Positions 1 through 64,000 of a DNA stretch of 64,000 nt are shown here, in pieces. The notes beneath the pieces are model-generated. The model ran no database searches and had not been told where the DNA came from. It saw nothing but the letters and a program-made list of their open reading frames with translations. Each line of letters begins with the position of its first letter. Within the stretch, counting starts at the first letter, position 1. Location: contig JAHIUW010000005.1 in NCBI GenBank assembly GCA_018816865.1, positions 1 to 64,000 on the forward strand. Reading direction: 5' to 3'. The translations under genes and the position numbers were made by a program. The DNA is from Pseudomonadota bacterium. GTDB lineage: Bacteria > Desulfobacterota > Desulfovibrionia > Desulfovibrionales > Desulfovibrionaceae.

Positions 1-113
1 AAAAGTCGGTTCTCAGAGCTTGCGAAGCGACAATGGTCCTTCAGTTGAAAATTTTCAGGTCGAAAGTCGCCTGGATTTTCGAAAAATATGGTTGAAATTT
101 CGAGCCAACAACG

Positions 114-827
114 TTGGCAACACTTATTCACGGATTCAGGAATCTCGTCATGAGCCAGATGTCCAGTCGGGAGCTTCAGCTCTCGGAGATGGATACCAAT
201 ATGTTCAAACTGCACAGCGAGGCGGAACTGGACCTCTTGGGCAATCAGGAAAAAGTCATCGACCTGGAGTTGGCCCTGCATAACCTTGATCGTGTGCTGA
301 ATCTGAACACCCATGTCATCAGCCCCTTTGACGGGCGGGTGGTGGAAGTGACTGTGGAGCGCGGGGCTTACATCACCGAAGGCCAGACCGTGGCCGTACT
401 CGAGCCTCTCGATTCGCCCCTGGAGGCCGTGGTTCTGCTGCCGGTGGACAAGGGCAAGAAGGTCAAGCCGGGCATGGTGGTCTATGTGTATCCCTCCACT
501 GCCGAGAAGGAGGAATACGGCTGCATCTATGGCAAGGTGAAGGAGGTCTCGGCTTATCCCGTGTCCGCACAGTCGCTGCTCAAGGGTATCGGTCAGCGCG
601 AGGTGGTCAACGCCATGCTGGAATCCGGCGTGATGATCAGTGCCTCGGTCACGCTGCTTAAGGATCCCAAGAAGCCGGAGAGCTTCCTGTGGTCATCGTC
701 CTCGGGCCCCGAGGATTTCAGCATCGAGGCCGGGACGATCTGTACCGGTGAGGTGGTGGTCAGCACCAAGCGACCCATCGACCTTGTCTTCCCTAAGTTC
801 TCCCGGATTCTGGGGCTGGAAGGCTGA
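114..827 (+). CDS. HlyD-like adaptor of an NHLM-type exporter, 5' end missing or damaged
   Basis: This is the C-terminal part of a membrane-fusion (periplasmic adaptor) protein, which links an inner-membrane ABC exporter to the outer membrane. A helical stretch is followed by a lipoyl-like segment around PFDGRVVEVTVERGAYI and then by beta-rich sequence. Relatives carry an N-terminal membrane helix and a full coiled coil, and neither is visible here. An in-frame TGA at 93-95 closes the frame upstream. The start is a TTG at 114, or an ATG at 150 with a weak AGGAA site. The first ~100 bases look non-coding. It may be a decayed or frameshifted gene, or a short adaptor. It is followed after 7 nt by the ECF sigma gene and is probably part of the same export locus as the ABC genes at 7505-12555. 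Confidence 0.6.
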   Translation: MATLIHGFRNLVMSQMSSRELQLSEMDTNMFKLHSEAELDLLGNQEKVIDLELALHNLDRVLNLNTHVISPFDGRVVEVTVERGAYITEGQTVAVLEPLDSPLEAVVLLPVDKGKKVKPGMVVYVYPSTAEKEEYGCIYGKVKEVSAYPVSAQSLLKGIGQREVVNAMLESGVMISASVTLLKDPKKPESFLWSSSSGPEDFSIEAGTICTGEVVVSTKRPIDLVFPKFSRILGLEG

Positions 828-834
828 GATTGTC

Positions 835-1338
835 ATGAAGGACGCGCCCGCCCCCATCTTGACCCGTGTCCGGTTTCAGGCCGGGTATCGCGAGTTCTCT
901 GGGGGGCTGTGCACTTATCTCCAATCCCTGCTCAGGGGGGACCGCGCCCTGGCGGAAGACCTGGTGCAGGAGGCCTTCATCCGGGCCTGGAACAACCGTG
1001 GGGCCTTGCGTGACCTTACGTCCTTCAAATCCTGGCTGTATTCCATCGCCCTGAACCTGTTGCGCAGTCACTGGCGCAAACCCGTGCGCGAATTGAACCT
1101 GGAAATGGATGACACCCTTCCGGGACCGGAGGGCAGGGTGCAGGCGCGCGAGGAGATCGAACTCCTCATGATCGCGTTGCAAAAATTGAGTGACGAACAG
1201 CGCGAGGCCGTGCTCCTGGTCCGCGTGCAGCAGATGACCTTTGCCGAGGCCGCCTTGGCCCTTGGTGTGCCCGAAGGCACGGTCAAGACCCGCGTCAGGC
1301 GCGGGCTCCTCCATCTGGCCGACGCTCTCGGCCTGTAA
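835..1338 (+). CDS. ECF-type RNA polymerase sigma factor
   Basis: A 167-aa sigma-70 family factor of the extracytoplasmic-function type. Region 2 is visible as LAEDLVQEAFIRAWNN (about residues 40-55) followed by FKSWLYSIALNLLRSHWR. Region 4 is visible as LSDEQREAVLL and the helix-turn-helix FAEAALALGVPEGTVKTRVRRG near the C-terminus. Regions 1 and 3 are absent, as is usual for ECF factors. The ATG at 835 lies 7 nt after the adaptor stop, so the two genes are probably cotranscribed. The longer frame back to 640 is an overlap inside the adaptor gene. No anti-sigma gene is adjacent. By position it is a candidate regulator of the RTX/exporter locus (inference). Its 3' end overlaps the convergent GNAT gene by 44 nt. 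Confidence 0.9.
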   Translation: MKDAPAPILTRVRFQAGYREFSGGLCTYLQSLLRGDRALAEDLVQEAFIRAWNNRGALRDLTSFKSWLYSIALNLLRSHWRKPVRELNLEMDDTLPGPEGRVQAREEIELLMIALQKLSDEQREAVLLVRVQQMTFAEAALALGVPEGTVKTRVRRGLLHLADALGL

Positions 1339-2233
1339 GCAATTCCTTCGACGTTTCCACGGACCAGTGTTGCTCCGTGGCCTTGGCCATGCGCCGGCGG
1401 CACATGGTGATCAGCGCCGTGTTGTCGCGTTCCAGACCCATGGTGAAGTGGCGGGGGCCGTGATCGTGCTGTAGCCAGAAGCCGCGCACGACCATGGCGA
1501 TGGATACGGCTCCGCCGTTTTTCAGATCCTCGCGCACAAAGACGTCGGTGTAGCGCACGGTGTCGGGGCTGATGCGATGGGTGCCCAGCCAGCCCACGAT
1601 GTCACCTTCGCGGCGTAGGATGAGGCTGTTCACGGGTTCGATGCGTCGCGCTTCGCGCAGGGGATTGGCGCGGGGTTCGTACCAGCCGGGCTGGCCCTGG
1701 CGCGTCAGGATGAATCGGACGTCCTCGCGGGTCATGTCCCGCCAGGGGGTCAGCTCATAACCCTTGGGCAACCCGTTTCCGTTTCTGTAGCGGTCGTATT
1801 CGCTGCGCAGGACTTCCCCGATGGCGCCTTGCCAGTCGCCTTTGACCATCAGCAGTCTGGGGCGGGGCTTGGCGTACTCGGCCCGGTGCAGCAGAGCGGC
1901 CATGGCCGTTGCCCCGGGGAGCGCTTCGCTCCAGGACGTGCTGAGGGTGCGTGTCCCCGCCCGGGCGAGGATATTCTCCGCTGTCTCCAGCAGTGCCCCC
2001 CCAAGCCCCTGGAGGCGATGGGGCAGGGTGATAAGCAGGGACAGGAGTGTGGCCCTCCCGTGCCCCTGCTCGATCAGGATCAACCCGGCAGGGGTTCCAT
2101 CCTCGGTCAGGGCGCCGATGGCGAGGATGCCGTCCTTCCCGGCCCTGGCCAGTAGGGGCCGATAGGCCGGAAAGGTCATGTCAGCGAAGGCTCGGGCCTG
2201 GACCTCGCTCAATTGTCTCAGACGATAGGACAT
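1295..2233 (-). CDS. GNAT family N-acetyltransferase (two GNAT-like halves)
   Basis: A 312-aa protein. The N-terminal half has the acetyl-CoA pyrophosphate-binding motif of GNAT enzymes (PHRLQGLGGALLETAENI, about residues 91-108, matching the R/Q-x-x-G-x-G/A signature). The C-terminal half repeats the general fold (ILRREGDIVGWLGTHRI followed by YTDVFVREDLKNGGAVSIAM), so this looks like a tandem-GNAT protein. The substrate is not evident. It lies between the sigma gene, whose 3' end it overlaps convergently, and the RTX operon, which is transcribed in the same direction and ends 84 nt from its start. Whether it belongs to the RTX system is unknown. Confidence 0.8.
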   Translation of the reverse strand: MSYRLRQLSEVQARAFADMTFPAYRPLLARAGKDGILAIGALTEDGTPAGLILIEQGHGRATLLSLLITLPHRLQGLGGALLETAENILARAGTRTLSTSWSEALPGATAMAALLHRAEYAKPRPRLLMVKGDWQGAIGEVLRSEYDRYRNGNGLPKGYELTPWRDMTREDVRFILTRQGQPGWYEPRANPLREARRIEPVNSLILRREGDIVGWLGTHRISPDTVRYTDVFVREDLKNGGAVSIAMVVRGFWLQHDHGPRHFTMGLERDNTALITMCRRRMAKATEQHWSVETSKELLTGRERRPDGGARA

Positions 2234-2291
2234 GGATTTCCTCTCATTCCGCGCGCTACAGGCCAGATGACGGCATCGTCTCCAGAGCTGT

Positions 2292-2312
2292 ATTCGATCA
2301 ACATGATCGAAT
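2292..2312. terminator. Perfect hairpin just past the RTX operon stop
   Basis: A 9-bp perfect inverted repeat, ATTCGATCA and TGATCGAAT around a 3-nt loop, lies 5 bases beyond the stop of the 683-aa RTX gene on the minus strand. There is no T-tract on either side, so it may be an mRNA 3'-end stabiliser or a weak terminator rather than a classical Rho-independent one. Confidence 0.35.
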
Positions 2313-2316
2313 GGTG

Positions 2317-4368
2317 TTAGCCTTGGTTGATATTATTCCATACTTCTTCGGCTGTCATCTCGGTGCCTTGCAGGGTGATGGTGGCGTGGCCATAGGTGAT
2401 GGTGGTGTTGCCGTCCTGGGTGCTGACGTGGATGTCGTCCTGGCCGGGGTTGCCCAGCAGCGAGAGGCGGTCCTCGGCGGGATTGAAATCGGTGACGGTG
2501 TCGTGGTTGAACTCGTTGTTGAACACGAAGACGTCGTTGCCCTCGCCACCGGTCAACTGGTCGTTGCCGGCGTCGCCGCTGAAAATGCCACCAAATAAAT
2601 GGGTGAGGTTGCTCGATCCCCCGTACAGGGTGTCGTTGCCTTCACCGCCGACCAGCGTGTCGGTGCCATAGCCGCCATCCATGGAGTCGTCGCCCGTGCC
2701 ACCATCCAAGGCGTCGTTGTCGCCACCCCCGGACATGTGATCGTCGCCCGCGCCACCGGACAGCTGGTCGTTGCCATGGCCACCGGACATGTGATCGTCG
2801 CCTGAATCACCGTTCATCCAGTCTCTGCCTAGGCCGCCTTCCATGGTGTCGTTGCCTGCACCGCCGTGCATGGTGTCGGCACCGTCGTGGCCGTCAAAGG
2901 AGTTGCTGCCGCCGGACATGGAGTCGTTGCCGTCACCGCCGTCCATAGAGTCGTTGCCGGAACCGCCGGACATGGAGTCGTTGCCGACACCACCGCCCAG
3001 AGTGTCGTTGCCGTCACCGCCGTCCATGGAGTCGTTGCCGACACCACCGCCCAGAGTGTCGTTGCCGTCACCGCCGTCCATGGTGTCGTCGCCCGCACCG
3101 CCATGCATGGTGTCGTCACCCCAGTTGCCATCCATGACATCGTTGCCGTCGCCGCCGGACAGTTGGTCGTTCCAGAGTTCTTCGGCGGTCAATTCGACGC
3201 CTTGCAGAGTGATGGTGGTTGTGCCGTAGGTGACAATGGTGTTGCCATCCTGGATGCTGACGCTGACGTCCCCGGGTGCGGGGTTGCCTTGCAGGATCAG
3301 TCGGTCCTCGTCGACGTTGAAATCGGTGATGGTGTCGTTGCCATCGGCATGGCCATAGCTGAAGGTGTCGCCCCCCTGACCACCGGTCAGCACGTCGTCG
3401 CCCTGGCCGCCATGAAGCGCATCGTTGCCGTCACCGCCGTCCAGAGTGTCGTTGCCGACACCGCCGTCCAGCTTGTCGTCGCCGCTGTTGCCTTGGAGGG
3501 CGTCGTTGCCAATATCGCCATGCAGGGTGTCGTTGCCTGCCCCGCCGTCCATGGTGTCGTTGCCGGAGTCACCATAAAGAAGATCGTTGTCGGCCCCGCC
3601 CGCCATCTTGTCGTGGCCTTGCTGTCCGTGCATGACGTCGTTGCCTTCACCGCCGTCCATCTGGGTGTTGCCGCTTCCGCCGGCCATGGTGTCGTTGCCT
3701 GCGCCGCCGTAAAGGGTATTGTTGCCCCCGGCGCCACCGTACATCCAGTCGTTGCCGTCACCGCCGTCCATCTTGTCGTCACCGCTGTCGCCGAACATCT
3801 TGTCGTCGCCGCCACCGCCGTACATGTCGTCGTTGCCGTCCTGTCCGTACATGGTGTCATTGCCTGCGTCGCCGCCCATGGTGTCGTTGCCTTTGCCGCC
3901 GATCAGTAGATCGTCGCCGTCACCGCCCCCCATGTAGTCGTTGCCTTCTTCGCCGACCATGTAGTCGTTGCCCTCATCTCCATAGAGGGTGTCGTTGCCA
4001 TCACCGCCGAACAGCCTGTCATTGTCGTCACCGCCGGACAGGTAATCATTGCCACCGTCGCCGCGCATGGTGTCTTCGCCGCCGCCGCCAAACATGTTGT
4101 CGTTGCCTGATCCCCCGTACATGTCTTCGTTCGGCGATTCGCCCTTGCCGCCGACGACCATGCTCAGTTCGTTGTCGGAGAGTTCGTGGCCGTTCTGGCT
4201 GGTCAGAAAGCTCTTGGCCTGTTCCTCGGACACGGGCAGACCATGCTCCTGGCCAAGGGTCCTGAGCATAGTGATTTGCCCTTGATTGCTGGTGGTTGCC
4301 ATCAGGCTGCGGATAAATCCAGGCTCGGTGCTGACCAGTGAATAAATGGCGTTGTCGGTGGCGTTCAT
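2317..4368 (-). CDS. Large RTX-repeat protein with Nif11-like double-glycine leader (duplicated architecture)
   Basis: A 683-aa protein. Residues 1-74 form a leader typical of Nif11-type RiPP precursors, ending ELSDNELSMVVGG before Lys75. The rest is dominated by RTX nonapeptide repeats of the GGxGNDxMx type, which bind calcium and fold into beta-rolls outside the cell. A module reading DTITDFN..DRLILQGNP..QDGNTIVTYG..TITLQG occurs twice: once in mid-protein and once as the C-terminus. The protein is therefore leader, RTX block, module, RTX block, module. It has a good ribosome site (AAGGAACGACC then ATG). It is the third gene of a three-gene minus-strand cluster divergent from a C39-peptidase ABC exporter. 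Inference: the leader is cut after Gly-Gly during export. The function of the exported protein (adhesin, surface layer, matrix or toxin) is not evident. Confidence 0.88.
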   Translation of the reverse strand: MNATDNAIYSLVSTEPGFIRSLMATTSNQGQITMLRTLGQEHGLPVSEEQAKSFLTSQNGHELSDNELSMVVGGKGESPNEDMYGGSGNDNMFGGGGEDTMRGDGGNDYLSGGDDNDRLFGGDGNDTLYGDEGNDYMVGEEGNDYMGGGDGDDLLIGGKGNDTMGGDAGNDTMYGQDGNDDMYGGGGDDKMFGDSGDDKMDGGDGNDWMYGGAGGNNTLYGGAGNDTMAGGSGNTQMDGGEGNDVMHGQQGHDKMAGGADNDLLYGDSGNDTMDGGAGNDTLHGDIGNDALQGNSGDDKLDGGVGNDTLDGGDGNDALHGGQGDDVLTGGQGGDTFSYGHADGNDTITDFNVDEDRLILQGNPAPGDVSVSIQDGNTIVTYGTTTITLQGVELTAEELWNDQLSGGDGNDVMDGNWGDDTMHGGAGDDTMDGGDGNDTLGGGVGNDSMDGGDGNDTLGGGVGNDSMSGGSGNDSMDGGDGNDSMSGGSNSFDGHDGADTMHGGAGNDTMEGGLGRDWMNGDSGDDHMSGGHGNDQLSGGAGDDHMSGGGDNDALDGGTGDDSMDGGYGTDTLVGGEGNDTLYGGSSNLTHLFGGIFSGDAGNDQLTGGEGNDVFVFNNEFNHDTVTDFNPAEDRLSLLGNPGQDDIHVSTQDGNTTITYGHATITLQGTEMTAEEVWNNINQG

Positions 4369-4475
4369 GGTCGTTCCTTCAGGGGGCTGTGCGAGTTCCA
4401 GGGTGCGAGGAGAGGTTCAGCTCCCACGTATAAAGGAAGTATGTACGGAATAGACGCAACACAAGGGCCAAGGTT

Positions 4476-5774
4476 TCAACTCTGATTGATATTGGCCCAG
4501 ACCTCCTCGGCGCTCATTTCGGTGCCCTGCAGGGTGATGGTGGTCTCGCCATAGGTGATCACGGTGTTGCCGTCCTGGGTCGTGACATTGATGTCGTCTT
4601 GACCGGGGTTGCCCTGCAGCGAAAGGCGGTCCTCGGTGGGGTCGAAGTCCGTGATGGTGTCGTTGCCGTCGTTTGCGCCGAAGACGAAGACGTCGTTGCC
4701 CGCGCCGCCGGAGAGAATGTCGTTGCCCGCGCCGCCGGTGAGGGTATCGTTGCCTGTGCCGCCGCGCAGCCTGTCGTCGCCCTCGCCGCCGTCGAGCCTG
4801 TCGTCGCCTGCTCCGCCGAACAGGGTGTCGTTGCCGAGTTCCCCATACATGGTGTCGTTGCCCACGCCGCCGTGCAGCAGGTCGTCGCCGTCTCCGGCAA
4901 CCAGCCTGTCGTTGCCGGACCCGCCTCGGAGATCGTCGTTGCCCGTGTCGCCCAGAAGAAGATCGTCGCCCGCGCCGCCAACCATGGTGTCGTCGCCCGC
5001 GCCGCCGCCCATCCAGTCGCTGCCGGAACCGCCGTGCATCCAGTCGTCGCCCTCGCCGCCATCCATCATGTCGCTGTCGGCCCCGCCATACATGGTGTCG
5101 TTGCCGCTGCCGCCATCCATGTGGTCGATGCCACTGCCACCCGACATGGAGTCGTTGCCCGTGCCGCCTTTCATGGTGTCGTTGCCCGTGCCGCCAAACA
5201 TGGTGTCGTCGCCCGCCGCGCCGTCCATCCAGTCGTTGCCCGCGCCGCCGTCCATGTAGTCGCCGGTCCCGTTCTCGGCATTCAGTGAGGCGTACATGTA
5301 CAACTCGCCGTCTTGGTCATGGACCCGCACCTCAAGGGTGGTGTCTCCGGTCATGGAGTCGTCGCCCGCCCCGCCGTACAGGGTGTCCGAACCCACGCCG
5401 CCCGCCAGGGTGTCGTTGCCCATGCCGCCGTGCATTTCGGCGTCCACGATGCTGACCATGCTGTCGTCACCTGCGCCGCCGAACAGGGTTTCATTCTCTA
5501 TAGTGAAGTAGAAGGGATTTTGGCCGTTCTCGTCGTAGCCGATCCCGCTCTTGCCACCCACAACGGCTTCGAGTTCCCTGTCGGACAGTTCGCGTCCGTT
5601 CAGGCCCGCCAAGAACGAACTCACCTGTTCCCGGGACACGGACATTCCGTGATCCTGGCCGAAGGATTTGATCAATTCGATCTGTTCGTCCACGGAAGCG
5701 GTCGCCATCAGCGCGCCCAGAAGCGTGGGGTTGGCAATGATGCGTGTATAAAGCTGTTTTTCGATGGTGTTCAT
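4476..5774 (-). CDS. RTX-repeat protein with Nif11-like double-glycine leader
   Basis: A 432-aa protein. Residues 1-74 are a Nif11-like leader ending RELSDRELEAVVGG, aligning position for position with the leader of the 683-aa neighbour. A short non-repeat segment with several aromatic residues follows, then one long run of RTX nonapeptides (GGAGNDTL and variants). The run is broken near residues 145-165 by a degenerate insert that includes a VRVHDQDGELYMYASLNAENG-type stretch. The C-terminus is the shared module ITDFDPTEDRLSLQGNPGQ to AEEVWANIN. The ribosome site is GGAGGGACG, then ATG. It has 107 nt to the next gene and 148 nt to the preceding one. High repeat content makes assembly errors possible, but the frame is intact throughout. 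Confidence 0.88.
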   Translation of the reverse strand: MNTIEKQLYTRIIANPTLLGALMATASVDEQIELIKSFGQDHGMSVSREQVSSFLAGLNGRELSDRELEAVVGGKSGIGYDENGQNPFYFTIENETLFGGAGDDSMVSIVDAEMHGGMGNDTLAGGVGSDTLYGGAGDDSMTGDTTLEVRVHDQDGELYMYASLNAENGTGDYMDGGAGNDWMDGAAGDDTMFGGTGNDTMKGGTGNDSMSGGSGIDHMDGGSGNDTMYGGADSDMMDGGEGDDWMHGGSGSDWMGGGAGDDTMVGGAGDDLLLGDTGNDDLRGGSGNDRLVAGDGDDLLHGGVGNDTMYGELGNDTLFGGAGDDRLDGGEGDDRLRGGTGNDTLTGGAGNDILSGGAGNDVFVFGANDGNDTITDFDPTEDRLSLQGNPGQDDINVTTQDGNTVITYGETTITLQGTEMSAEEVWANINQS

Positions 5775-5922
5775 TGTTTTCGTCCCTCCGTGTGCATGGT
5801 GTGCTGTTGGCTGTCATGGACCGCTTGTGGTTCTTGGCTCGATGCCCGCCCGGACACCGAGGTCGCTTCCCTGACTCGAACCCCTGCGGCGGCCTGCGTT
5901 TTTTAGTTATTGCCGGTCCTGC

Positions 5923-7290
5923 CTATTGGTGTCCTTGCTGGATGTTCGCCCAGACTTCGTCGGCGGTCATTTCGGTGCCTTGCAGGGTCACGATGGAATC
6001 GCCGAAGGTGATGATGGTGTTGCCGTCCTGGTTGGTCACGCTGAAGTCGCCTGGCGATTGCGCGCCCATGCGCAGTTGATCGGAGTTGGGGTCGAAGTCC
6101 GTGATGGTGTCGTGGCCCGCTGAGCCGTCGATGACGAAGATGTCGTTGCCCCAACCGCCGGTCAACAGGTCGTCGCCCGCACCGCCGTCTAGGTAGTCAT
6201 CTCCGCCGCCGCCATCCAGGGTGTCGTTGCCGGTTCCGCCGTCCAGATAGTCGTCGTCCGAGCCGCCCCAGAGGTCGTCATTGCCCGTGCCGCCATACAT
6301 GGTGTCGTTGCCCGTGCCGCCATCGAGCGTGTCGTTGCCGGTTCCGCCGTCAAGATAATCATTGCCCTCGCCGCCTTCGAGGTAATCGCCTCCTTCGCCG
6401 CCGGACAGGAAATCGTTGCCTGCGCCGCCGTAGAGGGCATCGCTGCCGGCCTCGCCGCTGAGAGTGTCGTTGCCTTCACCTCCGTAGAGGGTGTCGTGGC
6501 CATCGCCCCCCTGCAGATTGTCGTTGCCCGTGCCGCCATCCATAAGGTCGTTGCCCTGTTGGCCGAAGAGGGTGTCGTTGCCTGCTCCGCCAGACAGGGT
6601 GTCGTTGCCGTCGCCGCCTTGCAGCTGGTCGTTGCCGTCGCCGCCGTCCAGGTAGTCCCTGCCCGTGCCGCCAAACAGGGTGTCGTCGCCGCTGCCGCCA
6701 AACACTGTGTCGTCGCCCGAGTCGCCCTGCAGCCAGTCGTTTCCGGTTCCGCCGTCCAGCCAGTCGTTGCCCGAACCGCCATGCAGCGTGTCGTTGCCGC
6801 CGCCTCCCAAGAGCATGTCGTTGTCCAGACCGCCGAAGAAATATTCGTCGCGCCAGGTACCATCAAAGAAGTCGGATTTGCCGCCGACCACCATGCCCAG
6901 TTCGTTGTCGGACAGTTCGCGGTTATTCATGGACCCCAGCACATCGCGCACCGCGCTGCCGTCCACGGCCAGGTTCAGGCGTTGGCTCTGCTCCAGGACC
7001 GCCGTGATCCGTTCGTCCAGGGTCGGGGCGTGGAGTATCTGCTCCAGGACCAGGGGATTGGAGACGATGGACTGGAACAGCTGTTTTTCATTGGAGGTCA
7101 TGGGCGGGTCTCTTTTGTCCGGGCCCTCCACAAGGGCGCGCAGGGTTTGCGACGGCTGGGGCGGCAGTGCGGAGACCTTGGTCAAAGGAGTCAGGGCCTG
7201 CCAGGCTGCCAGCAGCCGGTTTCGTTCCCGTGTCGTCAGTTCCGGGTCTGACAGTAGTTCCTGAAGCCGTGCATCGGTAATGTTGGACAT
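5923..7290 (-). CDS. RTX-repeat protein with double-glycine leader and an extra N-terminal segment
   Basis: 455 aa from the ATG at 7290, or 392 aa from an internal ATG at 7101. Counted from 7101, the leader is again exactly 74 residues to Gly-Gly ([14 protein letters not shown]), matching both neighbours and favouring 7101 as the start of the conserved protein. However, the 63 codons upstream are open, read like helical protein ([18 protein letters not shown]) and begin with an ATG behind AAAGGGTGACTT. A longer leader is therefore possible, and the long start is given here. RTX nonapeptides of the GGxGND form fill the middle, and the shared C-terminal module ends the protein ([20 protein letters not shown] to [10 protein letters not shown]). 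It is the first gene of the minus-strand RTX cluster, next to the divergent promoter region. Confidence 0.87.
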
Positions 7291-7338
7291 AAGTCACCCT
7301 TTCAATTGAACGCGCGTTGAGAAATGGGTTTTGCCTTA

Positions 7339-7366
7339 CAGACGCTTGAAGTCGGTAAATAGTTTC
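7339..7366 (-). promoter_or_regulatory. Candidate ECF-type promoter of the RTX operon
   Basis: Read on the minus strand, GAAACT (7361-7366) is followed after 15 nt by GCGTCTG (7339-7345). This matches the general form of ECF promoters (GAAC-like -35, CGTC-like -10, 15-16 nt spacing). The predicted start of transcription would lie about 40 nt before the ATG at 7290. An ECF sigma gene is encoded at 835-1338 in the same locus. The motif is short, so this is suggestive only. Confidence 0.35.
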
Positions 7367-7390
7367 AGCGAATTGCAAATATTTTATAAT
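7363..7390 (+). promoter_or_regulatory. Possible promoter for the ABC exporter genes
   Basis: A perfect TATAAT lies at 7385-7390 in an AT-rich stretch on the strand of the exporter genes. The upstream -35 candidate (TTTCAG) is poor, so the promoter may need activation. It overlaps the candidate RTX promoter on the other strand. Confidence 0.3.
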
Positions 7391-7504
7391 GTATGAGGTA
7401 CCTTTAAATTTGCTTGGATATCAGGCATGACAGGGCAGTCAGGTCATTATGGGTTGGGATTTTTCGTCGCGGGTCAAAGAATAATTCAAGCCATGGGAGA
7501 GCGA

Positions 7505-9697
7505 ATGGGGGGGGAAGCCAGAGAACGGACGCGGGATGTCAGACGCAAGACGCCTGTGGTGTTGCAGATGGAGGCCGTGGAGTGCGGAGCCGCAGCCTTG
7601 GGCAGTGTGCTCGGTTTTCATGGTCGTCACGTTCCCCTGTCCGAGTTGCGCGAGCAGTGCGGTGTCAACCGGGACGGCTCCAGGGCCTCCAACATCGTAC
7701 GCGCCGCCAGGTCTCAGGGTCTTGAGGCCGCGGGTTACCAGCGTGGGGCCGAAGAGGTCCTGCATCAGACGAATTTACCGGCCATCGTCTTCTGGCGACA
7801 AAGCCATTTCGTGGTCCTGGAGGGCCTGCAGGGCGACAAGGTCTGGATCAACGACCCCCGGGGCGGGCATCGCCGCCTGACCATTGCCGAATTTGCCAAG
7901 GATTATTCGCAGGTGGTGCTGGAGTTCAAGCCCGGGCCGGAGTTCGAGGCGCAGCCCCGTTCCTCGGACCTGATCGAGGGTTTGAAGGCCCGCGTGGTGG
8001 GGGACCAGGGCTCGGTGCTGTTGATCGTGCTGCTGAGCATGTTGCTGGCCGCGCCGTCCATGGCCGTGCCCGTGTTCACCAAGATCTTCGTGGACAATGT
8101 GCTGGTAGCCCGGTCTTTGAACTGGGCCGGACCCGTCCTGGGGGCCATGCTCCTGGCGCTGATCCTCAAATTCTCCCTGACCTGGATGCAGCAGCACTAT
8201 ATTCTGAAGCTGCAGACCAAGCTGACCCTGACCTCGTCGGCGACCTTCATGTGGCACGTGCTGCATCTTCCGGCCAAGTTCTTCTCGCAACGCTATGCCC
8301 CGGAAATCACCCAGCGCTGCCGCCTCAACGAAGTCCTGGCAGGGACGCTGTCGGCGCAGTTGGCCACGGGGTTGCTCAATCTGCTGTTGGCCTCGCTGTA
8401 CCTGCTGGCCATGTTCTTTTTTGATGTCTGGTTGGGGTTGCTGACCCTGGTGATCATCGCCATGAACGCTGGGTTCGTGCAATGGATGGGGCCGCAGCGG
8501 CGCGAGGAATATCTGCGCATGGCACAGGATTCGGCCAAGGTGGAGGCCACGTCCATGGCCTCGTTGCAGGCCATGGAAACCATCAAGGCCCAGGCCATGG
8601 AGGAGGATGTCTTCTCGTTCTGGGCCGGAAGCCATGCCGCCGCCATGACTGGAGCTCAGCGTCTGGGGGTGATCTCCAACCGCATGAACCTGATGCCCGT
8701 GTTTCTGATGGGTTTGTCCGGCGCGGTCATCATCGGCGTCGGGGCCTCGCAGGTCATGTCCGGGGCCATGACCCTGGGCGAGTTGGTGGCCTTTCAGGTG
8801 CTGGCCGGGATGTTGCTGGGGCCGGTGATGCAGCTGGCCAGTCTGGGCGGGGCGCTTCAGGACGCGGCGGCGGGGATGCGCAGGCTGGATGACGTATTGA
8901 GCCATCCTGCGGATGTCGATGCCCGCGAGATGATGGTCGAGCAGGACGTGGTGCTGGCCGAGGCCGGACATCTGGACGGCAGCATCGAACTGAAGGACGT
9001 GACCTTCGGCTACAGTCCGTTGGACAAGCCGTTCATCAATGATTTGTCCCTGAACCTTGCGCCTGGGGCTCGGCTGGCCCTGGTGGGCGGCTCGGGCAGT
9101 GGCAAGTCCACCCTGGCCCGGATAGCGGCGGGGCTGTTTGCCCCCTGGTCGGGCGAGGTCCTGTTTGGCGGCAGACCTCGTTCTGCCTGGCCGCCCTATG
9201 TCCTGCGCAATGGGGTGCAGATGGTGGATCAGCAGATCGTGCTCTTCGAGGGCTCCGTGCGCGACAACCTGACGCTGTGGAATCCTGCCGTGTCCGACGA
9301 AGACCTGATCCGTGCCTGCAAGGACGCCTGCATCTATGATTTCGTGGTCAAACTGCCCGGAGGCCTGGACGGCACCCTGGTGGAGAATGGCCGCAACCTG
9401 TCGGGTGGTCAGCGCCAGTGCCTGGAAATCGCCAGGGCCCTGGCCGCGAACCCCTCCATCCTGATCCTGGACGAGGCCACAAACGCCCTGGATACCCTGC
9501 GGGAACAGGCCATCGACACCAACCTGCGACGCAGGGGGTGCACCTGCCTGATCGTGGCCCATCGGCTGTCCACCATCCGCGATGCGGATGAGATCGTTGT
9601 TCTGGACTGTGGTGCGGTCGCCGAGCGCGGGACCCACGATGAACTCATGTCCCGCCAGGGGCTGTATCAGCGGCTGATCCGCTCGGAGGGCAACTGA
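7505..9697 (+). CDS. Peptidase-containing ABC exporter (C39 peptidase, permease, ATPase), NHLP type
   Basis: A PCAT: it cleaves a double-glycine leader from a substrate and exports the rest across the inner membrane. Numbered from the ATG at 7505 (730 aa), the C39 peptidase has Cys27 in QMEAVECGAAAL, His101 in SHFVVLEG and Asp117 in NDPRGG, so the catalytic residues appear intact. A six-helix ABC membrane domain follows. The ATPase has Walker A GGSGSGKST, signature LSGGQRQ, Walker B ILILDEATNALD and H-loop AHRLST. The start at 7505 follows GGAGAGCGA; ATGs at 7493 and 7427 are alternatives. The next exporter gene begins 2 nt after its stop. The only double-glycine leaders seen nearby are on the divergent RTX proteins, which are its likely substrates. 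Confidence 0.92.
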   Translation: MGGEARERTRDVRRKTPVVLQMEAVECGAAALGSVLGFHGRHVPLSELREQCGVNRDGSRASNIVRAARSQGLEAAGYQRGAEEVLHQTNLPAIVFWRQSHFVVLEGLQGDKVWINDPRGGHRRLTIAEFAKDYSQVVLEFKPGPEFEAQPRSSDLIEGLKARVVGDQGSVLLIVLLSMLLAAPSMAVPVFTKIFVDNVLVARSLNWAGPVLGAMLLALILKFSLTWMQQHYILKLQTKLTLTSSATFMWHVLHLPAKFFSQRYAPEITQRCRLNEVLAGTLSAQLATGLLNLLLASLYLLAMFFFDVWLGLLTLVIIAMNAGFVQWMGPQRREEYLRMAQDSAKVEATSMASLQAMETIKAQAMEEDVFSFWAGSHAAAMTGAQRLGVISNRMNLMPVFLMGLSGAVIIGVGASQVMSGAMTLGELVAFQVLAGMLLGPVMQLASLGGALQDAAAGMRRLDDVLSHPADVDAREMMVEQDVVLAEAGHLDGSIELKDVTFGYSPLDKPFINDLSLNLAPGARLALVGGSGSGKSTLARIAAGLFAPWSGEVLFGGRPRSAWPPYVLRNGVQMVDQQIVLFEGSVRDNLTLWNPAVSDEDLIRACKDACIYDFVVKLPGGLDGTLVENGRNLSGGQRQCLEIARALAANPSILILDEATNALDTLREQAIDTNLRRRGCTCLIVAHRLSTIRDADEIVVLDCGAVAERGTHDELMSRQGLYQRLIRSEGN

Positions 9698-9699
9698 TC

Positions 9700-12555
9700 A
9701 TGGCAGCCACGGCACCAAGACGGCGCATCGAACTTGATTCCCTGGACATGGCTTGGAAGGTCACGGGTGGGGAGGCCTACATCGTGGCCGAACCGGCGGC
9801 GGACAGCGGGCTGCCCAGGATAACGGAAACCCTGGCCAGGATCGGCCACGACGGCGTGGTGGTCGGTCTGACTGCCGGAGCCTTTTGCAACACGGTGCGC
9901 ATCAGTCTGGAACTCGCGCCGGGCGTGCAGCTGATTCCTCTGGACCCAAGAGCCCTGTCCGGCAGCCTCGCCAGGAACAAGGGTCAGGGCGTGGCTCCGA
10001 TCATGGATCTGGTGCGCCAATTGGCGGCTTCCATCAACAATGAGATTCCCACCGCCAAGGTGGATAAGATGCTCGCACCGGGCAGCAACTTCACCCTGCC
10101 TGGCGGATTCGCCGCCTCGGCCCGGGAGGACTGCTGGTTCACCTTCGAGGAAGGGCGCTGTCGCTATGGGGGCGATCACGAGGTCGGCAGTCTCAAGCCC
10201 GGGGGGATCTATCCCCTGTGCGGCAATCTTTGGATTGAGCTGGAGGCGCGCACCCGACTGGTCGTGCTGGGCACGGCCACCCTGGTGGAGAAAGGTCGTC
10301 TGCTCAGCGCCGTGGCGGGCTTGTCGCATTTGGCCATGCAGGCATGCTGCGAACGGTTTTCCGCCTCGGACGTCAAACAGTTCGTGCAGCTGGCTCGCAG
10401 CGTCCAACACCGGCGCGAGCGGTTTACCAAGACCCTGGAGCATGGGGCGGCCATCGTGGAGCAGGATGGAGCTGTGACTCCGACCATGGATCAGCCCCTG
10501 GCCGAGGCGCTGCGCCTGGTGGTCGGAGCCCAGGGCATGGCCCTGGAGGCGCCGCCGCGGTTGGCCGAGACTCGAGAGGGCCAGCTGGAAGATATCCTGG
10601 GGCACAATGGCATCTTTTCACGCAGCGTTGCCTTGGAAGGGCTGTGGTACGAGGCCGATTGCGGCCCGCTCCTGGGTTGGCTGGGCTCGGGCAACGGGCA
10701 GTCGAATCCTGTGGCCCTGCTGCCGCGTTCCTCTGGGGGGTACATTCTGAAAGACCCGAGCGGCGGGCAATCCCTGCGGCTGACAGAGGAACTCGCCGGG
10801 CGACTGGAGGAGCAGGGCCTGCAGCTCTATGTGCCGTTGCCCGCAGGAAAGCTGTCCCCGCTGAAATTGCTGCAACACAGCTTTGGCGGTTGCCAGCGAG
10901 ATCTCTTTTCGGTCGGGTTGATGGGCATCCTAGGCGGACTCCTGGGATTTGCCGTGCCCGTGGGCACGGCCCTGGTGGTCGACAGGGTCATCCCCAGCGG
11001 CCAGATGGGAATGCTCGGGCAGATCGTGGCCGGTCTGGTCATGCTCGCCGTGGGCGGGGCGGTGTTCGAACTGGTCAAGGGACTGGCCCTGCTGCGGGCC
11101 GAGAGCATGGCCCAGGTCTCGTTGCAATCCGGTGTGTTCGGCCGTCTGCTGCGTCTGCCCCCTGGCTTTTTCAACAAGTTCAGCTCCGGCGACCTGTCCA
11201 GCCGGGCCATGGCTGTGGACAGCATTCGTCAGCGTTTGTCCGGCGCGGTACTGACCACGCTCTTGTCATCCACTTTCGCCCTGACCAATATCGTGCTGCT
11301 GCTCCTGTATTCCTGGCCGTTGGCCGTGGTGGTCACGGCCATCCTGACGTGCACCGGGTTCGCGGCATGGCTGGGGATCAAGTCCCAGATGCGCATCCAG
11401 CTCAGCGTCCAGAACGTCATTGGCAAACTGGCCGGGTTTGAACTGGAGATGGTTCTGGGCATCAACAAGCTGCGCGCCGCGGGCAGCGAGTCCAACGCCT
11501 TTGCCCGCTGGATGCTCCACTTTTCCGAGTTGCGCAAGTTGTCCTATGGCATCGGCAAGGCTACAGCCGCCATGACCTGCTTCAGCGAAATCCTGCCGTT
11601 GTTCGCCACGTTGTGCGTGTTCACCGTGCTGATGCTCTCGGGATTGTTTGCCGAACTTTCCCTGGGCAGTTTCCTGGGCTTCAACGCGGCCATGGGACAA
11701 CTGACCTCGGCCGTGGGGGCGCTGGCCTCGCTGGGCTTCTCGATGATGTTCATCGCGCCCATGTATCAGCGGGCCAAACCCATCCTGGAGACCGCCCCGG
11801 AGACCCACAAGGCACTGGAGTCCCCCGGGGTGCTCAAAGGCCGCGTGGAGGCCTCCAACGTGAGCTTCCGTTACGAGGGGGCGCAGGGTTGGGCGTTGCG
11901 CGGGGTGAACCTGTGCGCCGAGCCCGGCGAACTGGTGGCCGTGGTGGGCGAGTCCGGTTCCGGGAAAAGCACCCTGCTTAAGCTGCTGCTCGGATTTTAC
12001 GAACCCGCGGCCGGGGCGATGCTCTTCGACGGCAAGGATCTGGCGCGACTGGACAAGACGCGGGTCCGCCGCCAGATCGGCGCGGTGATCCAGAACGGGG
12101 AGCTGATCCAGGGCAACATCTTCTTCAACATCATGGGGGCGCGCGGCAACAGCGAGGAAGACGCCTGGGAAGCCGCCCGCCTGGCCGCCGTGGACGAGGA
12201 TATCAGGGCCATGCCCATGGGCATGCAGACCTTCGTGCCCCATGGGGGGGGGACGTTCTCGGGCGGACAGAAGCAACGTCTGATGATTGCCCGGGCCCTG
12301 GCCAAACATCCGGTGATCGTGTTCATGGACGAGGCCACCAGCAACCTGGACAACGTGAGCCAGGCCAAAGTGATGGAGAACCTGAAGCGCATGCATGCTA
12401 CGCGCATCGTGGTGGCGCATCGCTTGAGCACGGTACAGGAGGCCGACCGTATCTACGTGATGCGGGACGGGGCTGTGGTGGAAACGGGTGATTACGCGTC
12501 GCTGATCAAGGCCGGGGGATTGTTCGCCCGTCTGGCCGCACGCCAAAGGCTTTAG
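9700..12555 (+). CDS. Second NHLP-type ABC exporter (long N-terminal domain, permease, ATPase)
   Basis: A 951-aa ABC transporter of the NHLM/NHLP bacteriocin-export type. About 400 N-terminal residues without a catalytic C39 Cys precede the membrane domain. They include a C39-like remnant, PVALLPRSSGGYILKDPSGG, near residue 350. The membrane domain starts around LLGFAVPVGTALVVDRVIP. The ATPase domain has Walker A GESGSGKST, signature FSGGQKQRLMIARAL, Walker B VIVFMDEATSNLD and H-loop VVAHRLST. In known NHLM loci this subunit pairs with the peptidase-bearing half, and the two probably form a heterodimer. It is translationally close to the preceding gene (2-nt gap), and its own stop overlaps the ribosome site of the next small gene. 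Confidence 0.9.
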   Translation: MAATAPRRRIELDSLDMAWKVTGGEAYIVAEPAADSGLPRITETLARIGHDGVVVGLTAGAFCNTVRISLELAPGVQLIPLDPRALSGSLARNKGQGVAPIMDLVRQLAASINNEIPTAKVDKMLAPGSNFTLPGGFAASAREDCWFTFEEGRCRYGGDHEVGSLKPGGIYPLCGNLWIELEARTRLVVLGTATLVEKGRLLSAVAGLSHLAMQACCERFSASDVKQFVQLARSVQHRRERFTKTLEHGAAIVEQDGAVTPTMDQPLAEALRLVVGAQGMALEAPPRLAETREGQLEDILGHNGIFSRSVALEGLWYEADCGPLLGWLGSGNGQSNPVALLPRSSGGYILKDPSGGQSLRLTEELAGRLEEQGLQLYVPLPAGKLSPLKLLQHSFGGCQRDLFSVGLMGILGGLLGFAVPVGTALVVDRVIPSGQMGMLGQIVAGLVMLAVGGAVFELVKGLALLRAESMAQVSLQSGVFGRLLRLPPGFFNKFSSGDLSSRAMAVDSIRQRLSGAVLTTLLSSTFALTNIVLLLLYSWPLAVVVTAILTCTGFAAWLGIKSQMRIQLSVQNVIGKLAGFELEMVLGINKLRAAGSESNAFARWMLHFSELRKLSYGIGKATAAMTCFSEILPLFATLCVFTVLMLSGLFAELSLGSFLGFNAAMGQLTSAVGALASLGFSMMFIAPMYQRAKPILETAPETHKALESPGVLKGRVEASNVSFRYEGAQGWALRGVNLCAEPGELVAVVGESGSGKSTLLKLLLGFYEPAAGAMLFDGKDLARLDKTRVRRQIGAVIQNGELIQGNIFFNIMGARGNSEEDAWEAARLAAVDEDIRAMPMGMQTFVPHGGGTFSGGQKQRLMIARALAKHPVIVFMDEATSNLDNVSQAKVMENLKRMHATRIVVAHRLSTVQEADRIYVMRDGAVVETGDYASLIKAGGLFARLAARQRL

Positions 12556-12563
12556 GAAGGCAT

Positions 12564-12719
12564 ATGGGAAAGTATATTGTTTGGGGGCTGTACACCGTGG
12601 CTGTGGTCACCTGCCTGTTCTGGCTCGTCCACAACCTGGCGAACGGACAGCCGGACCTGGGGCTGTTGCAGCCGTCAGGCCTGCCGTTTGTATCGCCGGG
12701 GGCGTTTCTTCCGGTCTGA
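12564..12719 (+). CDS. Small membrane protein at the end of the exporter operon
   Basis: A 51-aa ORF behind a strong ribosome site (AGGAAGG, 3 nt, ATG) that overlaps the stop of the ABC gene. One clear membrane helix is seen (IVWGLYTVAVVTCLFWLV, residues 5-22). After its stop, another frame continues with a second hydrophobic stretch (VGGLAGHCLALLSMATVIF) and ends at a TAA at 12833-12835. The real product could therefore be a roughly 90-aa two-helix protein split by a frameshift or a sequencing error. Unknown function; by position it may assist export. Confidence 0.55.
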   Translation: MGKYIVWGLYTVAVVTCLFWLVHNLANGQPDLGLLQPSGLPFVSPGAFLPV

Positions 12720-12855
12720 TCCTGGTCGAAGTCCGGGGCTGGACCTTGCCTGTCGGCGGTCTGGCGGGGCACTGTTTAGCGTTACTTTCAATGGCCACGG
12801 TCATCTTCAGAATCCGTGCAGGGGCGCGGCGCTAACCCGCCTGGATCATTGGTCG

Positions 12856-13503
12856 TTAAATCCCGACCAACTCCTTGTTCTCCAGATATTTGCGAAGTTC
12901 GTTGGTGCTGGTCATGCCGAGTTTGCGCAGCAGATTGGCCTTGTGCTTTTCCACGGTCTTGATGCTGATGATCAACTCCTCGGCGATGTCCTTGTTGGCC
13001 AGGCCGTCGGAGACAAGTTTGAGGACTTCCTTTTCCCGGGGGGTCAAAAGGGAGATGTTGGACGTGTTGCAGTTGCCGCGCAGGTATCCCTGGATGACGT
13101 TGGAGCTGATCTTGGGGGAAAGATAGCTGTAACCGTCACGGATCACGGAGATGGCATGTTGCAACTCCTCCATGGGGCTGTCCTTGAGCGCGTAACCGTC
13201 TGCCCCGGCGAGCAGCACTCGGTAAACGTATTCCTCTTCGGCATAGGCGGTCAGGACCAGGATTTTCGTGGACTTGTTTGTCTTGCGATACAGCTCGATG
13301 AACCGGGTGCCATTCATCGTCGGCATGGAAAGGTCCACGAGCAGTAGGTCCGGGGGGAATAAATCCTCCAGAACGCGCAAGGCCTCCTTGCCGTTGGCGG
13401 CTTCACCCACGACGTTCCATGAGGCCTTGGTGAGCATGGCCCGTAGTCCGTCGCGCATGAGTTCATGGTTTTCAACCAGAAATATCGTCGGTTGAGTGGT
13501 CAT
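12856..13503 (-). CDS. LuxR/NarL-family response regulator
   Basis: A 215-aa two-component response regulator. The receiver domain has the phospho-acceptor Asp57 (LLLVDLSMP), the conserved Thr in ILVLTAYAE and the Lys in GYALKDSPM. The C-terminal LuxR helix-turn-helix reads LTPREKEVLKLVSDGLANKDIAEELIISIKTVEKH in overlapping segments. The ATG at 13503 is chosen over the longer frame because the stop of the 66-aa gene (TAA) lies 2 nt before it (TAAGGATG), indicating translational coupling. The divergent histidine kinase at 14969-16225 is of the matching NarX/HisKA_3 type and is the likely partner. Confidence 0.92.
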   Translation of the reverse strand: MTTQPTIFLVENHELMRDGLRAMLTKASWNVVGEAANGKEALRVLEDLFPPDLLLVDLSMPTMNGTRFIELYRKTNKSTKILVLTAYAEEEYVYRVLLAGADGYALKDSPMEELQHAISVIRDGYSYLSPKISSNVIQGYLRGNCNTSNISLLTPREKEVLKLVSDGLANKDIAEELIISIKTVEKHKANLLRKLGMTSTNELRKYLENKELVGI

Positions 13504-13505
13504 CC

Positions 13506-13706
13506 TTACTCGGAGTGCTCCTGCAGTTTGTAAATCCCGTATCCGCAATGCGCGGCAATGATGTACAGCGGCGTGGGATCATTGCTCCTGTCCATGACGC
13601 TGCACAGTTCCTCTATGGCATCCCCGGTTCCGGTGTCTGGATTTTCCGCCTGCTGGCGGAGCCATTCGTCGATTAAGATACCGAAATCGCGTCCATATCT
13701 TTCCAT
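13506..13706 (-). CDS. 66-aa protein coupled to the response regulator
   Basis: A 66-aa acidic, soluble protein (MERYGRDFGILIDEWLRQQ at the start, HCGYGIYKLQEH at the end). The gene is well supported by a perfect ribosome site (AAGGAGG, 5 nt, ATG) and by tight coupling to the downstream response regulator. I do not recognise the family. Its position suggests an accessory or connector role in the same signalling system (inference). Confidence 0.7.
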   Translation of the reverse strand: MERYGRDFGILIDEWLRQQAENPDTGTGDAIEELCSVMDRSNDPTPLYIIAAHCGYGIYKLQEHSE

Positions 13707-13788
13707 ATTTGCCTCCTTCGAGCAAGATAAGCACAGTATAGATTGATCATTGTCTGTTCAGGAATGGCACTTCCCCTGTATTTTAAGG

Positions 13789-13850
13789 GTAGGGTTCGGT
13801 GTGCTTGGTGGTAGGGTTCGAGGTAGGGATTATGCCTATTCAGGTATAAT
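13789..13850 (+). promoter_or_regulatory. Direct repeats and -10 box upstream of the binding-protein/kinase genes
   Basis: The 10-bp sequence GTAGGGTTCG occurs at 13789-13798 and again at 13811-13820, 22 bp apart (two helical turns). A perfect TATAAT lies at 13845-13850 with no recognisable -35 box. The second repeat would be centred near -42 and the first near -64, as for an activator-dependent promoter reading toward 13990. The divergent LuxR-type regulator is the obvious candidate activator. Confidence 0.4.
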
Positions 13851-13989
13851 CATTAACATAATTGACAAATTATTTAGGCGGGCAGGGCTGTAAGAAAATT
13901 AGACAATGATTGATATGCCATCTGATTGCCTGTATGCGATAAGCAACTGGTGCGAGTGGGGGTTACATGGACCTAGCAGGAGGTGCTAA

Positions 13990-14964
13990 ATGTTCAGGAG
14001 GCTAGCTTTTTTCCTTGTCGTTTGTCTGATGGCCTTGCCCTGCGCGGCGAAGACCACCACCGAGCTCAGTGTGACCGTGGGCAAAGGGGTGATGGCCGGA
14101 GCCTATTGGGTGGCCATTGACCAGGGGTATTTCGCCGATGAAGGCCTGAGTGTGAAACCCATGATCTACCCCAAGGGTTATGCGGGGGTGGAGGACTTTT
14201 TGGCCGGCAAGGCGGACCTGTCGTCAGGCAACCGTGTGGCTTTTTCCTTGCTGCCCGTGGATCCCGAGAAGGATGCCGTCATTGGCGTCTTGTCCTACGA
14301 TACCAACAACGCCTCCATCACGGCCAGGCGCGATCGGGGGATCACCAACCCGTTGTCCCTGAAGGGCAAGACCATCGGGACGACCTATGGAACCACAGCG
14401 CACTACTGGGTCTATAAGTGGATGACGCATTACGGCTTGCGAGTCAGTGACGTGAAGCTGGAATTCGCCAAAAAGGCTCAACTGCCGGAGTTGATTGCTT
14501 CGGGCAAGGCGGATGCCATCGCCATCGGCATCGACCAGCAGGGGAAGATCGAGAAAGTCCTGGGTGACAACGCAGTGCTCTTCAACGATTCCAATATCGA
14601 CCTGAAACAGGTGATGCTTTTCGCCTCCCGCGAGTTGATCAGGACTAAACGAGCGGAAGTCATCGCCCATTTGCGTGCCCTGATTCGTGCCGAGCAGTAT
14701 ATCCATGAGCATCCGTTCAAGGCTGCGGCCATCATTGCCACGGCCAAGAATCTACCTCTGGAAGATGTGGCCAAGACCATCAACTGTTCGGCCACATTCA
14801 ATTTGTCCCTGCGCCAAAGCCTGGTGACGGATATGGAACTGATTGATCGCTGGGCCATCGACTATCAATTGGTAAAGCGCGTCAAGCCTCGTAATTATCT
14901 TGATTATATGGATTATTCGCTGCTGGAAGAGATTGATCCCAGCAGAGTGACCATCATCCGATAG
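13990..14964 (+). CDS. Periplasmic binding protein, NMT1/SsuA-like
   Basis: 324 aa with a Sec signal peptide (LAFFLVVCLMALPCAA, cleavage around residue 19). The mature part resembles the NMT1/THI5/SsuA group of substrate-binding proteins (GVMAGAYWVAIDQGYFADEGL, then KGKTIGTTYGTTAHYWV), which bind small organic or sulfonated molecules. No ABC permease or ATPase is adjacent. The next gene, 4 nt later, is a sensor histidine kinase. It therefore probably serves as the ligand-sensing partner of that kinase rather than as a transporter subunit. The ligand cannot be read from the sequence. Confidence 0.82.
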   Translation: MFRRLAFFLVVCLMALPCAAKTTTELSVTVGKGVMAGAYWVAIDQGYFADEGLSVKPMIYPKGYAGVEDFLAGKADLSSGNRVAFSLLPVDPEKDAVIGVLSYDTNNASITARRDRGITNPLSLKGKTIGTTYGTTAHYWVYKWMTHYGLRVSDVKLEFAKKAQLPELIASGKADAIAIGIDQQGKIEKVLGDNAVLFNDSNIDLKQVMLFASRELIRTKRAEVIAHLRALIRAEQYIHEHPFKAAAIIATAKNLPLEDVAKTINCSATFNLSLRQSLVTDMELIDRWAIDYQLVKRVKPRNYLDYMDYSLLEEIDPSRVTIIR

Positions 14965-14968
14965 TGAA

Positions 14969-16225
14969 TTGAAGAACCGTACACGTCTTCTCAGCATCAT
15001 CATCCTGGCCGTCTTGCAATGCATACTGGTGGCGGGTTGCCTTGTCTGGGCCCATGCCCGGCTGAGCAACTCTCTGGAGGAAATGCGAAGCGCTCAGTCG
15101 TTGTATACCAACATGGCCAATCTCTCGCTGTTGGCCAACGAGTTCATGCCGGACAATGCGCCACGGTTAAGTGCACAATGGAAGGTGGCCTTTGGTGCGC
15201 AAGCGAACCTGCTCATACAGCATCGTTCCCGTCATGGCATGGCGGGAACGGAGGGGCTTGGCAAATTGCTGGAGCGGACGGACATCCTTGCACGGCGATG
15301 CTTCGAACTCTCCGACCCCGGTCAGCAAGGGCGCGTTGATGCTCTGTATCGGGCCTTGCTGCAGCATTTCTCCACCACGGTGTACGAGGCGGGTGAGCAG
15401 ATCAAGCAGCTGGTCCTGAGCCGCAGCAACCAGTTGGAGCGGGACCAGCGGATCGCCACCGCGTTGGCGCTGGTGTTGATGGGGGCTTTGGGGTTGTTTG
15501 TCGTGGCCTGGTTGTTTTCGGTGCGACGCTCCCTGGTTCGGCTGCAGGCCGTGACCGTGCATCGCGACGAGTTGGCCGCCGAGCTTCAGCTGCGCGAGAT
15601 TGCCGAGGCGGCGCTGCAGAAGGCGCAGCAGGGGATGTTGACAGCCATCGAGATCGAGCGCTCACGCATTGGGCAAGAATTGCACGACGGCGTGGGACAG
15701 GCTCTCACTGCGGTACGGCTGTTGTTGGAATCCTCGCCCGGCAATGGTCAGGGGCCTGTGCAGCGCAAGAAGCTCTGTGAATACCTGTTGCAGGCTTCCG
15801 AGGACCTGCGCTGCATCGTAAACGACCTGCGTCCCGCAGCCCTGGAAGACATGGGGCTGGGGGCGGCCTTGCGATCCCTGGTCAGGCAGGTGGAAGGCAC
15901 CGGACTGGAGGTCTCGTTGGATCTGCCCAGGGGTGAAGACGACATCCCCCCGGCTCTGTGCACGCAGGTCTATCGTATCGTGCAGGAGACGCTGCACAAC
16001 GTGAGGCGGCACGCCCAGGCCAAGAAGGTCTATATCCAGCTGGTTCTTGGGAGTGAGCTTGTGCTGACCGTGGAGGATGACGGGGTCGGTTTTGAACCCG
16101 ATTCCGAGACCTTGGGCAATGGCCTTTCCAGTATCCGCAGCCGTGCCCGAACCTGGGGCGGCGAGGCCCGCATCGAGAGCCGACCGGGGCAGGGCACGTT
16201 GCTGACCGTGGCTTTTCCGACTTAA
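14969..16225 (+). CDS. NarX-type sensor histidine kinase
   Basis: 418 aa from a TTG start 4 nt after the binding-protein stop, implying coupled translation. Membrane helices lie at about residues 8-27 and 162-183, enclosing a ~135-residue periplasmic domain. A HisKA_3 domain follows with phospho-acceptor His239 (RIGQELHDGVGQ). The HATPase_c domain has the N box (QETLHNVRRHA), DDGVGF and GNGLSSIRSRARTWGG. It would autophosphorylate and pass phosphate to a NarL/LuxR-type regulator, most likely the divergent one at 12856-13503. The periplasmic domain probably contacts the preceding binding protein. Confidence 0.9.
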   Translation: MKNRTRLLSIIILAVLQCILVAGCLVWAHARLSNSLEEMRSAQSLYTNMANLSLLANEFMPDNAPRLSAQWKVAFGAQANLLIQHRSRHGMAGTEGLGKLLERTDILARRCFELSDPGQQGRVDALYRALLQHFSTTVYEAGEQIKQLVLSRSNQLERDQRIATALALVLMGALGLFVVAWLFSVRRSLVRLQAVTVHRDELAAELQLREIAEAALQKAQQGMLTAIEIERSRIGQELHDGVGQALTAVRLLLESSPGNGQGPVQRKKLCEYLLQASEDLRCIVNDLRPAALEDMGLGAALRSLVRQVEGTGLEVSLDLPRGEDDIPPALCTQVYRIVQETLHNVRRHAQAKKVYIQLVLGSELVLTVEDDGVGFEPDSETLGNGLSSIRSRARTWGGEARIESRPGQGTLLTVAFPT

Positions 16226-16380
16226 GACTCGCGACGGCGAGCGTCTTCAATGTTCTTTTTCAATACATCCATGGCGTTGCGCAGGGGATGCGTGGTGTCG
16301 TATCCGCACCCGTTGCGCCCGTCGCCAAGCACTCGGCCGGGCGATTCTTTGTGCCTAGAACCGAGTCGAGCCAGGGTGGT

Positions 16381-17169
16381 TCAGCTCAGCAGCAGGTCCG
16401 CCAGTTCGACGAAGCCCGCGCCGCCTCTGTGGCTGGCAATCCAGGCGGGTTCCGCGTCCAGCTGGCCCTGAAAATCGAGGACATTGGCCACACCCACGGA
16501 GTTGGGGAAGAACCCGAACATCGGGGCGTCGTTGGGGGAGTCGCCGCTGAAGACCACGGTCTCGCGCACGGCGTCCAGGTCCGTGTCGAACTGCTCACTG
16601 AACAGCAGGCGGGTCATGGACAGCTTGTCCCAGTTTCCGAACCAGCCGTTGACGTGGATGGAGCTGACCTTGGCCTGGGCCCCTGCCTCCTGGAACAGCT
16701 CCACGATGCGTGCAATCTGTTCCTTGTTCAGGGGGGCTACGTCCTCGCAGAAATCGATGGCCAGATCGGCCTCCCGGTAGGCCTGATCCGCGGACAGGCC
16801 CGCGCCGGGCACTTCGGTCAGGATGCGGTCGCACAAAGCGGCCAGCCTCTGGCGGTCTGTGCTGCGCTGGGCGTCATCCTTCAGGAAGCGGCGGATCATG
16901 GCCCGCGAGGTCTCGTCATAGCGGAAATAGAAGGCCCCGTTTTCGCCCACCACCCCATCCACGGGCCACATGCGGGCGATGTGATCGCACCATCCGGCCG
17001 GGCGGCCCGTGATGGGCACAACCTTCAATCCGGCCTCGCGCAGACGCTCCAGGGCGGTGTACGCCCCGGCACCGAGGCGGCCTTCGTCGGTCAGGGTGTC
17101 GTCGATGTCCGTGAGCACGAAGCGGAGGGATTTGCGGACGTTTTCGGGCATGGTAGCCAGGGATTTCAT
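16381..17169 (-). CDS. HAD-superfamily (type IIB) phosphatase
   Basis: 262 aa. HAD motif I is LTDIDDTLT, motif II is VVPITGR, and the late acidic motif is VVFSGDSPNDAPMF, all as in HAD-IIB sugar-phosphate phosphatases. The ATG at 17169 follows a CGGAGA site. It is the last gene of the phnDCEE run, separated from the second permease by a strong hairpin, so it may release phosphate from the imported compound (inference). The exact substrate is not identifiable. Confidence 0.85.
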   Translation of the reverse strand: MKSLATMPENVRKSLRFVLTDIDDTLTDEGRLGAGAYTALERLREAGLKVVPITGRPAGWCDHIARMWPVDGVVGENGAFYFRYDETSRAMIRRFLKDDAQRSTDRQRLAALCDRILTEVPGAGLSADQAYREADLAIDFCEDVAPLNKEQIARIVELFQEAGAQAKVSSIHVNGWFGNWDKLSMTRLLFSEQFDTDLDAVRETVVFSGDSPNDAPMFGFFPNSVGVANVLDFQGQLDAEPAWIASHRGGAGFVELADLLLS

Positions 17170-17188
17170 GAAAGTCTCCGGGTGAAAA

Positions 17189-17218
17189 GGGCGCCGCTCC
17201 CATGCGGAAGCGGCGCCC
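17189..17218. terminator. Strong hairpin between phnE and the HAD gene
   Basis: A 10-bp perfect stem, GGGCGCCGCT paired with AGCGGCGCCC around a 10-nt loop. On the minus strand it is followed by CTTTTCACC rather than a long T run. It may attenuate expression of the HAD gene or protect the upstream mRNA. Confidence 0.5.
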
Positions 17219-17242
17219 GTGGTTATCGTTGGTTTGCGGGGA

Positions 17243-18040
17243 TCAGATGATCCTTCCCCTGATCTTGGTCACCAGGACTTCGGCCACGATGACCACGGCG
17301 AAGATGCACAGCAGGATCAGGGAGACCTCGTCCCAGCGGAAGAGGTTCAGCGCCGTGTCCAGGGCCACACCGATACCGCCCGCGCCCACCAGCCCGATGA
17401 CCGAGGATTCGCGGACGTTGATGTCCCAGCGGAACAGGGTGATGCCCCAGAAGGCCGGGGCGATCTGCGGCCAGTAGCCCTTGAGGAAGATGCTCGCCCA
17501 AGGGGCACCGGCGGCCTTCAGGGCTTCGATGGGACCGGGATCGCATTCTTCCAGGGCCTCGCCCATGAGCTTGCCGCAGAACCCGATGGATCGAAAGCCG
17601 ATGGCCACGGTGCCGGCCAGGGCGCCAGGGCCGAAGACGGCCACGAACAGAATGGCCCAGACCAGGGAATTGACCGAGCGCGATGACACTAGGATCAGTT
17701 TCGCCAGCCAGTTGAGCACAGGGACCGGGGTGATGTTCTTGGCGGACATCAGGCCCACGGGCAGGGCCAGTAGCAGGGCCAGCATGGTGCCCAGCCCGGC
17801 GATGTTCAGGGTCTCGATCAGGGAGTCGTGGACGTTGATCTTGTAGCTGGCCGTGTCGGGCGGCCACATGCGGGCGAAGAGGTCGGCCATCTGTGCCGGG
17901 GCATCGAGCAGGAACTCGGGGATGATGCTCACGCTGCGCAGGGAGACCGCAAAGGCCATGGCCAGTCCCAAAAACACCGTGAACCGGGCCAGGCGTTGCG
18001 CCGGGGTGAAGCGCTGCCAGTCATAGTGTTGATCAGTCAT
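17243..18040 (-). CDS. phnE: Phosphonate/phosphite-type ABC transporter permease, PhnE family
   Basis: A 265-aa inner-membrane permease. It has the PhnE-type loop that contacts the ATPase (SIGFCGKLMGEALEECDPG and then EALKAAGAPWASIF) and a glycine-rich GLVGAGGIGVALD segment typical of these permeases. Its start overlaps the end of the other phnE by 8 nt. It forms an importer with the neighbouring PhnE, PhnC and PhnD. Substrates of this family include phosphonates and phosphite. No C-P lyase or phosphite dehydrogenase genes are in view to decide between them. Confidence 0.88.
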   Translation of the reverse strand: MTDQHYDWQRFTPAQRLARFTVFLGLAMAFAVSLRSVSIIPEFLLDAPAQMADLFARMWPPDTASYKINVHDSLIETLNIAGLGTMLALLLALPVGLMSAKNITPVPVLNWLAKLILVSSRSVNSLVWAILFVAVFGPGALAGTVAIGFRSIGFCGKLMGEALEECDPGPIEALKAAGAPWASIFLKGYWPQIAPAFWGITLFRWDINVRESSVIGLVGAGGIGVALDTALNLFRWDEVSLILLCIFAVVIVAEVLVTKIRGRII

Positions 18041-18824
18041 TGAACACCACCTTGATTCTGACGGCCAGGTATTCGCTGATCATGATCAGTGCGATGATGG
18101 ACAGCAGGATGGTGCACAGGAAGTCGTAGTCAAAGCGCTGGAACGCGGCGAACAGGGTCCCGCCGATGCCTCCGGCGCCCACGATGCCCACCATGGTCGA
18201 ATTGCGCATGTTGGCGTCGAACTGGTAGGTGGCGAAGCCGATGAAGCGGTTCAACACCTGGGGCAACACCGCGTAGATCAAGACGCTCATGAAGGGCGCC
18301 CCGGCGGCTTTGCAGGCCTCCACGGGTTTCAACGAGATTTCCTCGATGGCCTCGGCAAAGAGCTTGCCGATGAACCCGATGGACGCGAAGACCAGCGTCA
18401 GGATGCCCGCCATGGGGCCGAAGCCCACGGCCTTGACGAACAGGATGGCGAAGATCACCGGATGGAACGAGCGGCAGACGCAGATCAGGGCGCGCGCCGG
18501 CCATGTGGCCCAGGCGGGCATCAGGTTGCGCGCCGACATGAGACCGATGGGCAGCGACAGGGCGATGCCGAAGGCCGAGGAGATAACGGCGATCTCCACG
18601 GTTTCGAGCAGATTTGCCAACAGCAGCTTCCAGCGCATGAAGCTGGGCGGGATCATCTCGTCCAGGAATTGGGCGCCGTTGTCCAATCCGGTCAGGAAAC
18701 GCGTCCAGGTGATGTCCAGCGCGCTCAGGGCGTACAGGGTGTAGACTGCAAGCCCAACCCAGCCCAGCCTGGCGAGCCAGTTGGCCTTGAACGGCTTTCT
18801 CAGGGTCTGGGAGGGGGCGTTCAT
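18033..18824 (-). CDS. phnE: Phosphonate/phosphite-type ABC transporter permease, PhnE family
   Basis: A 263-aa permease, a paralogue of the downstream phnE. It shares [19 protein letters not shown], the [11 protein letters not shown] segment and the [13 protein letters not shown] segment. Several hydrophobic helices are evident. Its ATG overlaps the phnC stop by 4 nt, so phnC and phnE are translationally coupled. Two different PhnE subunits would form a heterodimeric channel. Confidence 0.88.
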
Positions 18825-19615
18825 GTTAGCCAGCCCTCCCCGCCGTAAATCTGCTTCATATGCTCATCAGTCAATCCGTCGGGCGGGCCGTCGAAGATGA
18901 TGCGTCCATCGGACATGCCGATGATGCGGTCGGTGAAGCGCTTGGCGAGATCCACGTCATGGATATTGATCAGCACCGGGATGTTTTGGTCCCTGGAAAA
19001 GTCGTTCAAGAGTTCCATGATCTCCACGGAGGTCTTGGGGTCCAGAGAGGATGTGGGCTCGTCCGCCATGATGATGTGCGGGTTCTGCATCACCGCGCGG
19101 GCGATGCCCACGCGTTGGCGCTGGCCGCCCGAGAGTTCGTCGGCGCGCACGGTGGCGAAGTCTTCGAGACCCACCTTGCGGATCAGCTCAAAGGCCTGAT
19201 CGATGTCCTGCTGCGGGTACTTGCGCAGCCAGGCCCGCCACACGGGCGTGAAGCCCAGGCGGCCGCAGAGCACGTTTTCGATGACGCTTAAGCGTTCCAC
19301 GAGGTTGAATTCCTGGAAGACCATGCCGATGAAATGGCGTGCCAAGCGCAGGTCGCGTCCGGACAGGGAGGTGATCTCCTGCCCGGAGACGACGATGGAG
19401 CCGCTGGAGGGTTCGATCAGGCGGTTGATGCACCTGAGCAGCGTACTCTTGCCCGTGCCCGAGGGACCGATGATGCCCACGGTGGTCCGGCCCGTGACCT
19501 CAAAGGAAATCCCCTTGAGCACGGGTTTGCCGGACACGTATTCCTTGACCAGATTGTTGATAGTCAGGGAACGGGGGGCCTGGCCCCCGTTCCCGTTAGA
19601 TTGATTGTTCACCAT
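18821..19615 (-). CDS. phnC: Phosphonate/phosphite-type ABC transporter ATPase, PhnC
   Basis: 264 aa with all ABC ATPase motifs: Walker [11 protein letters not shown]-loop MVFQEFNLV, signature [15 protein letters not shown], Walker [13 protein letters not shown] and H-loop INIHDVDLA. The stretch between Q-loop and signature ([20 protein letters not shown]) is characteristic of PhnC proteins. It lies 6 nt after phnD, which precedes it on the minus strand, and overlaps phnE. Confidence 0.92.
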
Positions 19616-19621
19616 GCCGTC

Positions 19622-20650
19622 CTATTGCTTCTTGGCCTTTTCAGCAGCCTTTGCGGCGGCCTTGGCGGCTTCCTTCTCGGCCATCTTCTTCAGGCCCTCA
19701 GTGTTGTAGCTGGTGCCTGTGGCCGCGGCGATGTCACGGATGACCTTCCAGTCAGCCATGTAGGTGATGGGGTAGAAACGGTCGGCTCCGCCGAAGGATT
19801 CCTTCATCTTGTCCGTGAAGCGGAAGGTGTGGAACGCGCCCACGATCTTCTGCGCCAGGTCCGGGCAGAGCTGGCTGGAGTAGCCGAAGGACGAGGTGGG
19901 GAAGCGGGGGCTGGTGAACACGATGCGCAGGGCATCCTTGTCCACACGGCCGGCGCGGATCATGCGCTCGTACACGTCGGAGGCCACGGGGGCGGCGTCG
20001 TAGTCGCCATGAGCCACGCCCAGGACGGACTGGTCGTGCTTGCCGGAGTAGACTACGGTGTAGTCGACGTCGGGCGTGATTCCCAAGGGCGGGAACAGGG
20101 CCCTGGGGGCCAGGTTGCCGGAGTTGGAGGATGCGGAAGTGTGTGCGACTTTCTTGCCCTTCAGGTCGGCCAGGGACATGATGGGGCTGTCTTTCTTGAC
20201 CAGCACGACCAGGTTGTAGCCTTGGAAGGCGTCGGCATTGCCCTTGACGGCCAAGGGCACGTACCCGGCCAGGTTCACGGCGAAGCCGGTGGGGCCGGTG
20301 GAGAAGCCGGCGATATGCAGGCGGCCGGAGCGCATGGCCTCGACTTCGGCGGCGTTGGACTGCACGGTGTAGTACACCACGTCCTTGCCGGTGGCTTCTT
20401 TAAGATATTTCTGGAAAGCGGAGAAGGCGTCACGGTACACGGCGGGGTCTTCGACCGGAGTGTAGGTGAAGACCAGGGTGCTGGGGTCGTTGCACTTGCC
20501 GGGCTCGGCCAGGTCGGCGACGAGGTCCTTGTCGTTGTCGCAGTACATCTCGTCCAGGGTGCCCCGGTTCTGGCAGTCAGCCGCGAACGTGGGGACGGCC
20601 ATGGTCAGGACCAGCGCCATGGCCAGCAAGGTCAGCAATTTTTTCATCAT
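19622..20650 (-). CDS. phnD: Phosphate/phosphite/phosphonate-binding periplasmic protein, PhnD family
   Basis: About 342 aa with a Sec signal peptide (LLTLLAMALVLTMAVPTFAA). The mature part has PhnD-family features (VFTYTPVEDPAVYRDAF, then KKVAHTSASSNSGNLAPRALF). The tail is a long Lys/Ala helix. Two adjacent ATGs (20650 and 20647) follow AGGAG; the second has the better spacing. It is the first gene of the transporter set and lies 157 nt after glpB on the same strand, so it may also be read from the glp promoter. Confidence 0.88.
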   Translation of the reverse strand: MMKKLLTLLAMALVLTMAVPTFAADCQNRGTLDEMYCDNDKDLVADLAEPGKCNDPSTLVFTYTPVEDPAVYRDAFSAFQKYLKEATGKDVVYYTVQSNAAEVEAMRSGRLHIAGFSTGPTGFAVNLAGYVPLAVKGNADAFQGYNLVVLVKKDSPIMSLADLKGKKVAHTSASSNSGNLAPRALFPPLGITPDVDYTVVYSGKHDQSVLGVAHGDYDAAPVASDVYERMIRAGRVDKDALRIVFTSPRFPTSSFGYSSQLCPDLAQKIVGAFHTFRFTDKMKESFGGADRFYPITYMADWKVIRDIAAATGTSYNTEGLKKMAEKEAAKAAAKAAEKAKKQ

Positions 20651-20713
20651 ACTCTCCTGTTCCACAAAGGTTACTCCCAAGGCATGGGGGTCCATACCTC
20701 CCTCCTCAACAGA

Positions 20714-20745
20714 TCTCAGGCTTGCGCAAACTGTCGTGCCTGAGA
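20714..20745. repeat. Inverted repeat in the glpB-phnD gap
   Basis: TCTCAGGC and GCCTGAGA, 8 bp perfect, are separated by 16 nt in the 157-nt gap between glpB and phnD. It could be an operator or an mRNA hairpin. No T-tract is seen. Confidence 0.3.
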
Positions 20746-20807
20746 CAGCCCCTCTGGGGCATTGAAAACCAAGGCTCCCACCTTTGTCGTAGGATACCTG
20801 TTTAAAT

Positions 20808-22100
20808 TTATTTCAACGCGGCCACGGCCTCCACAGCCGCCCAGGCCGTGGCGATGGCCACGCCCGCACCGCACTTCATGCGAATCCAGTCCTGATGGGC
20901 CAGGATGGAACCGGCGGCATACAACCGTGGGTGGACCGGCGCGCCGGTTTTGCCTAGAGGCCGGAAGGCTTCGTCCGTAAGCAGTCCGGCGGTATGCACG
21001 TCGTGCCCGCGCGGGTCGAAGTAGTCGATCTTGTACCAGTCCGCCCGAGACTCGGGCTGGACCACGTCCAAGTCGAACACAGTTTCGGAGATACGGTCAA
21101 GCGACCCCCTCAGGCCGCCGCCCAGAAATCGGCCCGTGGCCAGCAGCACGCTTTTGGCTTCGACCTCGCGCTCCACGGGTTGTCCCGTAATACGCAGGCT
21201 GAAGGGCGAGGCTGCACCCGGGAGCAGCCCGGACATCTGTTGCTGGCAAAACAGTTCCACACCCATTTCGGGGAGCTTGTCCTCGAAGGCCTCCTTGAGG
21301 CGGATGCCGGGCACACCCGGGGGCATGGTGGGCACCTCGAACACCGGCACACCGAGACGCGCGGTCAAATCCTGGGCGACAGCGTCGGGCCGATACATCC
21401 CCAGCACCGCAGGCAGGCCCACGGCCTGGGCATCGCCCAGCAGCGGGGTGATGGCTCTGGCTAGGCGTTCCCTGGCGTCAGGGGTCTCCAGGGTCCGGGC
21501 CAGTTGCTCGGGATACAGCTCGCCGCCTTGGAATCCGGGGACTTCGATACACGCTGAGCGCAGACCCGGCCAGAATTCTGCCAAATTGGTCACGACTTGG
21601 CGAGCTGAAAAGCCCTTGAGACCCTTAAGCCCCAGGATCAGGGCAGGGGTCTTGTCCTCCAGGGCGAGGCTGCCGGGCAGCATGGTCTCGGGCACGCACC
21701 AGGAATGCTTGAGTGTCCCCGCAGGGGTGATCACCCGATAGTTACGCTCGCTACCGGCGCGATAGGAGATCCCGGCGTCGCGCAGGAAATTCATCAGTTC
21801 ATGGAAGGCGCAACGGATGTCCTCGGAGGTGATTCGGGCATAGGGATGCCCGGGGAAGGCCTTCAGCAGATCGGGGATTGCGCCAAAGGGTTCCTGAATG
21901 ATCTGGATTGAGCCGTCCTGGGTCACGGCAGGGATGGCACCCAGCACGTCGAAGACGCCGCTGGTGTAGGAGATGGCGCCGGTGCTGCCCGCCTGGACCA
22001 CGGAGAGACCACGCTGGCGGGCAAACACGGCGGCGGCCATGCCGGCGATGCCGGTGCCTATGATGGCCAAGTCGCAACCCAGAGTGGTGGAACGAGTCAT
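20808..22100 (-). CDS. glpB: Anaerobic glycerol-3-phosphate dehydrogenase subunit B
   Basis: 430 aa. The N-terminal FAD-binding motif is CDLAIIGTGIAGMAAAVFARQ. The overall sequence matches GlpB, including VLLATGRFLGGGL and the C-terminal LYAAGSILAHQDWI and GVAIATAW. GlpB is part of the GlpABC complex that oxidises glycerol-3-phosphate to dihydroxyacetone phosphate and passes electrons to quinone. The start at 22100 follows AGGAGG and sits directly after the glpA stop (TAGCATG). The frame continues far upstream, but that part overlaps glpA. Confidence 0.88.
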   Translation of the reverse strand: MTRSTTLGCDLAIIGTGIAGMAAAVFARQRGLSVVQAGSTGAISYTSGVFDVLGAIPAVTQDGSIQIIQEPFGAIPDLLKAFPGHPYARITSEDIRCAFHELMNFLRDAGISYRAGSERNYRVITPAGTLKHSWCVPETMLPGSLALEDKTPALILGLKGLKGFSARQVVTNLAEFWPGLRSACIEVPGFQGGELYPEQLARTLETPDARERLARAITPLLGDAQAVGLPAVLGMYRPDAVAQDLTARLGVPVFEVPTMPPGVPGIRLKEAFEDKLPEMGVELFCQQQMSGLLPGAASPFSLRITGQPVEREVEAKSVLLATGRFLGGGLRGSLDRISETVFDLDVVQPESRADWYKIDYFDPRGHDVHTAGLLTDEAFRPLGKTGAPVHPRLYAAGSILAHQDWIRMKCGAGVAIATAWAAVEAVAALK

Positions 22101-22101
22101 G

Positions 22102-23673
22102 CTATTCCACCTCCTGCGGGTCTTTGGGATTGACCTGTTCAAGGCCCAGCAGGCCGCAATGCAGGGCTTCGGCCAGCTCCGCCTGTACCAACTGGGCGTT
22201 CCAGAGCACCGGGCGCTGGCCCTTGAATCGTTCCTGAAAGAATTCGCGCATCTTGACCAGCCCCTTGCGGGAATCCAACTGGCCGGTCTCGTAGAGATGC
22301 GCGGCCACGCGCACCCCGCAAAACGCACCCTGGCAGGAGCCCTTGCCGATACGGCTGCGCTTGCCCAGGGCCTGGAGACCGGGTTCCGGGAATTCGTCGC
22401 GGCAGTTATGAATGATCTCGTCCACGGCGCTGGCGGGCACCATCTCGCATTCGCACAGCAGTTCATCACCGGCGTTGTGCCGTGCGGCCCAGATTTTGGG
22501 AGCCCGACCCGGCTCGGTCCACTCGCAGGCGCTGGCCTCGGGCAGGGGGGTGTTGGCGGTGAGGCCGGGGTTCGCATTGCCCAGCCGGAGGCCGACCAGG
22601 TCTGCGGTCTTCTCGGCCATCAAGCGGTAGGTGGTCAGCTTGCCACCGGCCACGGAACAGAAATTCGACAACCCGGCATCCTGGTGATCGTAGAGGGCGA
22701 AGCCCCGGCTCACGGAGCGGCCATCGTCACCGCCCGCACTGATCAGGGGACGGACCCCGCAGTAGGCGCGGACGTAGCGGGTATCCAAGAGGGCCGGAAT
22801 CATGGCTGCTCCCTGGAGGACGTTGACGTCCACTTCGGCCACGCTGGGCCGGGCCAGGTCGGGATTGGGGATGGTCACGCTGGTGGTCCCCAGGATGGAG
22901 ACTGTGCCGCCGGGGACCAGGATGTCCCCGTCTCCCGGGGGGCGCAGGCGGTTGATCACGCGGTCGGTCATGCGCTCGTGGGTTACCAGCAGGGTCCCCT
23001 GGGAGTAGAGCATGTTGATCTTGGCCCCGGCCAGGGCCGCCACGCGGTCTGCCCAGGCCCCGGCGGAGTTGACGACCTGCAGAGGCTCAATGCTCGATTC
23101 CTCGCCGGTCAGGGTGTTGACTAGCCGGACGCGAACAATGCGCCCGGCATTGATGTCGAAGCCCGTCACCGCCGTACGCCGCAAAAGGGTCGAGCCGTTC
23201 AGAGCCTTGGCGTGGGCCAGGTTCTCCAGGGAAAGCTTGAAGGGGTCGATGGAGGCGTCGGGTACCTCGAAGGCTGCGATGAGTCTGTCCGAGAGCGCGG
23301 GCTCCATCTCGCGGGCCTGTGCCGGGTCGATGGCCCGTACGGGGACTCCCGCCTTGGCACACCAACCCACGTAGTCGGCAACGAAGCGTTCGTCGTCGCC
23401 AGCCACGGCCACGAACAGCCCGCCGCAGTCATCGACGCATTGGGGGGCCAGGCGTTTCAGGCGCAGATTTTCTTCGTGGCATTCCCTGGCGGCTTCGCTA
23501 TCATTGGAGACGTAGCGCCCGCCGCTATGCAGCAGGCCGTGGTTGCCGCCGGAAGCGCCCGCATTGATGTCGCCGCTTTCCGTGACCACGCAATGCACAC
23601 CACGCAGGGCCAGGTCACGCGCAATGCCCGTGCCTGTGGCTCCGGCACCGATTATTAAAACCTCAGTCTGCAT
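22102..23673 (-). CDS. glpA: Anaerobic glycerol-3-phosphate dehydrogenase subunit A
   Basis: 523 aa from the ATG at 23673, which begins MQTEVLIIGAGATGTGIARD, a textbook FAD dinucleotide-binding motif. Downstream are GASGGNHGLLHSGGRYV (flavin site) and a C-terminal Cys-containing BFD-like domain (LLCECEMVPASAVDEI, GKGSCQGAFCG) characteristic of GlpA. This is the catalytic flavoprotein subunit. It is first in a minus-strand run glpA-glpB-phnD-phnC-phnE-phnE-HAD. The third subunit gene lies divergently across a 350-nt promoter region. Confidence 0.93.
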   Translation of the reverse strand: MQTEVLIIGAGATGTGIARDLALRGVHCVVTESGDINAGASGGNHGLLHSGGRYVSNDSEAARECHEENLRLKRLAPQCVDDCGGLFVAVAGDDERFVADYVGWCAKAGVPVRAIDPAQAREMEPALSDRLIAAFEVPDASIDPFKLSLENLAHAKALNGSTLLRRTAVTGFDINAGRIVRVRLVNTLTGEESSIEPLQVVNSAGAWADRVAALAGAKINMLYSQGTLLVTHERMTDRVINRLRPPGDGDILVPGGTVSILGTTSVTIPNPDLARPSVAEVDVNVLQGAAMIPALLDTRYVRAYCGVRPLISAGGDDGRSVSRGFALYDHQDAGLSNFCSVAGGKLTTYRLMAEKTADLVGLRLGNANPGLTANTPLPEASACEWTEPGRAPKIWAARHNAGDELLCECEMVPASAVDEIIHNCRDEFPEPGLQALGKRSRIGKGSCQGAFCGVRVAAHLYETGQLDSRKGLVKMREFFQERFKGQRPVLWNAQLVQAELAEALHCGLLGLEQVNPKDPQEVE

Positions 23674-23858
23674 GGCTGCCTGTGGGATGGACCGCAGGCT
23701 GGGCCAGCGGATATGGGTGAACGTGCAATGGAACCGATGCCGATTGCGGCATGGAGCTCTCCTTTTCGGGCGTTTTGCCAGCGGTGGCCGGACAAGGCAA
23801 GCAGGCATGCCTCAAACAGGAACATTTTAGTTGAAGGGACTGGTGAGCGCAACCTTTC

Positions 23859-23880
23859 TGACATAAAATGTTAACTGTCA
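23859..23880. promoter_or_regulatory. Possible operator between glpA and glpC
   Basis: TGACA and TGTCA form an inverted repeat 22 bp long overall around an AT-rich centre, inside the 350-nt divergent region between glpA (starts 23673) and the glpC-like gene (starts 24024). It is a candidate site for a shared regulator such as a GlpR-type repressor. No regulator gene is adjacent. Confidence 0.3.
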
Positions 23881-24023
23881 GTGATGCCTTGAAGGGTCTT
23901 GAAAATCATTCAGGTTGCGGATAGTTGCCCGCGCAATTGCCTTGCAAGGACGAAGTGATAGTATAGTCTCTTATCGAAAGGGTCGCCCCGCAGGGCGGGT
24001 GGCCCAAGCACCAAGGAAGAATC

Positions 24024-25325
24024 ATGAACGAATCATATATCTCCAAGCGGCCCTCCTTCAAGGCCAAGGCCATGGAACTGTTGCCTCAGGACGGACATTA
24101 CACCACCTGCCTGACCTGCGGATTGTGTTCTTCTGGATGTCCGGCCTCGGGGTTGGAGGGCATGGACCCCCGCAAGTTCCTGCGCATGGCCTCGCTGGGC
24201 CTGGACAAGGAACTGGCCAGCACCCCCTGGGTCTGGATGTGCACCATGTGCAAGCGCTGTCAGCATGTCTGCCCCATGAACATCGATATCCCCAGTCTGG
24301 TTTATTATGCGCGCACCTGCTGGCCGCGCGAGACACGGCCCAAGGGCATTGTGGCCTCCTGCGACCAGAGCCTGAAGACAGGTACGCATTCGGCCATGGG
24401 TGCGACCCCGGACGACTTCGCCTTTGTGGTGGAGGATGTGTTGGACGAGGTGCGCCAGTCCCAGCCTGGGCAGGAAAAACTTCAGGCTCCGTTGAACAAG
24501 CATGGTGCGCATTTCTTCCTGAATCAGAACTCGCGCGAACCCATGACCGAGCCCGACGAGATGGTTCCGCTGTGGAAGATCCTGGATTACGTGGGGGCTG
24601 ACTGGACCTACGGCACCCTGGGCTGGGCCGCGGAGAACTACTGCATGTTCGCCGCCGACGAGAAGAACTGGGAAAAGATCGTGCGCGCCAAGGTGGCCGC
24701 AGCGGAAGAGCTGGGCTGCAAGGTCTGGCTCAACACCGAATGAGGACACGAATTCTACGCAGTCCGGGCTGGACTGCAAAAATTCAAGATCCCCGCTTCT
24801 TTTTCCCTGGAAAGCGTCATCTCCTGGTACGCCCGCTGGATTCGTGAGGGCAAGCTGCCCGTGAACAGCGACTGGAACCGGGAACTGTGTCTGAAATTCA
24901 CGGTGCAGGACCCCTGCCAGCTGGTGCGCAAGTCCCAGGGCGACAGCATCGCCAACGACCTGCGCTTTGTGGTCAAGGCCGTGGTCGGCGAGGAGAACTT
25001 CGTGGACATGCACCCCAACAAGTCCAACAACTATTGCTGCGGTGGCGGTGGCGGGGCCTTGCAGTCCGGGTACAACGAGGCCCGACGCAGTTACGGCAAG
25101 CACAAGCGGGATCAGATCGTGGCCACGGGGGCGCAGTATTGCATTGCCCCTTGCCACAATTGTCATTCCCAGATCCATGACCTGGCCGACCATTTTGGCG
25201 AGACGTGGCACACCGTGCATCTCTGGACGCTGATCTGCCTGTCCCTGGGCATCCTGGGCGAGAACGAGCGCGCCTATCTGGGACCGGAATTGGAGGCCTT
25301 GGGTCTGACCGACCGTTGCCTCTAG
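24024..25325 (+). CDS. glpC: GlpC-like/HdrD-like iron-sulfur subunit, probable selenoprotein (UGA = Sec240)
   Basis: 433 aa if the in-frame TGA at 24741-24743 is read as selenocysteine. Two [4Fe-4S] motifs lie at the N-terminus (Cys29-32-35-39 in CLTCGLCSSGCP; Cys73-76-79-83 in CTMCKRCQHVCP). The C-terminal CCG domain is complete (Cys298, Cys338-Cys339, Cys377-x2-Cys380). The TGA falls in NTE-stop-GHEFY; the paralogue at 42627-44057 reads MGECGHAFR at this point, so UGA replaces a conserved Cys. The frame is open on both sides, and a SECIS-like hairpin begins 15 nt after the TGA. GlpC anchors GlpAB to the membrane and passes electrons toward the quinone pool. A Cys-to-Sec form of this family has been reported in bacterial selenoproteome surveys. 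A naive annotation would split this gene into two ORFs. Confidence 0.87.
24759..24777 (+). promoter_or_regulatory. SECIS-like hairpin for UGA recoding
   Basis: GCAGTCC and GGACTGC form a perfect 7-bp stem with loop GGGCT. The stem starts 15 nt and the loop 22 nt after the TGA at 24741-24743, within the distance used by bacterial SECIS elements. The G-rich apical loop fits SelB recognition. It lies inside the coding sequence. Confidence 0.75.
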
Positions 25326-25370
25326 CTCTGCTGAGCGCTCACGACGACAAACAATGACGGTCTGAGCATG

Positions 25371-25403
25371 ACGGGCGGACTCCCTTGGGAGCCGCCCGTT
25401 TTT
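25371..25403 (+). terminator. Rho-independent terminator after glpC
   Basis: ACGGGCGG and CCGCCCGT enclose ACTCCCTTGGGAG (itself self-complementary), followed by TTTT. It lies 45 nt past the glpC stop and could also serve the convergent thiE operon. Confidence 0.85.
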
Positions 25404-25502
25404 CGTGGTCTCAGGCCATGGGCTGTTTGTGGAGGCCGAGGGGCTGGGGAAGGACTACGCTTGAGTGCGGGGCTGGAGGCAGGCGGGGCATATGGTCCAG
25501 CG

Positions 25503-26180
25503 CTAGGCCCCGGTCATGGCGATATTCAGGCTCTGGATGCATGCGCCGATGTCATTGGCCGCGACGATCTCTGTGACCAGGGCCACGCACCCGGCCCCGT
25601 GTGCGGCGACCTGGGCGATATTGTGGACCTTGATGCCGCCGATGGCCACAAAGGGCAAGTCGATGTTGGCGGCCACGAAATCCAGGTATTCCAGGCCCAC
25701 GGGTTCGCAGACGTCTTCCTTGGTGAAGGTCCGGAAGATGGGACCCACGCCGATGTAATCTGCTCCGGCGGTCACGGCGGCCAGGGCCTCCTCCGGGGCG
25801 TGGGTGGACAGGCCGATGGCCATGGACTCCCCCACAAGTCGGCGTACGGCAGGCACGGGCAGATCCTCCTGGCCCACATGCACGCCGTCGGCCTCGACCA
25901 GCAGGGCCAGGTCAATGTCGTCGTTGATGATCAGGGCGGCCCCGGCCTGGCGGGTCATTTCGCGCAGCACGAGGCACTGCTCGTATTTTTCACCCATCTT
26001 CTTGGTCTTCTCGCGGTACTGGATGATCTTCACGCCCGCGTCCAGCATGGCGCGCACGACCTCGATGTTGTCACGCCCGATGGAGAATTTCTCGGCGGTC
26101 AGGCCGTACAGGCCTCCGGCGCGGACGAGCGAGGTCACAAGCCCGCGTCCGGTGGGGCATGTGGATTTGTTCTCAGTCAT
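25503..26180 (-). CDS. thiE: Thiamine-phosphate synthase
   Basis: 225 aa. It joins the pyrimidine and thiazole phosphate halves of thiamine. Signature segments of ThiE are present: IIQYREKTK, ALIINDDIDLALLVEADGVHVGQEDLP, YIGVGPIFRTFTK and FVAIGGI. The ATG at 26180 follows GGAGGAGC and overlaps the 3' end of thiF by 8 nt. It is the last gene of thiSGHFE. Confidence 0.93.
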   Translation of the reverse strand: MTENKSTCPTGRGLVTSLVRAGGLYGLTAEKFSIGRDNIEVVRAMLDAGVKIIQYREKTKKMGEKYEQCLVLREMTRQAGAALIINDDIDLALLVEADGVHVGQEDLPVPAVRRLVGESMAIGLSTHAPEEALAAVTAGADYIGVGPIFRTFTKEDVCEPVGLEYLDFVAANIDLPFVAIGGIKVHNIAQVAAHGAGCVALVTEIVAANDIGACIQSLNIAMTGA

Positions 26181-26802
26181 CTTGCTCCTCCAGGTAGCGC
26201 TCCAGAAAATACGCCAGCACTGCATCGGCCTGCTTGGCCGCGGCCACTCCCACCATGGGCGACAGCGGCGGGGTGGAGTCCGAGCATTCGGTGGTCATGT
26301 CGCCCACCAGGATGAAATCGTCGCGCAGGCGGCGGGTGACGATGGCGTCGGCCCGGCCGCAGCCGCCCATACCCGAGGCTGCCACGAAGAGCTTGTCCTG
26401 CATGAGCATGGCCTCGGCGAGCATCTTCTTGGCTGCCGGGTCGTCCAGGGCCTCCACCACCACGTCGCAGTGCGCAAAGAGCTCGGGGGCGTTGTCCTTG
26501 TTCAGGCGGAGGTTGTGGGCGGTGATCTGGGCATCGGGATTGATGGCCCACAGGTTCTCGGACAGGGCATCCACCTTGGCCAGACCCACCTGCTTCAGGA
26601 AGTAGAACTGGCGGTTCAGGTTGGATGGTTCCACGGTGTCGAAATCCGCGATGACCAGCCGCACGAACCCGGAGCGCACCAGATGCATGGCACAGTTGGA
26701 GCCCAGCCCCCCGGCCCCGGCGATGCCGATGGTCACTTGCTGCAGATGTCTCAAGACGTCCTCGCCCAGGGTGGCGGCCATGCCTTGTTCAGCGATGTTC
26801 AT
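26173..26802 (-). CDS. thiF: Sulfur-carrier ThiS adenylyltransferase
   Basis: 209 aa from the ATG at 26802, which overlaps the thiH stop (ATGA). It is an E1-like enzyme that activates the C-terminus of ThiS with ATP for sulfur transfer. The nucleotide-binding motif is IGIAGAGGLGSNCA, followed by DFDTVEPSNLNRQFYF, both typical of ThiF/MoeB. It is shorter than E. coli ThiF and lacks the zinc-binding Cys pairs, as in the short ThiF forms found beside ThiH in anaerobes. Confidence 0.9.
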   Translation of the reverse strand: MNIAEQGMAATLGEDVLRHLQQVTIGIAGAGGLGSNCAMHLVRSGFVRLVIADFDTVEPSNLNRQFYFLKQVGLAKVDALSENLWAINPDAQITAHNLRLNKDNAPELFAHCDVVVEALDDPAAKKMLAEAMLMQDKLFVAASGMGGCGRADAIVTRRLRDDFILVGDMTTECSDSTPPLSPMVGVAAAKQADAVLAYFLERYLEEQDD

Positions 26803-27929
26803 CGAGCGGCCTCCGGGCGTGGTGAGCCGCTGATGGACTCCCAATCCTTGAAGACGGGCTGGTAGCCCCGGGCCTTCAGGGCCGCGCACATCTCGTCTGC
26901 GCTACGCGAATCGGAGATCTCGAACTGGGCTGTTTCGTTGCCCTTGGTGTGTCCGCCCACGGCTGTGGTGACGCCGGCGGACATGCGCGTCACCCCCAGC
27001 GGCACGATGTTGTCACGGAAGGCCGGGGCCTCGCGGGTGGAAATGGTGATGGACAGTCGCGGCAAGAACAGCCGCAGCGCCATCATGATCTGTACCAGAT
27101 GCTGGTCCTCGACCACGTAGGCGGGCTGGAATTCTCCGGTGTGGGGCCGCATGCGCGGCAGGGACACGGCGATGTCCACCCCGGGGTAGGCGTGCAGCAG
27201 GTGCGCGGCGTGCATGCCCGTCAAGAACGACTCGCGCCGCCAATCGTCCAGGCCCAGCAGTCCGCCCAGGTTGACCACGCGCATCCCGGCGCGGCAGCCC
27301 CGATCCGGGGCCTCCAGACGGTAGGCATAGTCGCGTTTGGGACCGGCGGGGTGCAGGATCGCATACAGTTCGGGGTTGTAGGTCTCCTGAAAGATGGTCA
27401 ACCCGTCCACCCCGGCGCGGATCAGCCGGGCGTAGTCTGCCTCGTCCATGGGGAAGACCTCGATGGACACCGAAGGAAAGATCGGAGCCAGCACCGCCAG
27501 GGCCTGTTCCAGATAGTCCACCCCCGCCTTGTTGGGGGCCTCTCCGGTGAGGATCAGCAGGTGCTTCATGCCGGTGGCCGCGATGGCCCGGGCCTCGATG
27601 AGCAGTTCGTCCATGGTCAGCTGGGAGCGCGGGATGTCGTTGCGCGCGTTGAATCCGCAGTACACGCAGTGGTTGCTGCAGTGGTTGGCCAGATAGAGGG
27701 GGGTGAACAGTTGGATGGTGCGCCCGAAATGCTGCACCGTGCGCTTGTGTGCCTCTTGGGCCATGGCCTCCAGGTGCGTCTCTGCCGCCGGGGACAGCAG
27801 CGCCATGAAGTCCTCGGGCCGCAGGGAGACCTTGTTTAGGGCACGCAACACGGCGTTCTCGTCCTGAGTGCCGATCAGTTCGTCCAGGGGTTGGCTGTTC
27901 AGCTCCTGACAGATGGGCAAAAAACTCAT
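26799..27929 (-). CDS. thiH: 2-iminoacetate synthase (radical SAM)
   Basis: A 376-aa radical SAM enzyme that cleaves tyrosine to give dehydroglycine for the thiazole ring. The cluster-binding motif is Cys84-x3-Cys88-x2-Cys91 ([11 protein letters not shown]). Other ThiH features are [18 protein letters not shown] and [20 protein letters not shown]. It is coupled on both sides: its start overlaps the thiG stop by 4 nt and its stop overlaps the thiF start. Use of ThiH rather than ThiO fits an anaerobe. Confidence 0.95.
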
Positions 27930-28705
27930 GCTTGGGCACCACTCAGGAATTCGGTCAGGGGCGAGGAGGCCGAAGCCAGGGTGCGGGTGGCTCCAGGACC
28001 GGCCAGATAGGCCTCACGTCCGGCGCGCACGGCGTTTCCGAAGGCGCGGCCCATGGCGAGGGGATCAATCGCCGTGGCGATGGCTGTGTTGACCAGCACG
28101 GCGGCGGCCCCCATTTCCATGGCCTGACAGGCCTCGCTGGGTCTGCCGATGCCCGCGTCCACGATGATTGGCAGCTCGATCTCCTCGATCAGGATGCGCA
28201 ACATCTCTTCGGTCCTCAGGCCCCGGTTGGTGCCGATGGGCGCACCGAGTGGCATGACGGCCGCGGCCCCGGCGTCAACGAGGCTGCGGGCCACGTACAG
28301 GTCCGGGTTCATGTAGGGCAGCACCACGAAGCCTTCCTTGGCCAGGATCTCGGTGGCCTTGGCGGTCTCGTAGCCGTCGGGCAGCAGATACTTGGAGTCC
28401 GAGATGACTTCGATCTTGATCCAGTCGCCACAGCCCATGGCCCGGGCCAGCCGGGCGATGCGCACGGCCTCGGTCGCGTTGCGCGCGCCCGAGGTGTTGG
28501 GCAAGAGCGTCATCCGCTTGGGGATGTGCTGCATGATGTTATCGGTCGTGGCGTCCAGGTCCACGCGGCGCAGGGCCGTGGTGATGACCTGTGAGCCTGA
28601 GGCCTCGCAGACCTCGGGGATCAGGGCATCGTCGGCGAATTTGCCGGTGCCGATGAACAGGCGGCTTTGCAGGTGCTTGCCGCCGATGTCGAAGAGATCG
28701 TTCAT
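27926..28705 (-). CDS. thiG: Thiazole synthase
   Basis: A 259-aa TIM-barrel enzyme forming the thiazole phosphate carboxylate from DXP, dehydroglycine and ThiS thiocarboxylate. Recognised by [10 protein letters not shown] at the N-terminus, [22 protein letters not shown], the [14 protein letters not shown] phosphate site and [31 protein letters not shown] (read in overlapping parts). It lies 15 nt after thiS. Confidence 0.95.
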
Positions 28706-28720
28706 GATGATTCCTTGGGT

Positions 28721-28921
28721 TCAGCCCCCGCCCACGAAGCTCAGGAGTTCCAGGCGATCGCCGTCGGCCAGTTGGGTGGTTGCGAAGGCTTCGCCCTGGA
28801 TGATGACACCGTTATTTTCCGCAACGACGGTGGTCGGGTCGAGTTGTCTGTGCAACAACAGAGTCAGCACTGTGGTCAGCGGCGGACACGTAGTTTCCTG
28901 TCCGTTGATGGTGACGATCAT
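28721..28921 (-). CDS. thiS: Sulfur carrier protein ThiS
   Basis: 66 aa with the ubiquitin-like fold and the required C-terminal Gly-Gly (LLSFVGGG at the end), to which sulfur is attached as a thiocarboxylate. It is the first gene of the thi operon, directly downstream of the TPP riboswitch and its terminator. Confidence 0.93.
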   Translation of the reverse strand: MIVTINGQETTCPPLTTVLTLLLHRQLDPTTVVAENNGVIIQGEAFATTQLADGDRLELLSFVGGG

Positions 28922-28987
28922 GGGTGCTCCTGCGTTGAGCCGGGGGATGAGGAACCTGGAGCGGGCGTTCGAGGGGCCGTCATCCGG

Positions 28988-29020
28988 AAAAAGAAAAGCG
29001 CCTGCATTGGCTGCACGCGC
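28988..29020 (-). terminator. Riboswitch-controlled terminator upstream of thiS
   Basis: On the minus strand a GC-rich hairpin (GCGTGCA paired with TGCAGGCGC, with a bulge) is followed by TTTTCTTTTT. It sits between the TPP aptamer and thiS, so ligand-bound aptamer should favour this terminator. Confidence 0.7.
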
Positions 29021-29050
29021 GGTTCGGACGAGGATCGGTGGTGTCGAAAC

Positions 29051-29135
29051 CGGCTTCCCTACGGCAGCGTGAACTGCATCAGGTTCAAAGGGTCGGGAAC
29101 AAGTCCCTTCTCAGCCCATGGGCTCCCCCAGCATT
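29051..29135 (-). ncRNA. TPP riboswitch (THI box)
   Basis: The minus strand shows the conserved order of the THI element: GGGGAGCCC, then GGGCTGAGAAGGGA, ACCCTTTGAACCTGAT and finally CGTAGGGAAGC. It lies about 130 nt upstream of thiS. TPP binding would repress thiSGHFE, most likely through the terminator at 28988-29020. Confidence 0.93.
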
Positions 29136-29285
29136 TCGTTTGATCTATGAGGTTTCGGTGCGCTTGTAAAGTCATTGGCTGACGTCTGGCGGCTTGCCGT
29201 TTCATCTGGGGCCCCGGGTTACCGTCTGGTCCGTCCCGAGAAGGATTTTTCGGGTTTCGGCCGGGAAGAAGATGGATTAGGGAAA

Positions 29286-29309
29286 GGCCCGGGGCGGATG
29301 CCCCGAGCC
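29286..29309 (-). terminator. Terminator after the small cytochrome gene
   Basis: Minus-strand stem GGCTCGGGGC with GCCCCGGGCC (one G-U pair) around a 4-nt loop, followed by TTTCCCT. It lies 13 nt after the cytochrome stop. Confidence 0.55.
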
Positions 29310-29321
29310 ATGCGCGTGTCG

Positions 29322-29600
29322 TTATTTCTGGCTGGCAAACCAGGTGGCGATGTCGGCGATGTCCTGGTCGGACAGGCCGGCGGCCTTCTTGTTCATGAAC
29401 TTGTTGATGCGCTTTCCGGACTTGAAGTCCAAAAGTGTCTGGGTGATCTTTTCCTCGGGCCAGCCATCCAGCTCGCCCTTGTGGCACTTGCAGCCCTGGG
29501 CCAGTTTTTCGCCGTTTGTGGCGTTGCCCGCGGCGAACAGGTTGGCGCCGGTGAAGACCATCATTCCCAGAATAAACGTGATGACGAGCTTTTTGAGCAT
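29322..29600 (-). CDS. Small periplasmic c-type cytochrome with atypical CKCH haem motif
   Basis: 92 aa with a signal peptide (LVITFILGMMVFTGANLFAA) and a class I cytochrome c layout. The haem motif sits near the N-terminus of the mature part, then KRINKFMNKKAAGLSDQDIADIATWFASQ supplies the Met region and the usual C-terminal helix. The haem motif reads GCKCHKG, with one residue between the cysteines instead of two. The ATG at 29600 follows GGAGGACGC. Likely a periplasmic electron carrier, but whether both cysteines bind haem is open. Confidence 0.8.
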   Translation of the reverse strand: MLKKLVITFILGMMVFTGANLFAAGNATNGEKLAQGCKCHKGELDGWPEEKITQTLLDFKSGKRINKFMNKKAAGLSDQDIADIATWFASQK

Positions 29601-29708
29601 GCGTCCTCCATGAAGCTGCTGAGGGTGGCGGGGCACGAGCCCCTTGCAAACAGGCCCCCGATGGGGCAGATTTTTTCGCGAGTGATATTTATACCAAAGG
29701 CGGTATTG

Positions 29709-31550
29709 ATGGGCTATCAAAACATGCAGGAATGTCTGCTCGCTCTGGAGAAACGGGGGCAGCTGATTCGCATCCGCGAGGAGCTGGACCCGGACATCGA
29801 GATCGGGGCAGTGCAGCGGCGCGTTTTCCATGCGGGTGGGCCTGCGTTGTTGTTCGAGAACGTGCGCGGGACTGGGTTCCCCATGGTGGCCAATGTCTTT
29901 GGCACCCTGGAACGGGTGCGCTTTCTGTTCCGCGACACCCTGCCGATTCTGGAGCGGTTGTTCCGGCTGAAGGTGGATCCCCTGGCCGCGCTGAAACAGC
30001 CGTGGAAGTATTTGCAGGTCCCCCAGGCACTGTATCACACCTTGCCCAAGACCCGGCAGGACGGGCCGGTCATGGCGCATACGACCACCATTTCCCGTTT
30101 GCCGCACCTGAAATCCTGGCCCATGGACGGCGGTGCCTACGTGACCCTGCCGCAGGTCTATTCCGAGAGTCCGGCCAAACCAGGGTTCGGGGCTTCCAAC
30201 CTGGGCATGTACCGGGTGCAGTTGACGGGCAACGCCTACGAGCCCGACCGTGAGGTGGGCCTGCATTACCAGATCCATCGGGGGCTGGGGCATCATCACG
30301 CCGAGGCCATCGCCCGGGGCGAATCCCTGCCCGTGAACGTCTTCATCGGCGGTCCTCCGGCCATGACCATGGCCGCGGTCATGCCCCTGCCCGACGGGAT
30401 GCCCGAGTTGTTCTTTGCCGGGGCTCTGGCCGGGCACCGTATGCAGATGGTCAAGCGCCCGGGGATGCTGCCCATGTTGGCCCAGGCTGATTTCTGCATC
30501 CAGGGACACATCTCGGCCCGGGGCGAGAAACCCGAGGGGCCGTTCGGTGACCATCTGGGTTATTACAGTCTGGCCCACGATTTCCCGGTGCTCAGCGTGG
30601 ATGCGGTGTACCACCGCGCGGGCGCGGTCTGGCCGTTCACTACGGTGGGGCGGCCTCCGCAGGAAGACACCATGTTCGGCACCTTCATCCACGAGCTGAC
30701 GGCAGAGCTGGTGCCCACGGTTTTCTCGGGAGTGCACGAGGTCCATGCCGTGGACGCGGCAGGGGTGCATCCGCTGCTGCTGGCCGTGGGCAGCGAGCGC
30801 TACGTGCCCTACGCCGAGGAGCGTAGCCCCCAGGAGCTGTTGACCAACGGTCTGTCCTTGTTGGGCAGTTCCCAGACCTCACTCTCCAAATACGTGCTCA
30901 TCGCCGCCCGAGAGGACGACAGCCGCCTGAGCGCCCATCAGATCCCCGACTTCTTCCGGCACATGCTGGAGCGCGTGGACCTGTCGCGCGACCTGCACTT
31001 CATGACCCGCACCACCATGGATACCCTGGATTATTCGGGCATCAGTCTGAACCAGGGCTCCAAGCTGCTCTGGGCCTCGTGCGGATCCAGGCGGCGGACC
31101 CTGGCCACGACCCCACCCGCCGACCTGACCCTGCCCCAGGGCTTCTCGGACCCGCGGGTCTTTGCCCCGGGCATCCTGGTGTTGCGTGGGCCGGCCCATC
31201 AGGTTGGCCGCGACGAGCACGACCCGCATCTGGAGCGGCTGGCCGGTGGATTGCAGCAGTCCGGAGGCCTGGAAGGGTTCCCGCTGGTGGTCTGCGTGGA
31301 CGACGCCGAATTCAGCGCCAGTAACTGGGAGAATTTCCTGTGGGTGGCCTTCACCCGCTCGGACCCGGCCACGGACATCTACGGTGCAGGCGCCTTCACC
31401 CATTGCAAGCACTGGGGCTGCACCGGACCGATGGTCATCGACGCCCGGCTGAAGACCTACCATGCCCCGGCCCTGGAAGATGATCCGCAAGTGGAACGGC
31501 GGGTGGACGCCCTGGGCGCCCCTGGCGGGCCGCTGCAGGGCATCATCTGA
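29709..31550 (+). CDS. UbiD-family decarboxylase
   Basis: 613 aa. It belongs to the UbiD/prFMN-dependent decarboxylase family: LLFENVRGTGFPMVANVFGT near the N-terminus, GMYRVQLTGN, the GLHYQIHRGLGHHH region, VFIGGPPAMTMAAVMPLPDG and later PEGPFGDHLGYYS with the acidic residue of the active site. The length fits the long UbiD proteins of menaquinone (futalosine) biosynthesis in anaerobes, which is the likeliest role. Aromatic-acid decarboxylation is an alternative. The start at 29709 follows AAAGGCGG; an ATG at 29724 is also possible. The UbiX-type prenyltransferase is not in this window. Confidence 0.85.
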   Translation: MGYQNMQECLLALEKRGQLIRIREELDPDIEIGAVQRRVFHAGGPALLFENVRGTGFPMVANVFGTLERVRFLFRDTLPILERLFRLKVDPLAALKQPWKYLQVPQALYHTLPKTRQDGPVMAHTTTISRLPHLKSWPMDGGAYVTLPQVYSESPAKPGFGASNLGMYRVQLTGNAYEPDREVGLHYQIHRGLGHHHAEAIARGESLPVNVFIGGPPAMTMAAVMPLPDGMPELFFAGALAGHRMQMVKRPGMLPMLAQADFCIQGHISARGEKPEGPFGDHLGYYSLAHDFPVLSVDAVYHRAGAVWPFTTVGRPPQEDTMFGTFIHELTAELVPTVFSGVHEVHAVDAAGVHPLLLAVGSERYVPYAEERSPQELLTNGLSLLGSSQTSLSKYVLIAAREDDSRLSAHQIPDFFRHMLERVDLSRDLHFMTRTTMDTLDYSGISLNQGSKLLWASCGSRRRTLATTPPADLTLPQGFSDPRVFAPGILVLRGPAHQVGRDEHDPHLERLAGGLQQSGGLEGFPLVVCVDDAEFSASNWENFLWVAFTRSDPATDIYGAGAFTHCKHWGCTGPMVIDARLKTYHAPALEDDPQVERRVDALGAPGGPLQGII

Positions 31551-31649
31551 CGTTGCCCTGCCCCCGGGAATTCGATATTGACGGGCGTTGCTTTTTGGGT
31601 GACGCATCCGATTTGCCGCGGGTCCAAGAACCGCTGACAGGAGAATGGA

Positions 31650-32489
31650 ATGAATAGGTCTTTGATTGCCGCGGCCTTGGCCGCGCTGTTGCTGCCGGGT
31701 TGCGCCGGGCAGCTTTCGGATCAGGAGTTGGATCAGCGTATCCAAAAGACCCTGCGGGAGAATCCGCAGATCGTGCTGGAGGCCCTGGAGAACGATCCCG
31801 TGGCCATACTGGAGCTGGCCGAGGCCGGTTCCAAGGCCCGCCGCGCTCGTCAGGCCGAGAAGCAGTTCCTGGACAAGTTGGCCGATCCCCTGGACCCAAC
31901 CATCGATCTCCAACGCCCCATGCTGGGCGACGCGCAGGCCCCGATCACCGTGGTGGCCTATACGGATTTTTTGTGCGGCTACTGCGCCCAAGGCGCTAAG
32001 AACATTAAGGAACTCATGCGCCGTTATCCGGGCAAGATCCGTTACGTTGCCAAGCATGTGCCCATGTCCGAGACCGGGGAATTCGGGGCCAGGGTCTTCG
32101 AGGCCCTTGGGCTGCAGGACCCCGCGCTGGCCTGGGAGTTCTATGCGTCGGCCTTTGAGCGCCAGGACGAGGTGCGCCAGGCCGAGGACCAGCAGACCAA
32201 GTTGCTGGAGCTGGCCAGTCTGACGACAGGGGTTGATGCCGCGCGTCTGGCTCAGGAGCTGGGCGACGAGCGTCTGAGTGGTTTCGTGCGTGACGATTTT
32301 CTGGAATTCAAGAGCTATGGGTTTCGGGGGGTCCCCGTGTATCTCTACAACGGTGCGCCTTTGGAAGGCTCCATGCCTCTGGAATTTTTGGAAAAGGCTG
32401 TGGACCGCATCCTGAATGGCGAGGCATCCGCCCAGGGTGGAGATCTCGCTACTGAGGCCGGGGTCTGCCTGGACTGCCTGGATAAATAG
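31650..32489 (+). CDS. DsbA-like thioredoxin-fold lipoprotein
   Basis: 279 aa. A lipobox (LLPGC, Cys18) predicts a lipid-anchored periplasmic protein. A helical spacer precedes a DsbA/DsbG-like thioredoxin domain with active site Cys109-Gly-Tyr-Cys112 (YTDFLCGYCAQG) and the cis-Pro loop GFRGVPVYLYNG. It ends with an extra pair of cysteines (VCLDCLDK). It probably makes or isomerises disulfides in exported proteins. It is flanked by UbiD on the same strand (99-nt gap) and ended by a terminator. Confidence 0.85.
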   Translation: MNRSLIAAALAALLLPGCAGQLSDQELDQRIQKTLRENPQIVLEALENDPVAILELAEAGSKARRARQAEKQFLDKLADPLDPTIDLQRPMLGDAQAPITVVAYTDFLCGYCAQGAKNIKELMRRYPGKIRYVAKHVPMSETGEFGARVFEALGLQDPALAWEFYASAFERQDEVRQAEDQQTKLLELASLTTGVDAARLAQELGDERLSGFVRDDFLEFKSYGFRGVPVYLYNGAPLEGSMPLEFLEKAVDRILNGEASAQGGDLATEAGVCLDCLDK

Positions 32490-32511
32490 GCCAGGGATGT
32501 GAAGACCATCG

Positions 32512-32541
32512 AGCCCGGTCCCGCAAGGGGCCGGGCTTTTT
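32512..32541 (+). terminator. Rho-independent terminator after the DsbA-like gene
   Basis: AGCCCGG and CCGGGCT flank a GC-rich inner part with a GCAA loop, followed by TTTTT. Confidence 0.88.
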
Positions 32542-32698
32542 GTATGGAACTCCTTGGGGAATATGGTGCAGCTGCTCTGCCGGGGAGTCCTGTCCTGGGG
32601 TGGGTCAGGCGCAGTCCGTCGGCGCTGTGCGGTCACGGCTCTTTCCTGGCTGCGATGAGCGCGCAGCAAGCCTGGTCCCGTGCAGGGCTGGGATGATC

Positions 32699-33622
32699 TC
32701 AGTTCCTGTGTTGTTCATCCAGGGCATAGGCTTCGCAGATGGGTTCGAAGGGTTCCAGGGCCTGGAGATGGCGGCTGCGCATGTAGACAGCCAGGATGAT
32801 GTTGCCCCCAGGCAGCCATGTCTTGCCCTTGACGGCCCGGTAGGCACCGTCGCGTTTCAGACGGGCCAGCAGGCCTGGGCGTGGCTGGGCCTGTCCCGAA
32901 GCGGCCTTGGGCCCGGGGCCGGGCACGAAGAACCCTGCTTGGGCACCGGAGCCGCCATAGAGTTTGTCCGCGTAATCGTGCAAGGCCGTGGTACCCAGCA
33001 GGGCGTCCGCCGGACCCAGACGGTCGAGAATCAGTTCCGTGTTCCCGCGCCTTGAACCGCAGGCGAAACGAAGTCTGAAGTGGCCGGGATGAAATGAAAA
33101 AGACGAGAGCCCAAGCCCGCCGGGCACAAGAGCCCGGATGCCGTGGACGGCCCAGGGGACGGGGCCCTTGGCCTCGTGGAATCGGATTCCCGCCAGCAGC
33201 CGCGCCGCTGCGCCCCAGGACGGTGGGAAGGCGTCGGGAAAAACGATCTGCGCCAGAGCGGTGGTTTCGGCCTGTGGGCAGTGCAGGACCAACCCCGTGG
33301 CTTGCTGTCCGGCGGGCGCGTCCCAGGCGAAGGGTTTGGCCTGGATGCCGGAGCCCTCCAAGGTTTTGGCGGCAGCCAAGATCTGCGGAGGCACGTCCGT
33401 CTGGGCAGCTTCGCTGGTGATGTTCGTGCCCATCCCGTCCAGATGACCGCGCCCACCGACTCCGGGGCTGTATCGTTCCCATTTCAAATCCAGGAACAGG
33501 CCGCCCTTGCCCATCGCTCGCAGGGAGTGGGATTCCAAGCCAACGGGGTCCCAATCGGCAGGGACATCGAGGCTGATGCCGTTCCAGGCAAGGGCTTTCC
33601 AGGGAGGGGCGTTGGAGGACAT
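32699..33622 (-). CDS. Hypothetical protein, 307 aa
   Basis: I do not recognise the family. It appears soluble, with no signal peptide or membrane helix. Features are an N-terminal WNGISLDVPADWDPVGLE segment reminiscent of domains that evaluate a substrate protein, a middle part rich in Pro/Gly, and a C-terminal ICEAYALDEQ. Coding composition and length support a real gene. An upstream ORF of 72 codons ends 3 nt before its ATG and may be cotranscribed. Confidence 0.7.
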   Translation of the reverse strand: MSSNAPPWKALAWNGISLDVPADWDPVGLESHSLRAMGKGGLFLDLKWERYSPGVGGRGHLDGMGTNITSEAAQTDVPPQILAAAKTLEGSGIQAKPFAWDAPAGQQATGLVLHCPQAETTALAQIVFPDAFPPSWGAAARLLAGIRFHEAKGPVPWAVHGIRALVPGGLGLSSFSFHPGHFRLRFACGSRRGNTELILDRLGPADALLGTTALHDYADKLYGGSGAQAGFFVPGPGPKAASGQAQPRPGLLARLKRDGAYRAVKGKTWLPGGNIILAVYMRSRHLQALEPFEPICEAYALDEQHRN

Positions 33623-33625
33623 GGA

Positions 33626-33844
33626 TTATCGGGGACCGCAATTTTCGTTGTTGAATCTGTCCCCGGCCAGCTGCTGTTCGGGCCGGAACGGGAGCCACGC
33701 CTGTGGGTGATGATCCGTCTTGGACAGCGGGTTGGGGGTTCCCTTGTTGTCCCAAGGACTGGATTTGGCCCGGACGACCTCGCTGGGCGGGGGGGCTGCG
33801 GGCAGGCCGCCGAAGTGAGCAATTGTAAGCAGTCCTTCGAGCAT
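33626..33844 (-). CDS. Possible small protein upstream of the 307-aa gene
   Basis: A 72-aa ORF, rich in Pro, Arg and His, ending TAATCCATG into the next gene. No clear ribosome site is seen before its ATG. The tight spacing is the main support. It could equally be leader sequence of the 307-aa gene. Confidence 0.35.
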   Translation of the reverse strand: MLEGLLTIAHFGGLPAAPPPSEVVRAKSSPWDNKGTPNPLSKTDHHPQAWLPFRPEQQLAGDRFNNENCGPR

Positions 33845-34269
33845 GGGAGTGAGGATAGGCCTTGTTCGGGCCGATGTCCAGATTGTGGGCAGCGAGGGGG
33901 TCTTTCCCGCCTCGCAAGCCGAATTGTCCGGGAATGGATTCTTGGAGAGTCATGCTTGTCGGAGGTCTTGCCTTCCAGGTGGCTATGTGGGTTCACTTCA
34001 TGACCCTGATGCCATTGCCGGGAGGGGGCGTGGTGTGGAAATGTTGCCGCACCAGGTTCAGGACGCTGTTTTCCTGTTCCTCAAGCCGTTGCGAGCCTGT
34101 ACTGATCAACCTTTTGACTTGGTTATTCAGTCTTTTGCCGTGGGCAGCGCTTGTGAGTTGTGATATCCAGGAAACAGTTCCCGGGTGCATGAGTCCTCCC
34201 CTGGCAAAGGGGACCACGCAACACAAGGGCTGTCGTCTGCCAAGGGCCGGGAGAGTGAAGGAGGCCATG
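33845..34269. other. Gene-free stretch
   Basis: 425 nt between divergent genes. The kinase frame is open through much of it, but the translation (Cys-, Pro- and Trp-rich) does not look like protein and the good ribosome site lies at its end. No terminator or repeat stands out. It probably carries the promoters of both neighbours. Confidence 0.5.
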
Positions 34270-35418
34270 ATGTTCAGGGGGAAAGAGACCGAGTATCTGC
34301 CCGTCCAGCGGGCAAGCTCTGAGGAACTGCACGCTGACTTCAGAGCCGTGGGCGAGGCCGTGTCCGCCGTGGTGATGGACCAGCTTCCAGTCGGGATCAT
34401 CGTCATCAATCAATATCGTCAGATCGTGTTCGCCAACACGGCGTTCAAGGGAGTGGCGGCTGTCAGCGGCACCCGGGACCCCCTTGGGATGCGGCCTGGC
34501 GAAGCCTTGGGCTGTGTGCATGGCTGCAGTGCCGAGAGCGGTTGCGGCACCACCCGCTTCTGCCGTTATTGCGGGGCCGTGCTGGCTATTCTGGAAAGCT
34601 TGCGCGGCCACCAGAGCGTGGAGGAATGCCGGCTGGTGCGCAAGGGGGCCGTGGGGGACGAGGCGCTGGACCTGCAGGTGTTTGCCTCGCCCCTAGAGGT
34701 CGAGGGTCGCCGTTACAGTCTGTTCACCGCTCTGGACGTCAGCCATGAGAAACGCAGATATGCCATGGAGCGGGTCTTTTTCCATGACGTGCTGAACAGC
34801 GCCTCGGGCGTGCACATGCTTGCGGGGTTGATGGAGGACGGCATTGGTCCGGAGCGCGAGGAGGCCGGAGCCCTGTTGCGCCAGTCCTCGGCCAAGATGC
34901 TTGAAACGATCCTCTCCCAGAAAGATCTGCTGGCCGCTGAGCGGGGACAGTTGTCAGTGTGCTGCGAAGATGCGGATTCCAGGGATATCCTGAAGCAGGT
35001 CCGTGAGCGGATGCTCAGGCATCCCCAGGCCCAGGAGCGGGTGCTTCAGGTAGCCGAGGACGCCGCCACGGTGCTCTTGGTCACCGACGCCAAACTGCTT
35101 GGTCGGGTTCTGGGAAATCTGGTGCTCAATGCCCTGGAGGCGGCGGAACCCATCAGCCGTGTGACCATGGGTTGCCGTATGCTGGACGCTGAGGCGGAAT
35201 TTTTCGTGTACAACGAGGGTCTGATCCCCGAGAATGTGCAGTTGCAGCTGTTCAAACGCTCGTTTTCCACCAAGGGCCAGGGCCGTGGACTGGGGTTGTA
35301 TGCCGCCCGTCTGTTGGGTGAGGGCTATTTGGGGGGCACGGTTTCCTTCCACTCCGACAAGGACGCAGGCACGGTGTTCACCGTGCGTCTGCCCTTGGGA
35401 TGTCTCGAGGGGCAGTGA
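34270..35418 (+). CDS. Soluble PAS sensor histidine kinase with clustered cysteines
   Basis: 382 aa from the second of two ATGs behind GGAGG. Residues about 35-155 form a PAS-like domain (VVMDQLPVGIIVINQYRQIVFAN) that carries a cluster of cysteines at 82, 86, 92, 98 and 101. The phospho-acceptor is His172 (RVFFHDVLNSASG). The HATPase_c domain has LGNLVLNALEAAE and a compact G-box STKGQGRGLGLYAARLLGE. There is no transmembrane helix, so it senses an internal signal. The cysteines could hold a metal, an FeS cluster or a redox disulfide. No response regulator is adjacent. Confidence 0.82.
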   Translation: MFRGKETEYLPVQRASSEELHADFRAVGEAVSAVVMDQLPVGIIVINQYRQIVFANTAFKGVAAVSGTRDPLGMRPGEALGCVHGCSAESGCGTTRFCRYCGAVLAILESLRGHQSVEECRLVRKGAVGDEALDLQVFASPLEVEGRRYSLFTALDVSHEKRRYAMERVFFHDVLNSASGVHMLAGLMEDGIGPEREEAGALLRQSSAKMLETILSQKDLLAAERGQLSVCCEDADSRDILKQVRERMLRHPQAQERVLQVAEDAATVLLVTDAKLLGRVLGNLVLNALEAAEPISRVTMGCRMLDAEAEFFVYNEGLIPENVQLQLFKRSFSTKGQGRGLGLYAARLLGEGYLGGTVSFHSDKDAGTVFTVRLPLGCLEGQ

Positions 35419-35628
35419 AGGGCCTGTTGTCCGGGAACCGAAAATCATAGGCCGGGGCGCGAACGCTCCGGCCTTTTCCTTGGCTACGGCACCATCCGCA
35501 TCGCAAGGGTTTCAGCGAGTTGAGACTCGGGGTGCAGTCGGTTGCGTCTCTGTGGATGAGAGCACTGACGCTCGCGGTGGAAGGATCGCGCCTCCGGGCA
35601 AGGGCGGAACGATTTTGACCGTCTTGAT

Positions 35629-36435
35629 TCAGCTTGCGCGGTCATCGGCCAGCAGATGTCCGAAATGGATCAGCCGGACATCGGAACGGGCCTTCAGCGC
35701 CGCGAGCAGGGCGTCCAGGAAACGCACGGCCTCCTGGTTCATGCTTTGGTGATGGAGCATGATTCCGCAGCGTCCGCTGCCCAGGGTGCGTTCCAGGTCT
35801 TGGAGCAGCAGTTCTCTGTCCTGTTGGGCATCGGGGTTGCTCCGGGTGTGCAGGTCAACATTGACCCGGAATTCAGGCCACCCTGTCGGGGCCTCGGGCG
35901 CTTGGGCCTGGTCCCGGGACAGGGCCCTGAATCCGGCCTGGGGCAGCAGCAGCGCGGCCTGCCTGGACAGCCTGTTCCAGGGGGCGGTGAACACGGGGGT
36001 GAACTGTTCGCCCAGCAGTTGTTCCAGCCGTTGTCGTCCCCGAATCATGTCCGAGAGGAGTTCTTCGTCAGTGCGCGCGGGACCGAATTCGCATCGGGGC
36101 CCCTGGGGTTCATGGTTCTTGTGGCGCCAGCCATGCTGGTGCCAGCACCACAAGGGGGACGCTCCTCCAGCCTGTTGCTGCAAGGCCTCCCAGCGTGCCT
36201 TTGTCAACCACGCGGGCACCAGGGCCGGACACAGCGGTGCATCGTGTTTGGCGAAGGTTTCGAACAGCACACCGGACAGGGTGCCGGCCACGCCCAGGTC
36301 GTCTGCCCTGAAGAAGACTTGGCGTTTGGTGGAAGCGCAGCCTTTGAGGGCGCGATCAAGGCAGTGGTTGATGTCCTCGTCCATGGAGGGCCAGGGGGAA
36401 AGCCAGAGGGGGGAAGCGGGGTGGCGTGGACTCAT
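35629..36435 (-). CDS. Polysaccharide deacetylase-like protein
   Basis: 268 aa. NodB-fold motifs are visible: FRADDLG (catalytic Asp and metal Asp), CWHQHGWRHKNH (metal His) and TAPWNRLS. The protein has no signal peptide, so it is probably cytoplasmic and acts on an activated or lipid-linked sugar. It is next to a histidine phosphatase and a glycosyltransferase on the same strand, which suggests a small glycan-related group. Confidence 0.75.
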   Translation of the reverse strand: MSPRHPASPLWLSPWPSMDEDINHCLDRALKGCASTKRQVFFRADDLGVAGTLSGVLFETFAKHDAPLCPALVPAWLTKARWEALQQQAGGASPLWCWHQHGWRHKNHEPQGPRCEFGPARTDEELLSDMIRGRQRLEQLLGEQFTPVFTAPWNRLSRQAALLLPQAGFRALSRDQAQAPEAPTGWPEFRVNVDLHTRSNPDAQQDRELLLQDLERTLGSGRCGIMLHHQSMNQEAVRFLDALLAALKARSDVRLIHFGHLLADDRAS

Positions 36436-36591
36436 TGTTGTGCTCGCGAGGTGTGGATAGGCACCGTGGGAATGGCGCCACCCGGGTCGAGGGTGTTGTT
36501 TCCGGTTATGCTCAGGGAGGGCACGATCTCCAGGCTGTGGAGGACATGGCCGATTCCCAGGGGGTGTGACTCAGGATGCTGGATGAGCATC

Positions 36592-37194
36592 TCAGAGTTC
36601 CAGGTTCAGATGCAGAATCCTGAACCGTCCGTTTGAAAATTCCAGCTCGTGCAAGGCTCGCTTGGCAACAGGGTTGGGTGCGTCGGGATCGAAGCCGAGC
36701 CTGAGCAGATCATACAGCAGGCATCTGACCACCCCCAGGTGACTGACCACCAGGATGCACTCTTCGGGGTATTGGCGAGCCGCGTCGCTCAGGGCTGCCG
36801 TGGCGCGGGCGAGCACTTCCTTGCGGTTTTCCCCTCTGGGTGGACGAAAGTCCCAACTGGCCGCTTCCTGGCGTTGGAGTTCACCATCGCTGTTGGTTTG
36901 CAGGTCCGGGAGGGTACGCCCCACCCATTGGCCCCAGTCCTGTTCGCGCAGGCGGGGGTCTGTGTCCAGGGGCAACTTCAGGGTGAGGTTGATCAACTGC
37001 GCGGTTTGCACTGCGCGTCCCAGGTCGCTGGCCAACAGCCGCGTATAGCCCCGGCCCGCAAGGGTCTTGCCCCAGGTCAGGGCTTGGGCTTCGCCCTCGG
37101 GGGAGAGGTCGCTTTCGCCCTGGCCCTGAATCCGCAACTCGCGGTTCCAGAGGGTCTCGGCGTGGCGCATCAGGCCCAGGCGCATGGAGGTCAT
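36592..37194 (-). CDS. Histidine phosphatase family protein
   Basis: A 200-aa phosphoglycerate-mutase-like phosphatase. The catalytic RHA motif is LGLMRHAETLWNRE, where His11 accepts phosphate, and the second active-site His is in VVSHLGVVRCL. The ATG at 37194 overlaps the stop of the glycosyltransferase gene by 4 nt, which fixes the start; the longer frame runs inside that gene. Relatives act on phosphoglycerate, phosphosugars or cobalamin intermediates, and the substrate here is unknown. Confidence 0.85.
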   Translation of the reverse strand: MTSMRLGLMRHAETLWNRELRIQGQGESDLSPEGEAQALTWGKTLAGRGYTRLLASDLGRAVQTAQLINLTLKLPLDTDPRLREQDWGQWVGRTLPDLQTNSDGELQRQEAASWDFRPPRGENRKEVLARATAALSDAARQYPEECILVVSHLGVVRCLLYDLLRLGFDPDAPNPVAKRALHELEFSNGRFRILHLNLEL

Positions 37195-38315
37195 GCGCGT
37201 CGCCCGTTGCGCTCTGTCACTGTCTTGCGCATCACCGACTCCATCAGGGTATAATGGGTGCGTATGTCGTGCTGTTGTGCAACGAAACGGACCGCGTAAG
37301 CGCTCATGCGTTGTCGTAATTCGTTGTCCGTAAGCAGGGTCCGGATGGCTGACGCAAAGGCCTGCTCGTCCCAGGACGGGGTGATGAGTCCGCTTTGACC
37401 GTGAACGATGACCTTGGGCGCTCCGGCATGATCCCAGGCCACGGCGGGTAGTCCACAGGCCTGGGCCTTCAGATAGACCACGCCCAGGTCTTCGCCGATG
37501 CCGGGGAAGGCGAAGACATCGCCTGCGCTGAAGACCCGGGACAATTCCTTGCGGGGCACGCGCCCCAGAAAACGTACCCGTCCGGGAAGTGCCTTTCTCG
37601 TCAGTTGTTCCAGCTCCTGCCGCCCTGGGCCGTCTCCTGCAAGGACCAGTTGCAGGCCGGGCATGTCCTTTGCCAGTGTCGAGCAGGCCTTGACCACCAC
37701 TTTCAGTCCGTCCAGCTTCACGCCCGGTCGGAACATGGCCGCCGAGACCACCACCGAGCCCTGGCTGGCGTTCCATTGCCTGCGCAGTGTCTGACGGGCT
37801 TGTTCGTCGAATTGGAACTGGTCCGGCTGGATGCCGGGCCGAAAGCAGGTGGTTCGATCCTTGGAAATCACGCGCAGGATGTTGATCCAGTCATCATGCT
37901 TGTGGCTGAAGTGGTGATCCGCAGCCCTCAGCGCCCGCATGTTCAGGTAATAGCCGGGCATGGATTTCCATTGCCAGAAGCGTTTCTGGGCGGAACTCCC
38001 CGCCAGGATGAAATACGGGACGTCCGCGCGGCGAGAGACCCATGGGCCGATGACGTCCGGGGCCTTGTAATGGGACTGATAGGTTAGCCAGGCGTCGCAG
38101 CCCGTGGCCTGCCCGGTAGCCAGTCGAGCGGCACGCAGGGTGTCTGCCCAGATTGCGGGCCGCCGCCAGAGCCATTTGCTGCTTGGTGCAAGGACAGACA
38201 ATATTTCGTGGCCCTGCTCCCGCAGGTGCTCCGCCAGATCACGAGCGATGGACACATCGCCGGAGGTACGGGGATGGTTCAATGGCTGGGAGGGTGTGTG
38301 CAGGGCGATTCGCAT
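37191..38315 (-). CDS. Family 4-type glycosyltransferase
   Basis: 374 aa, GT-B fold. The C-terminal half has the donor-binding signature: LVLAGDGPGRQELEQLT, VRFLGRVPRKELSRVFSAGDVFAFP and GEDLGVVYLKAQACGLPAVAW. The N-terminus begins RIALHTPSQPLNHPRTSGD, as in group 1 transferases. It probably adds a sugar to a cell-envelope glycan. First gene of a minus-strand group with the phosphatase and, 156 nt further on, the deacetylase. Confidence 0.85.
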   Translation of the reverse strand: MRIALHTPSQPLNHPRTSGDVSIARDLAEHLREQGHEILSVLAPSSKWLWRRPAIWADTLRAARLATGQATGCDAWLTYQSHYKAPDVIGPWVSRRADVPYFILAGSSAQKRFWQWKSMPGYYLNMRALRAADHHFSHKHDDWINILRVISKDRTTCFRPGIQPDQFQFDEQARQTLRRQWNASQGSVVVSAAMFRPGVKLDGLKVVVKACSTLAKDMPGLQLVLAGDGPGRQELEQLTRKALPGRVRFLGRVPRKELSRVFSAGDVFAFPGIGEDLGVVYLKAQACGLPAVAWDHAGAPKVIVHGQSGLITPSWDEQAFASAIRTLLTDNELRQRMSAYAVRFVAQQHDIRTHYTLMESVMRKTVTERNGRRA

Positions 38316-38629
38316 AATCGATACTTATTTTTCTTTGACAAGTTTCAGCTTTGTTTTCGGGTCATCACGCAATTTCTTTAGGGCATTTTTTAGTATTATG
38401 GAAGCGAGGAGGCTTCACTGAGGAGAGGATTATCGATGAATCCGTTGCAGCCAAAGAGTTCCTCCCCTTTGCGACCGGTTCGGGATAAAACTCTTTGGTC
38501 TGTACTGAATTTGCTCTGCCATCGAGGGCGGGACTTTTGCTGTTGGAGGTGTGCAGGGGCATTCCCAACGGGGGGGAAACTTTGTATAGGATAGGCAGAA
38601 TCCAAAAATGATGGTTCCAGGGGGGATGT
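38316..38629. other. Gene-free divergent region
   Basis: 314 nt between the glycosyltransferase and the zinc-ribbon gene. It is AT-richer than its surroundings, with a TTGACA at 38335-38340 but no matching -10 box. No ORF is convincing. Confidence 0.4.
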
Positions 38630-39451
38630 ATGTATATCCAGTGCGTGGACTGCTGCAAGAAGATGAAAGTCAAGTCCGGATCGATTCCGCCCACAGGCGC
38701 TGTGGTCTCCTGCCCTGGCTGCGGGAGCAAACTCCGGGTGGACCTTCGTGACAACCAGGAAGGCGACCTGACCAAGATGCCGGTCACCAAGAGCAAGCAT
38801 CTGAAAGAGGTCAAGTGGCACGACCGCATGAATGAATTGATCAAGGGCTTCGGCTATCAACTCAAGACCCGGGAATTCAATCTGCTGTTCACCCTGATGA
38901 AGGAGTACCGCAAGCGCTTCGGCATCACCTTTTTCGACATCACCACTTCGGCGCGGATGGCCCGTGTGGACCGTGAACTGGCGTACAACGTACTCGAATT
39001 CTCCGGGAAGTGCTGCGTTCCCTCGGCCGAGGGCTTTGAGAGTTGCGTGGCGTCCATGATTGAGGGCACGGCCGAGGTCCTGAATTCCAAGGATTCCACA
39101 GGGCGTTACACCGTGGAGCCGTTGCTGCGCGTGTATTATCCCGATTCATTCCCGGCGGTGTTCAAGTTCTCCCTGGATGCGGGGTTCGAGACCTCCTACG
39201 GCGAGACCCTCTACGGCAACGCCGTGCGCATCGACCTGTCCCTGGATAATTTGCGCAAGATGCGCGCTCCCTTCGACGGCAAGGACCTTGTGCAGTTTGC
39301 GCGCATTGAGATGGCCCGGTTCCCGGTGGACACCGGACGGCTGACCTTTGCCCAGCGGACGACCCCCGGGTTGCATGTCCATGCCGATCCCGACCCCGAG
39401 TTGCGCTGCGGCGATCCCCAGGTGCTCAGTCTGATCAAACAGTATTCATAG
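38630..39451 (+). CDS. Hypothetical protein with N-terminal zinc ribbon
   Basis: 273 aa. Residues 5-34 hold Cys pairs (CVDCCKKMKV and CPGCGSKLRV) like the MJ0042-type zinc ribbon often found at the N-terminus of sensor or regulatory proteins. The remainder, about residues 60-270, is soluble mixed alpha/beta and not recognised. It begins HDRMNELIKGFGYQLKTREFN and ends near VLSLIKQYS. The start follows a GGGGGG site. It stands alone. Confidence 0.7.
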   Translation: MYIQCVDCCKKMKVKSGSIPPTGAVVSCPGCGSKLRVDLRDNQEGDLTKMPVTKSKHLKEVKWHDRMNELIKGFGYQLKTREFNLLFTLMKEYRKRFGITFFDITTSARMARVDRELAYNVLEFSGKCCVPSAEGFESCVASMIEGTAEVLNSKDSTGRYTVEPLLRVYYPDSFPAVFKFSLDAGFETSYGETLYGNAVRIDLSLDNLRKMRAPFDGKDLVQFARIEMARFPVDTGRLTFAQRTTPGLHVHADPDPELRCGDPQVLSLIKQYS

Positions 39452-40657
39452 CGGTTCCTGTTCCAGTTTGGGCCGCTATGACGCTCTGATTTCCTGCCTT
39501 GGCAGGAGGGAATGGGCTGTGCAGTCCACCCCTGGCTGTCGTTATGGTGGGGATATCTTCTGGGTTCATTGGATATTTTGATGATGCCTGGGCGTCATCT
39601 CCTGGCGGTGAGTGCTGGTGCTCATGGTGCAAGGAACCTCCTCGAAAAATAAAAAACCCCACCGGAATTCCCCTCCCTGAGGCACGTATTTAGGACGATC
39701 ACTGTGCCAGCCTTTTTCCCTTGTCGTTCATGACCAAGTCTTAGTTCCGTATTTTCAGCTGGTTGCTTCTTAAATGGGGGGCGGGCGGAATGGGCCTGTG
39801 ACTGTAGTAATTCCATACTGCCAGGGGATACATTCTTCGTGCGCTTGTAAAATAAAACCATACTTGCGAGGTATATTATTGGAAGATGTTGACTCTAAAG
39901 AAATCATATTGTTAAGAGTGATGGTAATCCTAGTCATTCAAGAGGATAATCTTTACTGGGAGTTGCCTTGTCGCCGTTTCCGGACGTAGGCAAGTTGGCT
40001 AGTAGATCATGAATCGCAGTTGGTGAGGCTCAGCATCTGGCAGAATTCTGACGAGAGGCGTGCCCTTGCAACCAGCATCGTCTTTGGGCTCCTGTCGCCC
40101 GCGGTGAAGGATGACTTGGCTGAGAGTGGTGCCGGGGACCTGCTGGCGGGATGGAAGCTTCATGCCTGGAGGCGGGTTTGACCGGGTTGATTTTTCACCT
40201 GGATTTCGGTGGTGAAATGTGTGTTCAACAGCGTTTTCCTGGGACGTTGGGGACGCGAGGTGCAGGGGCTGTTGTGCTGCAAGCATTGCTGAAGGGCCCA
40301 CTCGTGTAGCACATTGTTTCCCCTTGCATGGGGATTTTCTTGTGTTCAAGGGGCGGGTCAAGGTTCTTCCCAAGATTGGGGGGGGCAGGTGGCGCGAGGG
40401 CTATTCACTCCTTGGTGCGGGAGAATATTCTCAAGGATATCCCTCGCTAAGATTGATACTGATTCCGTAGGAGATTAGCCTAGGGGCTTGGTATGATTCC
40501 GTATTATTTTAGTATGTTATGGGTGTTTTACTGGACAAGAAACCCTGCTCATGATTAAGAAATTTTTTCAAAGTTGAGGCTTGGCAGGTAGGCGTTCGGG
40601 GCGTGGTCACGAACGAGATCGGAGCGATTTAGAGGCCGCAATGGAAGGAGGGTAGTC
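39452..40657. other. 1.2-kb stretch without a supportable gene
   Basis: The longest open frames are 124 codons on the minus strand (39999-40373) and 83 on the plus strand (40219-40470). Neither has a ribosome site or protein-like composition. Base composition is visibly more AT-rich than the flanks, especially 39640-39960 and 40440-40580. It could hold decayed genes, small RNAs or a long regulatory region for the tmc operon. Confidence 0.5.
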
Positions 40658-41911
40658 GTGGATACCTCAACATGGAAGTGGGAACCGGGCGAGAGGCTCA
40701 TTGTTGACCTCAATGCCTGCAAGGACAAATACGAGTGGACCGAGGAACTGCATGCCAGTCCCGATGGAGAAAAGCTCGGTGCCGTGGTCAACGTACAGGG
40801 CGAATTTACGGCCTGCGTCAACGGCGAAGCATGGGACGAGACCTTTGAACGGGTCTGGAACCTGCATTTTAGCCCCCTTGGGCAACTTACGGGTTGCGCC
40901 TCGGACATGGGTGAATGGAAATTTGTTGTGGACGGCGAAGCCTGGGAAGCAACCTTCGGGTATGTCTGGAACACGTTGTTCAGTGCGAATGGCTCCAAGA
41001 TCGGCGTGGCCATGCAGCAGGATGGCAAGTATGGCGTTGCCATCAACGGTGTCGTCTGGGAAAACCTGTTCGACAACGCTACGGGCTTTGTCCTGAGCCC
41101 CTGCGGCAAGCACAGCGCCTGCGCCGTGCAGGCCGAGCCCATGGGTCAGGCCGAGATCGACAGGTTTGCCAAGGGCATCTACACAGTGGCTGTCGATGGT
41201 CAGGTCTGGGACGCCAAGTTCACCAACGTCTTCGGCATGGCCTTCAGCCCGGACGGTGCGCGCGTGGCGGCCGAGGTTCGGATGAACCTCTACGAGTACA
41301 CCATTGCGGTGGACGGCAAGCCTTGGAACCAGCGCTATCAGGGTGTCTGGAGCCCGACCTTCCATCCTGTCTCGGGAGCGGTGATCGCCCCTGTGCGTCA
41401 GGGTGGCAAATGGACGCTGGCCCAGGATGGCCTGCCCATCTGGAACTTCTTTACCAACTGTTGGCAGCCGCAGTTCAGCAAGGACGGCAGCACGCTGGCG
41501 GCCATTGTCGCCACCAAGCTGGGCACCTGGACCGTGGCTGTGGACGGCCGCCCCTGGAACACCACTTTCGATGCCATGGTCACTGACCTGGTCGTGTCCG
41601 GTAACGGCGGGCTGATCGCCGCCCTGGGCAAGGAAGGCGAGAAGTGGACGGCGGTGGTCAACGGCAAGGCCTGGTCCGGTCGTTATGACATGGCCTGGGC
41701 CCCCGTACTTTCCCCAGATGGCGAGCATGTGGCCGCCAAGGTGGAGAAAAACGGCAAGTACACGGTGGTCGTGGACGGCAAGGAATACAGCCGCGCAGGT
41801 GAGAACTGCTTCGAACCCGTCTTCAGTCCGGACTCGCGTTTTGTCCTGGTGAAGATGGTCGAGGGTGGCAAGTATTACCGCCGCGTCGTGCCGGTCTCCG
41901 AATTCAAGTAA
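40658..41911 (+). CDS. tmcD: Tmc complex subunit D, Trp-rich repeat protein
   Basis: 417 aa from a GTG behind AAGGAGGGTAGTC. It consists of about nine repeats of 40-45 residues, each with a core like YTVAVDGKPWN or WKFVVDGEAWE followed by W/F and a FSPDGxxxAA turn, suggesting a beta-propeller. There is no signal peptide, so a cytoplasmic location is likely. It is first in a four-gene run with the cytochrome b, HdrD-like and cytochrome c3 genes, the same set as the Tmc complex of Desulfovibrio, whose TmcD is Trp-rich. It probably binds the cytoplasmic face of the complex (inference). Confidence 0.82.
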   Translation: MDTSTWKWEPGERLIVDLNACKDKYEWTEELHASPDGEKLGAVVNVQGEFTACVNGEAWDETFERVWNLHFSPLGQLTGCASDMGEWKFVVDGEAWEATFGYVWNTLFSANGSKIGVAMQQDGKYGVAINGVVWENLFDNATGFVLSPCGKHSACAVQAEPMGQAEIDRFAKGIYTVAVDGQVWDAKFTNVFGMAFSPDGARVAAEVRMNLYEYTIAVDGKPWNQRYQGVWSPTFHPVSGAVIAPVRQGGKWTLAQDGLPIWNFFTNCWQPQFSKDGSTLAAIVATKLGTWTVAVDGRPWNTTFDAMVTDLVVSGNGGLIAALGKEGEKWTAVVNGKAWSGRYDMAWAPVLSPDGEHVAAKVEKNGKYTVVVDGKEYSRAGENCFEPVFSPDSRFVLVKMVEGGKYYRRVVPVSEFK

Positions 41912-41924
41912 CAGGGGGTAAGCC

Positions 41925-42587
41925 ATGCACGCGTTTTATAATCTCGTCAGCGGCCCCCTGGTTTGGGTCGCCGCCGCCATCTTCCTGGGTGGCAGTTTCT
42001 GGAAGGTCTATTCGCTTCTTTCGGGCACCAAGAAAAAGGACGGTTATGTCTTTGAGTATTGGAGCTGGGGGGACGCCATCAAATCCTACATCCACTGGCT
42101 CCTGCCGTTCATGAGTGAAAACTCGCGCCAGCAGCCCGTGATGAGCGTCATCACGTTTCTGGCGCATCTGGGCATCGTGCTGGTGCCGATCTTCACCATG
42201 GGGCATCTCGTGCTTCTGGAGGAGGGAATCCTTGGCTGGTCCTGGATGGCGTTGCCCGGTCAGGTGGCCGACATCGCAGCCTGGATCGTCATCGCCGGTT
42301 GCTGCTTCTTCGCGTATCGCCGCCTGGTCCTGCCGCAGGTCAAGTTCGTGACCTCGTGTTCGGACTTCGTCATCCTGGTAATTGTCGCCGCACCGTTCAT
42401 CACGGGCGTGATGGCTTACCATGGCTGGGGCGACAACCTGCTCATGACCAGCCTGCATATGTTCTCGGGCGAGATCATGCTGGCGGCCATTCCCTTCACC
42501 AAGCTTTCGCATATGCTGACCTTCTGGTACACGCGCGGTTACACCGCCTCGGAGTTTGGTGCTGTGCGTAAGGTATGCGACTGGTAA
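41925..42587 (+). CDS. tmcC: Tmc complex subunit C, membrane cytochrome b
   Basis: 220 aa with five predicted membrane helices, in the NarI/DsrM manner. Histidines suited to haem b ligation lie in helices (THLG-like AHLGIVLVP, MGHLVL, MAYHGW, TSLHMFSGE). It should carry electrons across the membrane between the periplasmic cytochrome c3 and the cytoplasmic FeS subunit, possibly via menaquinone. It follows tmcD by 13 nt. Confidence 0.88.
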   Translation: MHAFYNLVSGPLVWVAAAIFLGGSFWKVYSLLSGTKKKDGYVFEYWSWGDAIKSYIHWLLPFMSENSRQQPVMSVITFLAHLGIVLVPIFTMGHLVLLEEGILGWSWMALPGQVADIAAWIVIAGCCFFAYRRLVLPQVKFVTSCSDFVILVIVAAPFITGVMAYHGWGDNLLMTSLHMFSGEIMLAAIPFTKLSHMLTFWYTRGYTASEFGAVRKVCDW

Positions 42588-42626
42588 GCGATTGATCAAT
42601 TAGAACGCTTCCGCGAGGAGACGATT

Positions 42627-44057
42627 ATGTCTGATACTGCTGAACACACCGAAGCCACTGAGGCTGCGCAGACCTTCTTGGAGAAGGTTCACGCCAAGGC
42701 CGCGCAGGACAAGGTGGACGGAAAATACGCCGAATTCGACAAGATTAAGGACGTCGGCGTTGACCAGGGCGTGGCCAGGCTGACGCCCGAAAAAATCCAG
42801 AGCACCATCAACGGTGTTCTGAAGGGCGAGTGCGGCGCACGCATGAAGGCCTATGTGGAGACCTGCGTCCACTGTGGTCTGTGCTCCGAGGCTTGCCACC
42901 ATTATCTGTCCAACGACAAAGACCCCAAGTATTCCCCGGTGGGCAAAGTCAAGCGCACCATCTGGAACATGCTCGACAAGGACGGCAAGCTCACTCCCGA
43001 GGAGTGCCGCGAGGCCGTGATTGTGGCCCAGACCGAGTGCAACCTCTGCCGTCGCTGCCAGCAGTTCTGTCCCTTTGGTATCGACATCGCCTACATGATT
43101 ACTACGGTCAGGCGCATCAGCTTCAAGCTGGGCATCACCCCGCAGTACATCCAGGATACGGCCAACTCCCATGCCGTGACCATGAACCAGATGTGGGTCA
43201 AGGACGATGAGTGGCCGGACACCCTGCAGTGGCAGGAGGATGAAGGCCGTGACGAAATTCCGAGGCTGCGTATCCCCGTCGACAAGGTCGGTGCGGATTT
43301 CATGTACTCGGTCATTGCGCCCGAGCCCAAGTTTAGGACCCATCTCATCAACCAGGCCGCAGTGATCTTCGATCAGGCAGGTTTGAATTGGACCATGCCG
43401 CAGCTTCCCGGTTGGGACAACTCCGACATGGCCATGTTCACTGGCGACTTCGAGACCATGGGGCGCATCAAGAAGATGCACTACGAAGTGGCGCAGTCGC
43501 TCAGGGTCAAGAAGATCGTCATGGGCGAGTGCGGGCATGCCTTCCGCAGCGTCTACGACGTGGGCAACCGCTGGCTGGGCTGGCGCATGCCTCCCATCGA
43601 GATGGTGCACTCCATCGAGTTCTTCGCCCAGTTGTTCCGCGAGGGACGCCTCAAGCTGCGTGAAAAATTCCCGGAGAAGGTGACGTTCCACGATCCCTGC
43701 AATACCGTGCGTGGCCGCGGCCTGCACGAGGATGGCCGCTATGTGGCCAACCTCTTGACACAGGGCGTGGTGGAGATGGACCCCAATAAGCTCTACAACT
43801 ATTGCTGCAACGCGGGTGGCGGCGTCATCAACTGCGGCCCGCCGTGGAAGACCAAGCGGGTGCTCTCCAACAAGATCAAGGCCGAACAGCTGGCGCGCAT
43901 GAAGGATCAGGGCATCAACACCATTGTCTCGCCCTGCCACAACTGCCACGGCGGTTTGGAAGACATCATCCATCATTATGGGTTGGAAATGGAACTGAAG
44001 TTCCTGGGTGACTTGATCTACGAGCTGATGGAAAAGCCTGGGGCCGTGGAAGAATAG
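42627..44057 (+). CDS. tmcB: Tmc complex subunit B, HdrD-like iron-sulfur protein
   Basis: 476 aa. It has two [4Fe-4S] motifs (CVHCGLCSEACH and CNLCRRCQQFCP) followed by a C-terminal CCG region with MGECGHAFR, HDPCN, YNYCCNAGGG and SPCHNCHGG, which holds the special FeS cluster of heterodisulfide reductase D-type proteins. There is no membrane helix. It is the cytoplasmic electron acceptor/donor of the Tmc complex. It is a useful in-window Cys-containing comparison for the Sec-containing paralogue at 24024-25325. Confidence 0.92.
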   Translation: MSDTAEHTEATEAAQTFLEKVHAKAAQDKVDGKYAEFDKIKDVGVDQGVARLTPEKIQSTINGVLKGECGARMKAYVETCVHCGLCSEACHHYLSNDKDPKYSPVGKVKRTIWNMLDKDGKLTPEECREAVIVAQTECNLCRRCQQFCPFGIDIAYMITTVRRISFKLGITPQYIQDTANSHAVTMNQMWVKDDEWPDTLQWQEDEGRDEIPRLRIPVDKVGADFMYSVIAPEPKFRTHLINQAAVIFDQAGLNWTMPQLPGWDNSDMAMFTGDFETMGRIKKMHYEVAQSLRVKKIVMGECGHAFRSVYDVGNRWLGWRMPPIEMVHSIEFFAQLFREGRLKLREKFPEKVTFHDPCNTVRGRGLHEDGRYVANLLTQGVVEMDPNKLYNYCCNAGGGVINCGPPWKTKRVLSNKIKAEQLARMKDQGINTIVSPCHNCHGGLEDIIHHYGLEMELKFLGDLIYELMEKPGAVEE

Positions 44058-44078
44058 GAACCGCAGAGGAGAATGGAT

Positions 44079-44465
44079 ATGAACGTAAGAACCATCGTCA
44101 TCCTCGTCCTGGCCGGGCTCCTGACCGTGCTCTTTCTGGGCGTTGCCCAGTCCCAGGACGATATCGTGGATCTGAAGGCGGATGCCTTCATCAATCATAC
44201 CCGCCCGGCGGCCTTGTTTGCGCATGATGCGCATAATGAGAAGGCCGGAGTGGAAGAGTGCAACGCCTGCCATCACGTGTACGAGGACGGCAAATTCATG
44301 GAGGACGAGGACTCCGCCGGAACTCCGTGCTCCGACTGCCATGCGCTCAAGGCCCAAGGGCAGCAGCCCGGCCTCATGGTGGCCTATCACAAGATGTGCA
44401 AGGGCTGTCACGAATCCCAGGTCAAGGGCCCCATGGCCTGCGGCCAGTGCCACGTGAAGAACTAG
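44079..44465 (+). CDS. tmcA: Tmc complex subunit A, type II tetraheme cytochrome c3
   Basis: 128 aa from the ATG at 44079 (AGGAG, 7 nt); an ATG at 44073 is in frame. It has an N-terminal signal or anchor helix ([16 protein letters not shown]) and four haem motifs: CNACH, CSDCH, CKGCH and CGQCH. Further histidines (FINHTR, FAHDAHN, HHVYE, YHKM) serve as sixth ligands. The protein is fairly acidic, as expected for the type II cytochrome c3 that takes electrons from periplasmic hydrogenase through type I c3. It is last of the tmc genes. Confidence 0.92.
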
Positions 44466-44508
44466 CCTCAGACGATTACCGTCGACCTTAACGACGGTCA
44501 ATGCATAG

Positions 44509-44549
44509 GCCCCACTCCGCGCGATGTCCCTCGTCGCGGGGTGGGGCCT
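44509..44549 (+). terminator. Terminator of the tmc operon
   Basis: A 14-bp stem, GGCCCCACTCCGCG with CGCGGGGTGGGGCC (one G-T wobble), followed by TTCATT. It lies 44 nt after tmcA and 22 nt from the convergent gene end. Confidence 0.75.
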
Positions 44550-44570
44550 TCATTGGATGGGCTTGGGGGA

Positions 44571-44918
44571 TTAGCCGAGCATACGCAGCCCCTCGAAGGG
44601 GTCATCGGGCATGCCGACGGTCATGAGTTTCCACATCCCGGAGCGGAAGAAGCAGGCCTCGAACAGGCCGCCGCAGTTGATCATCAGGCGCCCCTTGCCG
44701 TTCTTGCCAAGCACCCGGGAGAGCTCGTCGAAGATGGACGTCAGATCGGATGGCGAATCGCTGACACCCCTGGCGCCGCAGAGGTTGAGCACCCCCTTGT
44801 CCGCATCGAACTCAACGAGGTTGAACAGTCCTTTGAGATAGTCCTGGCGGTGGGCGAAGGCCTTTGTGTCCACACCCTGGAAGTTGCCGCAGTGCATGCT
44901 GCAGGTTTCTGAATGCAT
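44571..44918 (-). CDS. Hypothetical protein, 115 aa
   Basis: A soluble protein with five cysteines, including CSMHCG at the N-terminus and INCGGLFEACFF near the C-terminus. I do not recognise the family. It follows the DsrE-like gene on the same strand with a 37-nt gap, in a set with FadL and MarR, so it may share regulation and a sulfur- or lipid-related role (inference). Confidence 0.7.
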   Translation of the reverse strand: MHSETCSMHCGNFQGVDTKAFAHRQDYLKGLFNLVEFDADKGVLNLCGARGVSDSPSDLTSIFDELSRVLGKNGKGRLMINCGGLFEACFFRSGMWKLMTVGMPDDPFEGLRMLG

Positions 44919-44955
44919 TGTATGTATCCTCCATGGTTCTCTGTCGTCGGTTCGA

Positions 44956-45417
44956 CTAGGTGAACATGTTGATGGGGCATTCCTCGGCCAGCTTCAGATA
45001 GTCGGCTGCGTTCATGACACCCACATCTTCGATCAGGTCGTCCTTGGTCATCTTCATCATGTCCAGGGTCATGTGGCAAGCAACGACCTTGACACCCTCG
45101 ATCATGGCCATTTCCAGAAGATCGGCCACATCCGGGATGTTGGCCTCTTCGATCTGCTTCTTCATCATCGAGGTCGCGAGGTTGGACATGCCGGGGATTG
45201 CGCCCATGAATCCGGGCGGATGGAACTTCAGCTTTTCCAGATAGCCCTTCTTGATGATGTTGATGCCCATGAAGGTGTAGAACAAGGTGGCCTCGTGGCC
45301 CAGGCGCACGGCGTTCAACGCCAGCACAAGGGATGGATAGGCACCGTCCAGGGTCCCTCGGGAGCAGATGAAGGTGTACTTCTTCTTCTCGGTGGGGGTT
45401 GTGGTTGCAGCAGTCAT
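44956..45417 (-). CDS. DsrE/DsrF-like sulfur-relay family protein
   Basis: 153 aa. It has the DsrE/F/peroxiredoxin-like fold: TFICSRGTLDGAYPSLVLALNA at the N-terminus, ATLFYTFMGINIIKKG, and the single reactive-site region KVVACHMTLDMMKM near residue 120. Such proteins carry sulfur as persulfide or act as accessory factors in sulfur and disulfide metabolism of sulfate reducers. It lies 49 nt after the FadL-like gene. Confidence 0.85.
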   Translation of the reverse strand: MTAATTTPTEKKKYTFICSRGTLDGAYPSLVLALNAVRLGHEATLFYTFMGINIIKKGYLEKLKFHPPGFMGAIPGMSNLATSMMKKQIEEANIPDVADLLEMAMIEGVKVVACHMTLDMMKMTKDDLIEDVGVMNAADYLKLAEECPINMFT

Positions 45418-45466
45418 GAGTGTTCCTCCTTGGCGGCGTTCGCCGCTTGTGATTCTTGGATTGAGT

Positions 45467-46714
45467 CTAGAACAGCCAGCTTACGCCGATGCCGACGCTG
45501 TCCTCGTAGAGGGTGGACTTGATGGACGCTGGATTGCCCGCGGCATCCGTTCCACTCACTGAAACCGAGTTCTCGAAGGCGTGCATGTAGGACATGTCCA
45601 CGGCAAAGCGGTCGCTGACATTCCAGGTGGCCCCGAGGGTCACGTGGTGTTCGACGATGGCCGGGAAGCCGACCAGCCGGAAGGTCTCGTAGTAGTAGCG
45701 GGGCAGGCCCTTGTCCTGCACATAGACGGTCTCGGCTCCATTGAAGTTGTCGTTCAGGCCCACGGGGCTGGTGGCGTAGTTGTAGCCCGCCCTGAGCACC
45801 ACCGAGTCGAAGCCCCGGTACTGTGCGCCGATGTTGAAGACCCATTGGTCCTTCCAGTCAAAGTCCTTGTAGCCCGTGGCGTCGCCCCAGTTGACCCACT
45901 TGACGTCGGTCTCGACAAGCCAGGTCATGTTCGGTTCCCAGGCCACTCCTGCACCGACGATCTGTGGGGATTCGAGCTTCAGGCCGTCCATGACGCCGTC
46001 GCTGTTGAAATCCGAGACACCCTTGTGGTTGATCTCCTGGGCGGAGATATAGGTCATGCCCAGCGAGATTTCATCGGTGGGCTTGAAGATGATGCCCGGC
46101 TGGAAGCCCAGTGTCATACCGTCCTTGGGGCCGTTGCCCAGGTCCAGCGAGGCGTAGTGGATGTGCATGGCTAGGCCGACGGAAAGCTTGTCGTTGACGC
46201 GGTAGCTGACGGCCGGTGCGACCTTCATGCGTTGCAGGTCGGTGAAAGTGCCCGTGGCCTGGGGAAAACCACCGGTCTTGGAATCCAGTGCCGTGTCCCG
46301 GTAGTCCACGCCCATGCCGGAGGCTCCGTAGGCCGCCAGCCCGATGCGCCAGTCATTATTTAATGAATAGGACAGGGCGGCGGTGGGAATGGGGTAGACC
46401 TTCTCTTCGCTCTTGGCGGAGAAGGTGCCGTTGCCGTTGGTGACTTCAGACTTTACCGTTGGCTTGAAGAGCGTCACCGAGGCCGAGACATGGCTGCTGG
46501 GGCAGTATGGGCCGAAGCACATGGCTGCCGGATTGGCGAAGACCGCGCTGGCCGAATCCTGTGGGGAGGCAATGCCTACACCACCCATGGCCCGTGAAAC
46601 CGGGCCAACGCTGATCAGGTTATCGCCGTTGGTGGCCTGGGCCGGTGATGGAGCCATCAGCAGGCCGAGCAGCATGGCCAAAACAATGATCAATCTCGAT
46701 GTCCTCATTCCCAT
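45467..46714 (-). CDS. FadL/OmpP1-type outer-membrane transport protein
   Basis: 415 aa with a signal peptide (LIIVLAMLLGLLMAPSPAQA). The mature N-terminus, VSRAMGGVGIASPQDSASAVFANPAAM, is the hallmark of FadL-type porins. The C-terminus, VGIGVSWLF, ends in Phe as expected for an outer-membrane beta-barrel. It takes up hydrophobic compounds such as long-chain fatty acids or aromatics. A MarR regulator lies 141 nt upstream on the same strand. An acyl-CoA ligase at 52108 could act on the imported fatty acid. Confidence 0.9.
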   Translation of the reverse strand: MGMRTSRLIIVLAMLLGLLMAPSPAQATNGDNLISVGPVSRAMGGVGIASPQDSASAVFANPAAMCFGPYCPSSHVSASVTLFKPTVKSEVTNGNGTFSAKSEEKVYPIPTAALSYSLNNDWRIGLAAYGASGMGVDYRDTALDSKTGGFPQATGTFTDLQRMKVAPAVSYRVNDKLSVGLAMHIHYASLDLGNGPKDGMTLGFQPGIIFKPTDEISLGMTYISAQEINHKGVSDFNSDGVMDGLKLESPQIVGAGVAWEPNMTWLVETDVKWVNWGDATGYKDFDWKDQWVFNIGAQYRGFDSVVLRAGYNYATSPVGLNDNFNGAETVYVQDKGLPRYYYETFRLVGFPAIVEHHVTLGATWNVSDRFAVDMSYMHAFENSVSVSGTDAAGNPASIKSTLYEDSVGIGVSWLF

Positions 46715-46855
46715 ACCCTCCTATGAAAGTGAAGCGGCGGAGCTTGTGGCTTGCCTGGATCTCCTTGGAACGATGATTGTTGACTCCGTTAACATTTGAC
46801 GGTGTGAACATTATCGGTAAAGTAAACCATACATCATTACTAGTAGTCTATGCAA

Positions 46856-47332
46856 TCAGATCAAGGAATCTTTGACTGCTTCCATGGACAGTTTCAATGA
46901 CCCCAGGGCGTTGATCAGGGTGTGCCGCTGTTCCTGGCTGAACTGTTCGAGCACGCTGCGATGGTTTTCGGTCATGAACGCGGTGATTTCCTCCAGTTGC
47001 TGCTTTCCCTCGGGGGTCAGGCTCAAGAGGGAGATGCGCGAGTCTTCCGGGTCCGAGGTGCGCTTGACTAGGCCCCTTTTGCGCAGGCCGTCGACGATGC
47101 GTGTGACTCGGCTCTTGGCCACGTTCATGCGCAGGGCGATGCCCTTTGGGGTCAGGTAGCGCTCGTCCGTGAACAGCAATAGGCAGCGCAGCTCCGCGTC
47201 GGGCAGTGCGAACCTCTCGCACTGGTATTGGGTGCGTTCCTGGCAGCAGCGCATCAGCGAGATCATCAGGTCTCTGAATTGATCGAGTTGGTCCGTGCCG
47301 ATATCGCTGGAAGACTGACTATCTTTGTTCAT
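46856..47332 (-). CDS. MarR-family transcriptional regulator
   Basis: 158 aa from the ATG at 47332 (162 from 47344). The winged helix-turn-helix is seen in LTPKGIALRMNVAKSRVTRIVDGLRKRGLVKRTSDPEDSR (positions about 65-105, read in parts), with the wing sequence typical of MarR. Its position upstream of the FadL-DsrE group suggests it controls them in response to a hydrophobic ligand. Confidence 0.9.
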   Translation of the reverse strand: MNKDSQSSSDIGTDQLDQFRDLMISLMRCCQERTQYQCERFALPDAELRCLLLFTDERYLTPKGIALRMNVAKSRVTRIVDGLRKRGLVKRTSDPEDSRISLLSLTPEGKQQLEEITAFMTENHRSVLEQFSQEQRHTLINALGSLKLSMEAVKDSLI

Positions 47333-47344
47333 GGTATTAACCAT
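47331..47344. promoter_or_regulatory. Palindrome over the marR start codons
   Basis: ATGGT-ATTA-ACCAT, a perfect 5-bp inverted repeat with a 4-nt spacer, spans the two candidate start codons of the MarR gene. It is a possible autoregulatory operator. It is short, and part of the match follows from the start codons themselves. Confidence 0.25.
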
Positions 47345-47574
47345 AGCTGTTTTCAGATAGAAGTCAACCCTTCAAGCACGACAATCCTGAGCATGATATC
47401 AGTCTCCATAAACCTCGGGGGTTTTAGACTTGAAACCGGCGGGGGACGTCCTGATGAGTGGCTTGTTTAGCGGCGTGATTCCAGTCGGTTAATGATTTGC
47501 TGGTCCGGCTCAAGAAATGCGTTGACAAGTTGAAGGCAGATAGCTAAACACTGTTCTCCCGAATGAGGGGCGTC

Positions 47575-47650
47575 GGGCGGGTAGCTCAGCTGGGAGAGCA
47601 TCGGCCTTACAAGCCGAGGGTCACAGGTTCGAGCCCTGTTCCGCCTACCA
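47575..47650 (+). tRNA. tRNA-Val (anticodon TAC)
   Basis: A 76-nt cloverleaf with encoded CCA. The acceptor stem is GGGCGGG with TCCGCCT (two G-U pairs), the D-arm TAGCTCAG is typical, the anticodon loop is CTTACAA and the T-arm is GGTTCGAGCC. A TTGACA at 47522-47527 with a weak -10 (TAAACA) 17 nt later may be its promoter. Confidence 0.95.
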
Positions 47651-47670
47651 CATCATTCCGGGAAAAGAGC

Positions 47671-47747
<77 letters not shown>

Positions 47748-47760
47748 AACTGACAAACTT

Positions 47761-47785
47761 GGGCCTGGGAAACCAGGCCCATTTT
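47761..47785 (+). terminator. Terminator after the first tRNA-Asp
   Basis: GGGCCTGG-GAAA-CCAGGCCC, a perfect 8-bp stem, followed by ATTTTC. Confidence 0.75.
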
Positions 47786-47944
47786 CGCCCCAAGCTTTGT
47801 GCGGGGGTTTGGGGTCCCATATAAGTGACCCGTCAACGGGGTGTGGACTTCCAGGGGGAGTCCATGGTCATCGGACCATAGCCCTGCAGAACCGCTCATG
47901 CGACTTGTCGCGTGCATGTTCGTCCCGCCAAATTGATATATAGC

Positions 47945-48021
<77 letters not shown>

Positions 48022-48058
48022 CGTTAATCCCCGCCTATGACAAGGCGATACCATTATA

Positions 48059-48090
48059 AGGCCCGAGGAAGTAATTCCTCGGGCCTTTAT
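48059..48090 (+). terminator. Terminator after tRNA-Asp copy 2
   Basis: AGGCCCGAGGAA-GTAA-TTCCTCGGGCCT followed by TTAT. The 36-nt core, 48060-48095, is repeated exactly at 49903-49938. Confidence 0.85.
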
Positions 48091-48285
48091 GCGTTGTGCG
48101 GGGTGGATAGAACTGCATGGGGCATGTGGCTTTTGGTTTGCTGGTCCAGACTGCTGCACCATGCGGTTCTTTAGGCCGTCGTAACTTCATGGAACCCTTG
48201 ATTCTGAGTGAGAAGCCAAGCAATTCTGGTTGGCTGGGGTTATTTATTTGTGTATAGAGGGTTTCAAAATGAAGGGGGAGGAGGA

Positions 48286-49857
48286 ATGAACAAATCATTC
48301 TGGTTGGTGCTGTTTCTGTGCGTCGTCTGTGCCCTTGGCGGGTATTATCTTGGGACAGAGTCCGGGACGGAGATGTTCCAACATGCTTTTCCGCAGTCTA
48401 TGACGGAATTCTTCCAACAAGCCTCCCCACAGTCCGAATCTGAAAAGTCCCAGCAAGATTTGTTACAGGCCAATCAGCAGAGAGGGTCCTCCCAGGTAGA
48501 GATCTCCCAAGAGGGGGACATGGTGACGATGACGATGACTCCACACCAGATGGGAAATTTTCAAAGCGAGGCAACGGCATCTGCTTCCCGTAAGACTGAT
48601 GCCCTCGTTTCCGAGGATTCAGCCGTCATCGTCAAGGCAATATCCTCTCCTGCCAGGGCTGCAGCAGTCATTGTTGCCGATGAAGGGGACTTCAGGGTCC
48701 CTGTGGTCTTGTCCGCTGGGCAGTCCATAAAACCCGGATCCGAGGTCCATGTTGTTTCAGGATATCGCAAGGAAGGGAGCGTCGAGATTATTGTCGATCG
48801 CCCCGGCAAAGACGTTTTGCTCGTACTCGCGGCCTACGAACCGGTTCATTGGATGGTGCGCAAGGAAAACGCGTTGTCCGTGGCTGTTCTGACAGGCGGA
48901 TATAATCAGCAGGCCGTCAGTGCCGAGGACGATATCAGCGTCTATGTGCTCGGGAACGGGCGTGCCCTTGGCTGGATTAAATCCATTGAGGATGTCAGCT
49001 TCGTTCGGATGCTGAACGTGCTTCAGCAACAGATCGGGGTCGGAAGCGTGCACTCGTTTACCCCGTTTCCTAGACAGAGGGGGCGGACCGAGGTCACGAT
49101 CACGGGTATTTCGACTGATGCTCGTTTGGCGAGGGATTGGCCGCAGGTTGAGAAAGGGCCTACGTTGACGTTCATGATGCCCGGGGGAGGTGGCGACGTG
49201 AAGTGGACCCCCGCAGGGCCTGTGGAGGATGCGTCCCCTCTTGTTCTTGCGGGTGAACAGAAAACGCTGGCCTTGGGTGATGGCCTCGTTGTGACCAAGG
49301 ACAATTACGAAATTCAATTGACCGACAAGCAAGGGACTTCCACTCCGTATCCGCTTCCAGCCAATTTTCCCCGTTTCAGTTGGGCCAAGGCCATGGCGTA
49401 TTCCTCCCCAAAGGGAATCTTGGCCATTGCCTCCTTTGGTGGGGAGGGATTCTTCTATCGTTTCGATGTGCACGCGCGAAAATGGATCGATGTCAGAAGT
49501 TTGAACAACCTGGATATCGACAGTTTGGTGTATGATCCTTTGACTCAAGGGTTTGTTGGAACGGGTAGCATGACCCCCACTCTTGTTGAATTTTCCTGCG
49601 AGGGGCAGCCCATTCAACAGCATCAGCTCAACAACGATATGCTGCCAGGTCTCTCCCGCATGTCCAATCTTGAAAGTGGGCAAGGTGCAGGAGTGATCGT
49701 CCTCCCTTTGAAGACTCATCTGATCATCGCCAAGTCGGAACACGGTTCGAGGTCCATGCCTTCTTTTGGGACAAGCCGGACTGGATTTCGTGTTAAGGCG
49801 CTTTGGGTGGTGGATAGAAAGACGGGGCGAGGGACTCTGACCTACAGAAACGACTGA
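48286..49857 (+). CDS. Hypothetical membrane-anchored or secreted protein, 523 aa
   Basis: The start is fixed by GGAGGAGGA before the ATG. An N-terminal hydrophobic helix (SFWLVLFLCVVCALGGYYLG) is a signal or anchor. It is followed by a Gln/Ser-rich spacer with EFFQQASPQSESEKSQQ, then a large mixed alpha/beta region. Segments such as VLVLAAYEPVHWMVRKEN and ISVYVLGNGRALGW recall putative secreted binding domains, but I recognise no family. Base composition is more even than in its neighbours, and the gene is flanked by two identical terminators. Both hint at late arrival (inference). Confidence 0.75.
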   Translation: MNKSFWLVLFLCVVCALGGYYLGTESGTEMFQHAFPQSMTEFFQQASPQSESEKSQQDLLQANQQRGSSQVEISQEGDMVTMTMTPHQMGNFQSEATASASRKTDALVSEDSAVIVKAISSPARAAAVIVADEGDFRVPVVLSAGQSIKPGSEVHVVSGYRKEGSVEIIVDRPGKDVLLVLAAYEPVHWMVRKENALSVAVLTGGYNQQAVSAEDDISVYVLGNGRALGWIKSIEDVSFVRMLNVLQQQIGVGSVHSFTPFPRQRGRTEVTITGISTDARLARDWPQVEKGPTLTFMMPGGGGDVKWTPAGPVEDASPLVLAGEQKTLALGDGLVVTKDNYEIQLTDKQGTSTPYPLPANFPRFSWAKAMAYSSPKGILAIASFGGEGFFYRFDVHARKWIDVRSLNNLDIDSLVYDPLTQGFVGTGSMTPTLVEFSCEGQPIQQHQLNNDMLPGLSRMSNLESGQGAGVIVLPLKTHLIIAKSEHGSRSMPSFGTSRTGFRVKALWVVDRKTGRGTLTYRND

Positions 49858-49902
49858 TGCTCTGATCTGCATTCCGGCCATGGTCTGGCAAACCTTTTCA
49901 GG

Positions 49903-49932
49903 GCCCGAGGAAGTAATTCCTCGGGCCTTTAT
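49903..49932 (+). terminator. Terminator after the 523-aa gene, duplicate of the tRNA-Asp terminator
   Basis: The same GGCCCGAGGAA-GTAA-TTCCTCGGGCC stem with TTTA as at 48060-48089, 45 nt after the stop. The exact match runs on to 49938. Confidence 0.85.
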
Positions 49933-50036
49933 GCGTTTGCGGCGAGAGGTGCTGGACCGTTCCCCTTGGCCTTGATCCCCGGTTCCAGTATGCTGGCAAT
50001 ACTTTTTCATCTGCATTGCCCACCAAGGAGGAGGTG

Positions 50037-50639
50037 ATGATCATTGCCTGGATCAATTTCGCGGTGCTGCTCGGCTGTGCCTTGGCTATGCTCTACCTCT
50101 ACGAGCACAGCGCCGCCCCGGCGGTTAGGGAGCGGTTGACTGGCGACCCGGAAGCTTACGTCCAATGCGGGCGGCTGCGGCGGTTGGTCATGATCCCCAT
50201 GAGTTTGAGCGTTGTCTGCTTCGCGGTCTATCGTTTTTTCCCGTTGCCTGTGCCTTTGCCCGAATATTTTCCCTGGTCCTGGTGGGTCTCCCTGGTCTTG
50301 GCCCTGCTGCTGATGGTTCCAGCGGGGGCGGTGATGTTGGCCGGGATTCGTGCCGCCGGGAAGGAGGCCATGAGCCCCCAGAAGGGCCAGGGCTTGTTCG
50401 GCGGCATCTACAGCCGGATACGCCACCCGCAGTTCTACGAGGTCTTCGGCTGGTGGGCATTGGCCCTGGTGCTGCATTCGCCGTTTCTGTTCCTGTTCTC
50501 CTTTTTCTACTTGCCCATCTGGTTGATGATGGTCCAGGCCGAGGAACGTGACCTCGTGCTGCGCCACGGTGACGTCTACGTTGACTACTACCGTCGCACG
50601 GGGGCGTTTGTGCCGCGTCGCGACAGGCGCGAACCCTAG
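50037..50639 (+). CDS. Isoprenylcysteine carboxyl methyltransferase-like membrane protein
   Basis: 200 aa with four or five membrane helices. The C-terminal part carries the ICMT/phospholipid methyltransferase signature GGIYSRIRHPQFYEVFG, then MVQAEERDLVLRHGDVYVDY. These enzymes use SAM at the membrane; bacterial substrates are mostly unknown. The ATG at 50037 follows AAGGAGGAGGTG. Confidence 0.85.
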   Translation: MIIAWINFAVLLGCALAMLYLYEHSAAPAVRERLTGDPEAYVQCGRLRRLVMIPMSLSVVCFAVYRFFPLPVPLPEYFPWSWWVSLVLALLLMVPAGAVMLAGIRAAGKEAMSPQKGQGLFGGIYSRIRHPQFYEVFGWWALALVLHSPFLFLFSFFYLPIWLMMVQAEERDLVLRHGDVYVDYYRRTGAFVPRRDRREP

Positions 50640-50715
50640 GGGCAGCTCCGCGCGTTCGGCAAGAGCTTGAGACAAGACTGAACGGCAAGGGGCGGTTCCA
50701 CGGGAAGGCCTCGCG

Positions 50716-50778
50716 CGCCGGGATACGACCAACAGCCGCCGGGAAACGAGCAATCGTCGCCGGGTAACGACCAACAGC
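50716..50778. repeat. Three tandem 21-bp repeats upstream of a GNAT gene
   Basis: Three consecutive copies, at 50716-50736, 50737-50757 and 50758-50778, each starting CGCCGGG and containing ACGA. Copies 1 and 3 differ at one position. They end 12 nt before the TTG start of the GNAT and are in its frame without a stop. Confidence 0.85.
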
Positions 50779-50790
50779 AGGGGAGGGGGA

Positions 50791-51639
50791 TTGCAGGACG
50801 ACTACACCATCCGAATCATGGGCGCGGAGGAGGTCTCTCTGGCCGTCGAGTGGGCGGCCGGCGAGGGCTGGAATCCCGGACTGCATGATGCCGGCCTGTT
50901 TTTCTCGGCAGATCCGCAGGGATTTCTCGTGGGGCTCTTGGACGGCGAGCCCATCGCCACGATTTCGGCGGTGAAATATGGCGGGTGCTTCGGGTTTGTC
51001 GGCTTCTACATCGTCAGGCCGGACCAGCGGGGCAAGGGCTACGGCATCCGGATTTGGGACGCCGCCATGCAGTCCCTTGCCGGGCGGACCGTTGGGCTGG
51101 ATGGGGTCATGGCCCAGCAGGACAACTACAGAAAATCCGGATTCGAATTGGCCTACAGCAATGTCCGCTACGCAGGCAGATGCACAGGCCAGGCCCCCGC
51201 GCATCCCGGAATTGTCGATCTTTCCAGCCTGCCGGTGTACCGCGTGCAAGCCTATGATCGACCGTTTTTTCCGGATGACAGGTCGCTCTTCATCCATTCG
51301 TGGATCAACCAGCCCGAGGGCAAAGCCCTGGGCATGATGGTCGATGACGAACTGGCGGGCTACGGCGTGATCAGGAAATGCCGACAGGGATACAAGATCG
51401 GGCCGCTTTTTGCCGATGATGAGAACAGCGCACACGCCCTGTTCCTGGCGCTTCAGTCGGAATACTCCCCTGACGAACCGCTCTATCTGGATGTGCCCCA
51501 GGTCCACCCGCAGGCCGTCTCCCTGGCGCAAGACCACGGTATGACATCGGATTTCGAGACGGCCAGGATGTACGCGGGAGAGATTCCACACTTGTCCGTG
51601 GAGCGCACCTTCGGGGTTACGACCTTTGAGCTGGGTTGA
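50791..51639 (+). CDS. GNAT family N-acetyltransferase (tandem domain)
   Basis: 282 aa from a TTG behind a strong GGGGAGGGGGA site. The N-terminal GNAT half has the acetyl-CoA motif IVRPDQRGKGYGIRIWDAAM (about residues 72-91). The C-terminal half, with DDELAGYGVIRKCRQGYKIGPLFADD, is of the type seen in bacterial two-domain acetyltransferases. Substrate unknown. The open frame extends upstream through the 21-bp repeats but offers no earlier start codon. Confidence 0.85.
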   Translation: MQDDYTIRIMGAEEVSLAVEWAAGEGWNPGLHDAGLFFSADPQGFLVGLLDGEPIATISAVKYGGCFGFVGFYIVRPDQRGKGYGIRIWDAAMQSLAGRTVGLDGVMAQQDNYRKSGFELAYSNVRYAGRCTGQAPAHPGIVDLSSLPVYRVQAYDRPFFPDDRSLFIHSWINQPEGKALGMMVDDELAGYGVIRKCRQGYKIGPLFADDENSAHALFLALQSEYSPDEPLYLDVPQVHPQAVSLAQDHGMTSDFETARMYAGEIPHLSVERTFGVTTFELG

Positions 51640-52107
51640 TGGGGGCTGGTCTGCTGCATCATTCTCTTGGAGCGAGAACATCGCAAGGTCCGGACTGCAA
51701 TCCCCGGGCCTCGCTGCGTGTTGAGACCCCGAGAGGGATCATGAGCACAGCGGCGATCAGCAGGCCCGAGGTCCTGCGGGACAGGGTCTTGGCAAGCGCC
51801 AGCGGCAGCACGCCTGAAGAGCTAAAGTTCGCGCCGCTGGGAAAGCGCCACTGGTTTGGAAAAGGCACGCTGAATCCAGGCCGCAAGGCAAGGAGAGGGC
51901 TTTTCGTTGGCAGGGAGTCTCCTTGTATCGGGTTCGACTATACAATTGCTGACAGATGATTTAAAGCCGCAGGGATGCGGAGACGCCGCCGTGCTGGGGT
52001 TGCGGTGGGACAAGGGGTAACGTCTTCCGCCAGTTATTCAGCCGCTACACCGTCGGAGTCGGATCGAATCCGCTTCCGGCGACAACGATTTTCTTCACGA
52101 GGAAGGC
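51640..52107. other. Gene-free stretch upstream of the acyl-CoA ligase
   Basis: 468 nt. A 107-codon frame (51636-51959) and minus-strand frames up to 75 codons are present, but none has a ribosome site or plausible composition. No clear promoter or repeat seen. Confidence 0.45.
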
Positions 52108-53931
52108 ATGACCGACATCGCCAGGCCATGGTTGGAGCATTACGACAAGCAGGCGTCGTTCAATATCAATTATGAGCACATCCCGGTGTTCGAGTATCTC
52201 GACAGGGCTGCAAAAAACTATCCCAGGCGCACGGCCATCGTCTTCCGTAACTGGAAGATGAACTACAAAAAGCTCCACGAAACCACCGAGATCATGGCGG
52301 CCAATCTGCGTCGCCTCGGTGTTCAGCCCGGAGACCGGGTTTCGGTGATGCTGCCCAACCTGCCGCAGACCATCATCGCCTACTGGGCGGTGCTCAAGTC
52401 CGGCGCCGTCTGCGTCATGACCAACCCCCTGTACATGGAGACGGAACTGATCCACCAGCTGGGCGATGCCAACTGCAGGACCATGATCGTGCTGGATCAT
52501 CTCTGGCCCAAGATCAAGTCCGTCAGGGACCGAATTCCCGTGGAGAAGTTCGTCGTGACCTCCATCAGCGATGGTCTCAGCTTCCCCTTGAACAAACTTT
52601 ACAAATTCAAGGCCAAGAAAAACAGCCTGTTTACGGATGTGCCCTTCGATGGGCGACGCATCCTGCCCTGGAAGGCCATGCTGGAGGGCAGGGAGCGCAT
52701 CAGTCGGCCCCCGGCGGATCCGCGTACGGACACCGCGCTGCTGCAATACACCGGTGGCACCACGGGCATCGCCAAGGGCGTGGTCATCACCCACAGCAAT
52801 ATGACCGCCAATGTCCAGCAGGCACACCAGATGCTGCACAGCCTGGGTGATCGCCAGGAGTCCTTCGTCAACGTCCTGCCGTTCTTCCATATCTATGGTC
52901 TCACAGTGGGACTGAATCTGCCCACCAGCATCGGCGCGACCATGTTGCCCGTGCCGCGCTTTGTGCCCCAGGACCTGTTGAAGGTCATCAAGAAGAACAA
53001 GCCTACCATCTTTCCTGGCGCCCCGGCAGTCTATGCCGCTCTGCTGCACCAGAAGAACCTCTCTCCCAAGGATTTCAAGTCCCTGGACCTGTGCGTCTCC
53101 GGGTCCGCGCCCATCCCCGTGGAGATCATGAGGCAATTCAAGAAGGTGGCGGACTGCGAGATCGTCGAGGGCTATGGACTGACCGAGGCCTCTCCGGCCA
53201 CGCACTTCAACCCCCTGAGCGGGGTCAAGAAATACGGGTCCATCGGTCTGCCCATGCCGGACACTGACTGTCAGATCGTGGACATGGACGTGGGCCAGGT
53301 GCCCTTGCCCCCGGGCAAGAAGGGTGAGCTGATCATCCGCGGTCCGCAGGTCATGAAGGGCTATTGGAACCGTCCTGACGAGACGGCCAACGTCTTGCGC
53401 AACGGCTGGCTCTATACCGGCGACATCGCCACCATGGACGAAGAGGGCTATTTCTTCATCGTGGACCGCAAGAAGGACCTGATCATTTCCAGCGGGTACA
53501 ACATCTACCCGCGTGAGATCGACGAGGTCCTGCACGAGCACGAGAAGATCAAGGATGCCGTGGCCGTGGGTATCCCCCATGCCTCCCGAGGTGAGATCGT
53601 CAAGGTCTACGTCGTGCTGCACGAGGGGCAGACGATGACCAAGAGCGAGGTGCTGGCCTACTGCCGCCAAATGCTGGCCAAATACAAACTGCCGCGTCAG
53701 GTGGAGTTCCGCGACGAACTTCCCAAGACCATGGTCGGCAAGGTCCTGCGTCGCGCCCTGCGTGCCGAGGAAGAGGAAAAAGCGAAAAGCAAGGCCTCCC
53801 GGCAGGATACCCGGCAGGAGACCGAAGGAACCGAAGAGCTGGAACTGAACAATGTGCCCGAAGCTCCCGAGGGGCTTGGGAAAGACATCCCACGGGAAAC
53901 GGCCTTGGAGACGGAACCCAGGGACGAGTAA
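52108..53931 (+). CDS. Long-chain acyl-CoA synthetase (AMP-forming)
   Basis: 607 aa. It activates fatty acids with ATP and CoA. The P-loop is LLQYTGGTTGIAKGV, the adenylate motif is VEGYGLTEASPATHFNP, and the later motifs are WLYTGDIATMDEEGYFFIVDRKKDLII and LPKTMVGKVLRRALR with the catalytic Lys. The last ~50 residues form a charged tail (Glu-, Lys- and Arg-rich), longer than usual for FadD proteins. The ATG follows GAGGAAGGC. It could work with the FadL-like porin at 45467. Confidence 0.92.
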   Translation: MTDIARPWLEHYDKQASFNINYEHIPVFEYLDRAAKNYPRRTAIVFRNWKMNYKKLHETTEIMAANLRRLGVQPGDRVSVMLPNLPQTIIAYWAVLKSGAVCVMTNPLYMETELIHQLGDANCRTMIVLDHLWPKIKSVRDRIPVEKFVVTSISDGLSFPLNKLYKFKAKKNSLFTDVPFDGRRILPWKAMLEGRERISRPPADPRTDTALLQYTGGTTGIAKGVVITHSNMTANVQQAHQMLHSLGDRQESFVNVLPFFHIYGLTVGLNLPTSIGATMLPVPRFVPQDLLKVIKKNKPTIFPGAPAVYAALLHQKNLSPKDFKSLDLCVSGSAPIPVEIMRQFKKVADCEIVEGYGLTEASPATHFNPLSGVKKYGSIGLPMPDTDCQIVDMDVGQVPLPPGKKGELIIRGPQVMKGYWNRPDETANVLRNGWLYTGDIATMDEEGYFFIVDRKKDLIISSGYNIYPREIDEVLHEHEKIKDAVAVGIPHASRGEIVKVYVVLHEGQTMTKSEVLAYCRQMLAKYKLPRQVEFRDELPKTMVGKVLRRALRAEEEEKAKSKASRQDTRQETEGTEELELNNVPEAPEGLGKDIPRETALETEPRDE

Positions 53932-53952
53932 CGTCGGCTAAAAGACCAATTT

Positions 53953-53987
53953 ATGGCCGCCGGGCGCAAGCCCGGCGGCCATTTTTT
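53953..53987. terminator. Bidirectional terminator
   Basis: ATGGCCGCCGGG-CGCAAG-CCCGGCGGCCAT with a T6 run on the plus side. It separates the acyl-CoA ligase from the convergent azoreductase. Confidence 0.88.
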
Positions 53988-54003
53988 GTTTATCTCACGA
54001 GCC

Positions 54004-54624
54004 TCAGAAGGTCTTGGCGATTTCACGGGCCTCATTGAGGGCCTGCTTCTTGTTGGCCTCGCGCGAATCCATCAGGGTTCCCCGGGTGCCGATCTCGGTC
54101 ACGTCCGTGATGCCCATGAACCCCAGAACCGACTTCAGATAGGTGGATTGGAAATTGTAGGTCTCCAGAGGATTGCCTGCAGGATACTCGCCGCCGCTGG
54201 CATAGACGGTCAGCGCCTTGGCGTCCTTCATCATGCCGAAATAGCCCTTCTCGTTCATGCCGAACGTGTAGCCGGGCTGGACAATGAGATCGATGTACTG
54301 CTTGAGCGGATACGGGATGGAAAAGTTCCACATGGGAACAGCGAACACGAAACGGTTGAAGGACTTGAATTCCTCGATCAGGTTCTCCACCTCGTTCCAG
54401 GCCTGCTTTTGTTCGGCGGAATGGTCCTTGCCGTGCAGCAGGTTGTACTTGGCCTGAACTTTGGCGCCGTCAAAGGGTGGCAGATTGGCCTCGAAGAGAT
54501 TCTTGACCTTCACCTCGGCGGCGGGGTTGGCCTGTTTCCAGGCGTCCACAAAGGCATCAGCCACGGCGATGGAGTGGGAACGCCCCTCCCTGGGAGAGGC
54601 CTTGATATACAATACCCTGTTCAT
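54004..54624 (-). CDS. azoR: FMN-dependent NADH-azoreductase
   Basis: 206 aa. A flavodoxin-fold reductase of the AzoR family: VLYIKASPREGRSHSIAVAD at the N-terminus (FMN phosphate loop), FAVPMWNFSIPYPLKQYID (flavin-binding MWNFSIP motif) and YASGGEY. It reduces quinones and azo compounds using NADH. The ATG at 54624 follows AAGGAGCCGATC; the longer frame to 54897 runs into the divergent gene. Confidence 0.92.
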   Translation of the reverse strand: MNRVLYIKASPREGRSHSIAVADAFVDAWKQANPAAEVKVKNLFEANLPPFDGAKVQAKYNLLHGKDHSAEQKQAWNEVENLIEEFKSFNRFVFAVPMWNFSIPYPLKQYIDLIVQPGYTFGMNEKGYFGMMKDAKALTVYASGGEYPAGNPLETYNFQSTYLKSVLGFMGITDVTEIGTRGTLMDSREANKKQALNEAREIAKTF

Positions 54625-54874
54625 GATCGGCTCCTTGGTTCGGGCGTGTGTTTTCCATGCCTGCACCATACTTTTCCACTGAGTAACAAAGTTACGCGGA
54701 CAAGCAATGGGCGTCAACCGCTGTGCACCTCCCTCGGGAACGTCCCCGCAACAGGTTGAGCTTTCAGGCCCTCTGCTCCCAAAAAGCGATTGCCCTTGCT
54801 GGTCAAAAATGGAAATATCCGCGGATCGCAAGCCCTGTGAATGACACTCAAACGCTTGAGCCAAGGGACCCAAC

Positions 54875-55843
54875 GTGAACGCCATCAGACCTGACACCTA
54901 CCACGGGTTCTCCACAAGCCATATCATCGCCGACACGCGGGCCGGTTTTGTGATCTATCTCAAGCAGGACGACCAGTATGTGCTCTACACCAAGCAGGGC
55001 GAAAGCTTGAGCAGCGATCATCGCACGCGGCTGGAGAGCCAGGGTGTGGAAAAGGTCTATATTCCAGTTGCCCAGAAAAGGGCTTATGATGAGTATATCC
55101 GCCAACATTTGGGGCAATTGCTCAATGATGAGAGCATCGCGATTGAGGAAAGGGCCAAGACCTGGAGCAGCACGACCCAGGACATGGCCCGTGGTTTTTT
55201 TGAGCAGAACCTGCCCAAGGCAACCCTGCGCATCCGTTACAAACGTTTCGAGGACATCGTCGGGCAAAGCACCAGGTTCTTCATGGAACCCAGGGCCTTG
55301 AAGGAGCTCTCCCGGTTCATCACCAAGAGTGGCAAGGGCTATGGACACGGCATCGGAACCATGGTCTACACCGCCTGCCTGCTGCAGACCTTTCAGCCCG
55401 ACGACCTGCTGCTGACGTCCTGCTGCCTCGGGGCCATCCTGCATGACATCGGCAAAACCAGACTGCCGGCGGACGTCCTGAGCAAGGACCCCGACATCCT
55501 GAGCCCTGGGGAGCGGGCAATGCTCGACGCACACCCGGCCATTGGGGTTCAGCTCTCGGCATCCATCCCGCTGGTCCCCGAGGCTATTCATTGCGTGCTC
55601 TTTCACCACGAGCGCGAAGATGGCCGGGGCTTTCCCTCCGGGGCCATGGCCGACGATATCCCCTTTTACGCCAAGGTCGTCTCCCTGGCCAACAGCTATG
55701 ACAATCTGACCAGGGGGAAATCCTTCCGGCCAGCGCTACAGCCTTTTGAGGCCCTGAAGGTCATCCGCAGTGACAAGGGCGCCCACGACCCGGAGTTGTT
55801 CAAACGATTGGTTCAACTCCTGTCCGAAGCCGATCTCGCCTGA
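54875..55843 (+). CDS. HD-GYP domain protein, probable cyclic-di-GMP phosphodiesterase
   Basis: 322 aa from a GTG. The N-terminal ~120 residues are an unrecognised domain. The C-terminal HD-GYP domain has the metal-binding HD (GAILHDIGKTRLP), HPAIGVQL, the paired FHHEREDGRGFPSG and the later ANSYDNLTR. The GYP motif reads GFP, a common variant. Such proteins hydrolyse c-di-GMP and control motility or biofilm. There is no receiver or membrane domain. Confidence 0.85.
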   Translation: MNAIRPDTYHGFSTSHIIADTRAGFVIYLKQDDQYVLYTKQGESLSSDHRTRLESQGVEKVYIPVAQKRAYDEYIRQHLGQLLNDESIAIEERAKTWSSTTQDMARGFFEQNLPKATLRIRYKRFEDIVGQSTRFFMEPRALKELSRFITKSGKGYGHGIGTMVYTACLLQTFQPDDLLLTSCCLGAILHDIGKTRLPADVLSKDPDILSPGERAMLDAHPAIGVQLSASIPLVPEAIHCVLFHHEREDGRGFPSGAMADDIPFYAKVVSLANSYDNLTRGKSFRPALQPFEALKVIRSDKGAHDPELFKRLVQLLSEADLA

Positions 55844-55950
55844 ACGATAAAAAGCCTCGCATCCCAGTGTTTACAGGGGTGTTTCCCTTTTTTATTAATC
55901 TTGTGTAGAAAAAGTCTCGAAATGCTGGAACCAGCCTGGAGACAATCGAC

Positions 55951-56304
55951 ATGAGTGATTCTGCAACACTGAGCCACACGGCACAGCTCGCCGTAGACGC
56001 CACTGGTGCCACTATGGTGGTGGCCAAGCCCTATGTTGACAGTGTCCTGTTGGTCCTGAGCCAAGGCTACGGCATCATCCAGGACCTGATGCCACTGTTT
56101 GTGTTGCTGCTTTTTCTGATGATGTTGCGCTGGAACAGACAGTTCAGGGACCTCGTCCGCCGTCAGGAACAGCAGACGCGGGTCCTTGTGAAGCTCCTGA
56201 ATCTGCACCCAGACGGTGACTACCAGAAATTCTTGCGCACCGTAGAGCAACGCGCCGAAGAGCGTGAAGAACGTCGCTCGCGTCATCCCCATCTGCTCAG
56301 CTAG
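55951..56304 (+). CDS. Hypothetical small membrane protein
   Basis: 117 aa with one central membrane helix (LMPLFVLLLFLMMLRW, about residues 46-61) and a charged C-terminal helix rich in Arg, Glu and Gln that may form a coiled coil. The start follows GGAGACAATCGAC. No family recognised. It stands alone. Confidence 0.65.
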   Translation: MSDSATLSHTAQLAVDATGATMVVAKPYVDSVLLVLSQGYGIIQDLMPLFVLLLFLMMLRWNRQFRDLVRRQEQQTRVLVKLLNLHPDGDYQKFLRTVEQRAEEREERRSRHPHLLS

Positions 56305-56791
56305 GGTCTTTCCTCGCACGATGCGTCGCGGCATAGGCCATGGTCGGGCACACGTTGCTTCGTGAAGCCCCGTTCAACGTATTTCTGGCCACACCAGCAG
56401 CAAGAGTGACGGCACGGCTAGCCGCGCAAGTAGTCCGGCATCGGGTTTTTGTGCCAGCTATGTTGAGAGCTTGGTTTTTTTTGGCAGCCTTCGTGCGGCA
56501 TCCTCTCCTGTTGTGGCCGAAGGGTCGTGGTCATACGAGACACCAAGGGATGAGCCACTGCAATCAGATCGGAAGGATTGTCTGTGGCCAATGCTCAAAG
56601 CTTGTCCCTTCAGGTTGCAGCGGAGAAGGCCGTTCCTTCCGAAGGTGCTGGGCCGGTTGCAAGGGCCGCCGTGGCAAACCCCTTGTCTGGAGCAACTGGG
56701 CATTCCAGGTGCGGGGCAAGGCTAGCCCATCCCTGCCTTGCTGTGCTAACGGTAAGAGAATCCTCTCAATCCTTTGCACTGTGGGAGCCGC
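56305..56791. other. Gene-free stretch
   Basis: 487 nt. Overlapping open frames exist, but none shows coding character or a ribosome site. Nothing structural stands out. Confidence 0.4.
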
Positions 56792-57643
56792 ATGGACAGC
56801 ATCCGGGTTGATCATGAACGAATTCTGGACCTGCTCCTGGAGAATGAACTCCTGGGTATCGCCCTGATCAAAGGCGATGAGGTCAAGTGTCTGAGCCCAA
56901 CGGTCAGCCGATTGTTGGGGTGCGATACGACACCTCCCTGTCGAACGGAACTCCTGGACAGTTTGCAGCGGATCATTCGGGAATTCCGGGGCCAATCCTC
57001 CGGCTCCGAGGGGGCGCCCTGTTGCATCAGCGATGTCATTGAACTGGAGAATCCAGACGGAGGGATCTCCTATTTCAGGTTCCACGCTCTGGGTTTCAAG
57101 GGAGCGAAATCCACGGACGAAATGCATGGGGTGGAACTCTTCGTGTTTCAGGACATCACTTTTGCCCATGAAAAGGTCTTGGAGATCGAAAAGATGCTCG
57201 TTGACATGGAAGAGGCAAAGATGGCCCAGGAGGACAACTCCAACCTCCTGAACGACATGCTGGTCCAGTTGAAGATCGCCGAGCAGGAGCGGGCCGAAAA
57301 GGAAAAGATGCAGGGTGTGCTGGAACTGGCTGCTGCGGCCTGTCACGAACTCAGCCAGCCCCTGCAATACGCCATGGGAGACGTGGAATACATCGCGGGC
57401 AAGAGCGAGTTGGATGAGGACTTTGCCAAGGCCGTGGGTTCCCTGAAACAGAGTGTTGACGAGATGGCCGATATCATCCGCAAGATCCGGGGGATCACCT
57501 CTTATAAAACCATGGAATACACGACCGGGGTGCAGATGATAGACCTCGACGAATCATCGCGCAGGGACGAGGAGCCTCTGGAGGTCACTGACACAGCGCT
57601 GGACGCTCCCGGCCCGGATGACGACTCCGGACCGTCCATCTGA
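56792..57643 (+). CDS. Phosphoacceptor-domain protein lacking a kinase ATPase domain
   Basis: 283 aa from the ATG at 56792 (GGAG, 4 nt). Residues about 10-125 look like a PAS sensor domain (GIALIKGDEVKCLSPTVSRLLG to ELFVFQDITF). A coiled coil spans about 127-175, then a HisKA-like helix with His185 in LELAAAACHELSQPLQY, the normal H-box of a sensor kinase. Only ~95 residues follow, forming the second DHp helix and a disordered acidic tail. The N, G1 and G2 boxes of HATPase_c are missing. It may be a phosphotransfer or decoy protein, or a truncated kinase. Confidence 0.75.
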   Translation: MDSIRVDHERILDLLLENELLGIALIKGDEVKCLSPTVSRLLGCDTTPPCRTELLDSLQRIIREFRGQSSGSEGAPCCISDVIELENPDGGISYFRFHALGFKGAKSTDEMHGVELFVFQDITFAHEKVLEIEKMLVDMEEAKMAQEDNSNLLNDMLVQLKIAEQERAEKEKMQGVLELAAAACHELSQPLQYAMGDVEYIAGKSELDEDFAKAVGSLKQSVDEMADIIRKIRGITSYKTMEYTTGVQMIDLDESSRRDEEPLEVTDTALDAPGPDDDSGPSI

Positions 57644-57667
57644 GACCCTTCGGGTTAATTCTCACCC

Positions 57668-57699
57668 AAGGCCCGAGGTCAGTTCGACCTCGGGCCTTT
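57668..57699 (+). terminator. Terminator after the PAS/HisKA gene
   Basis: AAGGCCCGAGGTC with GACCTCGGGCCTT, a 13-bp perfect stem, followed by TC. It lies 25 nt after the stop. Confidence 0.75.
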
Positions 57700-57904
57700 C
57701 AGTTCGTAGCGGCTGATTCCCTTCTTGGCGGGAACGTCTTGCGCGTCCATTGCCTCTGGGACGGATGAGGAGTAGAAAAGGTGTGACCATGGCAACTCCC
57801 GATCCGCATTGCTGGTTGAGGTTCCATGGCCGCTAAGGTAAGACAGCGCTTCGTTGCGGCCGCCGCCTGACCGGGGCGGCGCCGAGAGTCCAAAAGGAGC
57901 AACC

Positions 57905-58645
57905 GTGGCCAAGCACAGACGTGACATTGCAAAGGATTCCATCATCAAGTCCATGCTCCCCGCCAGTGAGGGCCTGGATATCTTCGAGAGCAGCGCCGGG
58001 CGTGGCGAATTGGCCATTGAGCTGCAACAGGCCGGGCACCGGGTCCGGGTTTCCAACTACAAGTCCGGCTCACTTCAGTTCGATATCCTCGAGGACATCG
58101 TCGATCTTGAGGTTGGGCTGCCCTACGAGGATGCCAGCTTCGACGTCATTATCTGCCGCGAGGTCATCGAGCATATCGCCAGCAATCTGCCCCTGCTCAA
58201 GGAGTTTGCGCGCTGCCTGCGTCCTGGTGGAACCCTGATCCTGACCTTCCCCAACAAGCTGTCCCTGCCGTCGCGCCTGTATCACCTGTTCACGGGGTTT
58301 TACAACGGCCTCAAGTCGCCCATCAATCCCGGTGTGTTCTTTGGGGAGGCCCACGTCAACCTCATCGCCTATCACGAGATGGACTATTTGCTGCGCGCCA
58401 GCGGCCTGTCCCAGGTCCGCGGACGCTCCAGCGACATCCGCCCCGGGGCCTGGCTGACGGCGCCTTTGATCCCCGTGGTGCGGCTGTTGACGTGGTATTT
58501 CCTGTTCCAGTACAAGAAAAAGGCCCAGGAACACCGCAAGGACAAGCCAGAATTCGTGGCTTATAACCGGGAAATATACGAGGCCATCACTTCCACCGAG
58601 CTGTTGCTGGGCAAGGATGTGATCCTGTCCGCCCGCAAGGATTGA
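57905..58645 (+). CDS. SAM-dependent methyltransferase, class I
   Basis: 246 aa from a GTG behind AAAAGGAGCAACC. The SAM site is degenerate (DIFESSAGRGELAIELQQAGH), but motif II (FDVIICREVIEHI) and motif III (CLRPGGTLILTFPN) are clear, as in Methyltransf_11 proteins. The C-terminal half contains a hydrophobic segment (LIPVVRLLTWYFLFQY), so it may associate with membrane. Possible lipid or envelope glycan methylation (inference). Confidence 0.83.
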   Translation: MAKHRRDIAKDSIIKSMLPASEGLDIFESSAGRGELAIELQQAGHRVRVSNYKSGSLQFDILEDIVDLEVGLPYEDASFDVIICREVIEHIASNLPLLKEFARCLRPGGTLILTFPNKLSLPSRLYHLFTGFYNGLKSPINPGVFFGEAHVNLIAYHEMDYLLRASGLSQVRGRSSDIRPGAWLTAPLIPVVRLLTWYFLFQYKKKAQEHRKDKPEFVAYNREIYEAITSTELLLGKDVILSARKD

Positions 58646-58680
58646 GCTTTTTTCTGCACAAAGACGTGAACACGAAGCCG

Positions 58681-58734
58681 GCGAACAGAAACAAGCCCGG
58701 AGGGACTCGATCCTTCCGGGCTTGTTTCTGTTCG
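58681..58734. terminator. Long bidirectional terminator hairpin
   Basis: A 21-bp perfect stem between 58681-58701 and 58714-58734, starting GCGAACAGAAACAAGCCCGG. It sits between the methyltransferase and the convergent 129-aa gene. The A/T-rich outer stem supplies a U tract in either direction. Confidence 0.85.
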
Positions 58735-58747
58735 CTGGTTGCCCTGG

Positions 58748-59137
58748 TCAGGACAAAAAGTTCACCAACTGGCCGGTGATGGGCGTCTTCTTGATCTGCT
58801 CAAGGAATTCGTCTTCGCTCATGTCGCCGGACTGGAACTGCTGATACAGCTGCCAGAGTGCACCCCGCGGGGTCCCATTACGGTTTTCCCGGGCCTGCAC
58901 TTGGCTCGTGTCGTCCTTGCGGGGACCCTTGAACCCGGCCTCCTGCATCATTTGCATCAGCCCACGGGAGCGTGAAATCCCGGCGTCCTGAAATTCCTCA
59001 CGCATGGCCAGCATGTCTTCCCGGGTCATATTTTCCGGGTCGTACTTGGCAAGAATTTCCTGCGCAGCAGCTTTCTGCTCTTCGGTCATGGGGATGTCCA
59101 TGGACGGATCCATCCCGTAAGCACCTGTAATTCTCAT
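58748..59137 (-). CDS. Hypothetical soluble protein, 129 aa
   Basis: A strongly Met-, Glu- and Gln-rich helical protein (MTEEQKAAAQEILAKYDPEN, MAMREEFQDAG, MSEDEFLEQIKKT). The start is supported by AGGAGG. It resembles small proteins of unknown function seen in Desulfovibrio, but I cannot name a family. There is no signal peptide. Confidence 0.7.
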   Translation of the reverse strand: MRITGAYGMDPSMDIPMTEEQKAAAQEILAKYDPENMTREDMLAMREEFQDAGISRSRGLMQMMQEAGFKGPRKDDTSQVQARENRNGTPRGALWQLYQQFQSGDMSEDEFLEQIKKTPITGQLVNFLS

Positions 59138-59267
59138 TGATTACCTCCTCTGTCCCCTCCCGACATGAAAAGGATAATGCGCCGTTGAGTAGCAGCGGAT
59201 GCACAGGCTGTGCCGCTTGGCATGTCTTTTTGCTTCGCTGGGATGAAAGGGGTCAATAGATGGGAAC

Positions 59268-59840
59268 TCAGCGTTTTTTGATGAGCAGCAGGCGGGTCTT
59301 GGAGGCGGGGTGGTTGTACATGGTGCAACGCATCACCCGGGCCTTGTCCGGCGGCAGGGCGCTGCAGTGTTGGTCAATGGCTTCGGCTTCCTCGGGGCCG
59401 CCAGGGTGTCCGGTGTAGATGACCAGCGAGATCACGCCTTCGCGTTTCAGGAGGCAGAGGGCGGCGTCGATGGCGGCACAAATGGTGTCGGGGCGGGTGA
59501 TGATTCGCCCGTCGCCTCCTGGCAGGTAGCCGAGGTTGAACATCACCGCCGAGACCTGGCCGTGGATCTCCGCGGGCAGCCGTTGGGCCATGCACTCGTG
59601 CCCGCCATGGATCAGGGTCACGTTGTCCGGGGCTTCTTTGTTTTGGAGCCGCTTGCGGGCCTTGTTCAGGGCTGGGGCTTGCACGTCGAACCCGAACACA
59701 CGGCCCTGCGGTCCCACGTGTTGCGACAGGAAGACGGTGTCGATGCCGTTGCCCACGGTGGCGTCCACGACCATGTCTCCTGGTTGGACGACATGGGCCA
59801 TGAAGATCTTGACGTAGGTGATGGTGTGGCTGATCAGCAT
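59268..59840 (-). CDS. YtqB-like SAM methyltransferase (rRNA methylase family)
   Basis: 190 aa from the ATG at 59840. SAM-binding motif I is MVVDATVGNGIDTVFLSQHVG, followed by GFDVQAP and the family segments VMFNLGYLPGGD and VIYTGHPGGPEEAEAI. These match the small methyltransferases annotated as rRNA methylases (YtqB type). A TTG start at 59876 is possible. No operon partner is evident. Confidence 0.85.
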   Translation of the reverse strand: MLISHTITYVKIFMAHVVQPGDMVVDATVGNGIDTVFLSQHVGPQGRVFGFDVQAPALNKARKRLQNKEAPDNVTLIHGGHECMAQRLPAEIHGQVSAVMFNLGYLPGGDGRIITRPDTICAAIDAALCLLKREGVISLVIYTGHPGGPEEAEAIDQHCSALPPDKARVMRCTMYNHPASKTRLLLIKKR

Positions 59841-59918
59841 GGCGGGGTTGTCGCCCGCATCGGGAGGAGAGAGCAAGGCCCGAAGGCCCTCCGGTAGCGC
59901 CTTGCGGGTAAGGGAAGA

Positions 59919-60413
59919 CTATTGGACGGGGGCCAAAGGGCGCACGGCCAGGGCCCGGTAGCCATGGCTCTTGGCCTTGCGGTCCATGTAGGTCTGTCCT
60001 GCGCGGAAATCATAGAGCCTGGCCGTGACGTGAGCTTCCTCCAAGGCCCAGACCCAGGCGCAGGAGAGGCTGAAGTCCCTGACGATCTTTACGTCGACCC
60101 CGCAGTCGGCTTCGTAACCATCATAATACCTGTTCGTGCTGTAGAGGCTTGCCAGTTCCTCGGTGCTGGGCAGCCGCCAATCGTCCGAAGGAGAGGGCAG
60201 AGAGGTCGGGAAGGTGAATCTGGCCCAGCGCTGTGCGTCCTGCCAGGTCATGTCTCCCTGGTTGTCCGTCTGGGACCACATCAGTCCGAGTTCGTGATCG
60301 GTGATCGTGCCGTCGCCATTGTCCGTGAAGCGATCTCCTGCCAGGAGGGGGGCGCAACTGATGAGCAGGATCGCCAGGGCGGTCGTGAGGATGCGGGGGA
60401 TTGCATGGGCCAT
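59919..60413 (-). CDS. DUF1566-type exported protein
   Basis: 164 aa with a signal peptide (ILTTALAILLISCAPLLAG). The mature part begins RFTDNGDGTITDHELGLMWSQ, then WRLPSTEELASLY, the hallmarks of the DUF1566/Lcl C-terminal fold, a C-type-lectin-like domain of bacterial surface proteins. Function unknown, possibly a periplasmic or surface-bound ligand-binding protein. Confidence 0.8.
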   Translation of the reverse strand: MAHAIPRILTTALAILLISCAPLLAGDRFTDNGDGTITDHELGLMWSQTDNQGDMTWQDAQRWARFTFPTSLPSPSDDWRLPSTEELASLYSTNRYYDGYEADCGVDVKIVRDFSLSCAWVWALEEAHVTARLYDFRAGQTYMDRKAKSHGYRALAVRPLAPVQ

Positions 60414-60618
60414 CGCGCGTCTCCCTGTCTGAGGTGCACGGACGTCCTGGTTCTGTGGTCCATCCCGGGAGGTGGCATGTCGGATGACGGGATGGCGAGG
60501 CAGAGCAGTGGTTGGTCGAGGAACCGGGACCCTGTTTGAAAGATTTCTTGTCCGATGGAGTGAAGGCCCGCCGCCTCCGCGGGCGGCGGGCCGGTCATAA
60601 TATACGTTGCCGGGCGGC

Positions 60619-61026
60619 TTAGCCGCCTTGGCTGGAATGGTCGTCCATCATGGCCCGCACGCGACGCTGTACGCGGATGATGCGTTTGAGCATCTCGCCC
60701 AAGGCAAACAGGGTGATGGCCGAGACCACCGAGAATCCGAGGATACCGAATCCGGCCACGACCATCCACCAATTGCGGGTGGCGTCATCGGTGTTGGTGT
60801 TCCACAGGAACCCGAAGCAGACTGCGGTGCCCATCAACCACATCACATGACCCACGAATCGCAGCATGGATTCCATGGGCAGCCGCGAGATGGGGTTGAC
60901 CACGGTATAGCCCTCGAAGCGTCTGCTTCCGCATTTGGGGCATTGTTCAAAGGAGTCGGAGAACGACTCTCCGCACTTTTCGCACCGCAGGACGGTCTTG
61001 ACGATGACGTCTGACTTTACTGCCAC
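60619..61026 (-). CDS. Small zinc-ribbon membrane protein next to the TRAP permease
   Basis: 135 aa from a GTG behind AAGGAGATACGCT. The N-terminal zinc ribbon has two Cys pairs (CEKCGESF and CPKCGSRR). Two membrane helices follow (VGHVMWLMGTAVCFGFLW and MVVAGFGILGFSVVSAITLFALG). Its start overlaps the TRAP permease stop by 10 nt, so it belongs to that operon, perhaps as an assembly or regulatory factor. Confidence 0.75.
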   Translation of the reverse strand: MAVKSDVIVKTVLRCEKCGESFSDSFEQCPKCGSRRFEGYTVVNPISRLPMESMLRFVGHVMWLMGTAVCFGFLWNTNTDDATRNWWMVVAGFGILGFSVVSAITLFALGEMLKRIIRVQRRVRAMMDDHSSQGG

Positions 61027-63203
61027 AGCGTATCTCCTTGTCCTTGCAGGCTAGGTCTTGGACGGGACACCAGTTTGTCTTTGGCCGCCCTGGGGCGCTG
61101 CCCCAGCCAGATCAGGCCCCATAGGGCAAGGCCGATGAGGTAGCTCAGATAGCGCAGATCATGCGGCAAGCCGATGTACTCGGCCACGTATTGCGGTTGC
61201 ATCATGATATAGGTCACGCAGAGCAGCAGCGGGATCTCCCAGAACTTGTTGCGGGTGATGAACCAGCCTTGCGTGGCCGAGGCAAAGGCGAAGTTGCCCA
61301 CACAGGCCATGGCGAAGATCAGCAGGCCCTGGGTCCAGCTGGTGACGCCAAACAGGATCAACTCCGTATTGAAGACGAACATGAACGGCAGGATGGCTGT
61401 GCGGATGTCGTACATGAAACCCTGCAGACCCGTTTTTATTGGGTCTGCCTCGGCGATGGCTGCCGCGGCATAGGCCGCCAAGCCCACTGGAGGGGTGTCG
61501 TCCGCCAGGATGCCGAAGTAGAAGCAGAACAGGTGTGCGGACATGAGCGGCACGATGAAGTTGTGCAGCCCGCCGATGTGCACGATGGCCGGGGCCGTGA
61601 GCGATGCCATGACGATGTAGGTCGCCGTGGTGGGCAGGCCCATGCCGATCAACAGGCTGGCAAACGCCGTGATGACCAGCATCAGGAAGATGTTGCCGCC
61701 GGACAGCACGTCGATGACCTGGGTGATCAGGCCGCCGAGGCCCAGGGCCACGATGCCGACGATGATGCCGGCCGCAGCCGTGGCCATGGCCACGCCAGCC
61801 ATGTTGCGCGCACCGTCGGCCAGGGAGACGATCAGTTCCTTGCAGCCTAGGACGAACGGTTCCTTGAGGGCTTTCAGGGCAATGCCGGATTCGCCCTGTC
61901 TGATGCACTTGCTGATGGTCAGGATCGGATGCTGTACCAGCATGATCACCGAGAGCACCATGATGGCGCGGAAGGCGGCCAGTTCAGGGCTGTGGCGGGT
62001 TACGATGAGTTCCCACAGCAGCATGGCCAGGGGCAGCAGGAAGTGCAGGCCGGAGAGAAGGGTGGGGAAGAACTTGGGCAGTTCCTTGCGGGGGATGCCC
62101 TCCAGGCCCAGTTTGCAGGCCTCGATGTGCGAGATGTAGATCAGCGCCGCGTAGGAGACAAAGGCCGGAATCGCGGCGGCCTTGACCACCTCGATGTAGG
62201 GCACGTTGACGTATTCGGCGATGATGAACGCGGCCGCCCCCATGATGGGCGGTGCCAACTGGCCGTCGGTGGACGCGGCCACTTCGATGGCACCCGCCTT
62301 GGTGGCGGGGTAGCCGACCTTTTTCATCAGCGGGATGGTGAAGGTTCCGGTGGTCACGATGTTGGCGATGGACGAACCGGAGACCATGCCGGTCAGGCCC
62401 GAGCCCAGGATGGCGGCCTTGGCCGGGCCGCCTTTGAAGCTGCCCAGCAGACACAGGGCGATGCGGATGAAGAAGTTGCCCGCTCCGGCCTTCTCCAGCA
62501 TCGTGCCGAAGAGCACGAAGAGGAAGACGATGGTTGCCGACACGTCCAGCGGGATGCCGTAGATGCCCTCGGTGGACATGGTTATCTGGCCCACGAAGCG
62601 GTTCAGGGAGACGGCCTTCTGCATCAGGACATCGGGCATGAAGTCCATTTCGGAGCAGAAGCTGTAGACCACGAACATCAGGGCGATGAGGGGCAGCGCG
62701 GGACCAATGACCCGGCGCGTGGCCTCCAGCAGCAGCAGCACGAGCATCAACCCCATCACCAGATCCCGGGTGGTTGGATTGCCGTAGCGCATGGAGATGC
62801 CGTAGTAGTCGAGGAAGATGTAGAGTGACGTGAGGGCGCCAAGGATTCCCAGGATATAATCTAGGATGGTCACCCGGTGCATGGCCAGGAAAAACCTCAG
62901 GTCAGGTCTCCAGGTCGGGGTGAATTTGAACATCGGGATGTTCAGGAAGATGAGGACCATGCCGAAAGCCAGGTGGATGGCGCGGATGAAGACGGTGTCG
63001 AGCAGCAGCCAGCTTGCGATGGAGAGCTGGAACAGGGACCAGGTGATGGCCACCACCATGGTCAGGCTGGCAGTGATGCCTGTCGCCTCACCCTGAAGTC
63101 CGTGCTCGGCTTCGGCCAACTCCTTGGCATACTCGACGCCCTTGATGTTGTTGTCTTCGTATGGGGCTTTCGGGTCCTTGGAGGATTTCTTAACCTTTTC
63201 CAT
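61017..63203 (-). CDS. TRAP transporter fused permease (4TM/12TM)
   Basis: A 728-aa inner-membrane protein: the small (DctQ-like) and large (DctM-like) TRAP permeases in one chain, as in TAXI-type TRAP systems. Recognised by the many helices and by conserved loops: GSFKGGPAKAAILGSGLTGMVSGSSIANIVTTG (read in parts), GQLAPPIMGAAAFIIAEY and IGMGLPTTATYIVMASLTAP. It uses an ion gradient to import the ligand delivered by the TAXI binding protein encoded upstream. Confidence 0.93.
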   Translation of the reverse strand: MEKVKKSSKDPKAPYEDNNIKGVEYAKELAEAEHGLQGEATGITASLTMVVAITWSLFQLSIASWLLLDTVFIRAIHLAFGMVLIFLNIPMFKFTPTWRPDLRFFLAMHRVTILDYILGILGALTSLYIFLDYYGISMRYGNPTTRDLVMGLMLVLLLLEATRRVIGPALPLIALMFVVYSFCSEMDFMPDVLMQKAVSLNRFVGQITMSTEGIYGIPLDVSATIVFLFVLFGTMLEKAGAGNFFIRIALCLLGSFKGGPAKAAILGSGLTGMVSGSSIANIVTTGTFTIPLMKKVGYPATKAGAIEVAASTDGQLAPPIMGAAAFIIAEYVNVPYIEVVKAAAIPAFVSYAALIYISHIEACKLGLEGIPRKELPKFFPTLLSGLHFLLPLAMLLWELIVTRHSPELAAFRAIMVLSVIMLVQHPILTISKCIRQGESGIALKALKEPFVLGCKELIVSLADGARNMAGVAMATAAAGIIVGIVALGLGGLITQVIDVLSGGNIFLMLVITAFASLLIGMGLPTTATYIVMASLTAPAIVHIGGLHNFIVPLMSAHLFCFYFGILADDTPPVGLAAYAAAAIAEADPIKTGLQGFMYDIRTAILPFMFVFNTELILFGVTSWTQGLLIFAMACVGNFAFASATQGWFITRNKFWEIPLLLCVTYIMMQPQYVAEYIGLPHDLRYLSYLIGLALWGLIWLGQRPRAAKDKLVSRPRPSLQGQGDTLWQ

Positions 63204-63355
63204 GGGATCTGGACGCTCCGGATAATAGTGTCGCCTGTGATATCAAACTTGCTGTGTCGCTTCGCATGATTCCAAAATTGCCGTGGCGCTTGGCATCTGG
63301 GCATGCGTCGCTTCTTGAGAGATGCGCGGCCTAGGGGCGCGCGAAATTTTTGGAT

Positions 63356-63381
63356 GCGGCCGGACCCGTAGGCCCGGCCGC
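63356..63381 (-). terminator. Hairpin between the TAXI gene and the TRAP permease
   Basis: GCGGCCGG with CCGGCCGC (plus an inner pairing around CGTA), 8 nt after the binding-protein stop. No T run follows. This fits a stabilising or attenuating hairpin that makes binding protein exceed permease. Confidence 0.6.
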
Positions 63382-63389
63382 AAAGCAAG

Positions 63390-64000
63390 CTACATCAGGC
63401 CAGCTTCCTTGAAGTACTTCATGGCGCCGGGGTGGATGGGCGCGGACAAACCTTCGAGCATGTGTTCCTTGGTCAGCACCGCGTAGGCGGGGTGCAGCTT
63501 CTTGAATGCCTCGAGGTTCTCGAACACTTCCTTGGTGATGGCGTAAACGATTTCGTCGGGAACGTCGGCAGAGGTCACCAGGGTGGCCTTCACGCCGAAG
63601 GTCATGACGTCTTCCTTGTTCACGGCGGAGGGGTAATTGCTCATGGGGACAGCCGCTTTGGCGTAGTAGGGCTTTGCCTTGACGAGCTTGTCCACGCCAG
63701 GCCCGGTAACGGCGACGAAGCGCACCTTGCGCACACCAGCGGTGGCTTCCTTCATGGAACCGTTGGGATGGCCGACGGTGTAGAAGAACGCGTCGATGCG
63801 GCCGTCCTGCAGGAGTCCGGGAGCTTCGGCGGCCTTGATACCTTCGGCCGTGATGTCGGTCTCGAAGTTGATGCCGGCGGCCTCAAGGGCGTCGATGGAG
63901 TTCTGGCGCTGGCCGGAACCGGGGTTGCCGATATTGATGACCTTGCCCTTCACGTCGGCGATGTTAACGATGCCGGCATCTTCAGCGGCGACCAGGGTCA
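63390..64000 (-). CDS. TAXI-family TRAP transporter substrate-binding protein, partial
   Basis: The C-terminal ~203 residues of a periplasmic binding protein; the gene runs off the right edge. TAXI-family features: VKGKVINIGNPGSGQRQN, the FFYTVGHPNGSMKEAT segment, and LHPAYAVLTKEHMLEGLSAPIHPGAMKY at the C-terminus (read in parts). The partner permease lies 186 nt downstream. Ligands of this family include glutamate and 2-oxo acids; the one used here is unknown. Confidence 0.92.
   Translation of the reverse strand, partial: TLVAAEDAGIVNIADVKGKVINIGNPGSGQRQNSIDALEAAGINFETDITAEGIKAAEAPGLLQDGRIDAFFYTVGHPNGSMKEATAGVRKVRFVAVTGPGVDKLVKAKPYYAKAAVPMSNYPSAVNKEDVMTFGVKATLVTSADVPDEIVYAITKEVFENLEAFKKLHPAYAVLTKEHMLEGLSAPIHPGAMKYFKEAGLM

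Follow-up and report, generated by a model that had tools for sequence, protein, structure and literature searches.

A conserved class I-like cytochrome with a CX1CH haem site in one bacterial family

A gene predicted to encode an exported monohaem cytochrome was identified within the stretch of DNA analysed here (the window; 64,000 nucleotides), and the only haem site of its 92-aa product is GCKCHKG, with one residue between the two cysteines. Based on the modelled fold and the ligands read from sequence, this protein is best read as a class I cytochrome resembling the monohaem c4/c552/c554 proteins, with a natural CX1CH site, and its haem is probably bonded via both cysteines. We assign a probability of roughly 0.55 to the explanation as a whole, namely an exported class I cytochrome with a natural CX1CH site that is made by System I*, carries two thioethers and serves as an electron shuttle; the least certain step in this explanation is that both cysteines bond. 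Haem c attachment sites are, to our knowledge, assumed to follow CXnCH with n of at least two, a pattern that genome surveys use to count haem proteins. A search for CXCH or CX1CH haem sites found none in the open-licence literature, a search that could miss spelling variants and most subscription journals.

The coordinates of the cytochrome gene and its surroundings are given in Table 1. The translated product reads MLKKLVITF...GEKLAQGCKCHKGELDG...NKFMNKKAAGLSDQDIADIATWFASQK, followed by a stop. The original prediction had described CxCH as the only haem site and its codons as unambiguous; both statements were confirmed by the translation and by the four codons read at the site, and the motif type recurs in the close homologues described below. 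Within its own genome, the cytochrome has no second match at E 1. The reading frame of the cytochrome remains open for ~390 codons further, antisense to ubiD (29322-30770, minus strand); we take this long frame to be an ordinary high-GC shadow frame and not a longer protein.

Table 1. Features of the cytochrome locus, with positions in the window
Feature	Position	Strand	Basis or remark
CxCH cytochrome gene, 92 aa	29322..29600	(-)	predicted exported class I monohaem
Haem site C37-K38-C39-H40, codons TGC AAG TGC CAC	29481..29492	(-)	sequence; C37, C39 and H40 invariant in 14-row alignment
Met69, presumed distal haem ligand	29394..29396	(-)	invariant; aligned with c4/c552 Met
Predicted signal peptide, ~residues 1-24	29529..29600	(-)	KK n-region, hydrophobic core, ...NLFA-AG; end judged by eye
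Ribosome-binding site GGAGG, directly 5' of ATG	29605..29609	(-)	read by eye
UbiD-family decarboxylase, between cytochrome and DsbA-like gene	29709..31550	(+)	neighbour, not claimed as part
DsbA/Thioredoxin_4-type thiol oxidoreductase, active site FLCGYC	31650..32489	(+)	candidate partner, putative functional link
TPP riboswitch RF00059	29039-29139	(-)	74.7 bits; upstream of thiamine cluster
ThiS	28721-28921		Pfam
Radical SAM/BATS protein	26799-27929		Pfam

Homologues with E of 1e-4 or lower were detected in 26 of 288 genomes of the bacterial family, distributed over 7 of 44 genera. When the window protein is counted, 25 of these 26 close homologues carry CxCH, in six of the seven genera with a homologue, and the motif occurs as CACH (14 rows), CSCH (7), CKCH (2), CTCH (1) or CQCH (1). 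The original prediction had suggested a search for CxCH in orthologues and had allowed for the opposite outcome, in which orthologues all have CxxCH or the motif is a sequencing error; neither held, and CxxCH was found in a single homologue. This sole CxxCH member of the short-loop family (locus L088 in genome G174) has CEVCH within GCEVCHHKDLDG and two additional residues ahead of the first cysteine, and it is useful for comparison with the CxCH members.

The second genome examined from the genus of the window encodes a protein with 87% aa identity, the same GCKCHKG motif and the same gene neighbours. Between these two species, the first, second and third codon positions differ 8, 2 and 35 times, with dN of 0.068 and dS of 0.900, and on this basis the cytochrome is under strong purifying selection. 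Both motif cysteines and the motif histidine are present in 26/26 close homologues; from residue 21 onward, each row has exactly two cysteines, both within the motif, so that no alternative partner is available to Cys37 within the molecule. Across 14 aligned rows, G30, C37, C39, H40, G46, G62 and M69 do not vary. His40 and Met69, which are likewise invariant in an alignment of 36 rows (35 from CxxCH relatives), are the presumed axial ligands.

The conserved motif is accompanied by a shortened loop. The distance from the haem histidine to the glycine of the following L-x-G is 5-7 residues in all 26 close homologues and 14-18 residues in 69 of 80 distant relatives, a comparison in which the other 11 distant relatives were unscorable and slightly different search patterns served the two sets. 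The cytochrome carries two deletions, one of a single residue within the motif and one of about ten residues after it. Scores against the Pfam cytochrome models were 14.1 bits for PF00034 (gathering score 21.3) and 12.8 bits for PF13442 (gathering score 27), and at E 0.01 each model matched only 3 of 14 family members. Among NCBIfam models, PdsA (NF049874) alone gave an E under 1e-4 (2.1e-5), and its score was 24.5 bits where the cut-off is 330. Because the Pfam models miss their cut-offs and PdsA reaches so small a part of its own, routine annotation may not flag this protein.

AlphaFold2 produced a model from 36 sequences, without haem, at pLDDT 86; it contains a single helix across residues 27-44, motif included. 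The model superimposed on Colwellia cytochrome c (4o1w) with Z 13.0 and rmsd 0.9 A over 67 residues, and further matches were 1cno (Z 12.5) and 2zzs (Z 12.4), which together with 8smr_K span 12.3-12.5; the structural aligner cautions that Z up to ~13 may mean little for mostly helical models. Foldseek likewise ranked 4o1w at the top (E 1.6e-3, probability 1.00), with no match under 1e-3. The top-ranked chains are class I cytochromes, in agreement with the sequence search, and the family profile matched c4/c552 at 5e-20 versus c553 at 6.5e-5; by phmmer, the window protein matched no c553 entry at E 1. The original prediction had called the protein an otherwise normal class I cytochrome, and this description stood for the modelled fold and the axial ligands but not for the loop after CxCH, nor for the Pfam scores, all of which fall below cut-off. 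The protein would work like a class I cytochrome and belongs to that class by its modelled fold and presumed His/Met ligands, but it lacks CXXCH and does not reach the Pfam gathering scores.

We used a profile built from 14 of the 26 rows to search 348 genomes (59 genera) of the order; this analysis returned the same 26 strong matches (E 4e-30 or better; for the 14 profile rows, matches by construction) followed by 19 weak ones (1e-12 to 1e-8), and CxxCH is present in 19/19 of these weaker relatives. Among 395 genomes of the phylum, the profile added two matches at 1e-12, both with CxxCH, and a single-sequence search at 1e-6 matched four, family members only. Across 84,980 species genomes, 321 loci were confirmed; the 80 best of them (29-52% identity), which by record titles are mostly gammaproteobacteria and were retrieved with search patterns derived from one sequence, have CxxCH without exception. 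One plasmid record, a 39% match, lies outside these motif counts. Because the relatives examined outside the family all have CxxCH, CxCH is a trait of one family within the scope of these searches. The c553-type relatives, together with System I*, suggest that this family is Desulfovibrio-like.

A tree of 80 rows was built from the 26 short-loop proteins, the 19 weaker relatives and 35 distant sequences, the latter taken from 70 distant relatives with the motif inside the aligned piece. The CxCH rows do not form one clade in the best tree, which has 3 changes of CxCH, and 0% of 200 bootstrap trees place them together; well-supported branches require two or more changes, in a tree that rests on 82 columns (motif columns kept) with long branches meeting. 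The AU test did not reject a single clade, either for the 25 CxCH rows (p 0.37) or for the 26 short-loop rows (p 0.43). The tree would fit multiple origins or losses of CxCH. That the short loop is common to all 26 favours a single family, within which the G174 protein kept or regained CxxCH.

The haem attachment genes match System I*, as far as can be read from sequence. System I* forms holocytochrome without CcmH or CcmG in Desulfovibrio, according to the review PMC3601427, and the genomes analysed here resemble it in two respects. In 20/20 genomes tested, CcmE contains CPSKY, with Cys replacing the usual haem-binding His (read by eye), and in 0/9 genomes was CcmH found above the PF03918 cut-off, the one sub-threshold match (18.4 versus 25 bits, in G001) having a stop inside. 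ResB/CcsB of System II was found in 0/9 genomes at E 0.01. As the specific cause of CxCH, however, System I* is not supported: the same CcmE motif occurs in 4/4 tested genomes without a CxCH protein (G002, G037, G155 and G134), so that System I* is the setting of this cytochrome and not its explanation.

We examined whether the spacing permits two bonds using a stereochemical model of Cys-Xn-Cys-His in torsion space, with an idealised planar haem, two thioethers, Fe-His geometry, Ramachandran limits, both sulfurs on the His face and clash terms; the peptide is isolated, and the model leaves aside the remaining fold and thioether-carbon stereochemistry. At a cost under 1, a limit of our own choice, two-thioether solutions were obtained from 13/40 starts for n=1, 15/40 for n=2 and 0/40 for n=0, for which the best cost (CCH) was 1.86; a laxer run agreed. 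When the haem was flipped, 4/24 starts gave a solution for n=1. Several of the n=1 solutions rely on uncommon torsions. Since n=1 was solved almost as often as n=2, the spacing by itself does not forbid two bonds, and we lean toward two thioethers because the first cysteine is kept in 26/26 homologues, the mature protein has no other cysteine and both bonds are feasible in the model. Against two bonds, the fold model, which lacks haem, runs as a helix through the motif. Two residues spaced as i and i+2 face opposite sides of an ideal helix, which would favour one bond unless the turn is distorted.

The main rival explanation, which we regard as possible but clearly less probable, is that haem is attached only to Cys39, the cysteine adjoining the ligand His, and that Cys37 is conserved as a free thiol for some other role, such as sulfide or persulfide chemistry or site recognition by Ccm. 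The helix across the motif would turn Cys37 away from the haem, and c-type cytochromes with a single thioether occur in Euglenozoa; in the known cases, however, the first cysteine is lost, whereas here it is kept in every close homologue, and the local model allows two bonds on stereochemical grounds. The haem might instead be non-covalent, held by His and Met as in a b-type cytochrome, with Cys37 and Cys39 forming a redox-active CxC disulfide that is perhaps served by a DsbA-type protein. CxC disulfides are familiar in thiol chemistry and a DsbA-type gene lies near the cytochrome gene in 17/26 genomes, yet we judge this arrangement improbable, as the nearest relatives examined carry the c-type CxxCH, System I*-type CcmE occurs in every genome tested and cysteine loss is seen in 0/26 homologues.

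Pfam scores under cut-off are also what a decaying or non-functional cytochrome with a broken motif would give, but strong purifying selection, a ribosome-binding site and the retention of axial ligands and both cysteines across genera make such a relict very improbable. A sequencing or assembly error that deleted a codon is the least credible of these alternatives; nothing was found in its favour, and error and chance are both excluded because CKCH is kept in the second genome of the genus and CxCH is common to 25 separate genomes.

Under the explanation that we prefer, with both cysteines bonded, the apoprotein would be exported and kept reduced, and haem would be supplied by the System I* Ccm apparatus of the cell, in which CcmE has Cys replacing His. 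His40 and Met69 would bind the iron, and Cys37 and Cys39 would each add to one haem vinyl, so that two thioethers form at a turn that is slightly distorted; the holoprotein would then shuttle electrons in the periplasm. A DsbA-type protein encoded nearby might conceivably manage the Cys-x-Cys thiols ahead of haem attachment. We consider the chances about even that these proteins are a natural group of CX1CH cytochromes c, with a spacing one residue below the usual minimum, haem bonded to both cysteines and maturation by System I*, possibly with a DsbA-type thiol partner encoded alongside.

Among proteins of known structure, the cytochrome most resembles c552/c554 proteins and c4 domains (4o1w, 1cno, 2zzs and 6q2u), with a similar fold, His/Met ligands and C-terminal segment and with 34-45% identity in the aligned part; 4o1w, 1cno and 2zzs align to the model with Z 12.4-13.0 and rmsd 0.9-1.1 A, and 6q2u with Z 8.1 and 1.2 A. 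Whereas those proteins have CxxCH, the protein described here has CxCH, and its loop behind the motif is shorter by the ten or so residues noted above. Desulfovibrio c553 (1dvh and 1c53) is likewise a small class I cytochrome and gives a weak profile match; however, it has other loops and 19% identity to the window protein, which has CKCH. A clear match to c553 came from L136, one of the weaker relatives within the order and the only one compared with c553. The periplasmic dihaem shuttle PdsA matches over its second-half cytochrome domain, but it has two haem sites, whereas the window protein has one and falls far below the PdsA cut-off.

Mitochondrial cytochrome c of Euglenozoa has a single thioether at (A/F)xxCH, and the cytochrome described here would resemble it in single attachment if Cys39 alone bonds; in the Euglenozoan type, however, the first cysteine has been lost at an unchanged spacing, whereas here both cysteines are present and the spacing is shortened. 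Altered cysteine spacing is also known from CX3CH, CX4CH and CX15CH sites, but all of these are longer than two residues, and the CX1CH site is the only shorter one known to us. PMC11434368 and PMC12285233 report the CX3CH and CX15CH sites, respectively. A 2024 survey of Desulfovibrionaceae searched CXXCH and CXXXCH (PMC11434368), and a CxCH protein would therefore go uncounted in it. A conserved n=1 site provides a natural test of the recognition range of Ccm and of the response of haem geometry and haem potential to a tighter anchor, and one purified CxCH protein could answer the question of single versus double thioether.

The cytochrome gene adjoins a thiamine operon headed by the TPP riboswitch and a divergent UbiD-family gene; ThiG, ThiF and ThiE were read by eye within the thiamine cluster. 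The DsbA-type homologue is divergent from the cytochrome gene in the 17 genomes in which the two are close, and it lies elsewhere in the other nine. Measured by hand between matched stretches, its distance is 202-220 bp in 14/14 genomes of genus g39 and ~2.0-2.2 kb, beyond UbiD, in G000, G001 and G032. DsbA-type homologues also occur in 19/26 hand-picked genomes without the short-loop cytochrome. All 12 adjacent copies examined have an intact CxxC active site, which reads CPYC, CGYC or CAYC. In genus g39 there are at least two paralogous DsbA-type genes, and in 8/8 genomes with both copies examined, the adjacent copy has CPYC (for example, L163 and L164) and the distant copy has CHFC (for example, L202 and L195). 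CPYC is also found in the single, distant copies of G003, G004, G006 and G002. An obligatory partnership is unsupported, given the nine genomes without such a neighbour and the homologues in genomes without the cytochrome; because of these counts and the distant CPYC copies, we treat the DsbA-type gene as a lead only. The DsbA-type protein encoded in the window has a second CxxC at its C-terminus, within GVCLDCLDK, which is kept in the sister species.
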